NCBI GenBank assembly: GCA_013373425.1
Contig: JABXHW010000004.1
Coordinates: forward strand, 1 to 64,000
DNA: 64,000 bases
Direction of reading: 5' to 3'
From: Flavobacteriia bacterium
GTDB lineage: Bacteria; Bacteroidota; Bacteroidia; Flavobacteriales; Schleiferiaceae
Below, in pieces: positions 1 to 64,000 of this stretch. A program made the position numbers and the translations under genes. Under the pieces are notes generated by a model. It did not search any database, had not been told where the DNA came from, and saw only the letters and a program-made list of their open reading frames with translations. The stretch's first letter is position 1, and each line of letters starts with the position of its first letter.

Positions 1-2
1 AC

Positions 3-713
3 GACGATGGGTACGATGACTACGGCGTAAATGCCACAGACGTAGATAATCAATCGTACCACTATCAAGTTCAATTCGTTGCCAACGGAACGGAGTTACA
101 GAGAACTTCACCTGTTCAGTCTATTCTCCTTCAAGGCAACATGAACAACCGTCAGGTTCCCATGAATTGGAACGATTACAACGGATGGGGTGGCCCTGTC
201 TACACTGTCGAATTGGGAGTATCTAATGGCTCAGGATATACCTGGACGGCTGTAAACGACCCAGCTTTCCCAACTGCGGGAACGTCGTATACCTTCAACG
301 CTAACTCGCTCGCTCAAGGCACCTACGCATTGCGAGTGAAAACGAATACAGTGAACGGATTCCAATCTGAATCCAACTGGATTACCTTCGGAATTCCAGC
401 TGAACCTCAAGATCCAGCGGTTGCCCTACGCATCCCGAACTTGTTCACTCCAGGTCCAGATCAGTTCAATGGAAGATGGACTATCGATGGTATCGACTCC
501 TATGACAAAGTTGAGCTGAAGGTCTATGACCGTTGGGGTAAGGTCGTATTCGAGACTGAGAATTACACAAACTCAACCGCATGGGACGGTCGCTCAACCT
601 CTGGTCGCGATTGTGCCGAAGGAACGTACTTCTATGTAATTACCGCTACTGGAGGACCTAACGGAACTAGTGCGGAAAGCAATGGAAGCATTACCATCTT
701 GAGAGAAGACTAG
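3..713 (+). CDS. Secreted protein with gliding-motility-associated C-terminal domain (5' truncated)
   Basis: The frame is open from the window edge to TAG at 711-713, giving the last 236 residues; the N-terminus lies outside. The first ~135 residues form fibronectin/Ig-like beta-strand sequence, and the last ~95 match the CHU_C/TIGR04131 gliding-motility-associated C-terminal domain (IRIPNLFTPGPDQFNGRW, VYDRWGKVVFE, AEGTYFYVI). That domain is a T9SS export signal, so this is a surface or secreted protein. The next gene is a clear paralogue: both carry the same block (VANG-E-T---P--SI-LQG) before the C-terminal domain. A strong terminator follows. The function of the missing part is unknown. 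Confidence 0.9.
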   Translation, partial: DDGYDDYGVNATDVDNQSYHYQVQFVANGTELQRTSPVQSILLQGNMNNRQVPMNWNDYNGWGGPVYTVELGVSNGSGYTWTAVNDPAFPTAGTSYTFNANSLAQGTYALRVKTNTVNGFQSESNWITFGIPAEPQDPAVALRIPNLFTPGPDQFNGRWTIDGIDSYDKVELKVYDRWGKVVFETENYTNSTAWDGRSTSGRDCAEGTYFYVITATGGPNGTSAESNGSITILRED

Positions 714-785
714 AATATTTCGTTAAATAATTGATGCTTGCCGTTCACCTGCTGAAGGTGGGCAGAGCCAAAGCCCCTACTAAAG

Positions 786-811
786 GCCTGCACTAACTGT
801 GCGGGCTTTTT
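786..811 (+). terminator. Rho-independent terminator
   Basis: An 8-bp stem (GCCTGCAC/GTGCGGGC, one G:U pair) with a 5-nt loop is followed by five T. It ends the truncated gene and lies directly upstream of the next promoter. Confidence 0.85.
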
Positions 812-813
812 AG

Positions 814-821
814 TACTTTCG
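814..821 (+). promoter_or_regulatory. Bacteroidota-type -7 box (TACTTTCG)
   Basis: TACTTTCG fits TAnnTTTG with one change and lies 25 nt before the ATG of the 728-aa secreted protein, immediately after the terminator. I see no good -33 element because the terminator stem occupies that place. Confidence 0.5.
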
Positions 822-846
822 AGAACTATCGCAAAAGCGTGCCTAC

Positions 847-3033
847 ATGAAATCTATCTATCGAATTCTAGCAGTTGTTTTGTTCGGCTTGATCTCAGTT
901 CAAGCAGAAGCATCACACGTTATTGGTGGTGATATTCAGTACGAATACATCGGAAACAACCAATACTACATCAAGTTGGTAATCTATCGTCAGTCGACAG
1001 GTGCCGGTCTGGGTGCTACGGCTAACGTAAACGTACAATCGTCTTCTTGTGGCGTTAACACAAGTATCACGTTGCAGAGAACCGCACAGTTCCTTGCGCC
1101 AGACGCGTTCGATTGTATTCCTTCTGCAGCGGGCTTCGTTCCAGAAGTAAACGTTTACGAAACGACTGCCAGCAACCCTCTCACACTAACTCAACGTTGT
1201 TCTGATTACAAGTTGTCATGGCAGCTATGTTGTCGTCCAGGTGGCATCACCAACATTGGTACAGGCAACAACAGTGCGACCTACTCATTCTACTTCGAAG
1301 CGGAATTGAATAACCGCCAAGGTTTGGGTAATAACTCATCGCCTTCTTTCGTGACTACGCCGATTGCTTATCACTGTGCCGGTGGTTACATCAACTACCT
1401 ACAGCGCGCAACTGAGCCAGATGGTGATTCTATCCGTTACGAAATCATCGATCCACGTAGTGCTGCTGGAACCAATGTTCCTTACGCTGCAGGATTTAGC
1501 AAGAACAACCCGTTCTCAACTACTACTCAAAACCCTTACACCCTCGACCCAAAGACTGGTAACATTTCTTTCGTGGCTACGCTTCCAGGCGGTCCACAAG
1601 TATCTGTAATCGCCTTGCGTGTTGACGAGTACCGTTTTGACTCTACTTACTTCTTCTGGGAGAAAGTGGGTAGCTCGAATCGTGAGATTCAGGTAGTTAT
1701 TAATGGTTCGTGTAATGCTGCGGTTAACCGTGGTGTGGAACTCGATCCAAACGCTCCAGGTGTATCACTGGATGCTCAGGGTAGACAAACGAAAGACTAT
1801 AAGTGTTACGACGAATCTGTAACCTTGCACTTTACCATTCCAGTGGAATGTGTTTCAGTTGCACCAGATGGAACAGATTTCCGTATCACAGCTCCGAACG
1901 GTCAACCGATTCCGGTAAAATCCGTGACTACTTTCTGTTCGGTTGATGGTGAGACGGATAGTCTCCGACTCAACTTATACAAGCCACTCATCTTCAATGG
2001 AGATTACTTCTTGTACAGTAAGTTCGGTACAGACGGAAATACGCTCCTGAACAAGTGTGGTAAACCGATGGATGAATTTGATACGATCATCCTGAAGGTG
2101 AACGACTGTCTTTTCCCTCAATATGATATTTTGGGTGTGACCGTTGATCAAGACAAACGCGTTCGTATTGATTGGAACGTTGACACGACTACTATTCCTG
2201 CGCAGTTCTTAGACTTCGTTCGTATTTATCGTTCAACTGACTCTGGTGCAACCTACAGCCAGTGGAACACAGGTAATCCAATTCAAGGTTACATCTATGA
2301 CGGTTCCATGGGACCTGGAGGAGTAGATGCACAATACTATAACTACAAGGTGTCGTTGGTGGCCAACGGATACGAGCTTACCGCTACACATCCAATGCAC
2401 TCTATCGTTCTTCAAGGTGATGTATCGAATCCTGCTAACATGCCACTCTCATGGAGTAGCTACGGTGGGTTCCAATACCCAGGCTTCCAGAGCGTACAGT
2501 TCAAGGTTCAAGTTGGACCAAAGAACGACACTGGTGGATATGACTTCGTAGATGTTATTGATGCTACGAACTTACCTACTGCTGACTCGGCTTATACAGT
2601 ACAACTTACTACTAACCCTACTCCAGGTGAGTATGCGGTTCGTGTAGTAACCTTGCCAGATGCCAATGGATACATCAGCGAATCTAACTGGGTGATTTAC
2701 TCTGTACCAACAGAACCAATCATTCCTCCGACATCTGCACAACCCATTCGCATTCCTAACGTGTTCAGTCCGAATGCAGATGGTATGAACGACCTATGGA
2801 CTATTGATGCCATCGAAACTTGGTCATCAAGAAAAGTATCTGTCTACGACCGTTGGGGTCGTAGAGTGTGGAAGTCTGATCAATACAGCAACTCCGATCC
2901 ATTCAAGGGCCAAGACAGTCAAGGAAATGACCTTGCTGATGGAACGTATTTCTACGTTATCGAATTGGCACATGGTCCAACCGGACAATCAGAAACATTT
3001 GAAGGTTCCGTGAACTTGATGAGCGGAAGATAA
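847..3033 (+). CDS. Large secreted protein with gliding-motility-associated C-terminal domain
   Basis: 728 aa. A Sec signal peptide (hydrophobic residues ~6-22, ending QAEA) is followed by SHVIGGDIQYEYIGNNQY, the opening seen in many large gliding-associated surface proteins. The middle is Ig/fibronectin-like with several Cys pairs. The C-terminus (~635-728) is a CHU_C/TIGR04131 domain (IRIPNVFSPNADGMNDLW, VYDRWGRRVW, LADGTYFYVI). Inference: exported by T9SS and displayed on the cell surface, perhaps as an adhesin. It is a tandem paralogue of the truncated gene upstream, and a strong terminator closes it. No catalytic motif was found. Confidence 0.9.
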   Translation: MKSIYRILAVVLFGLISVQAEASHVIGGDIQYEYIGNNQYYIKLVIYRQSTGAGLGATANVNVQSSSCGVNTSITLQRTAQFLAPDAFDCIPSAAGFVPEVNVYETTASNPLTLTQRCSDYKLSWQLCCRPGGITNIGTGNNSATYSFYFEAELNNRQGLGNNSSPSFVTTPIAYHCAGGYINYLQRATEPDGDSIRYEIIDPRSAAGTNVPYAAGFSKNNPFSTTTQNPYTLDPKTGNISFVATLPGGPQVSVIALRVDEYRFDSTYFFWEKVGSSNREIQVVINGSCNAAVNRGVELDPNAPGVSLDAQGRQTKDYKCYDESVTLHFTIPVECVSVAPDGTDFRITAPNGQPIPVKSVTTFCSVDGETDSLRLNLYKPLIFNGDYFLYSKFGTDGNTLLNKCGKPMDEFDTIILKVNDCLFPQYDILGVTVDQDKRVRIDWNVDTTTIPAQFLDFVRIYRSTDSGATYSQWNTGNPIQGYIYDGSMGPGGVDAQYYNYKVSLVANGYELTATHPMHSIVLQGDVSNPANMPLSWSSYGGFQYPGFQSVQFKVQVGPKNDTGGYDFVDVIDATNLPTADSAYTVQLTTNPTPGEYAVRVVTLPDANGYISESNWVIYSVPTEPIIPPTSAQPIRIPNVFSPNADGMNDLWTIDAIETWSSRKVSVYDRWGRRVWKSDQYSNSDPFKGQDSQGNDLADGTYFYVIELAHGPTGQSETFEGSVNLMSGR

Positions 3034-3056
3034 TACCGGCTCGCTCTTACATACTA

Positions 3057-3092
3057 ACCGCCTCGACTCCTCTGTCGGGGCGGTTTTTTTTT
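3057..3092 (+). terminator. Rho-independent terminator
   Basis: An 11-bp stem (ACCGCCTCGAC/GTCGGGGCGGT, one wobble) with a 6-nt loop is followed by nine T. It ends the 728-aa gene. Confidence 0.9.
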
Positions 3093-3177
3093 AACTAATG
3101 TGCGGACTTGGCGTTTAAACATCGCTTATATAGATGACGGGGAATATTCCTCGAAATCCAAAAAACACAATTCACTT

Positions 3178-3948
3178 ATGAATTTCGGAACTAAGTTATT
3201 CGTTGCATCTCTTTCGATGGCCACCATCCTAACCTCTTGCGAAAGCGAACCAACTACTTCCAACGGCACATCTAAAATGAATGTGCACCTTACTGATGCA
3301 CCAGGCATGTACGACGAGGTAAACGTTGACGTACAAGACGTGGTGGTGATTTATGACGATTCAAATCGCGTTCAACTCACTACTATCACTCCAGGTGTTT
3401 ACAATCTTCTCGACTTTAACAATGGTCTCGATACACTCATCGCTTCTGAAGACCTACCTTCAGGACGCGTGAACCAAATCCGCTTGATTCTCGGCATGAA
3501 CAATTCCGTGATGATCGACTCGACCATTTATGAATTAAACACACCAAGTGGTCAGACTTCTGGTCTTAAAATCAACTTCCAAACTGAGTTGATTGACGGT
3601 GTAACGTATGACGTTACCTTGGACTTCGACGCATCACGTAGTGTAGTTGAAAGAGGAAATGGCAAATACAATTTGAAGCCGGTTATTCGTGCTTTTGTTG
3701 ATGCAACTTCAGGATCAATTGAAGGTTATGTTCAACCTGATACCGCGGTGAGCTACCTCTTTGTAATCGATAATACTGATACTATTGGAACCATTCCAGA
3801 TTCTGCTGGATACTTCCGCTTGAGTGGTTTGCCAGCAGGTTCATTCGACGTGAACTTTGAGGCTATCGCACCTTATATGGACCAAGTAGAAACAGGAGTG
3901 AATGTAACTCTTGGCCAGGTGACTGATATTGATACCATTCAGTTCTAA
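3178..3948 (+). CDS. DUF4382 lipoprotein
   Basis: 256 aa. The start chosen is the ATG giving a lipoprotein signal (hydrophobic core, then LTSC with Cys at about residue 21); an upstream in-frame ATG at 3100 would add a charged 26-residue leader and spoil the signal. Residues ~35-190 match DUF4382 (MNVHLTDAPGMYDEVNVDV, LPSGRVNQIRLIL, YNLKPVIRAF). The last ~65 residues look like a carboxypeptidase-regulatory-like beta domain (GSIEGYV, YFRLSGLPAGSFDV). It is likely a membrane-anchored envelope protein of unknown role. A palindrome (GGAATATTCC, 3141-3150) lies upstream, and a terminator follows. Confidence 0.85.
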   Translation: MNFGTKLFVASLSMATILTSCESEPTTSNGTSKMNVHLTDAPGMYDEVNVDVQDVVVIYDDSNRVQLTTITPGVYNLLDFNNGLDTLIASEDLPSGRVNQIRLILGMNNSVMIDSTIYELNTPSGQTSGLKINFQTELIDGVTYDVTLDFDASRSVVERGNGKYNLKPVIRAFVDATSGSIEGYVQPDTAVSYLFVIDNTDTIGTIPDSAGYFRLSGLPAGSFDVNFEAIAPYMDQVETGVNVTLGQVTDIDTIQF

Positions 3949-3972
3949 AGCACCCGACCATCCAATGAAAGG

Positions 3973-4003
3973 GAGCCAATCGTCAATGACGGTTGGCTCT
4001 TTT
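3973..4003 (+). terminator. Rho-independent terminator
   Basis: A 12-bp stem (GAGCCAATCGTC/GACGGTTGGCTC, one wobble) has a 3-nt loop and a T run. It ends the DUF4382 gene. Confidence 0.9.
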
Positions 4004-4029
4004 CGTTTCAGGATGTTTGCGTAATTTCC

Positions 4030-4236
4030 ATGCAGATTGAAAACCATCATATGATGCTTCCCTTCCTCAAAATGGGTTTATCACTTTCAAAAGCACTGCT
4101 ACCGTCGCTTATTCACGCCGACCTAACCCGGTTATCTCCACTTCAAAAACTCACCTTAGGCCTTCGTCATTATTTGTCGATGCGCATTCTTACGATTGAA
4201 AACACAGCAAACGCATACCTTGAAAAGAATAGATGA
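4030..4236 (+). CDS. Small hypothetical protein, translationally coupled to the next gene
   Basis: 68 aa, not recognised. It has no signal peptide; it is rich in Leu and Met with a basic C-terminal half (LQKLTLGLRHYL). The main support is context: the stop overlaps the next start as ATGA (4233-4236), a Bacteroidota-like TGTTTGCG sequence precedes it, and no better gene occupies the space. It could instead be a chance open frame in a leader. Confidence 0.45.
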   Translation: MQIENHHMMLPFLKMGLSLSKALLPSLIHADLTRLSPLQKLTLGLRHYLSMRILTIENTANAYLEKNR

Positions 4237-4715
4237 TGAAACCTGTATACGCTTTCATTTTACTTTTGAGCGGCTTCATCATGCAAGCTCAGCCTACTAC
4301 TTGGGACAAAGACATAGAAGAAATTGAGCGTGTTACCAACGAGATGCTAGATATCATTTCTGGCGTTCCAGGTGATGAGTACGATTGGGGAACCTTCAGA
4401 GGACACTTTATGGCCAATGGTAATCTATCTGCCATCTTTCCAGATACAGCCAATGGATATCTTGTCTACCAAGGGATGATTGATCCTTGGCTCGAGCGGG
4501 CCGCTCCATATTATGAGAACAATGTATTCTTCGAAGAGGCAATTGACACCGAAGTGCTCACTACGGGAAGAATTGCCACAGTCTGGCAGCATTTCAGAAT
4601 TTACGATGAAGAGGGAAATACACTCGACGAAGGCATCAACGCTTATCACATGATCAAGGAAGACTCAAAATGGAAAGTGGCACACCTGATGTGGGACACA
4701 GATAGAGAAGAATAA
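4233..4715 (+). CDS. Secreted SnoaL/NTF2-like protein
   Basis: 160 aa. A signal peptide (MMKPVYAFILLLSGFIMQAQ) precedes an NTF2-like fold typical of DUF4440/SnoaL-like proteins: an N-terminal helix (IEEIERVTNEML), the W/F-rich region ARIATVWQHF-like (GRIATVWQHFRIYDEEG), and the closing strand DSKWKVAHLMWDTDREE. Such domains bind small ligands or have lost catalysis; no substrate can be inferred. Two adjacent ATG codons (4233, 4236) could both start it. It is coupled to the preceding small frame. Confidence 0.8.
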   Translation: MMKPVYAFILLLSGFIMQAQPTTWDKDIEEIERVTNEMLDIISGVPGDEYDWGTFRGHFMANGNLSAIFPDTANGYLVYQGMIDPWLERAAPYYENNVFFEEAIDTEVLTTGRIATVWQHFRIYDEEGNTLDEGINAYHMIKEDSKWKVAHLMWDTDREE

Positions 4716-4763
4716 TGCCCCTTCAATTTCAGTGATACATAAATTGTCACCATCTTTGACTCC

Positions 4764-6023
4764 ATGAAATTCAGTGAGTTCGGTCTTGACGAGCAGATAC
4801 TCGAGGCCATACACTATGCCGGCTTCGAAGAGGCCACCCCCATCCAGGAAAAAGCAATCCCACATATCCTTCAGAACAAGGACCTCATCGGTTGTGCCCA
4901 AACAGGCACGGGTAAAACCGCTGCATTCATCCTACCCGTTCTGGAGCAAATCAAGCGCGAGAAACCTACAGGAACCTCTACGCTTATTATTGTTCCCACA
5001 CGCGAGCTAGCCCTTCAAATCAACAACCAGATTAAGGGTATGGCTTACTTCACCGATGCACACTCAGAAACTGTGTACGGTGGTGGAGGCGCCAACGATT
5101 GGGACAAAGAGAAAAAGGCACTTACAAACGGCACAGATATCATTGTTGCTACTCCCGGTAAGCTCCTCGCTCACTTGAAAATGGGATACGTAAAGTTCAC
5201 CGATGTTCGCCACTTGATTCTCGATGAAGCCGACCGAATGCTCGACATGGGCTTCCATGAAGACATTATGGCAATCGTGAAAAACCTACCTGAAAAGAGA
5301 CAAAACTTGCTCTTCTCAGCTACTATGCCTCCAAAGATTCGCACGTTGGCTAAGGCCATCTTGACAGATCCAGAAGAAATTAGCATCTCCATATCCAAGA
5401 CGGCTTCAGGTGTTACTCAAGCCGCCTATTGCGTCCACGACGATCAGAAGGAAGCCATTGTAGAGCACATCGTGACAGAACGACCTGATTACGACTCTAT
5501 CATCATCTTCTGTTCTCGCAAAAACAAGGTAGCTGGACTCGTTCGACGACTTCAAAAGAAAAACCTCGATACCGCAGGTATTTCATCCGACTATGAGCAA
5601 AAAGAGCGCGAAGAGGTACTCATGAAGTTCCGCTCCAAGCGTACGCGTGTTCTCGTTGCTACAGATGTCCTAAGTCGTGGAATCGACATCCAAGATATCT
5701 CCCTGGTTATCAATTTTGATGTGCCCAACGCCCCAGAAGACTACGTTCACCGTGTAGGTAGAACCGCTCGTGCGAATACGAAAGGGGAAGCAATCACGCT
5801 CATCAACAAAGACGATATGCGGAAATTCAACCGCATCGAGCGCCTTGTAGGTCCCGTGATTGAAATGAAGGAGAACCCTGAAGCCATTGGGAAGGGTCCC
5901 GAATACAACGTGAACCAACGTTCGAACAACCGCAATTCCAAAGGAAAAGGCAAAGGCCGTCCAAGTGGTAAAGGAAAGCCACATTGGAAGAAAAAGCGAA
6001 AGCCGGATAATCCGAAGCAGTAA
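4764..6023 (+). CDS. DEAD-box RNA helicase, RhlE-like
   Basis: 419 aa. ATP-dependent RNA unwinding. Motifs in order: Q motif (GFEEATPIQEKAIP), Walker A AQTGTGKT (45-52), PTRELA, DEAD (154-157), SAT, then the helicase C domain with RVLVATDVLSRGIDI and HRVGRTAR. The C-terminal tail (~365-419) is a short Lys/Arg/Gly-rich RNA-binding extension (NSKGKGKGRPSGKGKP), as in RhlE-type helicases of Bacteroidota. A CATCTTTG box (4751-4758) ends only 5 nt before the ATG, so the 5' leader would be very short. It is a paralogue of the DeaD-like helicase at 13.2 kb. Confidence 0.93.
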   Translation: MKFSEFGLDEQILEAIHYAGFEEATPIQEKAIPHILQNKDLIGCAQTGTGKTAAFILPVLEQIKREKPTGTSTLIIVPTRELALQINNQIKGMAYFTDAHSETVYGGGGANDWDKEKKALTNGTDIIVATPGKLLAHLKMGYVKFTDVRHLILDEADRMLDMGFHEDIMAIVKNLPEKRQNLLFSATMPPKIRTLAKAILTDPEEISISISKTASGVTQAAYCVHDDQKEAIVEHIVTERPDYDSIIIFCSRKNKVAGLVRRLQKKNLDTAGISSDYEQKEREEVLMKFRSKRTRVLVATDVLSRGIDIQDISLVINFDVPNAPEDYVHRVGRTARANTKGEAITLINKDDMRKFNRIERLVGPVIEMKENPEAIGKGPEYNVNQRSNNRNSKGKGKGRPSGKGKPHWKKKRKPDNPKQ

Positions 6024-6039
6024 GAGGGTTTTTGGACGG

Positions 6040-6247
6040 GGTACGGCAGACCGGGGCCCGAAGAGACCAATGACCCACGAATAAATGAACGGGGCCGACC
6101 TGCGTTCTTGCGCTCCGCTAAAGCATGTAGCACCTAGCATTTGGCACTTAACCGGTGGTGGAAACATTAATAAGTAGTTGTTTTCTTCAACTCGTCGACT
6201 GATTTGACCTGCGCACCTCCCAGCCTGAGCACCTTCCGCACCCTTGC
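6040..6247 (-). repeat. Dispersed intergenic repeat, copy 1 (reverse orientation, variant II)
   Basis: Read on the minus strand, this stretch has the same order of blocks as the copies at 19.3 and 25.5 kb: GTGCTCAGG/GTGCGCAGG units, GAGTTGAAGAAAACAAC, a TGTTTCCAC block, then 7-mer units (AAGTGCC AAATGCT AGGTGCT ACATGCT). It fills the gap between the RhlE helicase and the marR promoter; no gene was found in it. Confidence 0.75.
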
Positions 6248-6265
6248 ACATTTATTGTTCAAACA

Positions 6266-6297
6266 TTTGTTGCACAAATACAACTGTTGTACTTTCG
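6266..6297 (+). promoter_or_regulatory. marR promoter with overlapping operator palindromes
   Basis: A TTTG (6266-6269) and TACTTTCG (6290-6297) are separated by 20 nt, the spacing of Bacteroidota promoters. Two inverted repeats overlap them: TTTGT-TGC-ACAAA (6266-6278) and TACAAC-T-GTTGTA (6279-6291). A further GCAAC at 6297-6301 mirrors GTTGC at 6269-6273. MarR proteins usually bind such short palindromes and repress, so autorepression of the efflux operon is inferred. Confidence 0.65.
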
Positions 6298-6305
6298 CAA
6301 CAACA

Positions 6306-6770
6306 ATGGAAAATTCTAAGTACACGGTAGATCAATTGGGCTTTCTGATGGGCATGGTTCATCGGAATATCCGAGCGAACGTGGAAGAGGTCATTGATCA
6401 ACTTCCTTCGGTTCATCGGTTTGAACACATGATCATATTGCGATTGATAAAAGAGAAAGGTCAACCGCTAGCCCAATCCGAGCTTATTGGTTCAATGCCT
6501 GCTCTCGACAGACATAGGGTTTCGCGATTATGTGCAGAGGTAGAAGACTTAGGCTTTATCGAAAGAATCCCAAATCCTGAAAATCGTAGAGAAAATCTGC
6601 TCCTGCTTAAACCGGCTGGAGAAAAACTCATCGAACAATTCATTCAAATCGCGCGGAGCGCAAACAAGCACATATTCGAAGGATTATCCGATCAGCAGGT
6701 TATGAGCCTCTTCGAAATGCTCCACCACATACTCAACAATCTAGAGAATCACACAACTGAAGCATCATGA
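6306..6770 (+). CDS. MarR-family transcriptional regulator
   Basis: 154 aa. The ATG at 6306 is chosen because the promoter lies at 6266-6297; an upstream in-frame ATG at 6204 would precede it. Winged-helix pattern: a dimerisation helix, RFEHMIILRLIKEKGQPLAQSELIG, a recognition region LDRHRVSRLCAEVEDLGFIERIPNPENRRENLLLLKP-like (the wing has the DxR-type residues NPENRR), and a long C-terminal helix. It overlaps the adaptor gene by 4 nt (ATGA), so it is the first gene of a four-gene efflux operon and its likely local repressor. Confidence 0.93.
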   Translation: MENSKYTVDQLGFLMGMVHRNIRANVEEVIDQLPSVHRFEHMIILRLIKEKGQPLAQSELIGSMPALDRHRVSRLCAEVEDLGFIERIPNPENRRENLLLLKPAGEKLIEQFIQIARSANKHIFEGLSDQQVMSLFEMLHHILNNLENHTTEAS

Positions 6771-7930
6771 AAACGGAAAGGAAAGTAGCACTCAGCATCC
6801 TCGGTGGGATCATCATCCTTGCAGCTTCCTTCGGGATAAAATCGCTGTTGGCGAGCCAGGCAGAAGGTCCAGCTCAACGCGGAAGCCGCCCAGCTCGAGG
6901 AGTAATTGTCTCGTCCGCCAAGCTCGACACGCTCCCCTATCAAATTCAAGTTTATGGTCAGGCTAAAGCCTACAACCGAGTAGAGCTTTTTGCTGAAGTA
7001 ACAGGAGTTCTTCAACCAACACAAATTCCATACTTGGAAGGGGAGTCGTTTAGAAAGGGACAAACTCTACTTCGTATCGAGGATTCAGAAGCGCGTGCTT
7101 CTCTTATGAGTCAGCGCTCAAACTACATCAACACGCTCACGCAAGTATTGCCGGATATCAAACTGGATTATCCAGAAATTTATCCAGAGTGGGAAAGCTA
7201 CCTCTTGAGCATTGATGTGAATGCTTCTACTCCTGCTCCACCAACAATATCCAATCCACAAGCGCGAATCCTGCTCACGGCTAGAGGAGTGATATCTGCT
7301 TATCACGCACTTCAAAGCGCTGAGGAGCGACTCTCAAAACACAACATTTCTGCACCATTCGATGGTGTGGTGACTCAATCTTCTATCCGACCTGGAACCC
7401 TAGTTCGTGTCGGACAACCACTTGGAACATTCATCGACCCTACTTCCTTTGAAGTGGAGGTCACTATCATTCCCGAATACCTGAGGCTGGTGAATATTGG
7501 AGACAGAGTGGAGCTTCAAGCTGAAGGAATGGACGGCACCATCATAGCTTATGTAAAGCGTGTTAATGCCCAAATCGACCCAAGCACGCAATCGATGAAA
7601 CTCTACCTCGGAATCAACGCATCTGAAAGCGAGTTGACGATTCAGGAAGGCATGTACCTAAAAGGTCATCTCAATGCAGTAGACATGTACGATGTGGTTC
7701 CACTTCCTCGACGTCTGGTAAACACTCGTCCTTATGAAGGTGGATCAGAAACACATTATATCTGGCGTGTTAACAAGGCTGACAGTACTGCCTACTCCAT
7801 GAATGTATCGGTTGTGGGTTCGTACGGAGACATGCTCCTCATCGAAGGAATCGAAGCAGACGGTTGGTACATTTCAGAAGTGGCTCCAGGCCTACTTGAA
7901 GACACGAAAGTGAACGTAACCCTTCAGTAG
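6767..7930 (+). CDS. RND efflux periplasmic adaptor (HlyD/AcrA-type)
   Basis: 387 aa. An N-terminal membrane anchor (~7-30) is followed by the membrane fusion protein fold: barrel-sandwich hybrid halves (VELFAEVTGVLQPTQIPYLEGESFRKGQTLLRIEDSEA and HNISAPFDGVVTQSSIRPGTLVRVGQPL), a helical hairpin between them (~105-190), and a beta-barrel domain (VEVTIIPEYLRLVNIGDRVEL). It links the inner-membrane pump to TolC. The start overlaps the marR stop, and the pump gene begins 2 nt after its stop. Confidence 0.93.
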   Translation: MKTERKVALSILGGIIILAASFGIKSLLASQAEGPAQRGSRPARGVIVSSAKLDTLPYQIQVYGQAKAYNRVELFAEVTGVLQPTQIPYLEGESFRKGQTLLRIEDSEARASLMSQRSNYINTLTQVLPDIKLDYPEIYPEWESYLLSIDVNASTPAPPTISNPQARILLTARGVISAYHALQSAEERLSKHNISAPFDGVVTQSSIRPGTLVRVGQPLGTFIDPTSFEVEVTIIPEYLRLVNIGDRVELQAEGMDGTIIAYVKRVNAQIDPSTQSMKLYLGINASESELTIQEGMYLKGHLNAVDMYDVVPLPRRLVNTRPYEGGSETHYIWRVNKADSTAYSMNVSVVGSYGDMLLIEGIEADGWYISEVAPGLLEDTKVNVTLQ

Positions 7931-7932
7931 TT

Positions 7933-10900
7933 ATGAGCAAACTGATCAAATTCTTTATCAAGTTTCCGGCTACGGTCTATACCATCATGTTTGGTATACT
8001 CCTGTTTGGAGCTGTGGCCTACTTTAGCTTGAACACGACATTCTTCCCGGTAAACGAAAGCCGCGTAATCAACATCCAAGCGGTGTATCCGGGCGCTTCC
8101 CCTCAGGAAATTGAAGAGGGAATCGTTCAAAAAGTGGAAGACAACTTGAAGGGTACGAGCGGTGTAGAACGCTACACTTCAGTCTCCTCAGAAAATGCAG
8201 CTTCTATTACCGTTGAAGTAGAGCAAGGGTACGATACCGACAAAGTTCTTGAGGACGTTAAGAACGCGGTGAACAGCGTCCCTTCATTCCCAACCGGAAT
8301 GGAGCCCATCCTTGTGTACAAAAGGGAAAATCTCAACTTCTGTATCAACTTCGCAATCAGCGGAGCAGACGTTGACTTGCTCACACTAAAGTCCATTGCT
8401 CGCGAAGTGGAGCGCGACCTTCGAGCAAAGGGAAACATCTCGAAAATCACCCTAAACGGTTTTCCAGATGAAGAGATTGAAATCGGGTTCGACGAGAGCT
8501 CACTTCGCGCCTATGGCATCACCTTCCAAGAAGCGGCGCTCGCTGTAGCACAATCCAACCTGGACATCACAGGGGGAACGATTAAAGGCGAAGCAGAAGA
8601 GATTCGAATTCGCGCTGAATCTAAAGGATACACTGCGGATCAGTTCGAGAACATCATAGTTCGCAGTAGAGAGGACGGAACCATCGTTTACTTGAAGGAT
8701 ATCGCGACTATCCGAGATCGATTTGCAGACAGCCCAAACCGAACGGAAATGAATGGTCGTCCGTCCGTAGAGGTTCTAGTAAACACCACTGACGAGCAAG
8801 ATCTTCTTCCTACCGCTGCCGCAGTGCGCGAATACATCGAAGAGTTCAATGCGAACAACACCGATGTGCAAGCAGACATTATTCGAGACTTCTCTGTAAC
8901 ACTCGAGCAACGTAGAAATCTTCTGTTGAGCAACGGAGCCGCAGGTGTGCTTTTAGTACTATTCCTATTGAGCTTCTTCCTCAATATTCGACTTGCCTTC
9001 TGGGTAGCTGTTGGTATTCCAATGTCGTTCTTGGGAATGTTCATCTTAGCCCAGTTCTTCGGCATTACTATCAATGTAATTTCACTCTTCGGGATGATTG
9101 TCGTCGTAGGTATCCTGGTGGATGACGGCATCGTCATTTCTGAAAACATCTATCAGCACTACGAGAAAGGCAAGAGCCTAACTCGAGCTGCAGTAGACGG
9201 AACACTAGAGGTCGTACCCGCGGTTCTTTCAGCGATTCTCACTACCGTTATCGCCTTCAGTTCGTTCTTCTTTATCGATGGTCGATTAGGTGATTTCTTT
9301 GGCGACCTCGCCTTTGTGGTGATCGCCACTTTGTTGATTTCATTGGCAGAGGGACTACTATTCCTTCCAGCGCATATCGCCCACACTAAATTGAAAGATC
9401 CCAACGGTAAAAAGTCGGCCATGGAGCGTTTCCTCGACGGAATCATGTCTTGGATGCGAGACAAGCTCTACTCGCCATCACTCGCCTTCTTCCTACGAAA
9501 CCGATTCGTTGCACTCTCTATCTTTATTGGTCTGTTCTTGATAACGATTGGAGCGATTCAAGGTGGGTTTATCAAAGTGACTTTCTTCCCCTTCATCGAG
9601 CAGGACAATGTGGAAGTGTCGTTGAGCATGCCAGCAGGAACCAATGAAGAAATTACTCAGCGTTGGTTGGATTATATCGAGGAGAAAGCACTCGAAGCCA
9701 ATGAAGAGCTTACGGCAAACAACGAAGGCGAAGAAAGCGTAATCGTGAATATCCAGAAGAGCCTGGGTCCGAATACGTACGAAGGGCGAGTGAATATCAT
9801 CTTGCTAGATGCTGAAAAGCGAACGCTTCAATCTTCTGAAATCACAAATAGGATACGTCAGGCCGTTGGACCCATTTACCAAGCGGAGAATTTGAGTTTT
9901 GGCACTTCGACTCCATTCGGGAAGCCCGTTTCAGTGTCGCTTTTGTCTCGTGACTTGGAGCAACTCGAGGGCGCCAAGGAGGAGTTGAAACTAGCCATGC
10001 AAGACTTGGAGCCGCTTCGCGATGTGGTGGACAATGACAAAGAAGGTGCGCGAGAAGTGCATCTCACTTTAAAAACAAAAGCGCGCGTGTTGGGCCTCAC
10101 GCTTCAAGAAGTGATGAGCCAGGTTCGTCAGGCATTCTTTGGATTTGAAGCTCAGAGGCTCCAGCGCGGAGAGGATGAAGTGAAAGTTTGGGTTCGATTG
10201 GAGGAAACGGATCGTCAATCTATCGCCCAGTTGGAAGACTTGCTCATCCGAACCCCACAAGGGGACGCCTATCCTTTGAGTGAGCTTGCATTCATGAGCA
10301 TTGAAAGAGGAAGTATCGCTATCAATCACCTCGATGGTCAGCGTGAAGTACGCGTGGATGCCGACTTGGCCGATCCAGACGACAGTGCTCCTGAAATTAT
10401 CGGCGCCATTAGCGACTCCATCGCTCCTGCCATCCTCAGCAAATATCCAGCCGTTATTGCTGACTTTGCCGGCGGACAAAACCGCGAAGCGCAAAAGTCG
10501 GTGGGAAGTGCCTCGACCGTGTTTCCAATCATCTTCGCCTTGATGCTTTTGGTGATCACCTTCACGTTTAAGAGCGTTCTACAAACGGCCACATTGATTC
10601 CGATAATCATCTTCAGCTTCACTGGTGTAGCCTGGGGTCACTTCTTACACGACAAACCACTGAGCTTGTTCTCATTCTTGGGAATTATTGCGCTCATTGG
10701 GGTAATTGTGAACGACTCCCTTGTGCTTGTGGGGAAGTTCAATCAGAATATGAAGGAAGGAATGAAATTCGACGATGCAGTTTACGAAGCAGGTCGACAA
10801 CGTTTCCGCGCCATCTTCTTGACGACCATTACAACAGTTGCCGGTTTGGCTCCGCTTATTTTGAACAAGAGTTTCCAAGCGCAATTCCTCGTACCAATGG

Positions 10901-11094
10901 CAGTTGCTGTAGCTTATGGTATTGCCTTCGCAACGTTCTTAACACTCATTCTACTGCCTGTATCTCTGTCGGGCTTGAATGACTTCAGGCGATTCCTATA
11001 CACCGCTTGGACCAATAAAAGTATTGACAAAGAATCCGTAGAACCTTCGGTAAAAGCATACAGAAATGAACAAGATCATCCAGATTTGCAGTAG
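7933..11094 (+). CDS. RND efflux pump permease (HAE1-like)
   Basis: 1053 aa, the normal length. Proton-driven export of drugs or other hydrophobic compounds. Twelve membrane segments in two repeats flank two large periplasmic loops. TM4 carries the proton-relay pair D397-D398 (VGILVDDGIVISENI). The repeat half has GVIVNDSLVLVGKFNQ. The N-terminus (IKFFIKFPATVYTIMF) resembles other AcrB-type pumps. It sits between adaptor and TolC genes, and its 3' end overlaps the TolC gene by 29 bp. The substrate is unknown. Confidence 0.95.
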   Translation: MSKLIKFFIKFPATVYTIMFGILLFGAVAYFSLNTTFFPVNESRVINIQAVYPGASPQEIEEGIVQKVEDNLKGTSGVERYTSVSSENAASITVEVEQGYDTDKVLEDVKNAVNSVPSFPTGMEPILVYKRENLNFCINFAISGADVDLLTLKSIAREVERDLRAKGNISKITLNGFPDEEIEIGFDESSLRAYGITFQEAALAVAQSNLDITGGTIKGEAEEIRIRAESKGYTADQFENIIVRSREDGTIVYLKDIATIRDRFADSPNRTEMNGRPSVEVLVNTTDEQDLLPTAAAVREYIEEFNANNTDVQADIIRDFSVTLEQRRNLLLSNGAAGVLLVLFLLSFFLNIRLAFWVAVGIPMSFLGMFILAQFFGITINVISLFGMIVVVGILVDDGIVISENIYQHYEKGKSLTRAAVDGTLEVVPAVLSAILTTVIAFSSFFFIDGRLGDFFGDLAFVVIATLLISLAEGLLFLPAHIAHTKLKDPNGKKSAMERFLDGIMSWMRDKLYSPSLAFFLRNRFVALSIFIGLFLITIGAIQGGFIKVTFFPFIEQDNVEVSLSMPAGTNEEITQRWLDYIEEKALEANEELTANNEGEESVIVNIQKSLGPNTYEGRVNIILLDAEKRTLQSSEITNRIRQAVGPIYQAENLSFGTSTPFGKPVSVSLLSRDLEQLEGAKEELKLAMQDLEPLRDVVDNDKEGAREVHLTLKTKARVLGLTLQEVMSQVRQAFFGFEAQRLQRGEDEVKVWVRLEETDRQSIAQLEDLLIRTPQGDAYPLSELAFMSIERGSIAINHLDGQREVRVDADLADPDDSAPEIIGAISDSIAPAILSKYPAVIADFAGGQNREAQKSVGSASTVFPIIFALMLLVITFTFKSVLQTATLIPIIIFSFTGVAWGHFLHDKPLSLFSFLGIIALIGVIVNDSLVLVGKFNQNMKEGMKFDDAVYEAGRQRFRAIFLTTITTVAGLAPLILNKSFQAQFLVPMAVAVAYGIAFATFLTLILLPVSLSGLNDFRRFLYTAWTNKSIDKESVEPSVKAYRNEQDHPDLQ

Positions 11095-12418
11095 CGCACT
11101 CTTTTTATTGAGTGTGTCTGCATACGCTCAAGATCCAGCGGAATCGATCGGACTCAATCAAGGGGAATTCCTCTCTTTGGATTCGGCGATTACCATCGCA
11201 ATAAAGAACAATCACGGCATCGCCATTGCTCGTAATAACACACAAATTGCGGCAAACAATGCACGCCCGGGAGTGAGTGGATTGTACCCAACTCTAACGG
11301 TCAATGGTGGAGCTACGCTCAATAATAACGATAGTGAAATTGAGTTCGTAACCGGCGAAACCCAAAACGTTGATGGCGCTCAATCCTTGGGCACGAACGC
11401 AAACGTGACTCTGAGCTATACGGTATTCGATGGTCTTAGAAACTGGAATGCCTATCGCCAGGCACAGACATTGGAAGATGCGGCTGTGGCAAACCAGCGT
11501 TTGACCGTCGAGAACACGTTGGTATCGGTGATTGCGCAGTACTACGAAGTGGCTCGCCAAACGCAGAACTTCGGAATCGCTCAAGAAGCTATCACCATCA
11601 GTTTAGATCGCTATAACCGTGCAGAGCTTCGCAAAGAACTCGGCGCTGGTGTTACTCTTGATCTACTAAACGCAGAGGTGGATTTGAACCGCGACAGTGT
11701 GAATTTCCGTTCTGCTGGAACCCAACTTCTCAATGCCAAGAGAACCTTGAGCGTATTGATGGGCTTAAATCCAACCACAGATTTCACGGTAGAAACAGAA
11801 GTTCAGTTCTCTTCATTATTGACTGCAGAACAATTCAAGAGTAAAGCACTTCAGCAAAACGCAGCACTCATTGCCGCCAGGAGAAATCAGCGGGCATCTG
11901 ACTATGCGGTAAGTGCCGCCAACGGGCAATTGTTCTCGCCAGTAATCAGCGTAAACGGTGGGTATGGATTCAATCGTCAAGATTCAGAAGCCGGATTCCT
12001 CGTTTCGAATCAAGCTACAGGTTGGAATGTGGGCGTCAACTTGAGATGGAACTTGTGGGACGGCCAGGCTTCCCAAACCCGCAGAGACAACGCTAGACTT
12101 CAAGCCGAAAACGCTCGTAGTCAGGTTTTGAATACCGAACAGCAACTTGCAGCAGACATCGAGAACGCCTACACGACCTATGTCAACGCATTGTACATCC
12201 TTCGCACAGAAGAGCGCAATTTGGAAACCTCTAAGTTGAACTTTGAGCGCACAAGGGAGAGTTTTGCATTAGGGCAAGTCACTAACACCACCTACCGCGA
12301 AGCGCAGCTCAATTACTTGCGTTCAGAGGCCGCTTTGTTGAATGCAACTTATGTTGCAAAGGTGGCTGAAGTTCGACTTCTCCAGCTTTCAGGAATACTC
12401 CTAGACGATAATTCATAG
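11066..12418 (+). CDS. TolC-family outer-membrane efflux protein
   Basis: 450 aa. A signal peptide (to AYAQ) is followed by two OEP repeats of long helices and short strands: LSLDSAITIAIKNNHGIAIARN, YTVFDGLRNWNAYRQAQ, and in the second half LRWNLWDGQASQTRRDNARLQAE. It forms the exit duct of the preceding pump. Its start lies inside the pump gene (29-bp overlap), showing that it is the last gene of the marR operon. No clear terminator was seen downstream. Confidence 0.94.
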   Translation: MNKIIQICSSALFLLSVSAYAQDPAESIGLNQGEFLSLDSAITIAIKNNHGIAIARNNTQIAANNARPGVSGLYPTLTVNGGATLNNNDSEIEFVTGETQNVDGAQSLGTNANVTLSYTVFDGLRNWNAYRQAQTLEDAAVANQRLTVENTLVSVIAQYYEVARQTQNFGIAQEAITISLDRYNRAELRKELGAGVTLDLLNAEVDLNRDSVNFRSAGTQLLNAKRTLSVLMGLNPTTDFTVETEVQFSSLLTAEQFKSKALQQNAALIAARRNQRASDYAVSAANGQLFSPVISVNGGYGFNRQDSEAGFLVSNQATGWNVGVNLRWNLWDGQASQTRRDNARLQAENARSQVLNTEQQLAADIENAYTTYVNALYILRTEERNLETSKLNFERTRESFALGQVTNTTYREAQLNYLRSEAALLNATYVAKVAEVRLLQLSGILLDDNS

Positions 12419-12478
12419 TTTCAATTGCAATAGTTCTAGAAGTTTCATCGTTTAGGTTTCACTTAACTACCCTTTACG

Positions 12479-13069
12479 ATGAAGTTTCTAGCCCTAATTG
12501 CCACCCTGTCATTATTCGGGAGCGCTTTTGCCCTCTTTGATTCGCCATCGCAACATCTCATCATCGACGCTGGTCATGGTGGAATGGATCCCGGTGGAAG
12601 CCAAGACGGCATACGAGAGGCAGACATCAATCTGATCTGGGCAATTGAGTTGAAACAGCTCGCTGAAGAAAGGGGCATGTTGGTGACAATCCTTCGCGAA
12701 GACGACTCCTTTATGGACCTTAAAATGAGGAAAGCTGGAGTTGAAGATGCCCTTGAAGATGAAACCGTTTTCATCTCTATTCATCAAAATACATCTCAGA
12801 ATATCGACGTCCAAGGTGCCTTTGTCTACGTTTCGGAATCTAGTACCGAAGCCAGTGTGAAATTGGCAGAAGTAATAGAGGCACACCTCGATTCAATTAC
12901 GGATACCCGAACCCAAGAACAGGACTTATTCCTACTTCGTGATACGGATGTCACCGGAGTAGTCGTTTCGCCCGGGTTCATGTCCAACGCCACAGACTTT
13001 GCGAATATGAACTCCAAGGAGTTCAGAAGCCGCTTCAACCATCAGCTTTTGAACGCTATTCAAAAATAA
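12479..13069 (+). CDS. Amidase_3 (N-acetylmuramoyl-L-alanine amidase) homologue with altered active site
   Basis: 196 aa with a signal peptide (~1-19). The zinc ligands of the Amidase_3 family are present: H33 in DAGHGG, E47 in READINL, H102 in SIHQN. The catalytic Glu usually found in the VLVE-GF-SN motif is replaced: the sequence here is VVVSPGFMSN, with S164 in its place. The protein is short and lacks extra binding domains. It may have lost or changed peptidoglycan-amide cleavage and act as a binder or regulator in the periplasm. TACCCTTT just before the ATG may be its promoter. Confidence 0.85.
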   Translation: MKFLALIATLSLFGSAFALFDSPSQHLIIDAGHGGMDPGGSQDGIREADINLIWAIELKQLAEERGMLVTILREDDSFMDLKMRKAGVEDALEDETVFISIHQNTSQNIDVQGAFVYVSESSTEASVKLAEVIEAHLDSITDTRTQEQDLFLLRDTDVTGVVVSPGFMSNATDFANMNSKEFRSRFNHQLLNAIQK

Positions 13070-13102
13070 TAGCCAAAGAATTTCTATCCTGTTGAATTTC
13101 AC

Positions 13103-13110
13103 TACCTTCG
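13103..13110 (+). promoter_or_regulatory. Bacteroidota-type -7 box (TACCTTCG)
   Basis: TACCTTCG lies 100 nt before the DeaD-like helicase start, with a TTTC about 18 nt upstream. It would produce a leader of roughly 95 nt. Confidence 0.5.
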
Positions 13111-13137
13111 CGGCCTCATTAAGCACCTAGAGGCAGC

Positions 13138-13194
13138 GGCCCAAACTTTAGGTGATACGGGATAATTTGGGCCTTAAGGATGCATGAAGCATCC
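13138..13194 (+). promoter_or_regulatory. Structured 5' leader of the DeaD-like helicase
   Basis: Two hairpins can form: GGCCCAAA (13138-13145) with TTTGGGCC (13166-13173), and GGATGC/GCATCC (13178-13194, 5-nt loop). The ATG follows 16 nt later. Helicase mRNAs of this type (deaD/csdA) are known elsewhere to carry long regulated leaders; a cold-shock or autoregulatory role here is inference. Confidence 0.5.
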
Positions 13195-13210
13195 GTAACT
13201 GGCTTAAATT

Positions 13211-14959
13211 ATGGCTACTTTTTCTGAGTTAGGACTCCGACCGGAGCTCCTGTCTGCACTACAATCTATTGGTTTTGAAACCCCAACTCCTATTCAGGAG
13301 GAGGCTATTCCTAAATTGCTCACTGGCGAGCGCGACCTCATCGGTTTAGCGCAAACGGGAACGGGTAAGACGGCCGCGTTTGGTCTACCGCTTCTCGACA
13401 ACATCGAAGACGATTTCTATCACGTTCAAGCACTTGTTCTTTGTCCGACGCGCGAACTCTGTTTGCAAATCACTAGCGACATCGAAAAGTTCTCTGCAGA
13501 CATGAGAAACGTGAAGACCGTTGCTGTTTACGGTGGTGCTTCAATTGGTGTACAAATCAAAGCCCTTCAAAAAGGTGCGCAAGTTGTCATCGGTACTCCT
13601 GGTCGTGTTCTCGACCTTGTAAATCGTGGCAAACTGAAGCTTGAAAACCTCAGCACTTTGGTGCTCGACGAAGCGGATGAGATGTTGAACATGGGATTCA
13701 AAGATGATTTGGATGCCATTCTTTCTACAGCTCGAGAAGAGCGTAGAACGTGGTTGTTCTCAGCTACTATTTCTCAGGAAATTGCTCGCATCGCGAAAAA
13801 TTACATGCACGATCCAGAGGAGATTGCAACTGCTGCAAAGAACTCCTCTTCTGCTAATATCACGCACCAGGTTTGTACTGTGCATGCACGTGACAAGTAC
13901 TTGGCTATTCGTCGCATCCTCGATGCACATCCAGATATCTTCGGTATTGTATTCTGTCGTACTAAAGCAGAAACACAAGACATTGCCGATAAGTTGATCC
14001 GCGACGGATACAACTCAGACGCGCTTCATGGCGACTTGAATCAAAATCAGCGTGACGTAGTTATGCGTCGCTACCGCGATAAGAGCCTCCAAGTTCTCGT
14101 TGCAACAGACGTCGCTGCACGTGGATTGGACGTAAAAGAAGTAACTCACGTTATTCACTACCAACTTCCTGACGACCCTGAAGTGTATGTACACCGTTCA
14201 GGCCGTACGGGCCGTGCAGGTAGTTCTGGTGTTTCTATCGCCATTGCTCACCACAGAGACGGTAGAAAATTGCGCTCAATCGAGCACTTGATCAAGAAGC
14301 CGTTTGAGCATGTAGACTTGCCAAAAGGCGACCAAGTTGTTGAAGCGCGAGCTAAGCACTGGGTAACAGAGATTTTGAACACAGAAAGCAACGAGGAGTC
14401 GCTATCACACCTTTGGCCAATTATCGATTCAGGATTGGCTGAATTGGACAAAACAGAACTTCTTCACCGCGTTGCTGGTATGGCACTTCAAAGCTATATC
14501 GACGAGTATAAGTCGGCACACGACATCAACCAGCCTGCTCAAAAAGGACGCGGTGGTGACCGTGACGATAGAGGACCACGCGAAAGCCGTGGCTCGGGTG
14601 AATTTGCCGTATTCAAGATTAGCCTCGGCGCAAAGGACCGCATCAACAAGGGCAGCTTGATGAAGGAAATCAACCGCATGCGCAGCATCAAGGGTATTGA
14701 GATTGGAAAGATTCGCATTCACGAAGACCACACCATTCTTGAGCTCGACAAGTATAGAAGCAAAGAAGCATTCAACTCTTTCAAGCGTTGGAACTACTTC
14801 GGAAAGAAAGTATTCGTAGATCAACTCGACGATCGCGAGTCGGCCGACAAGAGTTTCTCTAGACCTCCACGCGACAAGAATCGCGGTGGTGGCGGAGGCT
14901 ACCAAGGCGGCGGCAAGAAAAAGCACAGAAAGGGCAACAGCGGCGGAAAACGCTACTAA
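13211..14959 (+). CDS. deaD: DEAD-box RNA helicase, DeaD/CsdA-like
   Basis: 582 aa. Motifs: Q motif (GFETPTPIQEEAIP), Walker A AQTGTGKT, PTRELC, DEAD (153-156), SATIS, VLVATDVAARGLDV, HRSGRTGRAG. After the helicase core comes a dimerisation-like stretch and a DbpA-type RNA-binding domain (~475-550; FAVFKISLGAKDRINKGSLMKEI), then a Gly/Arg/Lys-rich tail. This layout is that of DeaD, which helps ribosome assembly and mRNA turnover, especially in the cold. It has a structured leader and a strong terminator. The symbol is by domain layout. Confidence 0.93.
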   Translation: MATFSELGLRPELLSALQSIGFETPTPIQEEAIPKLLTGERDLIGLAQTGTGKTAAFGLPLLDNIEDDFYHVQALVLCPTRELCLQITSDIEKFSADMRNVKTVAVYGGASIGVQIKALQKGAQVVIGTPGRVLDLVNRGKLKLENLSTLVLDEADEMLNMGFKDDLDAILSTAREERRTWLFSATISQEIARIAKNYMHDPEEIATAAKNSSSANITHQVCTVHARDKYLAIRRILDAHPDIFGIVFCRTKAETQDIADKLIRDGYNSDALHGDLNQNQRDVVMRRYRDKSLQVLVATDVAARGLDVKEVTHVIHYQLPDDPEVYVHRSGRTGRAGSSGVSIAIAHHRDGRKLRSIEHLIKKPFEHVDLPKGDQVVEARAKHWVTEILNTESNEESLSHLWPIIDSGLAELDKTELLHRVAGMALQSYIDEYKSAHDINQPAQKGRGGDRDDRGPRESRGSGEFAVFKISLGAKDRINKGSLMKEINRMRSIKGIEIGKIRIHEDHTILELDKYRSKEAFNSFKRWNYFGKKVFVDQLDDRESADKSFSRPPRDKNRGGGGGYQGGGKKKHRKGNSGGKRY

Positions 14960-14981
14960 GCCTTAGTGTTTCGAACAGTGG

Positions 14982-15012
14982 AAAGAGCGTACGAGAGTGC
15001 GCTCTTTTTTTT
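14982..15012 (+). terminator. Rho-independent terminator
   Basis: A stem (GAGCGTAC/GTGCGCTC with flanking AAA/TTT) is followed by eight T. It ends the DeaD-like helicase gene. Confidence 0.88.
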
Positions 15013-15020
15013 GTGGGGTA

Positions 15021-15195
15021 AAGGTTGGACGGTGCTCAGGTGCTTAGGTGCTTAGGTGCTTAGGTGAGTCTAGCTGATCTAACCATGATAAAGTTCTAAT
15101 CCGTGATTCTTTCCTCTTTCGGGCCTTCGTCCCCGGTCCATCAACCCATACCCCTTTCGAACAGTAGCGAATACTCCATCGACTAACAGCTCGGG
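15021..15195 (+). repeat. Dispersed intergenic repeat, copy 2 (variant I)
   Basis: It begins with four exact-phase 8-mers (GGTGCTCA then three GGTGCTTA, 15031-15062), then the core AAAGTTCTAATCCGTGAT (15090-15107), a TCCTCTTTC block, and GTCCCCGGTCCATC. It fills the gap between the helicase terminator and the promoter at 15202. Confidence 0.85.
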
Positions 15196-15201
15196 CTTTT
15201 G

Positions 15202-15209
15202 TATTTTCA
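15202..15209 (+). promoter_or_regulatory. -7 box (TATTTTCA)
   Basis: TATTTTCA lies 24 nt before the ATG of the acetolactate decarboxylase-like lipoprotein gene and directly after repeat copy 2. Confidence 0.45.
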
Positions 15210-15233
15210 CGCTGCTAACAACTCAGGTTTATC

Positions 15234-15965
15234 ATGCACATCAAGGCGCTCACATTCGGGGTTTTACCACTCGTTCTAATTGCTTGTCAATCTTCTCCAG
15301 CTAAGGAAACTACTGAGGAACCGGCAGTTTATCCAGACATAGAAGTGGTCGGTGCAATGCGAAATGTGATGTGGGAGGGTAAGTTAGGAAGCGGTCTCGA
15401 TCTAGATACCCTTTCAAATAAAGCCGGATTGTACGGGTTGGGGCCGGTGAGCTACCTCACTGGAGAACTTCTGATCAACAACGGTCAATGTTACGTTTCG
15501 AAAGTCACTTCTGATTCGACAATGACAGTAGAGAAGACTTTCGCCACTTCTGCTCCCTTCTTCGTTTACGGACATATTGAAGAGTGGCGTGAAGTAGAAT
15601 TGCCGAGCCAGATTAAAACGATTCAGCAACTCGAGTCCTTCATCGACGAGCAAACAGTTGAAAGCAAAAGGCCTTTCGCGTTTAAAGTGGTAGGGCATGT
15701 ATCCAGCGCTGTCATTCACATCCAGAATTTACCAGCCGGAACAACGGTTTCTTCTCCGCAAGAAGCACATCAAGGTCAGACAAACTACACCCTGATCGAT
15801 GAAGATGTTGAAATCGTGGGTTTCTTCTCCACCGAACACAAAGGGATTTTCACGCATCACGACTCTTTCTTGCACATGCATCTTATCACAGCGGACGAAA
15901 GTAAAATGGGTCATTTGGATGCCGTGGAAATGAAGGAGATGAAGTTGATGCTGCCGGTGAGGTGA
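15234..15965 (+). CDS. Acetolactate decarboxylase-family lipoprotein
   Basis: 243 aa. Homologous to alpha-acetolactate decarboxylase (BudA/AlsD), which turns 2-acetolactate into acetoin. Zinc ligand pattern H214-x-H216-x10-H227 (LHMHLITADESKMGH) has the same spacing as in the family, and the core GLYGLGPVSYLTGELLINNG matches. Unlike the cytoplasmic enzyme of other bacteria, it has a lipoprotein signal (LVLIAC, Cys18), so it would sit in the envelope. It has no acetolactate synthase neighbour and is flanked on both sides by dispersed repeats. The natural substrate is uncertain. Confidence 0.85.
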   Translation: MHIKALTFGVLPLVLIACQSSPAKETTEEPAVYPDIEVVGAMRNVMWEGKLGSGLDLDTLSNKAGLYGLGPVSYLTGELLINNGQCYVSKVTSDSTMTVEKTFATSAPFFVYGHIEEWREVELPSQIKTIQQLESFIDEQTVESKRPFAFKVVGHVSSAVIHIQNLPAGTTVSSPQEAHQGQTNYTLIDEDVEIVGFFSTEHKGIFTHHDSFLHMHLITADESKMGHLDAVEMKEMKLMLPVR

Positions 15966-16135
15966 GGGATGGTTGGGAGGTGCAACTAGTCCTTCAGCTC
16001 GTAATTCTGCTCTAATCTGTGAATCTTTCCCCGCTGAGACCCCGGTCTTCCGCCCCCGGTCCAGCAACCTGCAACCCTCTCGAGTAATTCACCACCACAG
16101 GCCAAGTCCTAAGTACCAGATGCTCTCGCCTATTC
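15966..16135 (+). repeat. Dispersed intergenic repeat, copy 3 (diverged variant I)
   Basis: Contains CTCTAATCTGTGAATCTTTCC, a diverged form of the core in copies 2, 5 and 9, then CCCCCGGTCCAGCAACC and a 7-mer stretch (AAGTCCT AAGTACC AGATGCT). It fills the gap up to the promoter at 16138; no gene was found. Confidence 0.65.
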
Positions 16136-16137
16136 CC

Positions 16138-16145
16138 TACCTTCA
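16138..16145 (+). promoter_or_regulatory. -7 box (TACCTTCA)
   Basis: TACCTTCA lies 33 nt before the ATG at 16179, directly downstream of repeat copy 3. Confidence 0.45.
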
Positions 16146-16178
16146 CTTCTTCTCAACTTAACCCTCTTTTAGAGCCAT

Positions 16179-17486
16179 ATGCGCGACATCCTCAAAAACC
16201 CTTTAGTTATATCCGTATTCATCGGAATGGTAGCAATAATCACGGGTTATCGGATCTTCGATTTTGTGGATACGTATGGTTGTATGTTGATCCACGGCGA
16301 CCGATGGCATACCATGGAGCCGCTCTTCACGGAAGCCAATCTTTGGGAAGGATTTGCTCATCAACACGGTCCACATCGCTTGGGCTTAATTCATTTCATC
16401 TTCAAGGTTAATGCTTCTCTGAGCCATTGGAATGGTAGATTAGATCTGTTCTTGCAAGCCGCCATTTACGTCATCTCGGCATTGCTCGCCCTCCGACTCA
16501 AAGTAAAGCTGTTTGGAAAACTCCGTCTTTTCGATGTAGCTATTCCTCTCATCTTCCTTACCCCTCATGCCGCTGGAACTATGTTCAGCAATCCTTATGT
16601 GCACGGACTCGTTCCGCTATTCGCCTTGGCCCTTTGCTACACGTACTTCGTCGAATCTGACAATCGTCGAATTATCGCACTTAGTCTATTGAGCTTCGTA
16701 GCCGCTTTTACTGCTTTTTCATTAGTGTTGATTCCGGTCATTGTCTTTCTAGCTGGTCAGAGAATGATGAAAGATCGAACCACAAGAAAGCTCAAGTTCG
16801 CACTTCCTAGTCTGATTGGAGTTGGAAGTGTTGCCTTCATTTTCTTCACTAACATGCCTATACCTTCTAATAGTTCTACCGGCTATTCTATAGCCGAAAA
16901 GGCAGAGTACACTTTAGCATTGATTGGTAGCTTTTTCATCCTAGAGCCAAACGAACAGGCCATCCTGTATGTAGTTATTGGGCTCGTGATTCTATTCATC
17001 CTCACGGTATACATCCTCAACAAATCGGGATTCACTCTAGCTCGTCCTCAAGACCGAACCCTTCTCATCCTGCTGAGCTCTGTTGTAGTATTTTGGATGC
17101 TCAATATTTATGGCCGAGCTCACTTGGCCATTGGGAATGCCACTGCTTCACGTTACATCCCGATTGGAATGTTGTTCGCTCTAGGCATCTACTTCATTCT
17201 CCTCAAGCTAGAGTCGAAAATATTCCGAACCATAGTATTGAGTGGCTTTGTTTTGCTCATCGTCCGAATGCAAATCCACACCGATCACAGGATACGGCCT
17301 GTAGCCGCAGAATCTCATGCGATTCAGTCTTTCTCCCAGCACCTGCAGGATGAAGAGCAATACATAGAAATCCTAAATGATGAATCTCAGCTTCGAACCA
17401 TTCACCCCCATCCAGAGAGAATTGATTTGAATGAAAAGCTGGAGTATTTAAAGGAGAATGGATTGAGTGTGTTTCGCGAGGAGTAA
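16179..17486 (+). CDS. Polytopic membrane protein, GT-C-like, function unknown
   Basis: 435 aa with about ten predicted membrane helices and a soluble, acidic C-terminal tail (~370-435). The first outer loop holds charged and aromatic residues (DFVDTYGCMLIHGDRWHTMEPLF, HGPHRLGLIHF), and late helices carry ASRYIPIGMLFALGIYF, a pattern common in GT-C-fold glycosyltransferase-like proteins of Bacteroidota. No specific family can be named. It stands alone between repeats, with a REP-like palindrome 17 nt after its stop. Confidence 0.8.
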   Translation: MRDILKNPLVISVFIGMVAIITGYRIFDFVDTYGCMLIHGDRWHTMEPLFTEANLWEGFAHQHGPHRLGLIHFIFKVNASLSHWNGRLDLFLQAAIYVISALLALRLKVKLFGKLRLFDVAIPLIFLTPHAAGTMFSNPYVHGLVPLFALALCYTYFVESDNRRIIALSLLSFVAAFTAFSLVLIPVIVFLAGQRMMKDRTTRKLKFALPSLIGVGSVAFIFFTNMPIPSNSSTGYSIAEKAEYTLALIGSFFILEPNEQAILYVVIGLVILFILTVYILNKSGFTLARPQDRTLLILLSSVVVFWMLNIYGRAHLAIGNATASRYIPIGMLFALGIYFILLKLESKIFRTIVLSGFVLLIVRMQIHTDHRIRPVAAESHAIQSFSQHLQDEEQYIEILNDESQLRTIHPHPERIDLNEKLEYLKENGLSVFREE

Positions 17487-17502
17487 GAGGGTTTCAAGTT
17501 TT

Positions 17503-17526
17503 GGTCGTAGCGAGGACGCTAAGACC
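17503..17526. repeat. REP-like palindrome A
   Basis: GGTCGTAGCG-agga-CGCTAAGACC: ten-base arms with one mismatch and a 4-nt loop. It is the same sequence as the palindrome at 22049-22072 and shares its core with the one at 21999-22022. Confidence 0.75.
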
Positions 17527-17573
17527 AGGCTCGGTGTTCTCAATCTAGCGCGATTGGAGCCCACGAGACATCT

Positions 17574-17951
17574 TCATGCAAGCTCAAACTCCTCTAAATG
17601 CACCTCCAACAACCTCGCCCCCTCATTTAAAAGTGGACGAATCTCTTTCGCTGAACGGTAGTAGAAATCATCGTGCTCCCCGGGAACGGCAACGGTAATT
17701 GACTTCAGAAAATCTGAAAATGACAATGTATGCTCTACTTGTTCATCACAAATAATAGCCTTAAAAATGACCACCTTACTCTCCCTTTGATCCTGGCCGA
17801 TGTAAATGATGAGATTCCCTTTGCTAAATGGGACGCCATTGCGATACCACGTAAGCGCATATGACAATTCGGACTTATCAACTTCAAATCCATTATCCAG
17901 AAGGAAACTATATCGTTTCGATATATGTCTTTTGAGGCGTAAGAACAACAT
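17574..17951 (-). CDS. Hypothetical protein
   Basis: 125 aa, unrecognised, no signal peptide. A basic N-terminus (RLKRHISKRYSFL) is followed by mixed alpha/beta sequence with an acidic C-terminus (LEVHLEEFELA). It resembles small stand-alone proteins of accessory regions. Convergent with the GT-C-like gene; the 3' end is 88 nt away from it, and the REP-like palindrome lies between them. Confidence 0.7.
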   Translation of the reverse strand: MLFLRLKRHISKRYSFLLDNGFEVDKSELSYALTWYRNGVPFSKGNLIIYIGQDQRESKVVIFKAIICDEQVEHTLSFSDFLKSITVAVPGEHDDFYYRSAKEIRPLLNEGARLLEVHLEEFELA

Positions 17952-18129
17952 GATGAATTGAGTAAAAACTGGCGTGTTTAATCGAGAAGTAGGTTGAGCG
18001 TCTTACAGTTGGAAGAAAGCATGCTCCTTCAAGAACACTCTTTGAAAAGTACCAATATCAAGATAACTGATGCCGACCAAAACGTAAATGAAAAATAGGC
18101 GTCAAGCAATCGCCAACGTGGTTTCTTTT
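17952..18129. other. Intergenic stretch without a visible gene
   Basis: 178 bp between two minus-strand genes. No frame, repeat copy or clear hairpin terminator was found; it presumably holds the promoter of the 125-aa gene. Confidence 0.6.
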
Positions 18130-18573
18130 TCATCCTTTCTCTTCCAAAGCCTTACCCTCTCCGCTTTTCATCTTCCAAACTCCAGATTGAAAAATCAAAT
18201 AACCAATGAGCACCACCTTGAACAAAGCAGAGGTGATTGAGCCCGACCATTGCCATTCCATTAGAATTTCAAGATCTTCAGTTCTCTCTACAATTTGTTC
18301 GGTAACCCAAGCCCCTGCAAATGGAAGTGCGATAATCGCCGCAATCATTGCAATCACCTTCTGACCCGATCGAAGCTTGTCGAATTGCATGCTGTAATAG
18401 AATGAGGATAGCGCGGCGAACATGGCTATGATACCCACAGTCCAAGCGGCAAAGTCGTTAAAAACATCAATCGAAAAAAAGAAGAATTTCCCCAAGTCGA
18501 AGACGAAACCATACACAGCAATGGTGAGGAAATAGCTGAGTATACTAAAGAGTATCCGTTCGGATTTAATCAT
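18130..18573 (-). CDS. Small integral membrane protein
   Basis: 147 aa with four hydrophobic segments (roughly 7-27, 37-60, 73-90, 112-132). No family recognised. I prefer the ATG at 18573; an in-frame GTG two codons upstream (18579) is the alternative. It lies 18 nt behind the stop of the surface-repeat gene and is probably cotranscribed with it. Confidence 0.75.
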   Translation of the reverse strand: MIKSERILFSILSYFLTIAVYGFVFDLGKFFFFSIDVFNDFAAWTVGIIAMFAALSSFYYSMQFDKLRSGQKVIAMIAAIIALPFAGAWVTEQIVERTEDLEILMEWQWSGSITSALFKVVLIGYLIFQSGVWKMKSGEGKALEEKG

Positions 18574-18591
18574 TGACACACAAGATTTCCA

Positions 18592-19233
18592 TTACCAATT
18601 CACGAAGGGAAAAGACCGACTATCAATTACATTCCACAATCCGATTTGGACACCAGTCGCTTCTTCGGCATGATTGAAAAGTCCGATTTGCACTCCCTTT
18701 AAAGACTCTTCCGCTCTGTTCAATACCCCCAACTGAAGTCCAGAAATCGAATCCGCCTGATTTACCAATGCCGCTTGAACGCCGTTACAGCGCTGCGCTT
18801 CATTCAAGAAAGTAGTCGCCTGAAGACCGTTAACATATCCCATTCCTTGCCAAAATCCAGCAACAGCCAAGCCGTTCATTTCGGTGCCGCTTTGGTTGAC
18901 CAATGCCAGTGTCACACCGTTATAACTGATATTGTCGATAGTCCCTGATGAAATGTTGAGCCCATTGACGATTTCATGTGGTACTTCTGTCCTCACCATA
19001 CTGCCGTTCCCCATAAAAGCTAGGAAACCCCATCCTGGAAGTTCAAGTCGAATACCATTCGTACGCACATAACGTGGTTCATTATCAAATGGCGGAAAAG
19101 CCCCGACCGAAATTCCGTGAATTGTGGTGTTGTGAGCATGGAACGTCCAAGCGCCATATCGCTGATGCTCGTTGTAATCCTGAGCAAATAGCGTGACTGG
19201 GATAGAGAGTAGGACATAGGTTAGCCATTTCAT
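18592..19233 (-). CDS. LA_2272-type surface repeat protein
   Basis: 213 aa. A signal peptide (to LFAQ) is followed by repeats built on G-V/L-Q-x-G-L/V-x-N, such as GLQLGVLNRAEESLKGVQIGLFNHAEEATGVQIGLWN, and earlier degenerate copies (GVTLALVNQSGTEMNGLAVAG, GVQAALVNQADS). This is the pattern of LA_2272-family surface repeat proteins, thought to form a beta-solenoid-like envelope protein. The role is unknown. First gene of a likely two-gene unit. Confidence 0.8.
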   Translation of the reverse strand: MKWLTYVLLSIPVTLFAQDYNEHQRYGAWTFHAHNTTIHGISVGAFPPFDNEPRYVRTNGIRLELPGWGFLAFMGNGSMVRTEVPHEIVNGLNISSGTIDNISYNGVTLALVNQSGTEMNGLAVAGFWQGMGYVNGLQATTFLNEAQRCNGVQAALVNQADSISGLQLGVLNRAEESLKGVQIGLFNHAEEATGVQIGLWNVIDSRSFPFVNW

Positions 19234-19261
19234 GAGAGCGAATTTGGGAGGAAGATAGGGA

Positions 19262-19475
19262 ATATGAGGCTAGGTTGGAAGGAGCGCAGGTGCTCAGGTT
19301 AGATCAGACCACAAGTTGAAGAAAACAACCACTCATTGATGTTTCCACTACAGACAAAGTGCTACATGATAAATGCTTTCGCTGAGCCTCTGTCCCCTAT
19401 CCATACACCTAAAAACCCAATCCTGAACTCGCCCAGTGCGAGCTAGAGACAAGAGACCTGAGACTAGCTACTACC
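19262..19475 (+). repeat. Dispersed intergenic repeat, copy 4 (variant II) plus 7-mer array
   Basis: 8-mers GGAGCGCA GGTGCTCA (19281-19296), then AAGTTGAAGAAAACAACC, TGTTTCCAC, a short 7-mer run (AAGTGCT ACATGAT AAATGCT), and a separate 7-mer array of another word (AGAGACA AGAGACC TGAGACT AGCTACT, 19445-19472). It ends 14 nt before the promoter of the TfoX-like gene. Confidence 0.8.
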
Positions 19476-19488
19476 GCCCAAGACTTCG

Positions 19489-19496
19489 TACCTTCC
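19489..19496 (+). promoter_or_regulatory. -7 box (TACCTTCC)
   Basis: TACCTTCC lies 21 nt before the ATG of the TfoX-like gene, right after the repeat. Confidence 0.4.
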
Positions 19497-19517
19497 CATC
19501 AACAAAAACCAACACGC

Positions 19518-19865
19518 ATGGCCTACGACGAACACCTTGCTGAAAGAATTGAACTTGTATTGACCCGGATGAGTGTCCCCTTTGCCACGAAACACATGTT
19601 TGGGGGCGTGGCCTTTATGGTAGATGAAAAAATGTGCTTGGGTGTGACTAAGAACGATCTTATGGCGCGCGTTGGTCCGGACCGTGAAGAAGAGGCCTTG
19701 AATCAAACGGGGGCTCGTCCGATGGAGTTTACGGGTCGACCTATGAAAGGATATGTGCACGTGAATTCGGAAGGCGTGGATGCCGAAGCAGATCTGGAAA
19801 AATGGGTGAAATGGTGTCTGGAGTTCAACCCACAGGCAAAGGCCAGCAAAAAGAAGAAGAAGTGA
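19518..19865 (+). CDS. TfoX/Sxy N-terminal domain protein
   Basis: 115 aa. Matches the TfoX N-terminal domain: HMFGGVAFMVDEKMCLGV, DLMARVGPDREEEAL, GRPMKGYVHV. The C-terminal TfoX domain is missing and a lysine run (SKKKKKK) ends the protein. In gamma-proteobacteria full-length TfoX/Sxy activates competence genes; single-domain versions are widespread and mostly uncharacterised, so no competence role is claimed. Its stop overlaps the next start as GTGA. Confidence 0.88.
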   Translation: MAYDEHLAERIELVLTRMSVPFATKHMFGGVAFMVDEKMCLGVTKNDLMARVGPDREEEALNQTGARPMEFTGRPMKGYVHVNSEGVDAEADLEKWVKWCLEFNPQAKASKKKKK

Positions 19866-20371
19866 TTTTCGAAACGAAAAGGACCATGGTTCGTCCGATG
19901 CAAAAAACAGACATCGATGGATTTGCCGAATTAGAAGCCAATCCCAATGTGGTAATGTACACAGGTTACCCGACGGCCACCTTTGAGGAAGCGGTTAAGG
20001 ACCTCGACTTCATCCTGGAGAATTACGAGATGACACCTCCCGAAAAGCTGATATACTCGGTCATTCACAAAGATTCTAACGACTTCCTAGGCACGGTTGC
20101 ACTTCTCCCTTACAAGGACAAGACTTGGGAAATCGGCTATCGTTTTCTCGAAAGGCATTGGGGAAAAGGCTATGCCTCAGAACTCGTTCCAGCGCTCATC
20201 CAATACGGACTTTCACAACCACAAATCGATAAGATCTACGCCGAAGCCGACGTGAAAAACACCGCCTCAATCAAAATCCTTGAACGCAACATGGAGTTCC
20301 AAGATGAAGTTTGGAATGAGAAGATTGGGTGTAGGGATAGGCAGTATATATGTGGGCACATCAGCACATAG
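19862..20371 (+). CDS. GNAT acetyltransferase (RimJ/RimL-like)
   Basis: 169 aa. The GTG at 19862 overlaps the TfoX stop and is the natural start; an upstream in-frame ATG (19802) would read through the TfoX end. GNAT pattern: the first strand VIFETKRTMVRPMQKTDIDGF, IGYRFLERHWGKGYASELV (acetyl-CoA pyrophosphate loop), and IYAEADVKNTASIKILERNMEF. Probably an N-acetyltransferase of the RimJ type; the target is unknown. Translationally coupled to the TfoX-like gene. Confidence 0.85.
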   Translation: MIFETKRTMVRPMQKTDIDGFAELEANPNVVMYTGYPTATFEEAVKDLDFILENYEMTPPEKLIYSVIHKDSNDFLGTVALLPYKDKTWEIGYRFLERHWGKGYASELVPALIQYGLSQPQIDKIYAEADVKNTASIKILERNMEFQDEVWNEKIGCRDRQYICGHIST

Positions 20372-20585
20372 GTAAGTGTATTCGGGGTGCGCAGGTGCAA
20401 GGTGCTCAGGTTAGTGCAGCCCATCTGACTTTGACAAAGTTCTAATCCGTGATACTTTCCTCTTTAAGTCTCCGGTCCATCCACTTGTAACCTACTCGAA
20501 CGACTTTCCACTTCAGGCCAAGTGCTAAGTGCTATATACTTGTTGCTAGCTACCAGTTGCTAGTTGCCAATTGCAATTGACAAGT
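20372..20585 (+). repeat. Dispersed intergenic repeat, copy 5 (variant I, complete)
   Basis: 8-mers GGTGCGCA/GGTGCTCA, TTAGTGCAGCCCATCTG, the core AAAGTTCTAATCCGTGAT (20436-20453), CCGGTCCATCCA, then nine phased 7-mers (20520-20582) starting AAGTGCT AAGTGCT and ending AGTTGCC AATTGCA ATTGACA. One of the fullest copies; the array ends 7 nt before the bestrophin promoter. Confidence 0.85.
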
Positions 20586-20588
20586 CCC

Positions 20589-20596
20589 TATCTTTA
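20589..20596 (+). promoter_or_regulatory. -7 box (TATCTTTA) at a possibly leaderless start
   Basis: TATCTTTA ends 4 nt before the bestrophin ATG at 20601. TTG sequences about 15-22 nt upstream are supplied by the 7-mer repeat. Confidence 0.5.
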
Positions 20597-20600
20597 CCCC

Positions 20601-21503
20601 ATGCTCATCAGAAAAAACTGGACAGTCGGGGAAATCCTCCGCAAGACTTGGAGAATAAATCTGATCATCGTCTTGGAAGTCGGAGTGGTCGTGCTGGCGT
20701 ACCACTATGTAATTCAAGACTGGTTCACTGTTCCCGTTTCTGTCGCTACGGTTCTCGGTACCGCCATTGCTTTCTTCATAGGTTTCACGAATAACCAAGC
20801 GTACGACCGCTGGTGGGAAGCCCGTAAAGTTTGGGGAGCAATGGTAAATGATTCTCGAACTTGGAGCCGTTCAGTATTGGCATATTGGCGCGATTCGGAT
20901 CCTGAAAAAAGAGACAATCAACTGAAATTGGTACGTCGACATTTAGCTTGGCTCCATACCGTTAAAAACCATCTTCGTGGACTCGACTCCACCACTTATG
21001 CGATGTATCTCAACAGCAGTGACCTCGACAAAACAAGACAATCGGATCATCGCCCCAATACCTTACTCACTCTACAAGCCCACGATTTGCACAAGGCCAA
21101 GGAGACGGGATATATCGATGAGTTTTCATTCAAAGCTATGGATGAGGCACTCAAGCGAATGACTGATCAAATGGGAATGTGTGAGCGCATCAAGAATACT
21201 GTCTTCCCTACGAGCTATATCTTTTTCACGAAGTTTTTCATCTTTCTATTCATCAGTTTGAACGCCATGGCCATCTATTCGTTATTGGGATGGTGGTCGC
21301 TGCTGTTTGGATGGATTATTGGCTACGTTTTTTATACAACGTTCTTCAATGGCTTGACCATCATGAATCCATTTGAGAACTTGCCGTCGGATACACCAAT
21401 GAGCGCACTGACCCGCACTTTGGAAAGAAATTTATTAGAAATGCTGGATGAGCCCGATCTGCCTGAACCGCTCGAGCCTGTCCACGGAGAATACTTACTA
21501 TAA
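20601..21503 (+). CDS. Bestrophin-like anion channel
   Basis: 300 aa, as usual for bacterial bestrophins (UPF0187). Hallmark: NNQAYDRWWEARKVWGAMVNDSRTW after the second membrane helix. Four membrane segments: two near the N-terminus (~22-40, 48-70) and two near ~212-255. The C-terminal region has PFENLPSDTPMSALTRTLE. Forms pentameric channels for chloride or other anions in the inner membrane. I use the ATG at 20601, not the upstream 20571 ATG, because the promoter and the 7-mer repeat lie between. The stop overlaps the next start (TAATG). Confidence 0.92.
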   Translation: MLIRKNWTVGEILRKTWRINLIIVLEVGVVVLAYHYVIQDWFTVPVSVATVLGTAIAFFIGFTNNQAYDRWWEARKVWGAMVNDSRTWSRSVLAYWRDSDPEKRDNQLKLVRRHLAWLHTVKNHLRGLDSTTYAMYLNSSDLDKTRQSDHRPNTLLTLQAHDLHKAKETGYIDEFSFKAMDEALKRMTDQMGMCERIKNTVFPTSYIFFTKFFIFLFISLNAMAIYSLLGWWSLLFGWIIGYVFYTTFFNGLTIMNPFENLPSDTPMSALTRTLERNLLEMLDEPDLPEPLEPVHGEYLL

Positions 21504-21931
21504 TGAGCAAGATTAACGCGAACGACGCCCCAAAACCAGTTGGACTTTACCCTCATGCAAGAAAGGTAGGCAACCTACTTTTCCTCTCCGGGGTTGGACC
21601 GAGAACCGCTGGGAGCGATGCCAATGACAGTGGAGTTCCAGGTCTGAAACTCGACCACAATGGGAACTTCTTGGAGTTCGATTTCGAAGCTCAGGTTCAT
21701 AGCGTATTCAACAACGTCAAGAAAATCCTCGAAGCCTCGGGTTCCTCTTGGGATCAGCTCGTTGATGTCCAAGTTTTCTTGGTCAATATGAAGCGCGACT
21801 TCCACACGTTCAACCGCATTTATGCGGAGTACTTCAAAGAAAATCAACCTTGCCGTACCACTGTTGAAATCAACAGCTTGCCCACTCCGATTGCGATTGA
21901 GTTGAAATGTGTGGCGACGGTCGAGGAATAG
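21503..21931 (+). CDS. RidA/YjgF-family protein
   Basis: 142 aa. RidA fold: LLFLSGVGPRT, FDFEAQVHSVFNNVKKILEASGSSWDQLVDVQVFLV, and PCRTTVEINSLPTPIAIELKCVATVE with the conserved Arg (R in PCRTTVE) used for imine hydrolysis. The insert after strand 2 (AGSDANDSGVPGLKLD) is like 2-aminomuconate deaminase-type Rid proteins. Probable reactive enamine/imine deaminase. Coupled to the bestrophin gene. Confidence 0.9.
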   Translation: MSKINANDAPKPVGLYPHARKVGNLLFLSGVGPRTAGSDANDSGVPGLKLDHNGNFLEFDFEAQVHSVFNNVKKILEASGSSWDQLVDVQVFLVNMKRDFHTFNRIYAEYFKENQPCRTTVEINSLPTPIAIELKCVATVEE

Positions 21932-21998
21932 TAAGCTGGTCGCTTATTTTCAAAGTAAAACTCAGAGTCCATAGAGTTTCATCATTCATTGTAACACT

Positions 21999-22022
21999 GG
22001 TTTTAGCGTCCCCGCTAAAACC
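21999..22022. repeat. REP-like palindrome B
   Basis: GGTTTTAGCG-tccc-CGCTAAAACC: perfect 10-base arms and a 4-nt loop. It lies 27 nt before palindrome C in the gap between ridA-like and the secreted gene. Confidence 0.8.
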
Positions 22023-22048
22023 CAAATGGAATAATAGATATGTGTGAC

Positions 22049-22072
22049 GGTCGTAGCGAGGACGCTACGACC
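22049..22072. repeat. REP-like palindrome C
   Basis: GGTCGTAGCG-agga-CGCTACGACC: perfect 10-base arms. Nearly identical to palindrome A at 17503. Confidence 0.85.
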
Positions 22073-22200
22073 AGACCTCGCGATATAGTGAAGGTCTCGA
22101 TGTAAGTTCTCCTCAACTCCAATGTCTTTGACTGCCCCACTAACACGAATGCACACAAGTGACTAGGTCATCCCAACCCACAATAAAGGAACAAAAACCG

Positions 22201-22228
22201 GAGACTAGAGACTAGCGTCTAGTAGCTA
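22201..22228. repeat. 7-mer tandem array overlapping a gene end
   Basis: Four phased units: GAGACTA GAGACTA GCGTCTA GTAGCTA. The last two overlap the end of the minus-strand gene, where they encode its last residues and the TAG stop. Confidence 0.7.
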
Positions 22229-23039
22229 CCTTCAGCACCTGCTCGCCACTTCTAACCACATACATCCCTTCTGCGGGGAGAGTAATCTCAACGAACTCAT
22301 CTTCGGAGTTTCCAGAAGCGATGGTTCGACCAAGCATATCAATAACCTGCCACTGTGATTGATGTTGAAGCCCATAGACACGAATTCTACGGTCGGAAAG
22401 CGGAGTGAAATAGAGCTCTTTCGAAGCGTGTTCCACCTCAGAAAGCGGCGCGCCTAATACGATGTACCCCCAAGTATTGGGTTGATTTCGATGGGCTGTT
22501 GTTGGCCAATGATTCCATTCGTTGGCCGTATTGGTAATATCGAGTGACAAACCAATGGTGTCACCCATCATGGGTATGTAGTTTAGCGTTGCCCATGGAA
22601 TAGCGAATTCAATATCATCGGCATTGATTGACATCGCCATGTTAGGTCCGCCTTTCCAATCTTGAGCCTGATTTACACAGGTGTTGTAATCTCCATACAC
22701 TCCAATGGAATGGCAATCTGTGGCGGATACATGGAACCAGTGATCTAAAGAATCCCAAGCAGCCGTTCGGCCATAATCAGGGTCGATAAGCACCTCTGGA
22801 ATCATAAAGGAGCTCTCCAGGTTTCCATTGAATCTGACGCTAAGGGCTGAGTCGCTCCAAGTGATTTGAACATCTGTGTTCTCAACGGTTCCGCGATAGA
22901 GAATGGCTTGGACAGGAACAGCATTCCACTCTGTCGTATCTGGAAAACCATCAGGGGTAATGGTGAGTTTTGGTACTTCAATTTGAGCCGTACAAGTGAC
23001 AAAAGCCATCAAGCACAAGCCGAGTAGCTGTGTTTTCAT
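22212..23039 (-). CDS. Secreted protein with CBM9-like domain and T9SS sorting tail
   Basis: 275 aa. A signal peptide (to TCTAQ), a carbohydrate-binding family 9-like beta-sandwich (~22-190: TITPDGFPDTTEWNAVPVQ, VQITWSDSALSVRF, IEFAIPWATLNYIP, GLSLDITNTANEWNHWP), and a C-terminal type-A T9SS sorting domain (~205-275: RIRVYGLQHQSQWQVIDMLGRTIASG, EGMYVVRSGEQVLKV). Likely exported and perhaps glycan-binding at the surface. Its last codons (ATRR and stop) lie in a 7-mer repeat array. Confidence 0.88.
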   Translation of the reverse strand: MKTQLLGLCLMAFVTCTAQIEVPKLTITPDGFPDTTEWNAVPVQAILYRGTVENTDVQITWSDSALSVRFNGNLESSFMIPEVLIDPDYGRTAAWDSLDHWFHVSATDCHSIGVYGDYNTCVNQAQDWKGGPNMAMSINADDIEFAIPWATLNYIPMMGDTIGLSLDITNTANEWNHWPTTAHRNQPNTWGYIVLGAPLSEVEHASKELYFTPLSDRRIRVYGLQHQSQWQVIDMLGRTIASGNSEDEFVEITLPAEGMYVVRSGEQVLKVATRR

Positions 23040-23124
23040 AATCGAGTTTTTGTTGAAGGAAGAAAAGGTAGTGATAATGTTGATTTGAAGGGAGTTAGGG
23101 CGAGATTCTAACCTTTGTTTAACG

Positions 23125-23253
23125 GGTCGGGGGTAAAGGTTTTAAGCTGCTCAGGTGAGTCTGGCCCATAAATTGAACTGAAAAACTACTTCTACACTTT
23201 TACACTTCAGGCAAAGTGCTAAGGCTACATGCCAAGTGCCAGTTGCCAAAATC
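23125..23253 (+). repeat. Dispersed intergenic repeat, copy 7 (truncated)
   Basis: Starts with GCTGCTCAGGTGAGTCTGGC, lacks the variant I core, and ends in 7-mers (AAAGTGCT AAGGCT ACATGCC AAGTGCC AGTTGCC). It sits between the start of the CBM9-like gene and the terminator of the beta-barrel gene. Confidence 0.7.
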
Positions 23254-23283
23254 AAAAAAACCCCAGCATCTCTACCAGGGTTT
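23254..23283 (-). terminator. Rho-independent terminator (minus strand)
   Basis: On the minus strand, AAACCCTGG pairs with CTGGGGTTT (two wobbles), followed by a run of T. It ends the 249-aa beta-barrel gene. Confidence 0.75.
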
Positions 23284-23308
23284 CGTGTTTTAGTTGATGT
23301 GTGTGGGT

Positions 23309-24058
23309 TTAGAATACCACGCCCAAAGTCAAGAAGATGGGCTGTTGACTTGTGAATGTCGTTGTGCTCGTTCCTGGAGATTCATTCTCCACTTCTTGAA
23401 GGAATCCAGGGTAAACCTGAGTGTATTTGTAGGTCCTAGAAGGGATAATTGTAGTTTGAACGCCTACACTCGTTGATAAGCCAACAAATACTCGTTCAGA
23501 AATGAAGTAGTTGATTTCGGCGCCGAAGCCAGCACCCATTGTGTAATTTTGAGTCACTTGATCTTCGTAGTAATTACCAGACTGACCTGCATCACTCAAT
23601 TCCTGAGCCGTATGACTGTAATCGTAATTCGTTCGAGTAGAACTCATTTCAAACTTGGCTCCAGGTCCGTAAACCACTTGCCAATTCTTTCCAAAGTTGG
23701 TCACCCATAGATAGCCGTACCCCGCTGAAACGAAGCTATTGGTCTGAGACAACTCGTAGGTATAGTTATCGTCGTTGTTAAAATTGCGCTGGCCGTAGTT
23801 TGAACTCGCTCCATTGAAATTCAACTGCACTTGATGCGCATGGCGAGCACTTGAGTAGTATCTCAAGTTCAATCCCTGAATCAATACTTGTCCGGAAGGG
23901 GTAGGGAAGAAAATACTGTTATTCGTGAGGAAGTTTGGGTTGAGCATAATGCCCGCAAGGAAGTCTCCTCGCTCTGGTCGGTTGGTCTCAATATTCGACT
24001 GACCGAATGACGTGAGGGTGAAAAGAACACCCACAAATAGGAATGTAAAGCGTTTCAT
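23309..24058 (-). CDS. Outer-membrane beta-barrel protein
   Basis: 249 aa. A signal peptide (to TSFGQ) is followed by alternating aromatic/hydrophobic strands ending in Phe (PIFLTLGVVF), as outer-membrane barrels do. NIETNRPERGDFLAG resembles the start of Bacteroidota barrel proteins of unknown function. Long polar loops are rich in Asn, Ser and Tyr. The role is unknown. Confidence 0.85.
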   Translation of the reverse strand: MKRFTFLFVGVLFTLTSFGQSNIETNRPERGDFLAGIMLNPNFLTNNSIFFPTPSGQVLIQGLNLRYYSSARHAHQVQLNFNGASSNYGQRNFNNDDNYTYELSQTNSFVSAGYGYLWVTNFGKNWQVVYGPGAKFEMSSTRTNYDYSHTAQELSDAGQSGNYYEDQVTQNYTMGAGFGAEINYFISERVFVGLSTSVGVQTTIIPSRTYKYTQVYPGFLQEVENESPGTSTTTFTSQQPIFLTLGVVF

Positions 24059-24247
24059 TGATTCGTTTGTTAGTGATATCAGCCAATACGCGAAAAGTGA
24101 TAGAAAGTTGTCTTCACAACTAAATTTAGTTGAACAATCCGTAGGATTGAAGAGTTAACTTGACATAACCAACCTTGTAAAATTGCGGATTCGCCCTTGG
24201 TTTATCGCTATTTTAGTAGAAGCATTAACCCCCTTATAACCATACTT

Positions 24248-24700
24248 ATGAAAAAGTTTATTGCAGTTTTCGCGTTTATCGCCTTTGGATCTATCTCTAT
24301 GAATGCCCAAAATATCGGCGTTCGTTTTGGTGGTGGATTTGGCTCTGATGCGGAAATCTCTTACCAAACTTCATCGTCGACAGACCGACTTGAAATCGAT
24401 TTAGGTTTCAACTTCGCGAATGGCAACAATCGTTTTGGCGGTGCTGTAATTTGGCAGTGGGTTCGTCCTATTGAAAATGGATTCAACTGGTACTATGGTA
24501 TTGGTGCTGCACTCGGCGTAAGAGATGACGACAACGGAGCAGACGCATTTGGCGTTGGTGTTGCCGGTCAGCTTGGTGTAGAGTACAACTTTGCCAATGC
24601 GCCTTTTCAGCTGAGTTTAGATGTTAGACCAACTCTCTATGTAATTCCAGCCACAACGGGTGGAGGTTCTGCAGCATTTGGAATTCGATATAGATTATAA
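24248..24700 (+). CDS. Small outer-membrane beta-barrel protein
   Basis: 150 aa. The start chosen is the ATG before KKFIAVFAFIAFGS, giving a signal peptide ending NAQ; an upstream in-frame ATG at 24197 would add a non-signal leader. The mature part is short strands of a barrel (IGVRFGGGFGSDAEISYQ, RLEIDLGFNFANGN, QLGVEYNFANAPFQLSLDVRPTLYV) and ends in RYRL. Resembles OmpA/OprF-like 8-strand barrels without a peptidoglycan domain. A perfect terminator follows. Confidence 0.85.
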   Translation: MKKFIAVFAFIAFGSISMNAQNIGVRFGGGFGSDAEISYQTSSSTDRLEIDLGFNFANGNNRFGGAVIWQWVRPIENGFNWYYGIGAALGVRDDDNGADAFGVGVAGQLGVEYNFANAPFQLSLDVRPTLYVIPATTGGGSAAFGIRYRL

Positions 24701-24722
24701 AAAGTGAACTAAATGTTCAGCG

Positions 24723-24753
24723 AGCCGTTCGTCTTTGATGAACGGCTTTTTTT
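24723..24753 (+). terminator. Rho-independent terminator
   Basis: Perfect 8-bp stem AGCCGTTC/GAACGGCT with a 9-nt loop, followed by a T run. Ends the small barrel gene. Confidence 0.92.
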
Positions 24754-24784
24754 ATTTTGAAACCCATCAAAGCACACATAATAC

Positions 24785-25483
24785 ATGAAAAATAAAGTAG
24801 CACTCATCACAGGTGGGTCAAAAGGAATCGGATACGGAATTGCGCAATCGCTTCTAGCGGAAGGAGTTCAAGTAATGATAACCTCTAGATCCCAATCGTC
24901 CGCCGATGACGCCTCACAAAGTTTGGGTGAGAATGCAGCTGGTATTGAAGCAGACGTTCGCTCTCGAGCGTCTATGGATAAGGCTGTTGCAGCAACCATC
25001 GAAAGATTTGGTCAGCTTGATTACGTCATTGCCAACGCGGGGCTCGGTCACTTTGCATCCATAGAAGATCTTACCGACGAACAGTGGAATGAAACCATCG
25101 ACACCAACCTGACAGGCGTATTTCACACCATTCGCGCCAGTATCGATGAACTCACGAAGACCGAAGGATACATCATCACCATTTCAAGTTTAGCCGGAAC
25201 CAATTTCTTCCCAACGGCAAGTGCTTACAACGCGAGCAAGTTCGGCGTGACCGGCTTCACTCAAGCGGTAATGCTCGATCTGCGCCATAAGGGAATCAAT
25301 GTGAGCACTATCATGCCAGGGTCTGTTACCTCGCATTTCAATGGTCATACTCCCGATGAAAAAGATGCATGGAAGATTCAGCCCGAAGACATCGGTGAAC
25401 TTGTGGTAGATCTTTTCAAGATGAATCCAAGAGTGCTGCCGAGTAAGGTGGAGGTGAGACCGGCGAGGCCGCCGCAGAAATGA
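24785..25483 (+). CDS. Short-chain dehydrogenase/reductase
   Basis: 232 aa, a classical SDR. NAD(P) loop TGGSKGIGYGIA (9-20), NAG (84-86), and the catalytic Ser135, Tyr148 and Lys152 (ISSLAG...SAYNASK). SRS after strand 2 (residues 34-36) favours NADPH. Close to FabG-like and clavaldehyde-type reductases, but the substrate cannot be told. Repeat copy 8 starts directly at the stop codon. Confidence 0.9.
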   Translation: MKNKVALITGGSKGIGYGIAQSLLAEGVQVMITSRSQSSADDASQSLGENAAGIEADVRSRASMDKAVAATIERFGQLDYVIANAGLGHFASIEDLTDEQWNETIDTNLTGVFHTIRASIDELTKTEGYIITISSLAGTNFFPTASAYNASKFGVTGFTQAVMLDLRHKGINVSTIMPGSVTSHFNGHTPDEKDAWKIQPEDIGELVVDLFKMNPRVLPSKVEVRPARPPQK

Positions 25484-25640
25484 AAGCGCAGGAGCGCAGG
25501 AACGCAAGTGCGCAGGTCAGTACATCCCACGAGTTGAAGCAAAGAACCGATCATTCATACTTCCATCGCAGGATAAGTGCCAGTTGCTAGTCCCCATTCC
25601 CCACTGCTGATTACCCTTCAACCATTGCCACATCCCCTCT
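25483..25640 (+). repeat. Dispersed intergenic repeat, copy 8 (variant II)
   Basis: Four phased 8-mers (AAAGCGCA GGAGCGCA GGAACGCA AGTGCGCA, 25483-25514), then GAGTTGAAGCAAAGAACC, a CTTCCATCGCAGG block, and 7-mers (AAGTGCC AGTTGCT AGTCCCC ATTCCCC). The first unit overlaps the stop codon of the SDR gene. Confidence 0.8.
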
Positions 25641-25648
25641 CATTTTCG

Positions 25649-25656
25649 TACTTTCG
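25649..25656 (+). promoter_or_regulatory. -7 box (TACTTTCG) of ileS
   Basis: TACTTTCG lies 27-30 nt before the ileS start codons, immediately after repeat copy 8. Confidence 0.55.
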
Positions 25657-25686
25657 CGCTTCTTAAAACGACGAAAGTCATTGATG

Positions 25687-28600
25687 ATGAGCGGAAAACC
25701 TGCAAAAGCATACAGAGAGTATTCACATCTCGACCTGACGGAGGTTCACAAGAGCATCCAAGAGAAGTGGGAGAAGGAAAACACGTTCGAAAAAAGCGTG
25801 TCGACCCGCAATGGAGCCAAGAGCTTCGTATTCTATGAAGGCCCTCCTTCAGCAAATGGACTTCCTGGTATTCACCACGTGATGGGTCGTACCATTAAAG
25901 ACCTCTTTTGTCGCTTTAAAACCCAACAGGGTTACAAGGTAGTTCGCAAGGCTGGCTGGGACACGCATGGACTTCCAGTTGAGCTCGGCGTTGAAAAGGA
26001 GCTCGGCATCACCAAAGAAGACATCGGTAAGAAAATCACCGTTGAAGAATACAATCAGGCGTGTCGCGAAGCGGTAATGCGCTATACAGATGTATGGAGC
26101 AAATTGACTTCAGACATGGGATACTGGGTGAACATGGAAGATCCATACATCACCTACAAGACCAAGTATATCGAATCCGTTTGGTGGTTGTTGAAGCAAA
26201 TTTCCAACAAGAATTTGCTGTACAAGGGATACACCATCCAACCTTATTCACCTAAGGCTGGAACCGGTTTGAGCTCGCACGAACTCAACATGCCGGGAAC
26301 GTACAAGGATGTTACGGATACAACCATCACTGCCCAATTCAAAGTGGTAATGTCTGATCAAGCTAAAGGCTTGTTCGGAGATGGTGAAACCTTCCTTTTG
26401 GCGTGGACAACCACTCCATGGACCTTGCCTTCGAATACGGCATTAACCGTCGGACCTAAGATTGAATATGCCCTTGTTGAGACCTTCAACCAATACACCG
26501 GCGAGCCTATTCGTATCGTATTGGCCACCTCATTGATCAATGCTTACCTCAAGGAAGACGACAAGCATGTTGAGGAATTGGCAGAATGGGATGGGAATAA
26601 AAAGCACATTCCATGGAGAGTAGTGAAGACATTCAACGGTAAAGACCTCGTCGGAATTCGCTACGAGCAGCTTCTACCATGGGCAACTCCTTACGAGAAT
26701 GCTGAGAATGCATTCCAAGTTATCCCTGGTGACTTTGTAACCACCGAAGACGGAACCGGTATCGTTCACACCGCTCCGACATTCGGTGCTGATGATGCCA
26801 AGGTAGCAGCCGACGCTGGTGTGCCGCCAATGTTGGTCCTCGACGAAAATGACAATCCTGTGCCACTCGTCGATTTGCAAGGCCGATTCGTGAAAGCAGC
26901 AGGCAAGCACGGTGGCAAGTATGTAAAGAAAGAGTACTACAACGACGACGAGATGCCGGAGCTCGGTGTGGACGAGGAAATCGCTATCCACCTAAAGCAA
27001 GAAAACCGCGCATTTAAAGTTCAGAAATACGTCCACAGTTACCCACACTGCTGGAGAACCGATAAGCCTGTCCTCTACTATCCATTGGACAGTTGGTTTG
27101 TGAAGACGACTGCCGTAAAGGATCGTCTCATCGACCTTAACAAAACGATTCAATGGAAGCCAGCGAGCACCGGAACAGGTCGCTTTGGCAACTGGCTTGA
27201 GAACCTCAACGATTGGAACCTCAGCCGCTCTCGATTCTGGGGCATCCCTCTTCCTATCTGGACGAGCGAAGATGGAACAGAACAGATTGTTATTGGCTCC
27301 ATGGAAGAGCTCATGATCGAAATTGAGAAGTCCGTTGCAGCAGGCATCATGGATGAAAATCCGTATGCTGGTTTTGAGGTTGGCAACATGGATGAAGCTA
27401 ACTATGACAAGGTTGACCTGCACCGTCCGTATGCCGATCGCATTGTCTTGGTGTCGGATTCTGGAAAACCAATGAAGCGCGAAGCAGACCTTATCGATGT
27501 TTGGTTTGATTCAGGATCTATGCCTTATGCTCAAATGCACTATCCATTTGAGAACAAGGAACGCGTTGATTCACACGAAGTTTACCCTGCAGATTTCATT
27601 GCTGAAGGTGTGGACCAAACACGTGGATGGTTCTTTACGCTTCACGCTATCAGCACCTTGGTATTCGATCAAGTGTCTTATAAAACAGTAGTTTCTAACG
27701 GACTGGTTCTCGATAAAAACGGTCAGAAAATGTCCAAGCGCTTGGGCAATGCCGTGGATCCTTTTGAGACCATGGACAAGTTCGGCGCCGATGCTGCACG
27801 TTGGTATATGATTACCAATGCTCAACCGTGGGACAATCTCAAGTTTGATATTGCGGGGATTGAAGAAGTTCGCAGAAAGTTCTTCGGCACCCTGTACAAT
27901 ACCTATGCATTCTTTGCATTGTACGCGAATGTTGACAACTTCACTTACAGCGAAGAGGATGTGGCCTTAGCCGATCGTCCAGAAATCGATCGTTGGATTT
28001 TGTCCGAACTCAACACCCTCATCGACGAAGTAACTGACGGTTTGGAAAGCTACGAGCCAACTCGTGCATTCCGTGCTATTGGAGATTTTGTAAATGACAA
28101 ATTGAGCAACTGGTACGTTCGTTTGTGCCGTCGCCGTTTCTGGAAAGGTGAAATGGGAACCGATAAGCTCTCGGCTTACCAAACCTTGTATACGTGCTTG
28201 GAGACCGTAGCTAGATTGGGCGCGCCACTAGCTCCATTCTACATGGACCGCTTGTTTGGCGACCTTAACGCCGCTACCGGAAAAGATAGTTCTGAAAGCG
28301 TGCACTTGGCATCTTGGCCGAAAAGCGACAAGTCCATGGTGGATGCCGATTTGGAAGAGCGCATGCACTTAGCACAGCAGCTCAGCTCCATGGTGTTGAG
28401 CCTGAGAAAGAAGGAAAAAATCCGTGTTCGCCAACCGTTGCGCAAGATTACAGTCCCTGTTTTGAGCGACACATTCAAGAAGCGTTTGGATGCAGTGGCC
28501 GATTTGGTCGCTTCAGAAGTGAATGTGAAAGAAGTAGAAGGCGTGGACGAAAGTGGAGGATTATTCGTTAAGAAGGCTAAGCCCAACTTTAAGACCCTCG

Positions 28601-29085
28601 GTCCGAAATACGGCCAGTTGATGAAAGGTATCGCAGGAACTGTAAACCAAATGGACAATGACGCCATACGAGAGTTCGAAACTAATGGCGAATTAACGCT
28701 CGAGGTAAACGGCCAAGAGGTTATATTGCAGAGTGAAGACATCGAAATCTCTACCGCAGACATTCCGGGAATGTTGGTGGCCTCGGAAGGAGGAGTAACC
28801 GTTGCCTTGGACATTACACTTGATGAAGCGCTTACTGCCGAAGGCCTCGCCCGTGAAGCAGTAAACCGAATTCAAAACCTTCGTAAAGACACTGGCTTGG
28901 ATGTAACCGATCGAATTCGCCTCGAATTGAACGGTTCAGAAGAGTTGAAGTCGGCTTTGGAAAAGAACAGTGATTACCTCTGTTCCGAAGTTCTGGCCGA
29001 AGGTTGGGAGTGGACGAAAAATGAAAATTCAACACACGTTGAGATAGATGATTTCGTCTTAGAAATACACTTGGAAAAAGCATAA
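25687..29085 (+). CDS. ileS: Isoleucyl-tRNA synthetase
   Basis: 1132 aa. Charges tRNA-Ile with isoleucine. Class I motifs: HIGH variant GIHH (61-64, in GPPSANGLPGIHHVMGR) and KMSKR (681-685). The editing domain lies in between (TWTTTPWTLPSN type: LAWTTTPWTLPSNTAL). The C-terminal anticodon-binding domain is followed by the long extension of the eukaryote-like IleS type common in Bacteroidota, longer than the ~940-aa E. coli enzyme. ATG at 25684 or 25687 are both possible. Followed by dksA-like and lspA. Confidence 0.96.
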   Translation: MSGKPAKAYREYSHLDLTEVHKSIQEKWEKENTFEKSVSTRNGAKSFVFYEGPPSANGLPGIHHVMGRTIKDLFCRFKTQQGYKVVRKAGWDTHGLPVELGVEKELGITKEDIGKKITVEEYNQACREAVMRYTDVWSKLTSDMGYWVNMEDPYITYKTKYIESVWWLLKQISNKNLLYKGYTIQPYSPKAGTGLSSHELNMPGTYKDVTDTTITAQFKVVMSDQAKGLFGDGETFLLAWTTTPWTLPSNTALTVGPKIEYALVETFNQYTGEPIRIVLATSLINAYLKEDDKHVEELAEWDGNKKHIPWRVVKTFNGKDLVGIRYEQLLPWATPYENAENAFQVIPGDFVTTEDGTGIVHTAPTFGADDAKVAADAGVPPMLVLDENDNPVPLVDLQGRFVKAAGKHGGKYVKKEYYNDDEMPELGVDEEIAIHLKQENRAFKVQKYVHSYPHCWRTDKPVLYYPLDSWFVKTTAVKDRLIDLNKTIQWKPASTGTGRFGNWLENLNDWNLSRSRFWGIPLPIWTSEDGTEQIVIGSMEELMIEIEKSVAAGIMDENPYAGFEVGNMDEANYDKVDLHRPYADRIVLVSDSGKPMKREADLIDVWFDSGSMPYAQMHYPFENKERVDSHEVYPADFIAEGVDQTRGWFFTLHAISTLVFDQVSYKTVVSNGLVLDKNGQKMSKRLGNAVDPFETMDKFGADAARWYMITNAQPWDNLKFDIAGIEEVRRKFFGTLYNTYAFFALYANVDNFTYSEEDVALADRPEIDRWILSELNTLIDEVTDGLESYEPTRAFRAIGDFVNDKLSNWYVRLCRRRFWKGEMGTDKLSAYQTLYTCLETVARLGAPLAPFYMDRLFGDLNAATGKDSSESVHLASWPKSDKSMVDADLEERMHLAQQLSSMVLSLRKKEKIRVRQPLRKITVPVLSDTFKKRLDAVADLVASEVNVKEVEGVDESGGLFVKKAKPNFKTLGPKYGQLMKGIAGTVNQMDNDAIREFETNGELTLEVNGQEVILQSEDIEISTADIPGMLVASEGGVTVALDITLDEALTAEGLAREAVNRIQNLRKDTGLDVTDRIRLELNGSEELKSALEKNSDYLCSEVLAEGWEWTKNENSTHVEIDDFVLEIHLEKA

Positions 29086-29117
29086 TTGAATGTGGGCGGA
29101 AAATTGCTTAAAAAAGA

Positions 29118-29125
29118 TATATTCG
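29118..29125 (+). promoter_or_regulatory. -7 box (TATATTCG)
   Basis: TATATTCG lies 25 nt before the ATG of the TraR/DksA-family gene. Confidence 0.4.
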
Positions 29126-29150
29126 CACATTCTGATATAAGGAACGAGCC

Positions 29151-29531
29151 ATGAGTGACGAACCGAAAGTAAGATACTCCGACAAGGAGCTCGCTGATTT
29201 CAAAGCGATTATCTTAGATAAAATTAAGAAAGCCGAAGAGGATTTGAACCTCCTTCGCGAACAGTTCCAGAACGACCTAACGAACGGAACAGAGGACACT
29301 TCTCCTCAATTCAAGTCTTTCGAGGAAGGTTCTGCAACGATGAGCAAGGAAACGGCTTCTCAGTTGGCTTCCCGTCAGGAGAAGTTCATTCGCGACCTCA
29401 AGAATGCGATTATCCGCATTGAGAATAAAACCTACGGTATTTGTCGAGTAACAGGCAAGCTGATTTCAAAAGAGCGCTTGCTTCTCGTTCCACATGCTAC
29501 GTTAAGCATCGAGGCAAAAAACCGTCAGTAG
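29151..29531 (+). CDS. TraR/DksA-family protein with degenerate zinc finger
   Basis: 126 aa. An N-terminal coiled coil (ELADFKAIILDKIKKAEEDLNLLREQF and KFIRDLKNAIIRIENKTYG) is followed by the C-terminal finger region YGICRVTGKLISKERLLLVPHATLSIEAK. Only one of the four zinc Cys remains, as is usual for the Bacteroidota version. May bind RNA polymerase through its secondary channel, like DksA. Between ileS and lspA, a common order in this phylum; lspA begins 2 nt later. Confidence 0.9.
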   Translation: MSDEPKVRYSDKELADFKAIILDKIKKAEEDLNLLREQFQNDLTNGTEDTSPQFKSFEEGSATMSKETASQLASRQEKFIRDLKNAIIRIENKTYGICRVTGKLISKERLLLVPHATLSIEAKNRQ

Positions 29532-29533
29532 TT

Positions 29534-30187
29534 TTGAGAAAATACCTCCTCATTGTTCTGGGCGTACTTACCCTTGATCAAGTCGTTAAGATTTTGGTCA
29601 AGACGCAAATGCATTATTCAGAGCGCCTTGAAGTAACCGATTGGTTCTACATTCACTTCATTGAGAACCCAGGTATGGCCTTCGGGCTAGAGTGGGGAGG
29701 AGTTGCCGGAAAGCTCATTCTTTCCATCTTTAGATTGATTGCTATTGCAGCCATCGCTATTTGGCTAAATCGATCTGTCAAAGCAAACGCACCCAAACTT
29801 CAACTTTGGTCTATCGCCCTCATCCTCGCTGGCGCGATTGGCAATATGATTGATTCCGCATTTTACGGCCTCATCTTCGATACCGGCTTGACCTACAACG
29901 AAGAAATCGGTCAGTGGATCGCTTATGGAGATGTCTCCCAATTTTCTTCTGGAGGGTATAGCGGCTTCCTAACTGGAAACGTGGTCGATATGCTTTCTTT
30001 CCCTCTATTTGAAGGCACTTTCCCAGACTGGTTCCCTGTTTGGGGAGGAGAACATTTCAAGTTCTTTCGCCCAATTTTCAACCTTGCAGATAGTAGCATC
30101 TCTATCGGTGTAGCTATGTTGATCTTGTTCTCGAGGTCAAAAAAGAAGAACACTGAGGACGAAGCGCCCGTTAGTTCAGAGGCATAG
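29534..30187 (+). CDS. lspA: Lipoprotein signal peptidase (signal peptidase II)
   Basis: 217 aa. I start it at TTG 29534, 2 nt after the dksA-like stop; the longer frame from 29441 would run through that gene. Cleaves prolipoproteins in the inner membrane. Catalytic Asp107 (GAIGNMIDSAFYG) and Asp186 (FNLADSSIS), plus LDQVVK and ENPGMAFGL motifs and four membrane helices. The ~35-residue insertion between the Asp motifs is typical of Bacteroidota LspA. The basic tail SRSKKKN is cytoplasmic. Confidence 0.94.
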   Translation: MRKYLLIVLGVLTLDQVVKILVKTQMHYSERLEVTDWFYIHFIENPGMAFGLEWGGVAGKLILSIFRLIAIAAIAIWLNRSVKANAPKLQLWSIALILAGAIGNMIDSAFYGLIFDTGLTYNEEIGQWIAYGDVSQFSSGGYSGFLTGNVVDMLSFPLFEGTFPDWFPVWGGEHFKFFRPIFNLADSSISIGVAMLILFSRSKKKNTEDEAPVSSEA

Positions 30188-30190
30188 CCC

Positions 30191-30198
30191 TATCTTTG
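30191..30198 (+). promoter_or_regulatory. -7 box (TATCTTTG)
   Basis: A perfect TAnnTTTG match 29 nt before the ATG of the M28 peptidase gene, 3 nt after the lspA stop. Confidence 0.6.
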
Positions 30199-30227
30199 AG
30201 TTATTGATTTACCTAAAACCATTCGCC

Positions 30228-31907
30228 ATGCGTAAATGGATGTACTTTGCATTTGCAGCAATGCCGACTTTGGCCTTTGCGCAAAACGAAGATGTACAGC
30301 TCGTTCGAGCAGACCTCAGCTATCTCGCCTCCGACGAGCTCGAAGGAAGACGACCAGGAACAGAGGGTGCCGAGCTAGCGCAGATGTACATATCAAGCTT
30401 GTTTGCCCAGCACACAGACACTTGGACTCAAGAATTCCCTATTGCAGAGAATATGGCGGCTTCACCAGCGAGTAATGGCTTATTCCGACACATGGAAGGA
30501 GCTGTTGAAGGTGGCGCTTCCGAAGAAGAGAGAGCTCGTTCAGTTATCAAAGTGAGCATGTTTAGTCCAGGCGAACTCTTCCCTGTTCGCGCATCTGCAA
30601 ATGGCGAAGCAATAGGTCAGATGACCTTCGTTGGCTTCGGTATTACCGCACCTGAGCTTGAACATGATGATTACGAGAATACAGATGTTGAAGGCAAGAT
30701 TGCTTTGATTGATATCTCGTCTCCGGATGGCATTCATCCGCACTCACAATACATGCAATACCACGGTTTGGATTATCGGGTGAAGAATGCAGCAGAGCAC
30801 GGTGCGATTGGTGTGGTTTTCATCAAGACGGATCAAACTGCAAATCCACCTAGAAAGAACTTTACCAGCACTCTTCCTTCCGATCTTCCGGCGGTTTATT
30901 TCAATGGGGAAGCCGAAACTCTTCTCCAAAATGATGAAACGGTAACCCTGAGAGTAAACCTAGAGGAGAACTTCAGTACTGGAGTAAACGTGTTAGGCTT
31001 CAAGGACAACAACGCTGAGTCCACTATAGTTATCGGCGCACACTATGACCACCTCGGTTATGGTGGCGAGAACTCACTGTACCGCGGTGAAACTCAAGAA
31101 ATACACAACGGAGCAGACGACAATGCCAGTGGAACTACTGGCCTGCTTTGGTTGATTCGCGAATTAACAGCACAGCCTCTTAACCACAATTTATTGTTCA
31201 TCGCCTTCTCTGGGGAAGAGCGCGGTCTATTGGGGTCTGATTACTTCACAAAGAGCGATCTGTTTGACGACTACAATTTCGTGGCCATGCTCAACATGGA
31301 TATGATTGGTCGATTGAGCGAAGAACGAGAACTCCTTATTTCAGGCACAGGTACCGCCACAGAGTGGGATGCCATGATTGAAGAGTTGAACACGTACAAT
31401 TTCGATATCTCAAAAAGTGCAGGAGGAACTGGGGCATCAGACCATACTTCATTCTATCAAATGGATATTCCTGTTCTTCATTTCTTCACTGGAACCCACA
31501 ACGATTATCACAAGCCGTCGGATGACGCGGATAAAATCAACTATGAAGGACTAGTTGATGTGGCGAGCTTCATTCGTGATTTTGCCAATTCCATTCCAGC
31601 TGAGCTAACCTTTCAAAAGACAGCAGATGAGAACAGTCAAAGTACACCTCGGTTCAACGTGACTTTGGGCATTATCCCAGACTATGTGTTTGGTGGACCA
31701 GGCGTGAAGGTAGACGGAGTGAGCGATGGGAAACCTGCGCAAGCTGCGGGAATAGAAACAGGAGATATCATTCTGAAATTGGGCGACTTCCCAACTTCAG
31801 ATATCTATGCATACATGCGCGCTTTAGGAGCCTTTCAACCCGGTCAAACGGTTACGGTTACGGTTAATCGCGACGGTGAAGAGCATGAAATGGAACTGAC
31901 TTTCTAA
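30228..31907 (+). CDS. Secreted M28 zinc aminopeptidase with PA and PDZ domains
   Basis: 559 aa. The ATG at 30228 opens a signal peptide (MRKWMYFAFAAMPTLAFAQ); the upstream ATG at 30204 adds a leader that lies close to the promoter. PA domain ~110-260, then the M28 core with zinc ligands in IGAHYDHLGYG, NGADDNASGT, SGEERGLLGS, MLNMDMIGR and HNDYHKPSDD, then a C-terminal PDZ domain (~470-559: GPGVKVDGVSDGKPAQAAGIETGDIILKLGDF). Likely periplasmic or outer-membrane peptidase for peptide nutrition. Confidence 0.93.
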   Translation: MRKWMYFAFAAMPTLAFAQNEDVQLVRADLSYLASDELEGRRPGTEGAELAQMYISSLFAQHTDTWTQEFPIAENMAASPASNGLFRHMEGAVEGGASEEERARSVIKVSMFSPGELFPVRASANGEAIGQMTFVGFGITAPELEHDDYENTDVEGKIALIDISSPDGIHPHSQYMQYHGLDYRVKNAAEHGAIGVVFIKTDQTANPPRKNFTSTLPSDLPAVYFNGEAETLLQNDETVTLRVNLEENFSTGVNVLGFKDNNAESTIVIGAHYDHLGYGGENSLYRGETQEIHNGADDNASGTTGLLWLIRELTAQPLNHNLLFIAFSGEERGLLGSDYFTKSDLFDDYNFVAMLNMDMIGRLSEERELLISGTGTATEWDAMIEELNTYNFDISKSAGGTGASDHTSFYQMDIPVLHFFTGTHNDYHKPSDDADKINYEGLVDVASFIRDFANSIPAELTFQKTADENSQSTPRFNVTLGIIPDYVFGGPGVKVDGVSDGKPAQAAGIETGDIILKLGDFPTSDIYAYMRALGAFQPGQTVTVTVNRDGEEHEMELTF

Positions 31908-31908
31908 T

Positions 31909-32922
31909 ATGGATTCAGAAACGGACAAGAAGACAGGATTGAGTGTTGCTGTAATCGGAGGCGGTAGCTGGGCTACGGCTTTGGTGAAGATTCTCAGTGA
32001 AACCAACGACTACGTTGGCTGGTGGATGCGAGATGAAGAAGCCGTGATGCACATTAAGCGCTATCACCATAATCCGAAGTATCTCCAATCAGTGGAGCTT
32101 AGGACCGAACGCATTGATGTCACCACCGATATGAACCATGTGGTGAGCGAAGCAGACTATATCATTTTTGCGATTCCAAGTGCCTTCTTAAAACCCGCAC
32201 TCGATTCTTTGAATACGCCGATTAGTGACAAGGTCATCTTCTCTGCGATTAAGGGTATCGTACCAGATGAAAACCTCATTGTGGGAGAGTTTTTCAACCA
32301 GAAATACGAAGTCCCTATCGAGAATATCGGTGTAATCATGGGTCCTTGCCACGCTGAAGAGGTTGCACTGGAACGCCTTAGTTACTTGACCTGTGCGAGT
32401 CAGACGCAGGAATACGCCAAGAACATGGCTGATGCTTTGGCCTGTGACTTCATCAAGACCTCAACTTCGGATGACATTTACGGAACCGAATATGCTGCTG
32501 TTTTGAAGAATATCTATTCTCTAGCAGCAGGTATTTGTCATGGCTTGGGCTACGGCGACAATTTTCAGGCGGTTCTCGTAAGCAATGCCACTCGAGAAAT
32601 GAAGAAATTCATCAAGGCTGTTCACCCGATCAAACGAGATATCACAGGATCTGCCTATTTGGGAGACCTCCTTGTTACCGCATATTCTCAATTCAGTCGA
32701 AACCGACTGTTCGGAACCATGATCGGTAAAGGATACACCGTTCGTTCGGCAATGCTCGAAATGAACATGGTGGCGGAAGGATATTATGCAGCGAATCTGA
32801 TTAAAAGCGTAAAACGCGAGTATGAAGTGAAGATGCCTATCTCCAATGCCGTTTACAAGATTTTGTACGAAGGAAAGAACCCAAAAAAGGTGATGGCTAA
32901 CCTTGCCGAAAAGTTGAGCTAA
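31909..32922 (+). CDS. gpsA: NAD(P)-dependent glycerol-3-phosphate dehydrogenase
   Basis: 337 aa. Makes sn-glycerol-3-phosphate from dihydroxyacetone phosphate for phospholipids. Rossmann loop VIGGGSWATALVKIL near the N-terminus, FAIPSAFLKPAL, the catalytic-Lys stretch TEYAAVLKNIYSLAAGICHGLGYGDNFQA, and NMVAEGYYAANLI. Slightly more diverged than E. coli GpsA, as in other Flavobacteriia. The gene follows the M28 peptidase by 1 nt and is followed at once by a GNAT gene. Confidence 0.95.
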   Translation: MDSETDKKTGLSVAVIGGGSWATALVKILSETNDYVGWWMRDEEAVMHIKRYHHNPKYLQSVELRTERIDVTTDMNHVVSEADYIIFAIPSAFLKPALDSLNTPISDKVIFSAIKGIVPDENLIVGEFFNQKYEVPIENIGVIMGPCHAEEVALERLSYLTCASQTQEYAKNMADALACDFIKTSTSDDIYGTEYAAVLKNIYSLAAGICHGLGYGDNFQAVLVSNATREMKKFIKAVHPIKRDITGSAYLGDLLVTAYSQFSRNRLFGTMIGKGYTVRSAMLEMNMVAEGYYAANLIKSVKREYEVKMPISNAVYKILYEGKNPKKVMANLAEKLS

Positions 32923-33471
32923 ATGAAGATCCCTACTCTAGAAACAGAGAGACTAATCCTGCGCGCTCCAACCATGGAAGACGTAGATTGGTTCTTCAGT
33001 TTGCGCTCGGATAAAGAGTTCATGAAGTACATGCATCGGCCCGTTATCAAAGAGATGAGCGAGGCTCAAGCCTTCGTTCAAAATTTCCTCGACAGGGCGG
33101 AGAGCGAAACAGGACTTCAGTGGGTTCTGGAAGAAAAAGCTTCTGGAAATCCTGTCGGATATGCTGGCCCTTGGCGCTGGGATTCCAAGAACAACACTGG
33201 TGAGTTGGGCTATGGCCTAGACCTCAATCATGTTGGCAAAGGCTTCATGAGAGAGGCCGTGGCGGCCTGTATCAAATACGGCTTCGAGCACATGAATTTG
33301 GAGCGCATTGAAGCTTGGATGGAAGATCAGAATCACGGCTCTAGAAAAGTCGTTGAAGCCAACGGAATGCAGCGAGAAGCCACTCTTCGTCACTATGTGC
33401 TTCATGATGGAAAATACCGGAATCTGTATATCTATAGCATCTTAAGGAGTGAGTATAGCAGACGTGGGTAA
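32923..33471 (+). CDS. GNAT acetyltransferase (RimJ/RimL-like)
   Basis: 182 aa. Pattern: PTLETERLILRAPTMEDVDWFF, GELGYGLDLNHVGKGFMREAVAACIKYGFEHMNLERIEAW, and EANGMQREATLRHYVLHDGKYRNLYIYS, typical of RimJ/RimL-type N-acetyltransferases. The substrate is unknown. ATG directly follows the gpsA TAA, so it is cotranscribed. The dispersed repeat begins at its 3' end. Confidence 0.9.
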   Translation: MKIPTLETERLILRAPTMEDVDWFFSLRSDKEFMKYMHRPVIKEMSEAQAFVQNFLDRAESETGLQWVLEEKASGNPVGYAGPWRWDSKNNTGELGYGLDLNHVGKGFMREAVAACIKYGFEHMNLERIEAWMEDQNHGSRKVVEANGMQREATLRHYVLHDGKYRNLYIYSILRSEYSRRG

Positions 33472-33680
33472 AGGTTTCAAAGTGCTCAGGTGCTCAGGTT
33501 AGTCAAGCCCATCTGCTAGTGATAAAGTTCTAATTCGCGATTCTCTCTCATCTCACAGACCTCGGTCCCCGGCCCACCGATCTTAAACTCACTTGAACAA
33601 CTCTCCACCAAAGGCAAAATGCTACAAGCTAAGTGCTAAGTGCTACATGCCAAGTGCTAATGACTAATTGCTAATTGCCC
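33466..33680 (+). repeat. Dispersed intergenic repeat, copy 9 (variant I, complete)
   Basis: 8-mers (GTGCTCAG twice, 33482-33497), TTAGTCAAGCCCATCTG, core AAAGTTCTAATTCGCGA (33524-33540), CTCGGTCCCCGGCCCACC, TTGAACAACTCTCCACC, then nine phased 7-mers (33617-33679) from AAATGCT ACAAGCT AAGTGCT to AATTGCT AATTGCC. The best example of the 7-mer phasing. Confidence 0.88.
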
Positions 33681-33692
33681 GTTCCTATTTAC

Positions 33693-33700
33693 TACCTTTG
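33693..33700 (+). promoter_or_regulatory. -7 box (TACCTTTG) of tatA
   Basis: A perfect TAnnTTTG match 24 nt before the tatA ATG. A TTG about 22 nt upstream (33668-33670) comes from the 7-mer repeat. Confidence 0.6.
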
Positions 33701-33724
33701 CATCAATTAAATTCCAGAGGAATT

Positions 33725-33919
33725 ATGAACGAGACATTCCTTTTCATCAACAAATTCGGTTGGGGCGGTGCAGTCCTCATCCTCGTTGTTGTACTTCTTC
33801 TTTTCGGTGGTAGAAAAATTCCAGAATTAATGCGCGGTCTAGGCGGCGGAATCAAGGAATTCAAAGACGCTGTTAAGGAAGAAGACAAGAAGTCGAAAGA
33901 CAGCGATAAAGAAGCCTAA
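33725..33919 (+). CDS. tatA: Sec-independent translocase subunit TatA
   Basis: 64 aa. The ATG at 33725 follows the promoter; the in-frame ATG at 33668 lies inside the repeat. One membrane helix ([15 protein letters not shown]), a hinge ([13 protein letters not shown]), an amphipathic helix ([12 protein letters not shown]) and a Lys/Asp/Ser-rich tail, as in TatA/E. Forms the pore of the twin-arginine pathway for folded proteins. gatA follows 16 nt later. Confidence 0.93.
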
Positions 33920-33935
33920 TCACATCATTTTAGGG

Positions 33936-35354
33936 ATGAAGTATACCTGCTTAGCAGATCTGCAAGCTGAATTGAAAGCCGGGTCGGTTAAGATGATCGA
34001 TGTTGTGAATGCTCATATTGAGCGCATCGAACAGCACGCCGACCTCAATATTTTCCTCGAAGTATTTGCGGGTGATGCCCGCGAAAGAGCAACGGTTGTC
34101 GACCAAAAATTCCAGCACGGAAGCGCTGGGAAATTGGCGGGTATGATTATATCTATCAAAGACAACATGTGCTACAAAGGACATGGCGTTTCTGCTTCAT
34201 CCAAAATTCTTGAAGGGTTTGAATCGCTTTATACCGCCACTGCGGTTCAGCGCCTAATCGACGAAGATGCTATTATCATTGGTCGAACCAACTGCGATGA
34301 ATTCGCAATGGGGTCTTCCAATGAAAACTCTGCATTTGGTTCGGTTAAAAACCCACTAAACCACAAGCTTTCTCCAGGAGGCTCGAGTGGTGGGGCTGCA
34401 GCTTCTGTAGCTGCCGACCTGTGCCATGTAGCCCTCGGAAGCGATACTGGAGGTTCCATTCGTCAGCCTGCTAGCTTTACTGGAATCATCGGGCACAAGC
34501 CAACATACGGTCGCGTTTCTCGCTACGGCTTGATTGCCTATGCCTCTTCCTTCGATCAAATTGGTCCTTTTGCAAAAGACATGAGCGACATTGCGCGTGT
34601 AATGGAAGTGATGGGCGGGGCTGACCCAATGGACAGCACGTGTAGCTTGAAGGCAGCCGATGAGCATGGCGACCTTTCGGCACCAGAAGACAAACTCAAA
34701 ATTGCTTACTTCCCAGATGTGCTTGATAGAGATGGTCTCGATCCTGAAATCAAGACGCACATTCAGGGTAAGCTAGAAGAACTCAAGGCAGCGGGTCATG
34801 AATTGAACCCGATAGAGTTCCCATATATCGATAGCCTTGTTCCTATCTACTATATTCTCACCACCGCTGAAGCCTCTTCAAACTTGGCGAGATATGATGG
34901 GGTCCACATGGGTTATCGAAGTGAAAACGCAACCGATCTTGAGAGCACGTACAAGAAGTCGCGCACAGAAGGTTTCGGTGAAGAAGTAAAACGTCGTATC
35001 ATGCTTGGAACCTTTGTTCTATCAAGCGGATACTACGACGCTTACTACGGAAAAGCTCAAAAGGCAAGGAACCTCATTCGTCAGAAAACGGATGAAATCC
35101 TAGCTGAAAACGATGCCATCTTGTTGCCAACATCTCCACACACCGCATTTCCATTGGATCAAGAACTCACCGATCCAACAGTGATGTACTTGGAGGACAT
35201 CTTTACGGTACAAGCCAACATCGCAGGAAATCCAGCCATCTCCATCCCAACTGGCAAACACAGTAATGGGATGCCATTCGGAATTCAGTTGATGACGAAT
35301 CGCTTCGAAGACGATAAGCTACTTCGCATCGCTAAGATGGTCTCTGAATCCTAG
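33936..35354 (+). CDS. gatA: Asp-tRNA(Asn)/Glu-tRNA(Gln) amidotransferase subunit A
   Basis: 472 aa. Glutaminase subunit that supplies ammonia to convert Glu-tRNA(Gln) or Asp-tRNA(Asn). Amidase signature with catalytic Lys75 (IISIKDNMCYKG) and the Ser-cis-Ser stretch SPGGSSGGAAASVAADLCHVALGSDTGGSIRQPASF. GatB and GatC are not in the window, which is normal as the genes are often scattered. Follows tatA closely, so the two may share a promoter. Confidence 0.95.
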   Translation: MKYTCLADLQAELKAGSVKMIDVVNAHIERIEQHADLNIFLEVFAGDARERATVVDQKFQHGSAGKLAGMIISIKDNMCYKGHGVSASSKILEGFESLYTATAVQRLIDEDAIIIGRTNCDEFAMGSSNENSAFGSVKNPLNHKLSPGGSSGGAAASVAADLCHVALGSDTGGSIRQPASFTGIIGHKPTYGRVSRYGLIAYASSFDQIGPFAKDMSDIARVMEVMGGADPMDSTCSLKAADEHGDLSAPEDKLKIAYFPDVLDRDGLDPEIKTHIQGKLEELKAAGHELNPIEFPYIDSLVPIYYILTTAEASSNLARYDGVHMGYRSENATDLESTYKKSRTEGFGEEVKRRIMLGTFVLSSGYYDAYYGKAQKARNLIRQKTDEILAENDAILLPTSPHTAFPLDQELTDPTVMYLEDIFTVQANIAGNPAISIPTGKHSNGMPFGIQLMTNRFEDDKLLRIAKMVSES

Positions 35355-35412
35355 GAGTTATTCCCAATCGCATGTTCAGAACTATCCGACAACCAACGCG
35401 TTGGAGGTAGAG

Positions 35413-35420
35413 TATCTTTG
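35413..35420 (+). promoter_or_regulatory. -7 box (TATCTTTG)
   Basis: A perfect TAnnTTTG match 48 nt before the transglycosylase ATG. The leader contains a 14-bp palindrome ATACGC-GA-GCGTAT at 35434-35447. Confidence 0.55.
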
Positions 35421-35467
35421 TACGTTCACGATTATACGCGAGCGTATTCAATAAACGTTGAGGAAGT

Positions 35468-36961
35468 ATGAAAGTCTTGACCCCCCTCTTAAGCCTGCTC
35501 ATTGCCGCCGCGCCGATTTCGTCATTGGCAGGTCCAGGTGATACAAGCGATGTAGCTGAAGTTAGAATCTCGTTCGAGAACGAAACCTTTGAGGATGATC
35601 CTTTCGCTATTCGCTTGGATAGCTTGATGAATTCGACACTTTTCGCTGCGGAAATTTTCCCGGATATCCTCATTGGGGAGTACAACGCTGATTTGGATTC
35701 TATTCCGACTGTGTCCGATAGTGTTATGGCACTTCGAATGGCATACCTCAACAGTCAGACTCCTTTCGATCTCGTCTACAATGACGAAGTTCGTCGTTAT
35801 ATCGAGCTATACTCAAACCGCAGAAGAGAGCAAGTGTCTCGTATGCTCGGGCTTGCAGAATACTACTTCCCTATTTTCGAATCGGCGTTGGACAAGTACG
35901 ACATGCCAATGGAATTGAAGTATCTCGCCATCGTAGAATCAGCACTTAACCCACAAGCTAGAAGTCGCGTGGGCGCCAAAGGACTCTGGCAGTTCATGTA
36001 CGCGACAGGTCGCATGCAAGGATTGCAGGTCAATAGCTATGTGGATGAACGTTGTGACCCTATCAAATCCACCGAGGCAGCATGTGATTACTTAATGAAG
36101 CTGCACGACATCTTCGACGATTGGAACTTGGCGCTTGCAGCATACAACAGTGGTCCAGGAAATGTAAATCGCGCCATTCGTCGTTCTGGTGGTAAGCGAG
36201 ACTACTGGCAAATCAGACCATGGCTTCCACGTGAAACCGCAGGTTATGTGCCCGCATTCATTGCTGTGAACTACGTAATGAACTATGCCGGTGAGCACGG
36301 TCTAACGGCAACACCAACCCTTTACAACTTCTACGAAACAGATACCATTCGCATTCAGCACAAATTGACTTTTGATCAAATTGCAACTGCGACTGGAATT
36401 GATAAGGCAGCTATCGAAGCCTTAAACCCTTCCTATCGAATCGGTGTCATCCCTGAAATTGTTGACCAAGAGCACTACCTCGTTCTTCCACGTCAGCAAA
36501 TGGGTGTTTTCATTTCAAATGAGGATAGCATCTACGCCATTGCAGCTGCTGAGTTCGAGCAAAACACTGCGACGGAACCTGAGATCGCCGAATCGAGCGA
36601 TCGCATGGTTCACCGTGTGCGCAGTGGAGAATCACTTGGTGTTATTGGAGAAAAATATGGCGTATCAGTTCGCTCCATTCAAAACTGGAATGGTTTACGT
36701 GGAACTACCATCCGCGTCGGGCAACGTTTGGTGATCTACCCACGTCGAATTCCTGAAGCATCAAGCACAGCCAGTTCAAGCTCAAGCTCATCCACTCCAT
36801 CTGGGGAGGGAATCCGCTACACAGTGCGTTCTGGAGATACACTTTATGACATCGCGAGAAAATATCCCGGAGTTTCCGCAGACAACATCATGGAATGGAA
36901 CAATATTCGCAGGGCTAGTAGTCTAAGACCAGGTCAAACTCTAGTGATTCACGCCCCATGA
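35468..36961 (+). CDS. MltD-like lytic transglycosylase with LysM domains
   Basis: 497 aa. A signal peptide (~1-20) and an N-terminal helical region precede an SLT domain with catalytic Glu157 (KYLAIVESALNPQARSRVGAKGLWQF) and LALAAYNSGPGNVNRAI. C-terminal LysM-like region: a degenerate one near 300-340, then two clear LysM (~382-430 VHRVRSGESLGVIGEKYGV and ~448-495 YTVRSGDTLYDIARKYPGV) separated by a Ser linker. Cleaves peptidoglycan glycan strands. The stop overlaps the DUF4837 start (ATGA). Confidence 0.94.
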   Translation: MKVLTPLLSLLIAAAPISSLAGPGDTSDVAEVRISFENETFEDDPFAIRLDSLMNSTLFAAEIFPDILIGEYNADLDSIPTVSDSVMALRMAYLNSQTPFDLVYNDEVRRYIELYSNRRREQVSRMLGLAEYYFPIFESALDKYDMPMELKYLAIVESALNPQARSRVGAKGLWQFMYATGRMQGLQVNSYVDERCDPIKSTEAACDYLMKLHDIFDDWNLALAAYNSGPGNVNRAIRRSGGKRDYWQIRPWLPRETAGYVPAFIAVNYVMNYAGEHGLTATPTLYNFYETDTIRIQHKLTFDQIATATGIDKAAIEALNPSYRIGVIPEIVDQEHYLVLPRQQMGVFISNEDSIYAIAAAEFEQNTATEPEIAESSDRMVHRVRSGESLGVIGEKYGVSVRSIQNWNGLRGTTIRVGQRLVIYPRRIPEASSTASSSSSSSTPSGEGIRYTVRSGDTLYDIARKYPGVSADNIMEWNNIRRASSLRPGQTLVIHAP

Positions 36962-37950
36962 AAAAGCTCATTCTCTCTATCCTAAGCCTCATACTACTTG
37001 CTTCATGTCAAGAACAAGAAGGGACAGAAGGAGGCACTGCCGACGTTTTCAAAAGAGCCAGTAAAGGCACACACCACGAGTTAATGGTGGTCCTTGAAGA
37101 TGAAGCATGGGAAGGGAGATTTGGAGAATATCTGAGAGAAACCCTCGCCGAACCTGTAGAGGAACTGGTTGAAGCGGAAGCACGTTTCTCCTTCTTTCAA
37201 GTGAACAACAGCGCATTCGATCAACTCCTTTTTGAGACCTACAAAAGCATAATCATCTTCGAAGAGCGGGACACAACGCCGTTCTATCAGATCGTTTACG
37301 ATGAGTGGGCAGCTCCGCAGATTGTTGTGTACTATGGCGGTCCGGATATCAACACCATGGGTGCTCTCTTCGCCCGTACCAAGGATGATGTGCTTCAAAA
37401 AATTGAAGACCACGACAGAAAAGTGCTCGTCCGTCGACTGCGCAAGATGGCGTACAACAACCTTCCCCCGCAACTTTCTGAAGTTTACATCGATAGAATG
37501 GTACTTCCAAGCGGATTCTACTTGAGTCAGGATAGAGAAAACTTGAAGGTGTTCAAATCTGAGAACGTACGAACCGATCAATACATCTTTTTCCACGTTC
37601 GCCCTATCGGCGAGAATCCAATGGGTGAAATCATCGAGGCGAGAGATTCAATTCTGAAGAATTACTTCGAAGGACCATCCGACGACTCTTACCTCGGCAC
37701 AGAAATGCGCATCGCACCAACATTGACTCAAACCACCATCGACGACCACATCGCTTTCAAGCTTTCTGGAAGATGGCGAACCTATGGTGACTTTATGGGA
37801 GGGCCCTTCGTGTCGTATACCGTGTTCCTAGACGACCTGGATTTGGTGGTTACAATTGATGGATTTATCAACGGTCCAGATGGCGATCACCGCAAGCTCA
37901 TGATGGAAATGGAAGCCATCATGGAGTCGGCAAGATTTAGGCAAGGATAG
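36958..37950 (+). CDS. DUF4837 lipoprotein
   Basis: 330 aa. A lipoprotein signal (LILLASC) precedes a domain matching DUF4837, a family confined to Bacteroidota (HELMVVLEDEAWEGRFGEYLRETLAEP, FEERDTTPFYQIVYDEWAAPQIVVYYGG, RWRTYGDFMGGPFVSYTVFL). The function is unknown. Translationally coupled to the transglycosylase gene, suggesting an envelope-related role. Its 3' end overlaps recO, on the other strand, by 14 bp. Confidence 0.9.
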   Translation: MKKLILSILSLILLASCQEQEGTEGGTADVFKRASKGTHHELMVVLEDEAWEGRFGEYLRETLAEPVEELVEAEARFSFFQVNNSAFDQLLFETYKSIIIFEERDTTPFYQIVYDEWAAPQIVVYYGGPDINTMGALFARTKDDVLQKIEDHDRKVLVRRLRKMAYNNLPPQLSEVYIDRMVLPSGFYLSQDRENLKVFKSENVRTDQYIFFHVRPIGENPMGEIIEARDSILKNYFEGPSDDSYLGTEMRIAPTLTQTTIDDHIAFKLSGRWRTYGDFMGGPFVSYTVFLDDLDLVVTIDGFINGPDGDHRKLMMEMEAIMESARFRQG

Positions 37951-38653
37951 TCCTTAGAATCTCTAGTGATTTTATAGTTCCGAAGGATTCATGGTGAATT
38001 CTGATGTATCCCAAAAGCTCATCCAAGAGTCGCTGGCGAATTTCCTTTGACGGTTTTTCTCCTTCTACCAATCGTTTCAAGGCCACACTTTCTCTAGCTG
38101 TAAGCCAATGTTTGTGATCCGGAGCTTCTGCGGCAAAGCACCCGTCAATCATATCGAAGATGTAATTCTCTTTGTACGTTTCGAAGTGAGGATAACAACC
38201 TAGATGGCGGCAAACCGACAGTAGAAGTTGATGTGTTGCAATGGACAGTTGAGCTCCATTTGAATCCATTTCCTTCAACCAATCGGAGACACGGTTGAAG
38301 AACAACTCATCAGGATGACCTTCAGAAATCGACTTTTGTATCACCTCTGCGGCGAAAGTGCAAAGCGTCATTTTGATAGGATCCATGTGCAGCGTCTCCC
38401 AATGTTGAAGAGGATGTGCCTCTTGTATGGTTTTTAGTGATCCCTTCGACTTAGACTGAATCACGATGTCTAGCATGGACATGGGCAAGACCATCGACGG
38501 CCTCATTTTGCCGCCTTTCTTAGAGCGCAAGCTGTGCACCATAAAAGCGACCAAGCCACTAGCTGGCGTGAACATGCGCACCACATGACCATTATCGCCA
38601 TACTTTACAGAGCTGAGAACGATTGCAGGCGTTTTTTGGGGCGAGGTGTCCAT
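37937..38653 (-). CDS. recO: DNA repair protein RecO
   Basis: 238 aa. Loads RecA together with RecR in the RecFOR pathway. An N-terminal OB fold (TPAIVLSSVKYGDNGHVVRMFTPASGLVAFMVHSLRS) and a helical C-terminal part with LSVCRHLGCYPHFE. The Cys-rich zinc finger of other RecO proteins is reduced, as in most Bacteroidota. The start overlaps the porZ stop by one base (TAATG), so the two form an operon, an order widely conserved in Bacteroidota. Confidence 0.93.
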   Translation of the reverse strand: MDTSPQKTPAIVLSSVKYGDNGHVVRMFTPASGLVAFMVHSLRSKKGGKMRPSMVLPMSMLDIVIQSKSKGSLKTIQEAHPLQHWETLHMDPIKMTLCTFAAEVIQKSISEGHPDELFFNRVSDWLKEMDSNGAQLSIATHQLLLSVCRHLGCYPHFETYKENYIFDMIDGCFAAEAPDHKHWLTARESVALKRLVEGEKPSKEIRQRLLDELLGYIRIHHESFGTIKSLEILRTILA

Positions 38654-40950
38654 TAGTTTCCGTTCACCAGAAGAATTTTCACCACTTCCGTATTCTCACC
38701 TAAGTCATCTGTGATGTAGGCCATATATACTCCTGTTGCCGCTCTATTCCCATTCAAGTCATTACCCATCCAAATCGCTTGTCCACCATTTGCTCTGGTC
38801 TCAAAAACGAGATTTCCTGCAACATCTGTAATCTTCACTTGAGCATCTTGAACCAATCCGCGAATGGCGATAGGTCCCATGTACCCAGGTCGAACTGGGT
38901 TTGGATAAACAGTGATATCCTCCATCGATTCAACACCGGCAGTAGCTGTTCCATTGAAGGTCACGACGCCTAAGTCTGTGGCGATGTAAACCGTCCCGTC
39001 TTCATCGTTCACTGAAACATCGATAATGCGATTGCTTGGCAGTGGTGAGTTCCCTTTGGTGAAGTGATATATCTCATCAAGGCCGTCTTCAGAAGTATAA
39101 AAAACACCTCCTGTGCTAGTTCCGAACCACTTGTTGTTGGCGCCATCCACTTCTACTGCTGTAACTTCTTCAGAACCGAGAAGTCGCTGATAGACTCCAT
39201 TCTCCAAAATCAGAATAGACTGTGCATCGTAGTTTCGCCCTGTAGCAAATAGATTATCCGGCGAATAGTGAACCATGACCCCCTCTCCGGTGGCAATCCA
39301 AACTTCGCCATCGAGGTCTTCTTCAAAATCGAAAACGTACGTATTGGCCAGGTCGCCATTTCCTTCTCCCGCACCCAGTCTTTGCACTTGAAACGGACCG
39401 TTACCTGGGCGCACCGCATAAATTCCATCATTTCTAGCCTGAATCCAAAAGTCGCCATTCTCCAAGACACGGATATTCTTCATATCTCGACCGTTGAAGG
39501 TACCTATGCTATGAGCTTCCCAGTTTCCTTCTCTATCCAATGAGGCGAGAGATGTTGCACTTCCAGAAGCGGTGACCCACAGGACCCCTTCTTCATCGAA
39601 AGCCATTCCACCTGTTCGGATGTCGTTCACATTTTGCCCGACATGTTGCAGCACTCCTCCCGTTGCGGCTTCATCCCATAACTGGTAGAGCTCATCATTT
39701 CGGAACTCAAGAATGCCCGTACCCATGCCTGCAGCGAAGAATCGGTTCTCATCCAACGGATCGTCTAGGACTTGGATAATATCGTGAGCCGTGTCTGTTT
39801 TACCTACGCTAAATACATCCCAAGATTCATTTTGAAGTCGGAAGAATCCATCGAATATGAATGAAGGAGCCCAGACTCCATTTAAGTCGCCTGCGGTAAT
39901 CACCAATCCATTGCGAGATGAGTACAGCGAGTGTACTCTGTTTGACGGTGGCGACAACGGCTTTGCACGTTGAATGTAAGATGGGTTGTTGATGAAGATG
40001 AGGCCTCTATTTACGTCTCCGATAAACCAACGTTCATCCTCTAACTTGAATGCACAAAGGGGCAGTGCTCCACTATTTCCACCATAACCTGGTGACACCA
40101 ATTGGATGATTTGTCCATTATCCGACCGTTCTTCAGCGGTGTAGGTGAAGCAAACAAACAGTCTGTTATTCTCAACTTCTAGATACTCTATACTTCCAAC
40201 ACTTTGCTCGGGTGAAGGAATCCATCCGAGACCAGACTCTAGCATCATCAAAGTATCTTGATTGCCATGCTCAGCTGAAGCGAACACAATCCCATTAATC
40301 ACATCGATATGACCGTTGGATTCTGCCTGGAATCGCTCATCTTTTGACCAAGACTCGAAAAAGAACAAGTCGTCGTTAGTACTTGCCTTGTAGATTCCAT
40401 CTTCTGTCGCGGCCCAAACGGAATCTCTGCTATCGTCAAAGACAATGTCGTAGATTTCTAGAGGTGTGTTGTTATCTCCAATAACCCAAGTATCGAAAAT
40501 GAGCTGAGTTTCTATCTGGAGTTCAACTACCCCAAAGCCAGTGGAAATGTAGGCAATCCCATTGCGGATGTAGATATTGTTGATGAATCTTCGGCCACTG
40601 AACTGCTCCGAATCAAATATGTCGGATACATTGATAATCTGGTCGCCGTCAATGATATCGATGTTGCTGTTTTCGTATCCGACCACGATCAGTCCACTTT
40701 CCTCGTCGCGCTCAAGAGAGGCCACATTCACATCATTGAGTCCGTTGGCTTTTGAGAATTTCGCCACCTCTTGATTTGCATAGTCGTAAGTGAACATTGC
40801 CCTTCCTGCTGCACAGAGATAGATTTCATTCGGAAGGCGCACTATATCGGTAACCCGATTGTACGAATACAAATCGCCCCAAGACCCGATGGTTTGTGCA
40901 TTTGCCCATATAGTGGAGATGGTAAAAACGAGGAGTAGGTACTTTCTCAT
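38653..40950 (-). CDS. porZ: Type IX secretion system surface protein PorZ
   Basis: 765 aa. A signal peptide (to ANAQ), then two seven-bladed propellers built from two-component-propeller-like repeats (IYLCAAGRAMFTYDYANQEVAKFSKANGLNDVNV, DEEGVLWVTASG, NNKWFGTSTGGVFYTSEDGL), and a C-terminal T9SS sorting domain (~680-765: ITVYPNPVRPGYMGPIAI, RAATGVYMAYI). PorZ is the surface attachment-complex partner that delivers anionic LPS to cargo in Porphyromonas gingivalis. The neighbour recO supports the assignment. No clear -7 box was placed. Confidence 0.9.
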   Translation of the reverse strand: MRKYLLLVFTISTIWANAQTIGSWGDLYSYNRVTDIVRLPNEIYLCAAGRAMFTYDYANQEVAKFSKANGLNDVNVASLERDEESGLIVVGYENSNIDIIDGDQIINVSDIFDSEQFSGRRFINNIYIRNGIAYISTGFGVVELQIETQLIFDTWVIGDNNTPLEIYDIVFDDSRDSVWAATEDGIYKASTNDDLFFFESWSKDERFQAESNGHIDVINGIVFASAEHGNQDTLMMLESGLGWIPSPEQSVGSIEYLEVENNRLFVCFTYTAEERSDNGQIIQLVSPGYGGNSGALPLCAFKLEDERWFIGDVNRGLIFINNPSYIQRAKPLSPPSNRVHSLYSSRNGLVITAGDLNGVWAPSFIFDGFFRLQNESWDVFSVGKTDTAHDIIQVLDDPLDENRFFAAGMGTGILEFRNDELYQLWDEAATGGVLQHVGQNVNDIRTGGMAFDEEGVLWVTASGSATSLASLDREGNWEAHSIGTFNGRDMKNIRVLENGDFWIQARNDGIYAVRPGNGPFQVQRLGAGEGNGDLANTYVFDFEEDLDGEVWIATGEGVMVHYSPDNLFATGRNYDAQSILILENGVYQRLLGSEEVTAVEVDGANNKWFGTSTGGVFYTSEDGLDEIYHFTKGNSPLPSNRIIDVSVNDEDGTVYIATDLGVVTFNGTATAGVESMEDITVYPNPVRPGYMGPIAIRGLVQDAQVKITDVAGNLVFETRANGGQAIWMGNDLNGNRAATGVYMAYITDDLGENTEVVKILLVNGN

Positions 40951-41003
40951 ACGTGCAAATTAAGCTAATGGAACGCAATTCTGTTCCGCGCGCATACGTT
41001 CGT

Positions 41004-41011
41004 TATCTTTG
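41004..41011 (+). promoter_or_regulatory. -7 box (TATCTTTG) of the ricT-gldH-PBP1A operon
   Basis: A perfect TAnnTTTG match 77 nt before the ricT ATG. The leader has a small hairpin GGAAC-ggt-GTTCC (41023-41035). Confidence 0.6.
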
Positions 41012-41088
41012 CGCGTAAACCCGGAACGGTGTTCCCTCCAAAAAGTTGTTACTTTTAAGGGGAGAACCCGGAAAATATATATCACAAC

Positions 41089-42471
41089 ATGGGATGTAGC
41101 ACATGCAGTAATGGTGGTGGCCTTCCCAAAGGATGCCGGGGGAACGGATCGTGTGGAACAAATGGATGCGACTCACTAACCGTATTCGATTGGTTGTCCG
41201 ATATGGAGCAGCCTGCTGGCGCCAAAGCCTTCGAATGGGTAGAAGTTCGCTTTAAGAACGGCCGAAAGGAGTTCTATAAAAATGTTGATGGTTTATCTCT
41301 TCACATGGGAGATATGATAGCCGTCGAAGCCCAGCCAGGGCATGATGTAGGACAGGTTTCACTTACAGGTGAGCTCGTTCGACTTCAGATGCGCAAGAAG
41401 AACTTCAAAGTGCGCGACGATCAATTCCTCAAGGTATACCGAAAGGCTACACAGAAGGATCTTGACCTTTGGACAAAGGGGCGAGAAAGAGAGCAAGAAA
41501 CCATGCTCAAAGCGAGAGAGGTATCACAGCGTCTCGAGCTCGTTATGAAGATTAGCGACGTTGAATTTCAAGGAGACAACTCCAAGGCAACGTTTTACTA
41601 TACCGCGGACGACCGCGTGGATTTTCGCCAGTTGATTCGTGAACTCGCTGGCATGTTCCGTGTGCGTATCGAGATGCGCCAGATTGGAGCGCGTCAGGAA
41701 GCAAGTAGACTAGGCGGTATCGGATCCTGTGGACGTGAGCTTTGCTGTTCTACATGGCTTACAGATTTCCGAAGCGTAAACACTGCAGCAGCGCGCTATC
41801 AACAGCTATCCCTCAACCCGACTAAGTTGGCAGGTCAATGCGGAAAGCTGAAGTGCTGCTTGAATTATGAGCTTGATTCCTACGTGGAAGCACTCAAGAA
41901 ATTCCCTGAAACCAACAAGCGCTTGAAGACTAAGCGTGGAGAGGCTTCTTACATGAAAATGGACATCTTCCAAGGCAAGATGTGGTATGCATATGTGGAT
42001 GAGGCCATGACATGGGTTGCGCTTGATGTAGACGCCGTGAAGGAAATCATCAATATGAATGCGAAGGGCGAAATGCCTGCTTCATTGGAAGAGCTCATGG
42101 CGGATGTACTGGTTGAAGAACCAGACTTCGACAACGTGGTTGGACAAGACGATATCAATCGATTCGACCGTCCTAAGCGAAGCAAGAATAGCCGTAGAAA
42201 AAAGCGCCCACAGAAGAACGCTAACCAAGGCGGAAATCAGCCTAAAGCGAAAAGCGGACAAGGCAATCAGCAAGATCAACAGAAAGGCCAAGCTGGAAAG
42301 CCGAAATCAAAAAGACGTCCGCAGAAATCCAACAATCCTCAAGGTCAGCAGAATCAATCTCAGCAACCTAAAGGAGAACAAGGCGGCAACAAGCAAGGGG
42401 GTCAGCAGAACAAGCGCAGAAGGCCAAACCGAAATAATCAAAGGAATAAGAACCGAAATGAGAATAGCTAG
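41089..42471 (+). CDS. ricT: RicT/PSP1-domain protein
   Basis: 460 aa. A Cys-rich N-terminus (GCSTCSNGGGLPKGCRGNGSC) and a PSP1 domain in the middle (~95-330: RQLIRELAGMFRVRIEMRQIGARQEASRLGGIGSCGRELCCSTWL, AGQCGKLKCCLNYELD) with several conserved Cys. The C-terminal ~110 residues are low-complexity Gln/Lys/Asn-rich. In Bacillus RicT is part of an iron-sulfur complex affecting RNA processing; in Bacteroidota the same gene precedes gldH. Its last 14 bp overlap gldH. Confidence 0.92.
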   Translation: MGCSTCSNGGGLPKGCRGNGSCGTNGCDSLTVFDWLSDMEQPAGAKAFEWVEVRFKNGRKEFYKNVDGLSLHMGDMIAVEAQPGHDVGQVSLTGELVRLQMRKKNFKVRDDQFLKVYRKATQKDLDLWTKGREREQETMLKAREVSQRLELVMKISDVEFQGDNSKATFYYTADDRVDFRQLIRELAGMFRVRIEMRQIGARQEASRLGGIGSCGRELCCSTWLTDFRSVNTAAARYQQLSLNPTKLAGQCGKLKCCLNYELDSYVEALKKFPETNKRLKTKRGEASYMKMDIFQGKMWYAYVDEAMTWVALDVDAVKEIINMNAKGEMPASLEELMADVLVEEPDFDNVVGQDDINRFDRPKRSKNSRRKKRPQKNANQGGNQPKAKSGQGNQQDQQKGQAGKPKSKRRPQKSNNPQGQQNQSQQPKGEQGGNKQGGQQNKRRRPNRNNQRNKNRNENS

Positions 42472-42940
42472 ATTCATTCTTCCACTTCTCGCGCTCGTAG
42501 CAATTTCGTGTGGACAAGACGAAATCTACAACGAGTATGTTCACATTCCTGAAAACGGTTGGAACAAGGATAGTGTCATCCATTTTGATGTCATCGTGAG
42601 CGATACATCTGTATACTACGGTGTAGTGGTTCAGTTTCGTCACAACACGGATTATCCTTACCAGAACCTTTGGCTCAACCGCGAAATTTCTATCAACGGA
42701 GACAAAATGTACTCCGATCACGTTGACTATACACTCGGACTTCCCAACGGAGAATGGATTGGAGATGGCTTTGGAGCTCTCAAATCTCTTGAGATGCCCT
42801 ACAAGCGAAATGCACTCAGATTTAATACTCCTGGAACGTACAGATTCACCTTCGAACACGGCATGCGCGACGATGTATTGACCGGGCTCGAGGATTTTGG
42901 CATTCGCATCATCACTCTCACTGACGAAACCAATGGCTAA
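42458..42940 (+). CDS. gldH: Gliding motility lipoprotein GldH
   Basis: 160 aa. The ATG at 42458, inside the ricT 3' end, gives a lipoprotein signal (LLALVAISC); a longer frame from 42059 overlaps ricT and is rejected. Conserved GldH features: FRHNTDYPYQNLWL, LPNGEWIGDGFGALKSLEMPYK, GTYRFTFEHGMRDDVLTGLEDFGIRI. GldH is required for gliding in Flavobacterium johnsoniae and belongs to the envelope machinery linked to T9SS. The stop overlaps the PBP1A start by 8 bp. Confidence 0.93.
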   Translation: MRIARFILPLLALVAISCGQDEIYNEYVHIPENGWNKDSVIHFDVIVSDTSVYYGVVVQFRHNTDYPYQNLWLNREISINGDKMYSDHVDYTLGLPNGEWIGDGFGALKSLEMPYKRNALRFNTPGTYRFTFEHGMRDDVLTGLEDFGIRIITLTDETNG

Positions 42941-45242
42941 GAAAACGGAAAAGAAAAAGGACGACTACAGATTATATGTGAAGATCCTGTGGGGTCTATT
43001 TCTCATGCCTCCTCTCGTTTTGGCTGCATGTGTTCTTCTCGCTCGTTTTGGAGCGTTTGGCCCTCTGCCATCTACAGAAGACATTGCCAATCCAAAGAGT
43101 TATTTAGCGACTCAAATCATCTCCTCCGACAACGAGGTTTTGGGAACCTTTTTCCGTCAGAATAGAGTTCATGCCGAATTTGAAAATCTTCCAACTCACC
43201 TCGTTGAAGGTTTGATTGCTACTGAGGATGAGCGTTTTCGCGAGCATAGTGCTATCGACTTCCGTTCATTGGCTAGGGCAGTCGTGAAAGGTGGAAGTAA
43301 TGGAGGTGCATCTACACTTTCTCAGCAGTTGGCGAAACAGTTGTTTACCGACAATTTCGACAACGTAGGCATTCGTGAGCGTATCCAGCAAAAGTTTAAA
43401 GAATGGGTGATTGCTACTCAACTTGAGAAGCAGTACACGAAGGATGAGATTATCGTTCTTTATCTAAATCAATTCGACTTCCTATACGATGCTGTGGGTA
43501 TTCATTCAGCTGCCCTAACGTATTTCAATTGTCCACCCGACAGCCTTAAAATTCATCAAAGTGCGCTGTTGATTGGAATGGTGAAAAACCCAGCGTTGTA
43601 CAATCCTGTCCGATTCGAGGAACGTGCGACCAACAGAAGAAATACGGTATTTGCTCAGATGGTCCGCAACGAGGTTATCACCCAAGAGGAAGCAGATTCA
43701 CTTTCACAACTTCCATTGGGGCTCGACTTCCACCGTTCATCACACACGCAAGGACCAGCGCCCTACTTCCGCGAACATGTTCGTTCGTTTATGGCAGATT
43801 GGGCAGCCAATCACAAAAAGCCAAATGGCGAACCTTATAATATCTACACCGACGGATTGAAGATTTACACGACCATAGATAGTCGTATGCAAGCCTATGC
43901 CGAAGAGTCGGTTCGCGAACACCTTTCAAATCTTCAAGACATCTTTTTCAAGGTTGATGGAAGCCGCTCTACGTTTCCTTTCCGCTTCTATAGTGGGAAT
44001 GCGCAGCAGCAGATAGATCAGCTTCTCACTCAGGCAATGAAGCAAACTCCTTTGTACAAGCGCCTCGACCGGCAAGGAGCATCCAGCGACAGCATTAACC
44101 GAGCTTTCAATACCCCTGTTGAACTGACCGTTTTCACTTGGGATGGTCCATTGGATACGGTGATGACACGCATGGATTCCATTCGATGGATGAAGAGTTT
44201 CTATCAAGCAGGGATGATGTCCATCGAACCTCAAACTGGATTTGTGAAAGTTTGGGTGGGTGGAAATGATTACCGCTTCTTCAAATACGACAATGTGGTT
44301 CAAGCTCGTCGTCAAGTAGGTTCTACCTTCAAGCCATTTGTATATGCAACGGCCATTGAACAGAAGCACTATTCACCTTGTATGGAGGTGCCAAATGTCT
44401 TGACCTGCATTGACCGTGGTCAATATGGTTTGATGCAAGATTGGTGTCCGGAGAACTCCGATGGCGACTATGGTGGAGTGGTCACTTTGAAGCAAGGTCT
44501 GGCTAAATCGATGAATACCATCACCACCTATTTGATGAAGCAGGTTGGTCCAATTCCTGTAATTCGCTTGGCACGCCGTATGGGCATTGAAGCCGACATT
44601 CCTGAAGTGCCTTCCATCGCCCTCGGGACGGTAGATTTGAGCGTTTACGAAATGGTAGGAAGCTACACCACCTTCGCCAATCGTGGCCGATACACCAAAC
44701 CGATTTTTATCACTCGAATTGAAGATAAAAATGGGGTAGTTCTCGCTGAATTCATGCCTGAGCAAGAGCGCGTCATGAGTGAAGAAAACGCCTATACCAT
44801 TGTCAACTTGATGACTGGCGTGACTCAATCGGGTACCGGCGTGAGATTGCGCACAACCAGTGCAAATTACCGCTACAATCACGCTACTGGATACCCTTGG
44901 GATTTCCAAAACGAAATTGCGGGTAAAACAGGAACCACTCAAAACCAAAGTGACGGATGGTTCATGGGCATGGTGCCGAATCTCATCACCGGAGTATGGA
45001 CCGGTTGTCAAGATCGAAGTGCTCACTTTGGAAGCATTACATACGGTCAAGGAGCAACAACGGCTCTTCCAATTTGGGCCAACTTTATGCGTCGTTGTTA
45101 CAACGACCCAGACCTCAATGTAAGTCAAGAGCCATTCCCAGAGCCGGAATATCCAATGACCATTGAGCTAAACTGTAACGAATACAGAAACACTCAGAAC
45201 TCCGGGTTTGACAGCAATACCGGAAGCGACGAGTTCAACTAA
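42933..45242 (+). CDS. Penicillin-binding protein 1A (bifunctional)
   Basis: 769 aa. Builds and cross-links peptidoglycan. A short cytoplasmic tail and one membrane helix (~22-45), a GT51 glycosyltransferase domain ([16 protein letters not shown] with catalytic Glu, [34 protein letters not shown]), and a transpeptidase domain with S464-T-F-K467, SMN and K665-T-G-T. The ATG at 42933 overlaps the gldH end; an earlier ATG (42897) lies inside gldH. The gldH-PBP1A order is usual in Flavobacteriia. Confidence 0.95.
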
Positions 45243-45256
45243 TAGAAAGCACAGCC

Positions 45257-45955
45257 ATGATTCGCAAAGTAGTATCTGGAGCAGAAGAAGCCATTCAAGG
45301 AATACAAGACGACATGACCGTCATGTTCGGCGGGTTCGGTCTATGTGGCATTCCTGAAAAAGCCATTGAGGCCATCCAAAACACAGGTGTGAAAGGCCTT
45401 ACTTGTATCTCAAACAATGCGGGTGTCGATGATTTTGGTTTGGGGTTGTTGCTTCAAACTCGTCAGATTAAAAAGATGATCTCCTCGTATGTTGGCGAGA
45501 ATGATGAATTCGAGCGTCAGATGTTGAGTGGTGAATTGGATGTAGAGCTCGTTCCTCAAGGGACACTAGCAGAGCGTTGTCGCGCTGCAGGTACCGGCAT
45601 TCCTGCTTTCTTCACCCCTGCAGGCTACGGAACTGAAGTGGCAGAAGGCAAGGAGGTTCGCGAGTTTAATGGCAAGCCTCACATTCTAGAGCACGCGTTC
45701 GAGGCAGAGTTTGCCTTTGTGAAAGCATGGAAAGGCGACGAAGCTGGAAACCTCATCTTTAAGGGAACAGCACGCAACTTCAACCCAATGATGGCTATGG
45801 CGGGTAAGATTACCGTTGCTGAAGTTGAAGAGCTTGTACCCGCAGGTCAACTCGACCCCAATGAAATCCACACACCAGGCATTTTCGTTCAACGTATTTT
45901 CGAAGGGAAGAACTACGAGAAGCGTATTGAGCAGAGAACGGTTAGACAGCGATAA
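45257..45955 (+). CDS. scoA: 3-oxoacid CoA-transferase subunit A
   Basis: 232 aa. Alpha subunit of succinyl-CoA:3-ketoacid CoA-transferase: [69 protein letters not shown]. Works with ScoB to activate acetoacetate. The normal partner is not next to it: scoB is 12 kb away on the other strand. Starts 14 nt after the PBP1A stop. Repeats begin just after its stop. Confidence 0.94.
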
Positions 45956-45961
45956 GAGTTA

Positions 45962-45989
45962 CGGGTGACGAGTAGCGAGTGACGGGTAG
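45962..45989. repeat. 7-mer tandem array
   Basis: Four phased units CGGGTGA CGAGTAG CGAGTGA CGGGTAG, 7 nt after the scoA stop. Confidence 0.65.
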
Positions 45990-46136
45990 CGGAAGCGATT
46001 TCCGTGTCTTGAGATCGCACTCAGTTATAAGTAGTAAGCCGCTATTATATAGACATGTGATAGTGCTTTGCTCAATCATTTCGACGAATGCATTTGAGCT
46101 GAAGAAGTGTGCTCGGGAAACTGAAGGGGTGGGAGA
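45990..46136. other. Intergenic stretch left of the palindromic element
   Basis: No gene seen. Contains one TTCGACGAATG (46078-46088), a single copy of the half-site found as pairs at 59.3 and 62.5 kb, here without a second copy or a promoter at the right distance. Confidence 0.5.
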
Positions 46137-46334
46137 TGCTGCCCGGGGCGCGTACCCGCGTCCCCGTGATTAAGTTACGATACAGATCACCGTAAGCCGG
46201 AGGGTAAACGTTTACTTACGGCTACAAAAAAAGAATTGTGTGAATCACGCAGTTCCCTTCTGAGAAATTAAAATTCAATTTTCCTTTTCCGAACTTTTGA
46301 GTGGGGTCGCGGGAAGCGGCCCCCGGGGGCAGCA
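46137..46334. mobile_element. MITE-like element with ~30-bp imperfect terminal inverted repeats
   Basis: The left end (46137-46165, starting TGCTGCCCGGGGC) pairs with the right end (46303-46334, ending GGGGGCAGCA). Further nested palindromes lie inside: CGTGATT/AATCACG (46165-46171, 46243-46249), CCGTAAG/CTTACGG (46190-46196, 46215-46221) and GTAAACGTTTAC (46204-46215). It has no frame for a transposase. I saw no clear target duplication, so insertion is not proven. Confidence 0.55.
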
Positions 46335-46346
46335 ACGGGTAGTCAA

Positions 46347-46410
46347 GTGAGCTGGTGAGCTGGTCGTGCTAGTGAACTATTATGCTGGTCGGCTGGCTAA
46401 CCTAGTGATA
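46347..46410. repeat. 8-mer tandem array
   Basis: Phased units GTGAGCTG GTGAGCTG GTCGTGCT AGTGAACT ATTATGCT GGTCGGCT GGCTAACC, directly right of the palindromic element. Confidence 0.65.
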
Positions 46411-46420
46411 TGGTATCCCA

Positions 46421-46500
46421 CACACGCTCACACGTACCCCGGTCCGTACGACCGCACATGTACACGTCCTTACGTCCCCACTTCCCTACGTCTACACACC
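46421..46500. repeat. 8-mer tandem array overlapping the end of elaA
   Basis: Ten phased units, each close to C-(T/C)-x-ACG-x-(C/A), such as CACACGTA, CTTACGTC, CCCACTTC, CCTACGTC. Positions 46470-46500 lie inside the minus-strand acetyltransferase gene and encode its last residues and stop. The same word type occurs at 58941. Confidence 0.7.
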
Positions 46501-46934
46501 ATGTACCAATGTGGCAGCCCATCTTCCAAGAACTCCTCCCCTTCCTTGACAAATCCGTAGGACTCATAGAACTTGAGTAGATAGCTCTGCGCCATGATGC
46601 GGATTGGTTCGCCCCAATTGTCTAATACAAACTTCATGGATGCATCCATGGCTTCTCGCCCTATGCCTTTTCGGCGAGCGCGTTCAGCCGTAATCACTCG
46701 ACCAATGGACGGCTCTTTATAAATCTGACCAGGTGGTAACAAGCGCGTATAGGCAATAATTCCTTCGTCGTCGGTCATTATCAAGTGATAACTCGACTGA
46801 TCATGGTCGTCCAAATCGAGGTACGGACAATGTTGTTCTACCACAAAAACCTCTTGGCGAATTCTCAAAATGGCATAGAGCTCTTCCTTAGAGAGAGAAT
46901 CCCAATCCTTTATTACTAAGTTTGTATGGCTCAT
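46470..46934 (-). CDS. ElaA-like GNAT acetyltransferase
   Basis: 154 aa. ElaA family pattern: LYAILRIRQEVFVVEQHCPYLDLDDHDQSSYHL, AYTRLLPPG, IGRVITAERARRKGIGREAM (acetyl-CoA loop), YLLKFYESYGFVKEGEEFLEDGLPHWYM. The last ~8 residues (CRRREVGT) come from an 8-mer repeat array and lie beyond the normal end of the family (HWYMV-), so the array probably supplied a new C-terminus and stop. Divergent from the isomerase gene. Confidence 0.9.
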   Translation of the reverse strand: MSHTNLVIKDWDSLSKEELYAILRIRQEVFVVEQHCPYLDLDDHDQSSYHLIMTDDEGIIAYTRLLPPGQIYKEPSIGRVITAERARRKGIGREAMDASMKFVLDNWGEPIRIMAQSYLLKFYESYGFVKEGEEFLEDGLPHWYMVCRRREVGT

Positions 46935-46968
46935 GGAACGTGTGCTATCAGTACCGTATCAAAGTCGT

Positions 46969-46976
46969 ATTTTCGC
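46969..46976 (+). promoter_or_regulatory. -7 box (TATTTTCG)
   Basis: TATTTTCG lies 20 nt before the isomerase ATG, between the divergent elaA-like and isomerase genes. Confidence 0.5.
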
Positions 46977-46996
46977 CTCAAATCTACAAGGACTTC

Positions 46997-47983
46997 ATGA
47001 AGGACCTCATACAGGACTTTCCAAAGCATCTAAAAGATGCACTTTCTATAGCCGAGAATGCCCAGCTTCGCAGCCAGGGTATGCGTCCAGCGAATATTCT
47101 AATTACAGGATTGGGCGGATCGGGCATTGGTGCGACCATCGTTAAAGATCTTTGCGAAAGCACTGCCCGACTTCCTATCGCTATCAACAAAGGGTATTCT
47201 GTGCCACATTGGGTAGGCGCAGAAACATTGATGATTGCATCAAGCTATAGCGGAAATACAGAGGAAACCTTAGAGGCTTCTCAAAAGGGCCTAGAGTATG
47301 GTGCGATGATGGCTGCCATTACCAGCGGAGGAACACTCAAGCAGCTCTGCGAGGAGCGTGGATTGAACCATATCGTTATCCCAAGCGGTAACCCACCACG
47401 ATCTATGCTGGGATATTCCTTCGTTCAACTCTTCCGTATTCTTTCCAACTACGACGTTCAAACCCCAGATTGGGCAACAGATATTGATGCTGCAGCAGAC
47501 TTTCTCGCAGCTCAACAAGAAGAAATTAAGGCTGAGGCGAAGAAGCTGGCAAAAGCAGTAGAAGGTAAACTGCTTGTAACTTATGCGACCAACGGACTTG
47601 CAGGTGTGGCAACCAGATGGCGTCAGCAATACAACGAGAACGCTAAAATTTTAGGATGGGATGCTTCTATTCCTGAAATGAACCACAACGAACTCGTTGG
47701 ATGGGCCGGTGGCTCAGACGAAATTGCCGTCTTCATTCTGCGTTCTGAAACTGAGCATGATCGCAACTCCATTCGCGCAAATAAGGTGGCAGAAATTCTA
47801 TCAGAAAAGACACCACACGTTCATTCCATTACAGCGAAAGGAGACACAGAAATTGCTCGTGTGCTCTCCCTCATTCACCTAGGTGACTGGCTTTCCTATT
47901 ATTTATCTGTGCAAAATGGCGCGGACATCATGGATATTGACGTAATTGAATCATTGAAAGAACATCTCAAAAGCTTCTCCTAA
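46997..47983 (+). CDS. Phosphoglucose/phosphomannose isomerase (SIS type)
   Basis: 328 aa. Interconverts glucose-6-P or mannose-6-P with fructose-6-P. Two SIS domains: ILITGLGGSGIGATIVKDL, MIASSYSGNTEETLEA, and PEMNHNELVGW with the catalytic Glu/His, as in the bifunctional PGI/PMI of archaea and Bacteroidota. The ATG at 46997 follows the promoter at 46969; the in-frame upstream ATG at 46922 lies across the promoter. The stop overlaps the next start (TAATG). Confidence 0.92.
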   Translation: MKDLIQDFPKHLKDALSIAENAQLRSQGMRPANILITGLGGSGIGATIVKDLCESTARLPIAINKGYSVPHWVGAETLMIASSYSGNTEETLEASQKGLEYGAMMAAITSGGTLKQLCEERGLNHIVIPSGNPPRSMLGYSFVQLFRILSNYDVQTPDWATDIDAAADFLAAQQEEIKAEAKKLAKAVEGKLLVTYATNGLAGVATRWRQQYNENAKILGWDASIPEMNHNELVGWAGGSDEIAVFILRSETEHDRNSIRANKVAEILSEKTPHVHSITAKGDTEIARVLSLIHLGDWLSYYLSVQNGADIMDIDVIESLKEHLKSFS

Positions 47984-48558
47984 TGATTCAACGCTCTCTG
48001 TTCGTGCTCTTTTTTCTTGTGTCAACTATGGCTTCAGGCCAAGAAAATCAAGAAGAAGAGAATGCTGATAGCGTCATTTCATATCCTTCTGTTCTTCTTG
48101 GCGGAAATATCCAACTCAACGGAGAACAAGCGCTAGACGAATATCTCTACCTCGTTTCTGGAAGCGTCAATGGTGGTTACTTCGTGACCGAAAACCTGCT
48201 TATCGGCGCTGAAACTGTCCTCACCTTCGGCCCAACCTCTCGCTACTATGAAGCGGTACCCATCGTTCGTTGGTATCACACATTGAATGAGCACGATCGC
48301 ATGTATGCAGGCCTACGAGGTGGATATGGCTGGGGTACCGACATATCGGTATTCAACGGCTCTAAGAAGGGTCGATATGCCTGGCTATGGGGAGGTCGAT
48401 TGGGGTACCTGAGTATGGTGGGTCCTAACGTTGGACTTGATATCTTTGCATTTTACAATCAACGAAATAGCGCGAGCCAACGTCAGGATGGCTTCTTCAC
48501 AAGTCCATCCATGACATCCAATTTCGGATTAGGTCTTGGGCTGCAAGTGTTTCTCTAA
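47983..48558 (+). CDS. Outer-membrane beta-barrel protein
   Basis: 191 aa. A signal peptide (to MASGQ) and short amphipathic strands (YPSVLLGGNIQLNG, GSVNGGYFVTENLLIGAETVLTFGP, GLRGGYGWGTDISVF, GRLGYLSMVGPNVGLDIFAFYNQR, GLGLGLQVFL with terminal-region aromatic/Leu end). Looks like an 8-strand barrel of unknown role. Coupled at both ends (TAATG) to the isomerase and lipB. Confidence 0.8.
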   Translation: MIQRSLFVLFFLVSTMASGQENQEEENADSVISYPSVLLGGNIQLNGEQALDEYLYLVSGSVNGGYFVTENLLIGAETVLTFGPTSRYYEAVPIVRWYHTLNEHDRMYAGLRGGYGWGTDISVFNGSKKGRYAWLWGGRLGYLSMVGPNVGLDIFAFYNQRNSASQRQDGFFTSPSMTSNFGLGLGLQVFL

Positions 48559-49256
48559 TGCGCACCGTTCAATTTGAAGATTTAGGCACAGCCGACTACA
48601 AAGAAACCTGGGACTATCAGGAAAAGCTCTTTGATGAGATTGTGCAGACTAAGTCGAGCAACCGAAAGTTGCCCGAAGAGGAACAAACACCCACGCAAGA
48701 CAAGCTGCTTTTCGTTCATCATCCACACGTGTATACCTTAGGTAAAAGCGGAAAAGTGGAACATCTGCTTATCGATGAGCAGAAAATGAAGGAGGAGGGA
48801 ATCGATTGGTATAAAATCAACCGCGGAGGCGATATTACTTATCACGGTCCGGGCCAATTGGTGGGCTATCCAATCTTTGATCTCGATCAGCACTTCACCG
48901 ATATTCACAAATACCTACGCTATCTAGAAGAAGCCATCATTAGAACCATGGCTGAGTATGGTCTTGAAGGCACACGCAGCGATGGCGAAACTGGGGTATG
49001 GCTAGATGTTGGAACTCCAAAAGCACGGAAAATCTGCGCAATGGGCGTTCGCGCTAGTCGATGGGTGACCATGCACGGCTTTGCCTTCAATGTAAATGTG
49101 GATCTGAAGTACTTCGACTATATCGTTCCTTGTGGTATCACCGATAAGGCGGTCACTTCCATGCATCTTGAACTAGGCTATGCCCCCGACATGGATGAAA
49201 TTAAAGCCAAGGTGAAAAAGCACTTGGCCGACTTGTTTACCATCCAGTATCAATAG
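48558..49256 (+). CDS. lipB: Octanoyl-[ACP]:protein N-octanoyltransferase
   Basis: 232 aa. Transfers octanoate from ACP to lipoyl domains, the first step of lipoate synthesis. LipB signature RGGDITYHGPGQLVGYPIFDL, GKSGKVEHLL, MGVRASRWVTMHGFAFNVNVDLKYFDYIVPCGI with the catalytic Cys (IVPCGI) and the Lys region. Coupled upstream to the barrel gene. Its last 20 bp overlap the end of the serine hydrolase gene on the other strand. Confidence 0.95.
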   Translation: MRTVQFEDLGTADYKETWDYQEKLFDEIVQTKSSNRKLPEEEQTPTQDKLLFVHHPHVYTLGKSGKVEHLLIDEQKMKEEGIDWYKINRGGDITYHGPGQLVGYPIFDLDQHFTDIHKYLRYLEEAIIRTMAEYGLEGTRSDGETGVWLDVGTPKARKICAMGVRASRWVTMHGFAFNVNVDLKYFDYIVPCGITDKAVTSMHLELGYAPDMDEIKAKVKKHLADLFTIQYQ

Positions 49257-50403
49257 GGTTCTCCTCAAACTTCTGAGTGTAATCACGCACCATCTGCTCT
49301 ACCACAATCGGCACACGCATTTCTTGGTTTGAAATTGGACTATCATCTCTTCCCAAGCGAACTAGCACGGCGTCGAATTCTGGTAGCATGATGATATACT
49401 GACCATTCTTTCCGCGGAAATAGGAATAAGAAATTCCATCTGTTTCTCCTAGCCAGATTGAGCGGCTATAAAATGGAGTTGACAAAGGTGTGAAGTAATC
49501 CCGAACAGCAACACTATCAATAATTGATCGTCCGTTCCACTTTCCGTCATTGAGCAGTAATTGTCCCAGTCGAGCGAAATCGCGAGCATTGGAATTGAAG
49601 CAGCAATAGCATAGGATTTGTCGTTCACCATCTACATGCCACTCGGCATCATCCACTGCATTTAAAGGTGTCCACAACCACTTTTGAGCCATCTCCGACA
49701 AGGACTTCCCGGTGGCTTTTTCTAGCGCCATTCCAAGCAATTGTGTGGCCCCACTTTGATATTCATAGCGCTCTCCTGGCATCTCAGAAATCGGCACCTC
49801 GCCCATCATCAACCCAAAGACATCTTCTCCGTAGTACGCTTTGGCTGTGATGCCGAATGCGTGGGTATAGCTCTCATCCCAATCCAATCCTCCACGCATG
49901 AGCGATAAGTCGCCAAAGGTGAGCTGGTCTGCAAATTCACCTTTTAACTCTGGTAAGTATTTGATGACTTTCTCATCCCAGCCTCTCAACGTTCCGTTTT
50001 CTATGGCGATTTGTGTGAGCATCGCAGTGATGGTCTTTGCCATTGAGAAACTGTTCGTGCGGCTGGTCTCTGAATATCCTTCTGCGTACCACTCGTAAAT
50101 AAGTTGCTCTTCGCGAATGATCGCCACAGCAACCGTTCGATTATCATTTAAAACATTCCACGTCTCCTCAGAAGGATTCCACAAGACAGAGTCGAGATTC
50201 TGCACCCACGGTTTTGGGTTTTGTGCGTAAATCAAGTCGGTTTCAAAGTAATCCTTATCGTCGATGGTTGCAGAGTTCTCACCATTCAGATATGTCGCTC
50301 TTACTCCCTTAATCAAATACTCCATAGGGGATAATGACACCGCCCAAAGAATAAGAGCGAGCCCAAAGAGTACATAAATCGTTCTTTTGATTGTCTTGCG
50401 CAT
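49237..50403 (-). CDS. Serine hydrolase, class C beta-lactamase family
   Basis: 388 aa. I start it at the ATG giving RKTIKRTIYVLFGLALILWAV, a membrane anchor; the longer frame to 50568 adds 55 residues that overlap the divergent exonuclease promoter and gene. S120-M-A-K123 (SFSMAKTI) is the SxxK motif, and YEYQSGATQL holds the Tyr motif (Y-x-S). Such proteins include esterases and D-aminopeptidases as well as beta-lactamases, so the substrate is uncertain. Likely anchored in the periplasm. Confidence 0.9.
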   Translation of the reverse strand: MRKTIKRTIYVLFGLALILWAVSLSPMEYLIKGVRATYLNGENSATIDDKDYFETDLIYAQNPKPWVQNLDSVLWNPSEETWNVLNDNRTVAVAIIREEQLIYEWYAEGYSETSRTNSFSMAKTITAMLTQIAIENGTLRGWDEKVIKYLPELKGEFADQLTFGDLSLMRGGLDWDESYTHAFGITAKAYYGEDVFGLMMGEVPISEMPGERYEYQSGATQLLGMALEKATGKSLSEMAQKWLWTPLNAVDDAEWHVDGERQILCYCCFNSNARDFARLGQLLLNDGKWNGRSIIDSVAVRDYFTPLSTPFYSRSIWLGETDGISYSYFRGKNGQYIIMLPEFDAVLVRLGRDDSPISNQEMRVPIVVEQMVRDYTQKFEENPIDTGW

Positions 50404-50479
50404 AGGCTCAATTTCGGTAAAAACAGTGAGAGGAGGCAATTTGCATCGTGAGATTTCCACACTTTCAATCCCGCTTCGG

Positions 50480-50487
50480 TAAATTTG
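50480..50487 (+). promoter_or_regulatory. -7 box (TAAATTTG)
   Basis: A perfect TAnnTTTG match 16 nt before the exonuclease ATG. Confidence 0.5.
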
Positions 50488-50503
50488 ATGAAAGTCCTCA
50501 GCC

Positions 50504-51199
50504 ATGCAAAACATCCTCTTCCTCGATATTGAAACCGTTTCAGAAAAGCCCGACTTTGGCGAACTCACCGAAGAGTGGCAGAAGCTTTACGACGAGAAAA
50601 CACGATGGCAAAGAGGAGAAACCTCCCCTGATGAGTTCTACAATGAAAGAGCGGGAATTTTAGCCGAATTCGGTAAAGTGGTCTGTGTTAGCTTAGGCTA
50701 TTTCCGAGGCGTTGGCGCAGATCGCGAGTTCCGTGTAAAGAGTCTATTCAACCACGATGAAAAACTGATTCTCGGGGAACTGTCAGAGCTCTTATCACAG
50801 CACTTCAGCAACTACTTTCTCTGTGCTCACAACGGCAAGGAGTTCGACTTTCCTTACCTGGCAAGAAGGATGTTGATTCATGAAGTTACACTTCCAGGTC
50901 ACTTGAATATGGCCGGAAAGAAACCTTGGGAGATTCCACATCTCGACACCATGGAAATGTGGAAATTCGGGGACAGAAAGAATTTTACCTCCCTCAAATT
51001 ACTAGCGGCTCTGTTCGATATTCCAACCCCAAAGGATGATATCGATGGCTCGATGGTGGGCGAGGTCTATTGGAAAGACAATGACTTAGAGCGAATCGCA
51101 CGCTACTGCGAGAAAGATGTCATTACTCTAGCTCGCGTTTGGCAACGGTTTAATGGAGAGAAAGCGCTCACCGACGACGAAGTTGTTTCCGGAACTTAG
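50504..51199 (+). CDS. DnaQ-like 3'-5' exonuclease (PolB-type)
   Basis: 231 aa. ExoI motif FLDIETV (Asp8, Glu10), ExoII AHNGKEFDFPYLARR, and ExoIII region YCEKDVITLARVW. This is the stand-alone predicted PolB-type 3'-5' exonuclease/RNase H-like family common in Bacteroidota. Probably DNA or RNA end trimming; no partner was seen. Its 3' end lies 22 nt before the ABC ATPase gene. Confidence 0.9.
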   Translation: MQNILFLDIETVSEKPDFGELTEEWQKLYDEKTRWQRGETSPDEFYNERAGILAEFGKVVCVSLGYFRGVGADREFRVKSLFNHDEKLILGELSELLSQHFSNYFLCAHNGKEFDFPYLARRMLIHEVTLPGHLNMAGKKPWEIPHLDTMEMWKFGDRKNFTSLKLLAALFDIPTPKDDIDGSMVGEVYWKDNDLERIARYCEKDVITLARVWQRFNGEKALTDDEVVSGT

Positions 51200-51209
51200 T
51201 GCCTTCGCT

Positions 51210-51217
51210 TATCTTGC
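51210..51217 (+). promoter_or_regulatory. -7 box (TATCTTGC) at a possibly leaderless start
   Basis: TATCTTGC ends 4 nt before the ABC ATPase ATG, the same distance as in the bestrophin gene. Confidence 0.4.
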
Positions 51218-51221
51218 AGGC

Positions 51222-52874
51222 ATGTCCGCAATTCTTGACATTCAGAACTTGTCCGTTTCCTTTGGCGACAAAGAGGTGGTTTCTCAGCTCTCGCTTTCAC
51301 TTGAGGCTGGAAAAACGACCGCAATTGTGGGTGAGTCGGGAAGCGGAAAATCGGTTACGAGTCTTGCTATCATGGGATTGTTACGTGCTTCGATAGCAGC
51401 GGATCAACTCTCCTTTCAAGGCATAAATCTGCTTTCGATTTCTGAAGAAGAACACCGCAAATTGCGAGGTTCCGGAATGGCCATGATTTTTCAGGAACCA
51501 ATGACCGCCCTCAATCCGTCTATGCGATGTGGAGATCAGGTGGCTGAAATCATCCTACAACACACCAACCTCAACCGAAAGGAAGCCATGGAAAGGGCTC
51601 TTGAACTCTTCAAAGAGGTTCAAATTCCCAATCCTGCTGAAAAGCTAAAAGCATGGCCCCACGAAATGAGCGGTGGTCAACGTCAAAGAGTGATGATTGC
51701 AATGGCCCTAGCGTGCTCTCCGCAATTGCTCATCGCTGATGAGCCGACAACCGCGTTGGATGTGACGGTTCAAAAGGAGATTTTGAAGCTCATCAATGAC
51801 CTGAAGACCAAGCGCAACATGGCGGTGCTGTTTATCACTCACGATTTGGGCGTGGTTGCAGAAGTTGCCGATGACGTTTTGGTTATGTATCGCGGTCAGA
51901 TGAAGGAATTCGGCACTGTCGATCAAGTTTTATATCACTCAAAAGACGCCTACACCCAAGGCCTTTTAGAATGTCGTCCTCCACTTGAAAATCGCCCAAA
52001 ACGCTTAACCACCGTTGCCGACGTGATGGAGAAGCGCACAGTAAATCGTCAAGAAGTGCACAGCGACTTCCAGCGTATCGAGAAGCAAGATCCACTGTTG
52101 GAGATTGATAACTTGGAAAAGTGGTTTCCAGCGGGTAAAACCTCGTTGTTTGGGACCGCTGAGGTTTATAAGGCGGTGAACCAAGTGAGCGTCAAGCTAT
52201 ACCCAGGTGAAACATTGGGTCTGGTAGGCGAATCTGGATGTGGCAAGAGTACCTTGAGCCGATGTCTAGTTCACTTGCACGAAGCCAACGCAGGTGAAAT
52301 CCGATGGAAAGGGAAAGATATCACCCACGCTAAAGGCAAGGAACTCCGTGCATTGCGCAAGGAGATTCAGATGATATTTCAAGACCCATTCGCTTCGCTT
52401 AATCCGCGCTCAAATGTGAGTCAGATACTCACAGAGCCCATGCTGGTGCACGGACTGTTCAAAGGGCAGAGAAAAGAACGTGCTAAGTACCTGTTAAAGC
52501 GGGTAGGCCTTTCAACGGAAGCTCTTCACAAATACCCACATGAATTCAGCGGTGGTCAACGCCAGCGCATTGGTATCGCACGCGCACTTGCTGTAGAGCC
52601 AGAACTGTTGATTTGTGATGAGTCTGTATCTGCACTTGACGTGAGTGTGCAAGCTCAAGTGTTGAATTTGCTGAACGAACTAAAGGAAGAATTCGGATTC
52701 TCCTACCTCTTCATTTCTCACGATTTATCGGTTGTGAAATACATGTCTGACCACCTGATGGTCATGCGTGCCGGCTTGCTTGAAGAGTACGGGCGTGCCG
52801 AAGAAGTTTACAAAAACCCAACTTCGGCGTACACCGCCAAGCTCATCGAATCCATCCCAAAAATTAACTCATAG
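51222..52874 (+). CDS. Fused peptide ABC transporter ATPase (two nucleotide-binding domains)
   Basis: 550 aa. Two complete ATPases in one chain, like DppD-DppF or GsiA/YejF. Domain 1 ~5-265: GESGSGKS, MSGGQRQRVMIAMAL, LLIADEPTTALDV; domain 2 ~285-550: GESGCGKS, FSGGQRQRIGIARAL, LLICDESVSALDV. Oligopeptide-type C-terminal extensions follow each domain (GLLECRPPLENRPKRL, AKLIESIPKI). No permease or binding-protein gene is near, so the partner genes must lie elsewhere. The ATG at 51222 is preferred over the frame start at 51153, inside the exonuclease gene. Confidence 0.93.
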   Translation: MSAILDIQNLSVSFGDKEVVSQLSLSLEAGKTTAIVGESGSGKSVTSLAIMGLLRASIAADQLSFQGINLLSISEEEHRKLRGSGMAMIFQEPMTALNPSMRCGDQVAEIILQHTNLNRKEAMERALELFKEVQIPNPAEKLKAWPHEMSGGQRQRVMIAMALACSPQLLIADEPTTALDVTVQKEILKLINDLKTKRNMAVLFITHDLGVVAEVADDVLVMYRGQMKEFGTVDQVLYHSKDAYTQGLLECRPPLENRPKRLTTVADVMEKRTVNRQEVHSDFQRIEKQDPLLEIDNLEKWFPAGKTSLFGTAEVYKAVNQVSVKLYPGETLGLVGESGCGKSTLSRCLVHLHEANAGEIRWKGKDITHAKGKELRALRKEIQMIFQDPFASLNPRSNVSQILTEPMLVHGLFKGQRKERAKYLLKRVGLSTEALHKYPHEFSGGQRQRIGIARALAVEPELLICDESVSALDVSVQAQVLNLLNELKEEFGFSYLFISHDLSVVKYMSDHLMVMRAGLLEEYGRAEEVYKNPTSAYTAKLIESIPKINS

Positions 52875-52877
52875 CCC

Positions 52878-54287
52878 GTGGTATTTAGCAGCGCTTGGTT
52901 TCTATTTGGGTTCTTTCCTGTCTTTTTCGGGATATACTTTTTGGTTCCTCACAGATGGAAGAATCTGTGGGCACTCGTTGGCTCCACATTCTTTTATGCT
53001 TGGGGCGGACCTGCCTTTGTGTTTGTCCTTTTCGCCAGTTTAACAGCCGACTATTTTATTTCCCTTCAATTCTCAAAGAGCACCGAAAAGAGGAGAAAAT
53101 CGCTTCTCACCCTCGGGCTAATAATCAACGTCGGACTGCTAGTCTATTTCAAATACGCCAACTTCTTTGTCGATAACTTCAGTCTGTTGCTCGAAGCATT
53201 AGGCATGTCAGGATTGCATTGGACGAAAGTGGCTCTCCCTATCGGGATATCCTTTTTCACTTTCCAGAAGATTAGCTATCTCGTAGATGTATATCGCGGG
53301 GAAAAGGCCCCGTTGAAAAAGTGGACGGACTATGCTCTGTTCGTTGTGCTCTTTCCTCAGCTCATAGCGGGACCGATTGTTCGCTTCAAGGAAATCGCCG
53401 ATCAGATTGTAGATCGAAGAAAGTGGTTAATCCCAGAAGAGAGGTTGCTGGGCTTGTTCCGATTCTCCATCGGTTTGGGCAAAAAAATCTTGATTGCGAA
53501 CCCTATGGGAGCCGTTGCTGATGGAATTCTCAATGGAACAATTGACCCGAATGGCGGTCAAGCTTGGCTTGCCATGATCTGCTATACTTTCCAAATTTAC
53601 TTCGACTTCTCCGGCTATTCCGACATGGCCATTGGGCTGGGTAGAATGATGGGCTTCCACTTTCCTGAGAACTTCAACTTCCCCTATTTGTCCAAAAATA
53701 TCACTGAATTCTGGCGTAGATGGCACATCACGCTGAGCAGTTGGATGAGGGATTATCTGTATATCCCTTTGGGTGGAAACCGCAAAGGCGTTCGGCGAAC
53801 CTACATCAACTTATGGTTGGTGTTCTTGATTTCTGGCTTGTGGCATGGCGACAGTTGGAACTTCGTGATTTGGGGTGCTTATCACGGATTGTGGCTCGTC
53901 TTAGAAAGAGCCTACCTACTCAAAAAATTAAGCAGATTACCGAACCTTGTGCAGATCGTTCTCACCTTCCTTCTGGTTATGGTAGGGTGGCTGATCTTCC
54001 GCATTGAAGACATGTCTCAACTCGGTCACTATCTTGAAGGATTATTGCACTTCACACCAAAAGGGTTTAAACTCGACACATCCGATGTAATCGTGTTGAT
54101 CCTGGCCGTTGCCTTTTCATTTTGGAACTTTTCTCCACGCGCCCAGAAATGGGAGCAAACCGTATACAAAACACTCTCTCCGAAAAAAGCGCTCTACCTC
54201 TCTCTTATTGCATTTAGTTTGATACTAATTTCATCCATTGGGGTAGCTAGTTCGGAATTTAATCCGTTCATCTACTTCAGATTTTGA
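52878..54287 (+). CDS. MBOAT O-acyltransferase (AlgI-like)
   Basis: 469 aa with about twelve membrane helices. GTG start, 3 nt after the ABC stop. The AlgI core is clear: IGLGRMMGFHFPENFNFPYLSKNITEFWRRWHITLSSWMRDYLYIPLGGNRKG, and SGLWHGDSWNFVIWGAYHG with H323 (the position of catalytic His322 in Pseudomonas AlgI) and H336. Moves acyl groups, usually acetyl, across the inner membrane toward a partner. First gene of a tightly overlapping four-gene operon; its TGA overlaps the TTG start of the next. Confidence 0.93.
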   Translation: MVFSSAWFLFGFFPVFFGIYFLVPHRWKNLWALVGSTFFYAWGGPAFVFVLFASLTADYFISLQFSKSTEKRRKSLLTLGLIINVGLLVYFKYANFFVDNFSLLLEALGMSGLHWTKVALPIGISFFTFQKISYLVDVYRGEKAPLKKWTDYALFVVLFPQLIAGPIVRFKEIADQIVDRRKWLIPEERLLGLFRFSIGLGKKILIANPMGAVADGILNGTIDPNGGQAWLAMICYTFQIYFDFSGYSDMAIGLGRMMGFHFPENFNFPYLSKNITEFWRRWHITLSSWMRDYLYIPLGGNRKGVRRTYINLWLVFLISGLWHGDSWNFVIWGAYHGLWLVLERAYLLKKLSRLPNLVQIVLTFLLVMVGWLIFRIEDMSQLGHYLEGLLHFTPKGFKLDTSDVIVLILAVAFSFWNFSPRAQKWEQTVYKTLSPKKALYLSLIAFSLILISSIGVASSEFNPFIYFRF

Positions 54288-55672
54288 AATTTAGAAAAGC
54301 GCACTTTCTCTCCTTCAGCCCTCTCGAAAGAGTCATAGCATTCCTTCTTATTGCTACGATAGGTTTCCGCGTATATTTCGCCTTAGCGTTGCCGATTACG
54401 TTCGATGAAGCATTCATGTATCTCTTCACGGTAAGCAATGGTAGTTGGAGCGCTTGGACCTCCTATTCGGAGCCCAATAATCATTTGATGTACTCTGTAC
54501 TATCTGCATTATGGACGCCCATAGATGGACAAACCACTATCGTATTCCGAATGCTCTCCATCATTTTCTCGGCAGCAACTACCCTACTTCTATACAAAAC
54601 CCTGCAGTTGTATTTCAGTAGAAGAGTAAGTCTACTGACCACCCTATTTACCTTTTGTCTTCCTGCCGTCATCTACTACGGGTTCGTCGCAAGAGGGTAC
54701 AGTTTGATACTATTCTTTTCCATTTGGGCGATTTGGTCGGCTGCACACTTCTTAAAATCCAGCAAATGGCATTATGGATTTCAAATGACTCTTGCTCTTG
54801 CGTTTGGGGCTTGGTCCGTTCCTTCTCAGCTGTATTTCTGTATTATTTATACGCTCGTATGCCTTTTTCTGGCGTGGAGATATTTCTCCAAATCCACAGC
54901 CATTAAAGTTGGACTATGGACGGGTCTGGGTGTGATACTCGCTGCGGTTCTCTACCTTCCTCCGGTCTTATATTCTGGTCTTGACTCCATCATTGCCAAT
55001 AGATTTGTAACCCAACCAGACGGTGGAGTCTCTGTATTGGACTGGGCTGAACATTGGTACCTCTCGAGTCTGTTTTACTTCTGTATTCCAGCGATTGCGC
55101 TACTCCCCATTCTTTCGATGATCTTGCTTTGGAGAAAGGGGAAATGGACCACCAAGCATAGCGTCATCTCGTTGGCTCTTCTTATGGTTGTTCTTATACC
55201 ATTGATTCACCAACGTCTCGCTTTCCCAAGAACCTGGATCTTCATCGTTCCGTTGTGGGGCGCTTTAGTGATTGATGGATTGTTGTCGCTACGGACGAGG
55301 GTGATAGGGTATATTCTCACCCTCGGGTGTTGCTTATTCCTCATCTGGACACCTACCTATATTGGTCGATGGGAGGTTGGGGCGAAAGAGGTGGAGCAGC
55401 TGTATCAGAGATTGATAGTAGATGATGTGCACGCCATTCATGTCAACCATCCCTACATTCCTGTTTTGCTCAAGTACCACCAAAAGGTCCACTCAAGTGA
55501 AGATGATTTTGCTATTGATGCTGCACAAAACTTGAATGTAACACCAGAAGAACTCGACGGTATCCAGGATTCATCTGATCTCATTATCCTCAATCAAGAT
55601 GAATACCCCAACATTCCATTAAATTACTGCTTAGATTCGTGTCGGAGTTACCGAATCTACATCGGCCCTTAA
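54284..55672 (+). CDS. GT-C-type membrane glycosyltransferase-like protein
   Basis: 462 aa with about eleven membrane helices. TTG start overlapping the MBOAT stop (TTGA). After the first helix comes PITFDEAFMYLF, an acidic D-E motif like that of GT39/ArnT-type enzymes, which take sugars from polyprenyl-phosphate carriers. A soluble C-terminal region of ~90 residues follows the last helix. Likely transfers a sugar at the periplasmic face. Coupled to the AlgJ-like gene (TAATG). Confidence 0.8.
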   Translation: MKFRKAHFLSFSPLERVIAFLLIATIGFRVYFALALPITFDEAFMYLFTVSNGSWSAWTSYSEPNNHLMYSVLSALWTPIDGQTTIVFRMLSIIFSAATTLLLYKTLQLYFSRRVSLLTTLFTFCLPAVIYYGFVARGYSLILFFSIWAIWSAAHFLKSSKWHYGFQMTLALAFGAWSVPSQLYFCIIYTLVCLFLAWRYFSKSTAIKVGLWTGLGVILAAVLYLPPVLYSGLDSIIANRFVTQPDGGVSVLDWAEHWYLSSLFYFCIPAIALLPILSMILLWRKGKWTTKHSVISLALLMVVLIPLIHQRLAFPRTWIFIVPLWGALVIDGLLSLRTRVIGYILTLGCCLFLIWTPTYIGRWEVGAKEVEQLYQRLIVDDVHAIHVNHPYIPVLLKYHQKVHSSEDDFAIDAAQNLNVTPEELDGIQDSSDLIILNQDEYPNIPLNYCLDSCRSYRIYIGP

Positions 55673-56793
55673 TGAGCAGAGTCAAGAACATATCATCCAT
55701 TTCCTTTGCGATTCTATTCGCAATGCTTCTGATTCCGGCCCTTCTCACATTGTTTGATTGGCCTAAGACAGAGTCATTATCGGGTTCATTTGAGCCTGTG
55801 GATAGAATCCCACTTACGACGGAATCTTGGTTTTCAGGTGACTTTCAATCGAATTGGGAAAGTTGGTATAACGACACACTCCAAACGCATGCTCCCATGG
55901 TGCGCGTGAAGAACCAATTCTTGTATTCGGTTTTTGAGGAAACGACCACGTATGTTCTCATTGGGAAGAACAATCAACTCTTCGCCTATAATTACTTCCC
56001 TGCTTTCCGAGGTTTCAACAGAAAGAGCAACGCGCATTGGCGTCAGGTTGGAAAAGACTTGGCTTGGTTGAAGGACACCTTGGCGGCTCACGACATTCCT
56101 TTGCTCTTTGTCATCGCTCCAAATAAGGTCCGATACATGCCTGAGAATCTACCTGATCAATTCGTGAAAACACCTGGAGACAGTAGCGACCAATACAATG
56201 CTGTCGCCATGCTAGACGCGAATGATATTCCCTATCTCGACCTCAACTCATACTTCTTGTCGCTGAAGGAAACGACTAAATACCCTCTTTTTCCTAACAC
56301 AGGCACCCACTGGTCTGAATACGGCGCTCTAATTGCCGGCGATACCTTGATTGGAAGCTTGGGTAGGCTGCTCGACACTTCATTGACCCAATTAGAGTTT
56401 AGCTCGGATGAAGTCACTGACTACTCCATGAATGGCGACGACGAACTCGCTCAGCACCTGAACCTATGGGAAGCTCCTAAAACGGAACCACTTCCTTTCC
56501 CCAAAGTGATCTTTCACAACGAGTCTGTGTGGAAGCCCAATGTGGTTCTAGTAAGCGACAGTTATTATTGGGGGTTGAATAACTCTGGTGTTCTCCCGAA
56601 CTCTGTTTCCGAAAACCACACGCTCTGGTATTATAACAACACCAATTTCGATGATGAATATGGTGAGAAGAACTTGGATGAAATCAATCGTTGGGAGGAG
56701 TTACTCGAACGAGACGCTGTCATAATTTTAGGCACGGAAAGCAATCTATTCCTTATGCCTTACGGATTGATCGAAGATTTGAAAGCACAATGA
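55672..56793 (+). CDS. AlgJ/AlgX-like SGNH O-acetyltransferase
   Basis: 373 aa. An N-terminal membrane anchor (~7-27) precedes an SGNH-hydrolase-like domain with DIPLLFVIAPNKVRYMPENLP, GTHW (211-214) and VLVSDSYYWG with the candidate nucleophile S295 or S297. In AlgJ/AlgX the motif is D-x-H-W; here the Asp position is Gly, as can be seen in other Bacteroidota members. It pairs with the MBOAT protein to acetylate a glycan in the periplasm. Translationally coupled on both sides (TAATG, ATGA). Confidence 0.85.
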   Translation: MSRVKNISSISFAILFAMLLIPALLTLFDWPKTESLSGSFEPVDRIPLTTESWFSGDFQSNWESWYNDTLQTHAPMVRVKNQFLYSVFEETTTYVLIGKNNQLFAYNYFPAFRGFNRKSNAHWRQVGKDLAWLKDTLAAHDIPLLFVIAPNKVRYMPENLPDQFVKTPGDSSDQYNAVAMLDANDIPYLDLNSYFLSLKETTKYPLFPNTGTHWSEYGALIAGDTLIGSLGRLLDTSLTQLEFSSDEVTDYSMNGDDELAQHLNLWEAPKTEPLPFPKVIFHNESVWKPNVVLVSDSYYWGLNNSGVLPNSVSENHTLWYYNNTNFDDEYGEKNLDEINRWEELLERDAVIILGTESNLFLMPYGLIEDLKAQ

Positions 56794-58154
56794 CGAAGCT
56801 GCCTTCTGTTAAACCACTAGAAAATGAGCGGTTAGTACTGGCGCTTGTCGCTTTGTTCTACACTCTTTTCCTGCTCATTCAGGACGGAATTGTGGATACC
56901 GCTGATGGCATTTTACATTATCAATATGCGCGATTCGCCGCAGATCATCCTGAGAATTTCTTCAATCATTGGGCAAAACCCGTCTTTACTTTACTCGCCT
57001 TCTTACCCGCACAAGTAGGATTGATTGGAGTAAAAATTCTGAACATTCTTTTGGTCACTGCCACCGCCGGATTGGTCATGAAAACCGCAAAGGTTCTCAA
57101 GCTTCGAGAATGGGCACTTGCAGGCCTCTTGTCGGTCTTGGGCAACTCTGTTACATATGTTGTGCTTGGTGGACTAACGGAGCCATCCATGATGCTCGTC
57201 TTGAGCGCTGTGATGTACACAGCTGTATCAAGACAATTTAAATGGATGTACTTCTTGTTGGGGTTGAGCTTGATGGTGAGACCAGAAGCGATTGTGATGA
57301 TTGCGGTATTCGGCATCTACGGACTTACTTACGGCAAATGGAAAGAGACCATATGGGGACTGGTCTTTCCTCTACTTATAACGGTGTCGGGAATGCTCAT
57401 TGCCGGGTATGAATGGAGCTGGATTGTAACTCAACAACCGTATAATCCGGGTGGATCGGTGTATGGCCACGGCGAGTGGACGCATTATTACGACAGATGG
57501 AGCAAAGTAACCCCGTACATCACGCTTTATCTCGCTTTGGGGTCTATCGTTATTCTGGGACTTAAAAGAAAAGCGGATCGATTAATTCCGGTCGTCCTTA
57601 CAGGCTTCGGGATAATCGCCCTACATGTTTTCTTATGGCGGTTTGGTAAGATGGGATCGGCCGGCTTGGTTAGAACGCTGACAACGGCTTTACCAGCATT
57701 GGGCTTGCTATCGGCATATACTCTTTCGCACTTCCGCTATAGAGCTTTGGTGCTGCTACCTCTCCTATTCTTCGCCATTGAGTTTAAGAACAAAAACGAC
57801 TTCCCCGCTGAGGCTCGTGACAGCGAGTTAGCCGCACAGTCTATGGCTCAAAAGATTGAAGATCGAGGGCTGATTACTTCTGAAACTCGAATAGCGTATC
57901 AGTTTGCCACCACGGCCTATTATCTCGACATAAATCCTTTTAACAGGGAGAAGGTCACACGCCTATGGTCGTTGGATAGAGAAACGGCCAGTTCTTCGCT
58001 CAAGAACGGAGATATTCTGATTTGGGATAACATGACGGGTCACCGAGAAGGCGGGCTCACATGGGAGCGCATATCCAATGACCCACACGTAGAACAACTT
58101 GATTCGGTCAGTGTAAATGACGCTAAACTTGTAAGCTTTAGGATTGTGAAATAA
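56790..58154 (+). CDS. GT-C-type membrane glycosyltransferase-like protein
   Basis: 454 aa with about ten membrane helices. The ATG at 56790 overlaps the stop of the AlgJ-like gene (ATGA); an earlier in-frame start (56691) lies within that gene. First outer loop VDTADGILHYQYARFAADHPENFFNHWAKPVF carries an Asp and His-rich pattern seen in mannosyltransferase-like GT-C proteins. A soluble C-terminal segment (~370-454) follows. Last gene of the operon; scoB converges with it, with only 6 nt between. Confidence 0.8.
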   Translation: MTKLPSVKPLENERLVLALVALFYTLFLLIQDGIVDTADGILHYQYARFAADHPENFFNHWAKPVFTLLAFLPAQVGLIGVKILNILLVTATAGLVMKTAKVLKLREWALAGLLSVLGNSVTYVVLGGLTEPSMMLVLSAVMYTAVSRQFKWMYFLLGLSLMVRPEAIVMIAVFGIYGLTYGKWKETIWGLVFPLLITVSGMLIAGYEWSWIVTQQPYNPGGSVYGHGEWTHYYDRWSKVTPYITLYLALGSIVILGLKRKADRLIPVVLTGFGIIALHVFLWRFGKMGSAGLVRTLTTALPALGLLSAYTLSHFRYRALVLLPLLFFAIEFKNKNDFPAEARDSELAAQSMAQKIEDRGLITSETRIAYQFATTAYYLDINPFNREKVTRLWSLDRETASSSLKNGDILIWDNMTGHREGGLTWERISNDPHVEQLDSVSVNDAKLVSFRIVK

Positions 58155-58160
58155 TCTCAG

Positions 58161-58823
58161 TTAGAGGGTCATCTCAGGGATTTCTCCTTCAATGATAAGC
58201 TTACCCGCTGTGGCATTAACAATTTCCTCTACAGAAACTCCTGGTGCGCGCTCCACGAGAATAAACCCTCTTCCATCTGGATCTACATCAATCACCGCTA
58301 AATTGGTTACAATACGCTTTACGCACTGAACACCAGTTATCGGTAAGGTACACTCAGAGAGAAGCTTGCTTTCACCTGCTCTATTGGTGTGCATCATGGC
58401 TACGATGATGTTCTCAGCAGATGCGACGAGATCCATTGCTCCGCCCATGCCTTTCACCATTTTCCCTGGAATCTTCCAGTTGGCGATATCGCCATTCTGT
58501 GCGACCTCCATGGCTCCAAGTACAGTCATTTGAACATGCTGACCTCGAATCATTCCGAAGCTGTTTGCAGAATCAAAATATACGGCGCCCGGAAGGGCAG
58601 TGATGGTTTGCTTTCCAGCGTTAATCAAATCAGCATCTTCTTCACCTTCGAAAGGAAATGGCCCCATTCCCAAGATGCCGTTTTCACTTTGAAACTCTAC
58701 AGAAATTCCCTCCGGGATATGGTTGGCAACTAATGTGGGAATACCAATTCCCAAGTTGACATACCAACCGTCTCTCATCTCTTTAGCAATGCGCTGTGCA
58801 ATTCCGTTTTTATCGAGGCTCAT
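58161..58823 (-). CDS. scoB: 3-oxoacid CoA-transferase subunit B
   Basis: 220 aa. Beta subunit, with catalytic Glu47 in [55 protein letters not shown] and [24 protein letters not shown] use the ATG at 58823; an alternative start at 58847 falls on the -7 box. Works with ScoA, whose gene is at 45.3 kb on the other strand. Confidence 0.94.
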
Positions 58824-58843
58824 GTGAAGAATGATTTGAGCGT

Positions 58844-58851
58844 CCAAGGTA
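58844..58851 (-). promoter_or_regulatory. -7 box (TACCTTGG) of scoB
   Basis: On the minus strand TACCTTGG lies 20 nt before the scoB ATG, so scoB has its own promoter despite its separation from scoA. Confidence 0.45.
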
Positions 58852-58940
58852 CGAAACAGGTTGAAAGGGTCTTTAGGGACTTAAAGGAATTAAGGGGCTC
58901 GGGGAATGTGCTGCTTAGACATGCTTCTAAAGCTCACTTC

Positions 58941-58982
58941 CTCACGGACCCACGTCCGCACGCCCTTACGAACCCACGTACC
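58941..58982. repeat. 8-mer tandem array
   Basis: Five phased units CTCACGGA CCCACGTC CGCACGCC CTTACGAA CCCACGTA. Same word type as the array at 46421-46500, at the far side of scoB. The surrounding 58852-59065 holds no gene; a poly-A run (58982-58990) follows. Confidence 0.65.
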
Positions 58983-59065
58983 AAAAAAAAAGGGGGAAGA
59001 ACCGAGACCTGGAGGTTCTGCCACCCTTTATCACATCCCTGAGCGGGTGTGTAGGAATATTGTAC

Positions 59066-59239
59066 TTAAGAATTCTTGCGAGCGTCGTGCACCTTTTTTG
59101 CACCAAGGCCAACGCCGGCTGCTATGAGCAAGCTCAACCCACCATCGATAGGAGCTGGAGTTGAAGGGTTGCCTGGCTGAGCCAAAGCTACCATCCCAAC
59201 GAGCATAAATGCTACTAAAAAGATATTCTTGATTTTCAT
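59066..59239 (-). CDS. Tiny secreted protein with PID motif and C-terminal membrane helix (57 aa)
   Basis: 57 aa. Signal peptide (1-20, ending ALA), then QPGNPSTPAPIDG, a hydrophobic segment (LSLLIAAGVGLG) and a basic tail (KKVHDARKNS). This three-part end (PID motif, helix, basic cluster) resembles small Bacteroidota proteins described as PID-CTERM sorting proteins, analogous to PEP-CTERM signals read by exosortases; that assignment is from memory. If both ends were cut, only a ~10-residue Pro-rich peptide would remain. A paralogue lies at 59646-59822. It has its own promoter with paired direct repeats. Confidence 0.85.
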   Translation of the reverse strand: MKIKNIFLVAFMLVGMVALAQPGNPSTPAPIDGGLSLLIAAGVGLGAKKVHDARKNS

Positions 59240-59285
59240 TTCGAATTAGGTCTCTAAGCGTTCTAGTCTCTCTCTTTGAACAGTC

Positions 59286-59293
59286 CAAATATA
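59286..59293 (-). promoter_or_regulatory. -7 box (TATATTTG) of the 57-aa gene
   Basis: On the minus strand, a perfect TAnnTTTG match about 47 nt before the ATG at 59239. The paired repeats begin 29 bp upstream of it. Confidence 0.65.
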
Positions 59294-59322
59294 TGCTGCC
59301 TGCACAAGGTCCGAGGAAATCT

Positions 59323-59355
59323 TTCGACGAATGGTAAGCAGGCTTCGATGAATGG
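59323..59355 (-). promoter_or_regulatory. Paired 12-bp direct repeats, 21-bp period (regulator site)
   Basis: Plus-strand TTCGACGAATGG (59323-59334) and TTCGATGAATGG (59344-59355), 21 bp apart. The same pair lies upstream of the large T9SS cargo gene at 62522-62554, at the same 29-bp distance from its -7 box. A two-turn period fits LytTR-type regulators, which bind paired direct repeats; the regulator is not in the window. Confidence 0.65.
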
Positions 59356-59368
59356 TTTAATAGACGTT

Positions 59369-59645
59369 GTTTCGTAGGAATTCAGCCACAAAATGGCACG
59401 CTCAAGTAGTGCTAGAACTCAATCCAGCTGCACGATAGAAGAATAATGTGGCGGAAAGTTTCTCAGGCGCTTAAGATCACGCACAAAATGAAAAACAATG
59501 CAATCCAATACGTCTTTCTAGTCATCTTCAGGGGGCTAAATAGAACGCGATTTCCTTGAGTATCACATTCAATTTAAAAATAACGATTCCGTCTAAGGAA
59601 TTGTTCTAACTCCCTGAAAATTACTCCCTAAAAAGTGTTCAGATT
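59369..59645. other. Gap between the two tiny-protein genes
   Basis: About 280 bp without a gene. It starts with GTTTCGTAGGAAT (59369-59381), nearly identical to GTTTTGTAGGAAT at 62602-62614. The rest is A/T-rich with no clear structure. Confidence 0.5.
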
Positions 59646-59822
59646 TTAATTTCTCGCCAATCTGCGAGAACGAATCACGGCATACATTCCGAGCAGGCCT
59701 CCTGCAACGATCAGAATAACTGTTGAGCCATCGATAGGTGCCGGAGTGGATGGATTTCCAGGCTGAGCACTGGCAACAATGCTCAATAGAAATATGGCTC
59801 CGAGGATCAGTGTACGTTTCAT
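59646..59822 (-). CDS. Tiny secreted protein with PID motif and C-terminal membrane helix (58 aa)
   Basis: 58 aa. Signal peptide (1-19, ending ASA), then QPGNPSTPAPIDG (20-32), a hydrophobic helix (VILIVAGGLLGMYAVI) and a basic tail (RSRRLARN). The core is identical to that of the 57-aa paralogue, while signal peptide, helix and tail differ. Starts 29 bp after the large T9SS cargo gene, so it is probably cotranscribed with it from the promoter at 62485. As in the paralogue, a PID-CTERM-type sorting signal is suspected. Confidence 0.85.
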   Translation of the reverse strand: MKRTLILGAIFLLSIVASAQPGNPSTPAPIDGSTVILIVAGGLLGMYAVIRSRRLARN

Positions 59823-59851
59823 CTTATCAAACTAAATATGGCTAAGCCTGA

Positions 59852-62437
59852 TTAGAACAATTTGATGGATTGTGCCTCTTCACCGTTCCAAACACGTACC
59901 ACTAGTGGTCCAAGTCCGCTGAAGGTAAATTCACCTGCTCCCATGTTGAAGTCAACATCGCCAGACCAAACCACGCGACCAGTCATGTCGAACACTTCTG
60001 TAGAGTGGCTACCGTTGAGTTCTTCAAAATCGATATGCACTTGGTCGCCGTTTCTGTAAGCCGACATTACTTCATCTTGACGAGTGAGCTCAGTCAATGA
60101 AACCGCCGTATTGTTCACCTTGAGGATGAAACGCTGGCGAGGAGCACTAGCATCATGCGTGAAGATGTAATCTCCAGCCTGAAGATCAGCCACCATTCCA
60201 GTGTGAATGTCTTCTAAGTATACATAGATACCGCGTGGCAAGAAGCTGTTGTCGATAGAAATACGACCAGTAGCTCCGTCAGTCATATAGTCGTAAGACA
60301 GGTAGATGTCTTCCATTCCTCGTGGGAAAGGACGTTGGTCGATTTGCAGTCCAGCGCTATCCGCGGAAACAATGTTAAAAGTAACTTGATCTGGATTCAC
60401 ACCTCTGTAAAGTGCGTCCCAACGGAACTCATAGTTCGCAGACTTCAAATCGTCGAACATCAAGTAACCTGAAGTAGTGTGTCCTTCGCTGCTCGCGTTG
60501 ATGATCAACTGTGGTTTGGCATTCGTCACCTTACCGAAGTAGTTCTGATCACCGTCGAATACGTGAGGCTGACCTCTTCTGATATTCTGACCAGATGCTC
60601 CTGGCTCTGCTTTAGCGAAGTAAGCAAGTAGTGGAACGATGTCGAACTTGCTCGTTCCCAAACCATCAACCCAAGTGTCATAAGCTCCAGTACCTGGGTT
60701 CCAGAAGTAAACCGCAGTTCCTACGTCAGCTGGCAAGTCGTTATCAACTTTCTCCCAAGAAATATGTCCCCAGTATGGATTCTTCATCAAGTTCCAACCT
60801 CCGTTGTTTGAAGGGTTGCTATCTGCGCTCAACCAACCGTCGGTCGAGTTTACTGGGTTACCTGTAGGTACTTTGTATTTAGCAACGTGCTCGTGCTCAC
60901 CTGTTGATAGGTTAACGTCTGCGTCCATACTGTCCGCTACATAAGCCAGGTTGATGGTAGTAGGAACGTGAGCTGGAAAGAAGTAAACCGCATAAGCGCT
61001 GTCTCCAAAGTCACTTGTAGAAGTAGTAGTATACCAACCCGGATCAGTTCCTGTCGGCGCTGGGTCCCAACGATACACGTTAGTCTGTGCTCCAGTGAAG
61101 TAAAGGTCCATACCGTTGTCGAAGCTCACGTCTGCAAAAGACAAGTAGCCCGGTGCAGAAAGATGATGCCATCCAGAGTTAGCGAAGTACAACTCCGCGT
61201 TGATGGTTCCTGAGCCTGTAATAGACTGAACACCGGTACCATGAAGTCCCAATGAAGAGAATCCAGTGGCATCCGCATTCAAAGTCATGGTTCCATTCAC
61301 AATGAGGTCGCCCTTATAGTCGAGGTGCGCCCCTGGCTCTAGCGTTGCAACTCCACCAGAGTTTACATCTACGTCTGTTCCAATCTCAGTAACTGCATTG
61401 TTCTCGAGAACGAATGTACCGTTGTTCAAAACAGTCACGCCGTAAACAGTTTGGATATAAGAACCTGACTCACCAGTTACCGTAGTTAAACTGTCTCCAT
61501 TGCCGACTACAATACCCGCAACGTCAAGTGTATCATTCAAAACGATGTTGTACGTTCCAGATAGCACAACCACATTGTGTGTTCTGTTGGGATCGATTGC
61601 AAGAGTGGTAAACCCAGCATCTTGATACCAAAGACCATCATCTTGGTTGTAGTAACGACCAGATGGCTGGGGAGAAATAGTTCCTAGGCTCAAATCACCT
61701 GAACCAGAAGTAGAGTTCAATGTATACCCAACATCATAAACATAGTTCGCGGCGTCGCCAAGACCTGCTAGGATTGCATCGATATCTCCATTGAAATCAA
61801 TCAAGGCTGGATTAGCACCTAGAAGTTTGAAGTTGGAGTTACCATTGTTAAAGAAGTTTGCAGTAAGACCGGATGTTAGACCCCAATTGGAAATACGTGT
61901 AACGTTTGCTGGAATGCCCGGGTCGAGTTGAGAAGAACCCGAAGGATCCGAACCAATTGCATAGATGAATCGCTTCGCTTCGGTAGAGGATCCTTGATAC
62001 AAGATGATATCATCACCATTGTTACCGAATGAAAGAGTGAATGCACCTCCTGAGGTGATGTTCGTAATTTCAGATGTGGTTACACTGCTTCGCGCTGTGG
62101 TGAGGGATGGAGTTGCAGTGTTGATATCTCCAATGACCCAGGTATCGCCTACATTCAAATCTGCTCCCAGCGTGAAGGATAGCCACGAATCTTTTGTGCT
62201 CCCGCCAACTGTAAACGGTGAAGAGGCAGCGATTGAGTAATCGGTCATATACACTACTTCACCAGAATCGAGTGGAGCGAGTGCAACGAACCAAATCTCC
62301 TGAACCCCTGAACCTCCAGTGGAGGCCTCAAAGCCCAATACGATAATCTCGCCTGGATTGATCTTCGAAAATCCTGAGAAGGAAATCAAAGTCATTAAAA
62401 CTAAAGCAATGTTTGAAAGTCTCTTGCGCGTAAACAT
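59852..62437 (-). CDS. Large secreted T9SS cargo protein
   Basis: 861 aa. The ATG at 62437 is chosen because the -7 box at 62485 would place the transcript start downstream of the longer GTG frame (62482). Signal peptide (~1-25), then GEIIVLGFEASTGGSGVQEIWFVALAPL, a beta domain of the kind in choice-of-anchor secreted proteins, long beta-repeat sequence, and a C-terminal T9SS sorting-like domain (~785-861: EVFDMTGRVVWSGDVDF, LVVRVWNGEEAQSIKLF). No catalytic motif. It shares a transcript with the 58-aa PID protein and a regulator-site pair with the 57-aa gene. Confidence 0.88.
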   Translation of the reverse strand: MFTRKRLSNIALVLMTLISFSGFSKINPGEIIVLGFEASTGGSGVQEIWFVALAPLDSGEVVYMTDYSIAASSPFTVGGSTKDSWLSFTLGADLNVGDTWVIGDINTATPSLTTARSSVTTSEITNITSGGAFTLSFGNNGDDIILYQGSSTEAKRFIYAIGSDPSGSSQLDPGIPANVTRISNWGLTSGLTANFFNNGNSNFKLLGANPALIDFNGDIDAILAGLGDAANYVYDVGYTLNSTSGSGDLSLGTISPQPSGRYYNQDDGLWYQDAGFTTLAIDPNRTHNVVVLSGTYNIVLNDTLDVAGIVVGNGDSLTTVTGESGSYIQTVYGVTVLNNGTFVLENNAVTEIGTDVDVNSGGVATLEPGAHLDYKGDLIVNGTMTLNADATGFSSLGLHGTGVQSITGSGTINAELYFANSGWHHLSAPGYLSFADVSFDNGMDLYFTGAQTNVYRWDPAPTGTDPGWYTTTSTSDFGDSAYAVYFFPAHVPTTINLAYVADSMDADVNLSTGEHEHVAKYKVPTGNPVNSTDGWLSADSNPSNNGGWNLMKNPYWGHISWEKVDNDLPADVGTAVYFWNPGTGAYDTWVDGLGTSKFDIVPLLAYFAKAEPGASGQNIRRGQPHVFDGDQNYFGKVTNAKPQLIINASSEGHTTSGYLMFDDLKSANYEFRWDALYRGVNPDQVTFNIVSADSAGLQIDQRPFPRGMEDIYLSYDYMTDGATGRISIDNSFLPRGIYVYLEDIHTGMVADLQAGDYIFTHDASAPRQRFILKVNNTAVSLTELTRQDEVMSAYRNGDQVHIDFEELNGSHSTEVFDMTGRVVWSGDVDFNMGAGEFTFSGLGPLVVRVWNGEEAQSIKLF

Positions 62438-62484
62438 CTCTTCTCTTCTTATGGTGGTCTGTAAGAATGCTCTTTTGAGCACGG

Positions 62485-62492
62485 TAAAAGTA
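62485..62492 (-). promoter_or_regulatory. -7 box (TACTTTTA) of the T9SS cargo gene
   Basis: On the minus strand TACTTTTA lies 47 nt before the ATG at 62437. A small hairpin TGCTC-tttt-GAGCA (62468-62481) sits at the expected transcript start. Confidence 0.55.
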
Positions 62493-62521
62493 TGAGGGCT
62501 TTTAGACCTAAAAAGAAGAGA

Positions 62522-62554
62522 TTCGACGAATGGAAGGATTCACTCGACGAATGG
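62522..62554 (-). promoter_or_regulatory. Paired 12-bp direct repeats, 21-bp period (regulator site)
   Basis: Plus-strand TTCGACGAATGG (62522-62533) and CTCGACGAATGG (62543-62554), 21 bp apart, starting 29 bp beyond the -7 box at 62485-62492, exactly as for the 57-aa gene. Confidence 0.65.
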
Positions 62555-62603
62555 AATCAAAGCACAGATAATGTGGAAAACTCCAATTTTGTGATAACAC
62601 CGT

Positions 62604-62652
62604 TTTGTAGGAATCCCCCTAAAACAAAGGGATGCAGGCAATTTCCTACAAA
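62604..62652. repeat. Inverted repeat TTTGTAGGAA/TTCCTACAAA
   Basis: Perfect 10-base arms at 62604-62613 and 62643-62652, with a 29-nt centre holding a C-run/GGG pair. The left arm belongs to the GTTTTGTAGGAAT word shared with 59369. Could be a weak terminator of the reductase gene or a second operator. Confidence 0.5.
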
Positions 62653-62726
62653 TGAGAAAATTATTCACATGCAGCTAAAACTGAGCACGTGAATTCGAAT
62701 TTTCCAGGTCTAATCAAAGGAGAACA

Positions 62727-63872
62727 TTACTCGTCGAAGGAGACAACAACCTTCTCGGCAGTAGGGTGACTTTGGCAAGTCAGAATGTAACCTTCCTCAA
62801 CTTCCTCATCTGTAAGGGCATAGTTCATTTCCATTTCGGCAGAACCTTCGAGCACTTTGGCGCGACAAGTACAGCAAACGGCTCCCTTACATGCAAATGG
62901 AACATCCGCACCCGCGTCAAGAGCACTGTCGAGAATGGTCTTTCCTTTCGTAGAAATATCCATATGCGTTTCATCGCCATCGAGAATGACGGTTACCGAA
63001 CTCAAAACATCATTTGAGCTTGAAGTTGATTCTGATTCGGTCTTTTTTGGAGCAGCGTCAGTGCTTGAAGTGAAGAGTTCGAAGTGAATCTTATCCTTTG
63101 ACACGCCCAAGCTAGCCAAGGCATCTTCAGAAGCATGTATAATCTCTTCTGGTCCGCATAAGAAGTATGCGTCTGTTTTCGACACATCAAAAAAGCGCTC
63201 TGCGAAGCCTTTTACTTTCTCAGCGTCGATACGACCCTTTAGCAAATCGGAGCCCTGGTCTTCTCGGCTTAATACGTGATGTACTTCCAAGCGATTCATG
63301 TGGGCGTCCTTCAAGTCTTCGATTTCATCTTTAAAAATGACAGAAGCACTGTTTCGGTTGCCGTAAATCAAAGTAAACTTGCTGTTCGGCTCTGCAATCA
63401 TGGCCGACTTAATAAGGCTCATTACCGGAGTAATTCCCGAACCAGCCGCAATCGCAACGTATTGCTTGGTGTTCTTCTCGTCAAACTCAGTCGTGAAGTT
63501 TCCAATTGGTGTCATTACATCCAGCACATCCCCCACCTTCAAATCGTGGTTGGCGTAGGTTGAAAACACACCGCCTTCTACTCTTTTAATAGCCACACGG
63601 AGTTCGCCATCAAACGGGCAAGAGCAAATAGAGTAAGAGCGACGAATATCTTCACCACCGATGTCGGTGCGAAGTGTCAAATATTGCCCTGGCTTAAACT
63701 TGTAATTCCCTTCGAGGTCCTCAGGAAGATCGAAAGCCACGGAAACACAATCTGCCGTTTCTCTGCGAACATCAGACACGGTAAGCTTATGGAACTTAGG
63801 AGTGTGGCGTTCATTTGAAGTGTCGAGTAGAGCTTTGCGGCTCTCCTTGTTGCGGCTGAAAAACTTGAGCAT
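62727..63872 (-). CDS. paaE: PaaE-like ferredoxin reductase (FAD and 2Fe-2S)
   Basis: 381 aa. FNR-type FAD domain (RRSYSICSCP), NAD(P) domain (AAGSGITPVMSLIKS, FLCGPEEI), and a C-terminal plant-type 2Fe-2S ferredoxin with C-x4-C-x2-C (CKGAVCCTC) and a last Cys in ILTCQS. This is the layout of PaaE, the electron-supply subunit of phenylacetyl-CoA epoxidase; the other paa genes are not in the window and may lie beyond the right edge. Related reductases serve other oxygenases, so the symbol is tentative. Confidence 0.88.
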   Translation of the reverse strand: MLKFFSRNKESRKALLDTSNERHTPKFHKLTVSDVRRETADCVSVAFDLPEDLEGNYKFKPGQYLTLRTDIGGEDIRRSYSICSCPFDGELRVAIKRVEGGVFSTYANHDLKVGDVLDVMTPIGNFTTEFDEKNTKQYVAIAAGSGITPVMSLIKSAMIAEPNSKFTLIYGNRNSASVIFKDEIEDLKDAHMNRLEVHHVLSREDQGSDLLKGRIDAEKVKGFAERFFDVSKTDAYFLCGPEEIIHASEDALASLGVSKDKIHFELFTSSTDAAPKKTESESTSSSNDVLSSVTVILDGDETHMDISTKGKTILDSALDAGADVPFACKGAVCCTCRAKVLEGSAEMEMNYALTDEEVEEGYILTCQSHPTAEKVVVSFDE

Positions 63873-63919
63873 CTCTTATCTAAATTTGTCGAAAGACAAT
63901 CCATTTCTGTGAAGTGCGA

Positions 63920-63927
63920 CAAAAGTA
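63920..63927 (-). promoter_or_regulatory. -7 box (TACTTTTG) of the PaaE-like gene
   Basis: On the minus strand, a perfect TAnnTTTG match 47 nt before the ATG. The remaining bases to the window edge show no gene I can support. Confidence 0.6.
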
Positions 63928-64000
63928 GCACTTTGATAGCGAAGAACATCATGGTGCATAAAAGGTTCGTGAACTTGAGAAATGACGCCAGTTGGGATAA

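Follow-up and report, generated by a model that had tools for sequence, protein, structure and literature searches.

The two small tandem genes close to the end of the window (the whole stretch of DNA analysed here, 64,000 nucleotides of contig JABXHW010000004.1 from a Flavobacteriia bacterium of the Schleiferiaceae) probably encode dedicated mini-substrates of exosortase F (XrtF), exosortase-processed partners of the type IX secretion system (T9SS) cargo encoded upstream, whatever the exact role of the peptide may be. They are real members of a family that is already known and named in NCBIfam (NF046080, "PID-CTERM") but uncharacterised, and they consist almost entirely of a sorting tag without cargo.

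Tandem Mini-Protein Genes With a Conserved Core

Both open reading frames start with ATG and lie on the minus strand, within the range given in the preliminary description. The upstream copy (59646..59822) encodes 58 amino acids, laid out as signal peptide, AQ|, Pro-rich core, PIDG motif, membrane helix and basic tail; the downstream tandem copy (59066..59239) encodes 57 amino acids. The two are paralogues with 52% identity, and their core QPGNPSTPAPIDG (59727..59765 in the 58-aa copy and 59141..59179 in the 57-aa copy, minus strand) is the same. The codon comparison agrees with the pattern first noticed for this pair: 8 of the 13 core codons differ, by 8 nucleotide changes that are all synonymous (pS 0.75, pN 0), whereas outside the core the signal peptide (pN 0.51) and the helix and tail (pN 0.56) have diverged freely. 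Homologs with a conserved core, looked for in related genomes, were found as a syntenic tandem pair in Phaeocystidibacter luteus; both members carry QPGNPSTPAPIDG, and their cores differ from those of the window in 7-10 of 13 codons with 0 amino-acid changes. Since the P. luteus pair differs from the window copies in codons but never in protein, the shared core is not a matter of chance; it is under strong purifying selection.

Just 3' of the 57-aa gene, a hairpin followed by a U run (58980..59030, minus strand; folding energy -27 kcal/mol, z -1.9) is a possible but weak cassette terminator; a scan for consensus promoters and terminators reported nothing, this hairpin included. Beside the cassette, an opposite-strand cluster at 51153-58154 seems to encode membrane O-acetyltransferase (MBOAT)-like and membrane glycosyltransferase-like proteins, judged by eye from the translations, and could represent a surface polysaccharide locus. 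In P. luteus, a short sequence (EIFLGLTW..DVLDVEQNRDF) occurs in repeated copies directly after the cassette (L018:6217-6730).

Membership and Anatomy of the PID-CTERM Family

The 57-aa protein matches the PID-CTERM model with 40.6 bits and passes its cut-off of 26; the 58-aa protein scores 18.7 bits, under the cut-off, and its predicted place in the family follows from paralogy and tandem position only. The genome holds five mini copies, the window pair and three elsewhere, and relatives are present throughout the Bacteroidota, with several near-identical copies per genome. A degenerate-pattern scan of the genome contigs recovered a single close relative, and the comparison was therefore carried by profile searches. 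About 115 family members were read from the fetched loci, and the 112 distinct short ones were used for statistics of length and anatomy. Their median length of 67 amino acids shows that small size is a rule of the family and not peculiar to the window; the original reading of these proteins as a sorting signal that carries hardly any cargo, ending in a membrane helix and basic tail, thus describes the family norm. The suggested short Pro-rich product also finds support, with a median of 12 Pro-rich residues between the predicted mature N-terminus and the motif. For 106 of the 112 members the predicted mature protein begins with glutamine at +1, which is expected to form pyroglutamate (PMC5837995), and cysteine is absent in 104 of 106 members checked. 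A lipoprotein was ruled out by the +1 glutamine and the missing lipobox cysteine, and a PEP-CTERM protein by the motif preceding the helix, which is P-I-D-G and not PEP. The sole long carrier of a PID-type signal that was seen is a 952-aa multi-membrane protein ending in VPIDGEVW (locus L140), which we take to resemble the MSEP-CTERM proteins. A search of the literature available to us found no mention of PID-CTERM, and a search for exosortase X as XrtX gave unrelated matches only.

Co-occurrence With Exosortases

A single draw of 345 Bacteroidota genomes included 64 with PID-CTERM matches (E <=0.01) and 103 with exosortase matches. An exosortase was present in 62 of the 64 PID-CTERM genomes but in only 41 of the 281 others (Fisher 7e-38, ignoring shared ancestry); the two PID-CTERM genomes lacking one have weak PID matches. 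Within the window's own family the association recurs, with 40 of 80 genomes having both, 3 PID-CTERM only, 8 exosortase only and 29 neither (2e-11, again ignoring ancestry). A co-occurring exosortase-like protease, proposed as a check at the outset, is therefore found; in the window genome it is XrtF (133 bits, cut-off 90), adjoined by its TIGR04127 companion, and not XrtX, the model of which (NF046081) it fails with 108 bits against a cut-off of 170. The catalytic Cys, Arg and His residues, invariant in 31 of 31 aligned exosortases, are present in this XrtF. Mini genes and exosortase genes are direct neighbors in many genomes; the adjoining exosortases in four of these (G072, G273, G045 and G317) score above the threshold for XrtX. 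This adjacency in several genomes leaves the idea of a decoy for a sorting enzyme unsupported.

An additional profile, built from Flavobacteriaceae members to find further mini-proteins, recovered forms whose motifs include PIDEN and PINEN. PID-type mini-proteins occurred in 26 of 35 XrtF-positive genomes versus 0 of 10 exosortase-negative genomes, a comparison that spans two families of the same order; by such profile searches, XrtF-positive Flavobacterium relatives carry these mini-proteins as well. Flavobacterium johnsoniae depends on XrtF to form biofilms and to colonise surfaces, and the substrates of the enzyme were left to future research (PMC10936215); judged from the profile matches, such mini-proteins are candidates for these substrates. 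That the mini-proteins are exosortase substrates is, overall, very likely.

In the window genome, xrtF follows a PorP/SprF gene and a gene for a 1566-aa PKD-type protein (L152:6082-12933, contig C48); the C-terminus of this protein resembles a T9SS type B signal. Two genomes of the genus (L189, L200) show the order PorP/SprF gene, PKD-type protein and xrtF as well.

T9SS-Type Partner Proteins and Their Shared Module

Immediately 5' of a mini gene, at a distance of about 10-110 bp, there is usually a long gene of the same orientation. Among 92 same-strand 5' neighbors of at least 300 amino acids, 80 carry a T9SS type A domain within their last 300 residues, against a background of just 63-102 such domains per genome. 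When aligned together, these partners share a module of ~360 residues preceding the T9SS C-terminal domain (CTD); it belongs to no Pfam family in a Pfam scan of 50 partners, and a module HMM detected it in all upstream partners in which the CTD profile found a T9SS domain. As this profile was derived from the paired proteins, ranking by its score is partly circular. The N-terminal parts of the partners vary, and include lamin-tail, ice-binding, Calx-beta, FG-GAP and fibronectin domains.

The genes for the module protein, the mini-protein and the exosortase are contiguous on the same strand in seven genomes (loci L092, L128, L321, L322, L323, L324 and L325), and in several of these cassettes the genes overlap by a few bases. 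The loci L321 to L325 come from the window's own family; the cargo gene of L324 ends at a contig edge, and the CTD profile gave no score for the cargo C-terminus in these five.

The large gene of the window conforms to this arrangement. Its open reading frame was called as 59852-62482 (876 aa, minus strand), with 29 bp between its end and the 58-aa gene; the start at 62482 is probably overcalled, and homology to P. luteus suggests a start at 62437 and a secreted protein of ~861 amino acids (59852..62437). In P. luteus, an 855-aa homolog is followed by two mini genes, and homologous large genes likewise precede the mini copies on contigs C38 and C43 of the window genome. The conserved module occupies 60107..61180 on the minus strand, as delimited by the partner alignment (A7), the module HMM, the Pfam scan and a whole-genome search. 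The terminal segment at 59852..60100 is a divergent T9SS type A-like domain: the window partner yielded no NCBIfam match to TIGR04183, and its paralogues scored 18.8 and 13.8 bits, under the cut-off of 23. An hhalign comparison with the CTDs of other partners gave a probability of 81 (E 1.2e-5), and in a predicted model of module and CTD (pLDDT 83) the CTD matched that of a T9SS substrate, 8glk_D, in Foldseek with a probability of 1.00 and a TMt of 0.67. The same Foldseek search found confident solved relatives for the CTD only, and none for the module. With moderate confidence, profile comparison and structure model point to a predicted T9SS-type cargo.

The module was rejected as a strict marker of mini genes, since only 3 of the 8 module proteins in the window genome, which has 96 T9SS domain matches in total, are followed by one. 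In G088, a genome with no exosortase match, seven module-bearing T9SS-type proteins (L283-L289) occur and mini genes do not; together with the five unaccompanied module proteins of the window genome, this shows that the module can be present where the peptide is not. Conversely, some mini-proteins are unaccompanied, among them those in most Flavobacterium genomes and the one on contig C26 of the window genome. The latter (L010:8760-8948) is the fifth, diverged mini copy (QPDFPADPAPLDE), and lies near a LuxR-type regulator gene with no T9SS partner. Given the recurrent pairing, there is little doubt that mini-protein and module protein are functionally coupled.

Proposed Mechanism and Alternative Explanations

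After Sec export, signal peptidase I would expose an N-terminal glutamine, which by the Bacteroidetes Q-rule is expected to cyclise to pyroglutamate; the C-terminal P-I-D-G motif, helix and basic tail would keep the mini-protein in the inner membrane. XrtF, linked to the mini-proteins by co-occurrence and operons, would then, by analogy, cut near the motif and release a Pro-rich peptide of ~12 residues; the new C-terminus of this peptide would probably be attached to a further molecule, likewise by analogy. The freed peptide would serve the neighboring T9SS cargo, probably through the module beside the secretion domain. A role as ligand or anchor for this module is favored, since several different cargos, alike in nothing but module and secretion domain, each have the near-invariant peptide encoded next to them; we nevertheless propose this role tentatively. 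Taken as a whole, such a split sorting system, in which the tag has been moved off the cargo to become its own mini-protein, the exosortase makes a capped and probably conjugated peptide, and the module uses the peptide as a surface anchor, is an equally tentative model; if it is true, XrtF and XrtX are accessory enzymes of T9SS surface display.

A released signalling peptide had been suggested initially, and could be envisioned as a pyroglutamate-capped pheromone of ~12 residues, with the adjacent surface protein as regulated output or receptor. The short product, the conserved core beside a signal peptide that is free to vary, the blocked N-terminus to be expected, the several near-identical copies per genome and the LuxR-type regulator gene adjoining one mini copy are all compatible with a pheromone; yet no regulator or sensor is prominent beside the mini genes, the recurrent neighbor is T9SS cargo, and near-identical copies, one for every cargo gene, would fit supply better than signalling. 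The short peptide of that suggestion is supported, but because the mini-protein is tightly paired with a large T9SS-type surface protein, a lone pheromone is unlikely, and less likely than a partner role. Another explanation casts the mini-protein as an uncleaved inner-membrane adaptor that holds the cargo or delivers it to the T9SS, with the exosortase merely recycling or removing it; signal peptide, helix, basic tail and an operon shared with the cargo would suit such an adaptor, but it is rendered improbable by a Pro-rich segment that stays near-identical despite unrelated N-terminal domains in the cargos, and by the proximity of exosortases, which suggests that processing is central. Chance reading frames, small hydrophobic toxins or other non-sorting membrane peptides would also be small, hydrophobic and arranged in tandem, but are rejected as very improbable on the synonymous-only divergence of the core, the curated family match, the exosortase co-occurrence and the conserved operon.

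Comparison With Known Systems

The preferred interpretation, mini-proteins as XrtF substrates and partners of T9SS cargo, has its nearest counterpart in PID-CTERM (NF046080) and exosortase X (NF046081), which share motif, helix and tail with the window mini-proteins; the near-consecutive accessions NF046080, NF046081 and NF046083 suggest a link between PID-CTERM and XrtX that NCBI curators have already made. In contrast to that system, the window genome has XrtF instead, neither the 58-aa copy nor the Flavobacterium forms reach the cut-off of the PID-CTERM model, and the T9SS partner with its module lies outside any named family found. The exosortase F of Flavobacterium johnsoniae (TIGR04128/TIGR04127; PMC10936215) agrees with the window genome in enzyme and companion gene, to which the present comparison adds the mini-proteins, known from other genomes, as candidate substrates. 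These candidates are tiny, and many stand beside a nameable surface protein; the substrate question of XrtF thereby becomes directly testable, and the genome comparisons suggest how a biofilm-related, unexplained protease of the Bacteroidota may act.

In T9SS type A cargo, which the PorU sortase attaches to A-LPS (PMC7468200), the secretion domain is of the type that the partner proteins carry here, to which the latter add the module and the mini-protein; the portions of this literature available to us yielded no mini-protein partner of type A cargo. No paper was found that links exosortases to the T9SS through a split mini-protein; if the link is true, exosortases are connected with type IX secretion, unlike in any paper found, and a sorting signal has become a gene of its own.

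The tripartite tail of motif, helix and basic end (PMC11980579) is common to the mini-proteins and to the PEP-CTERM/exosortase, PGF-CTERM/archaeosortase, GlyGly-CTERM/rhombosortase and MYXO-CTERM/myxosortase systems. MYXO-CTERM and GlyGly-CTERM are linked to type II secretion, whereas the mini-proteins accompany T9SS cargo; and in all four systems the tag is part of the cargo protein, whereas here it is encoded by a separate gene beside the T9SS cargo.
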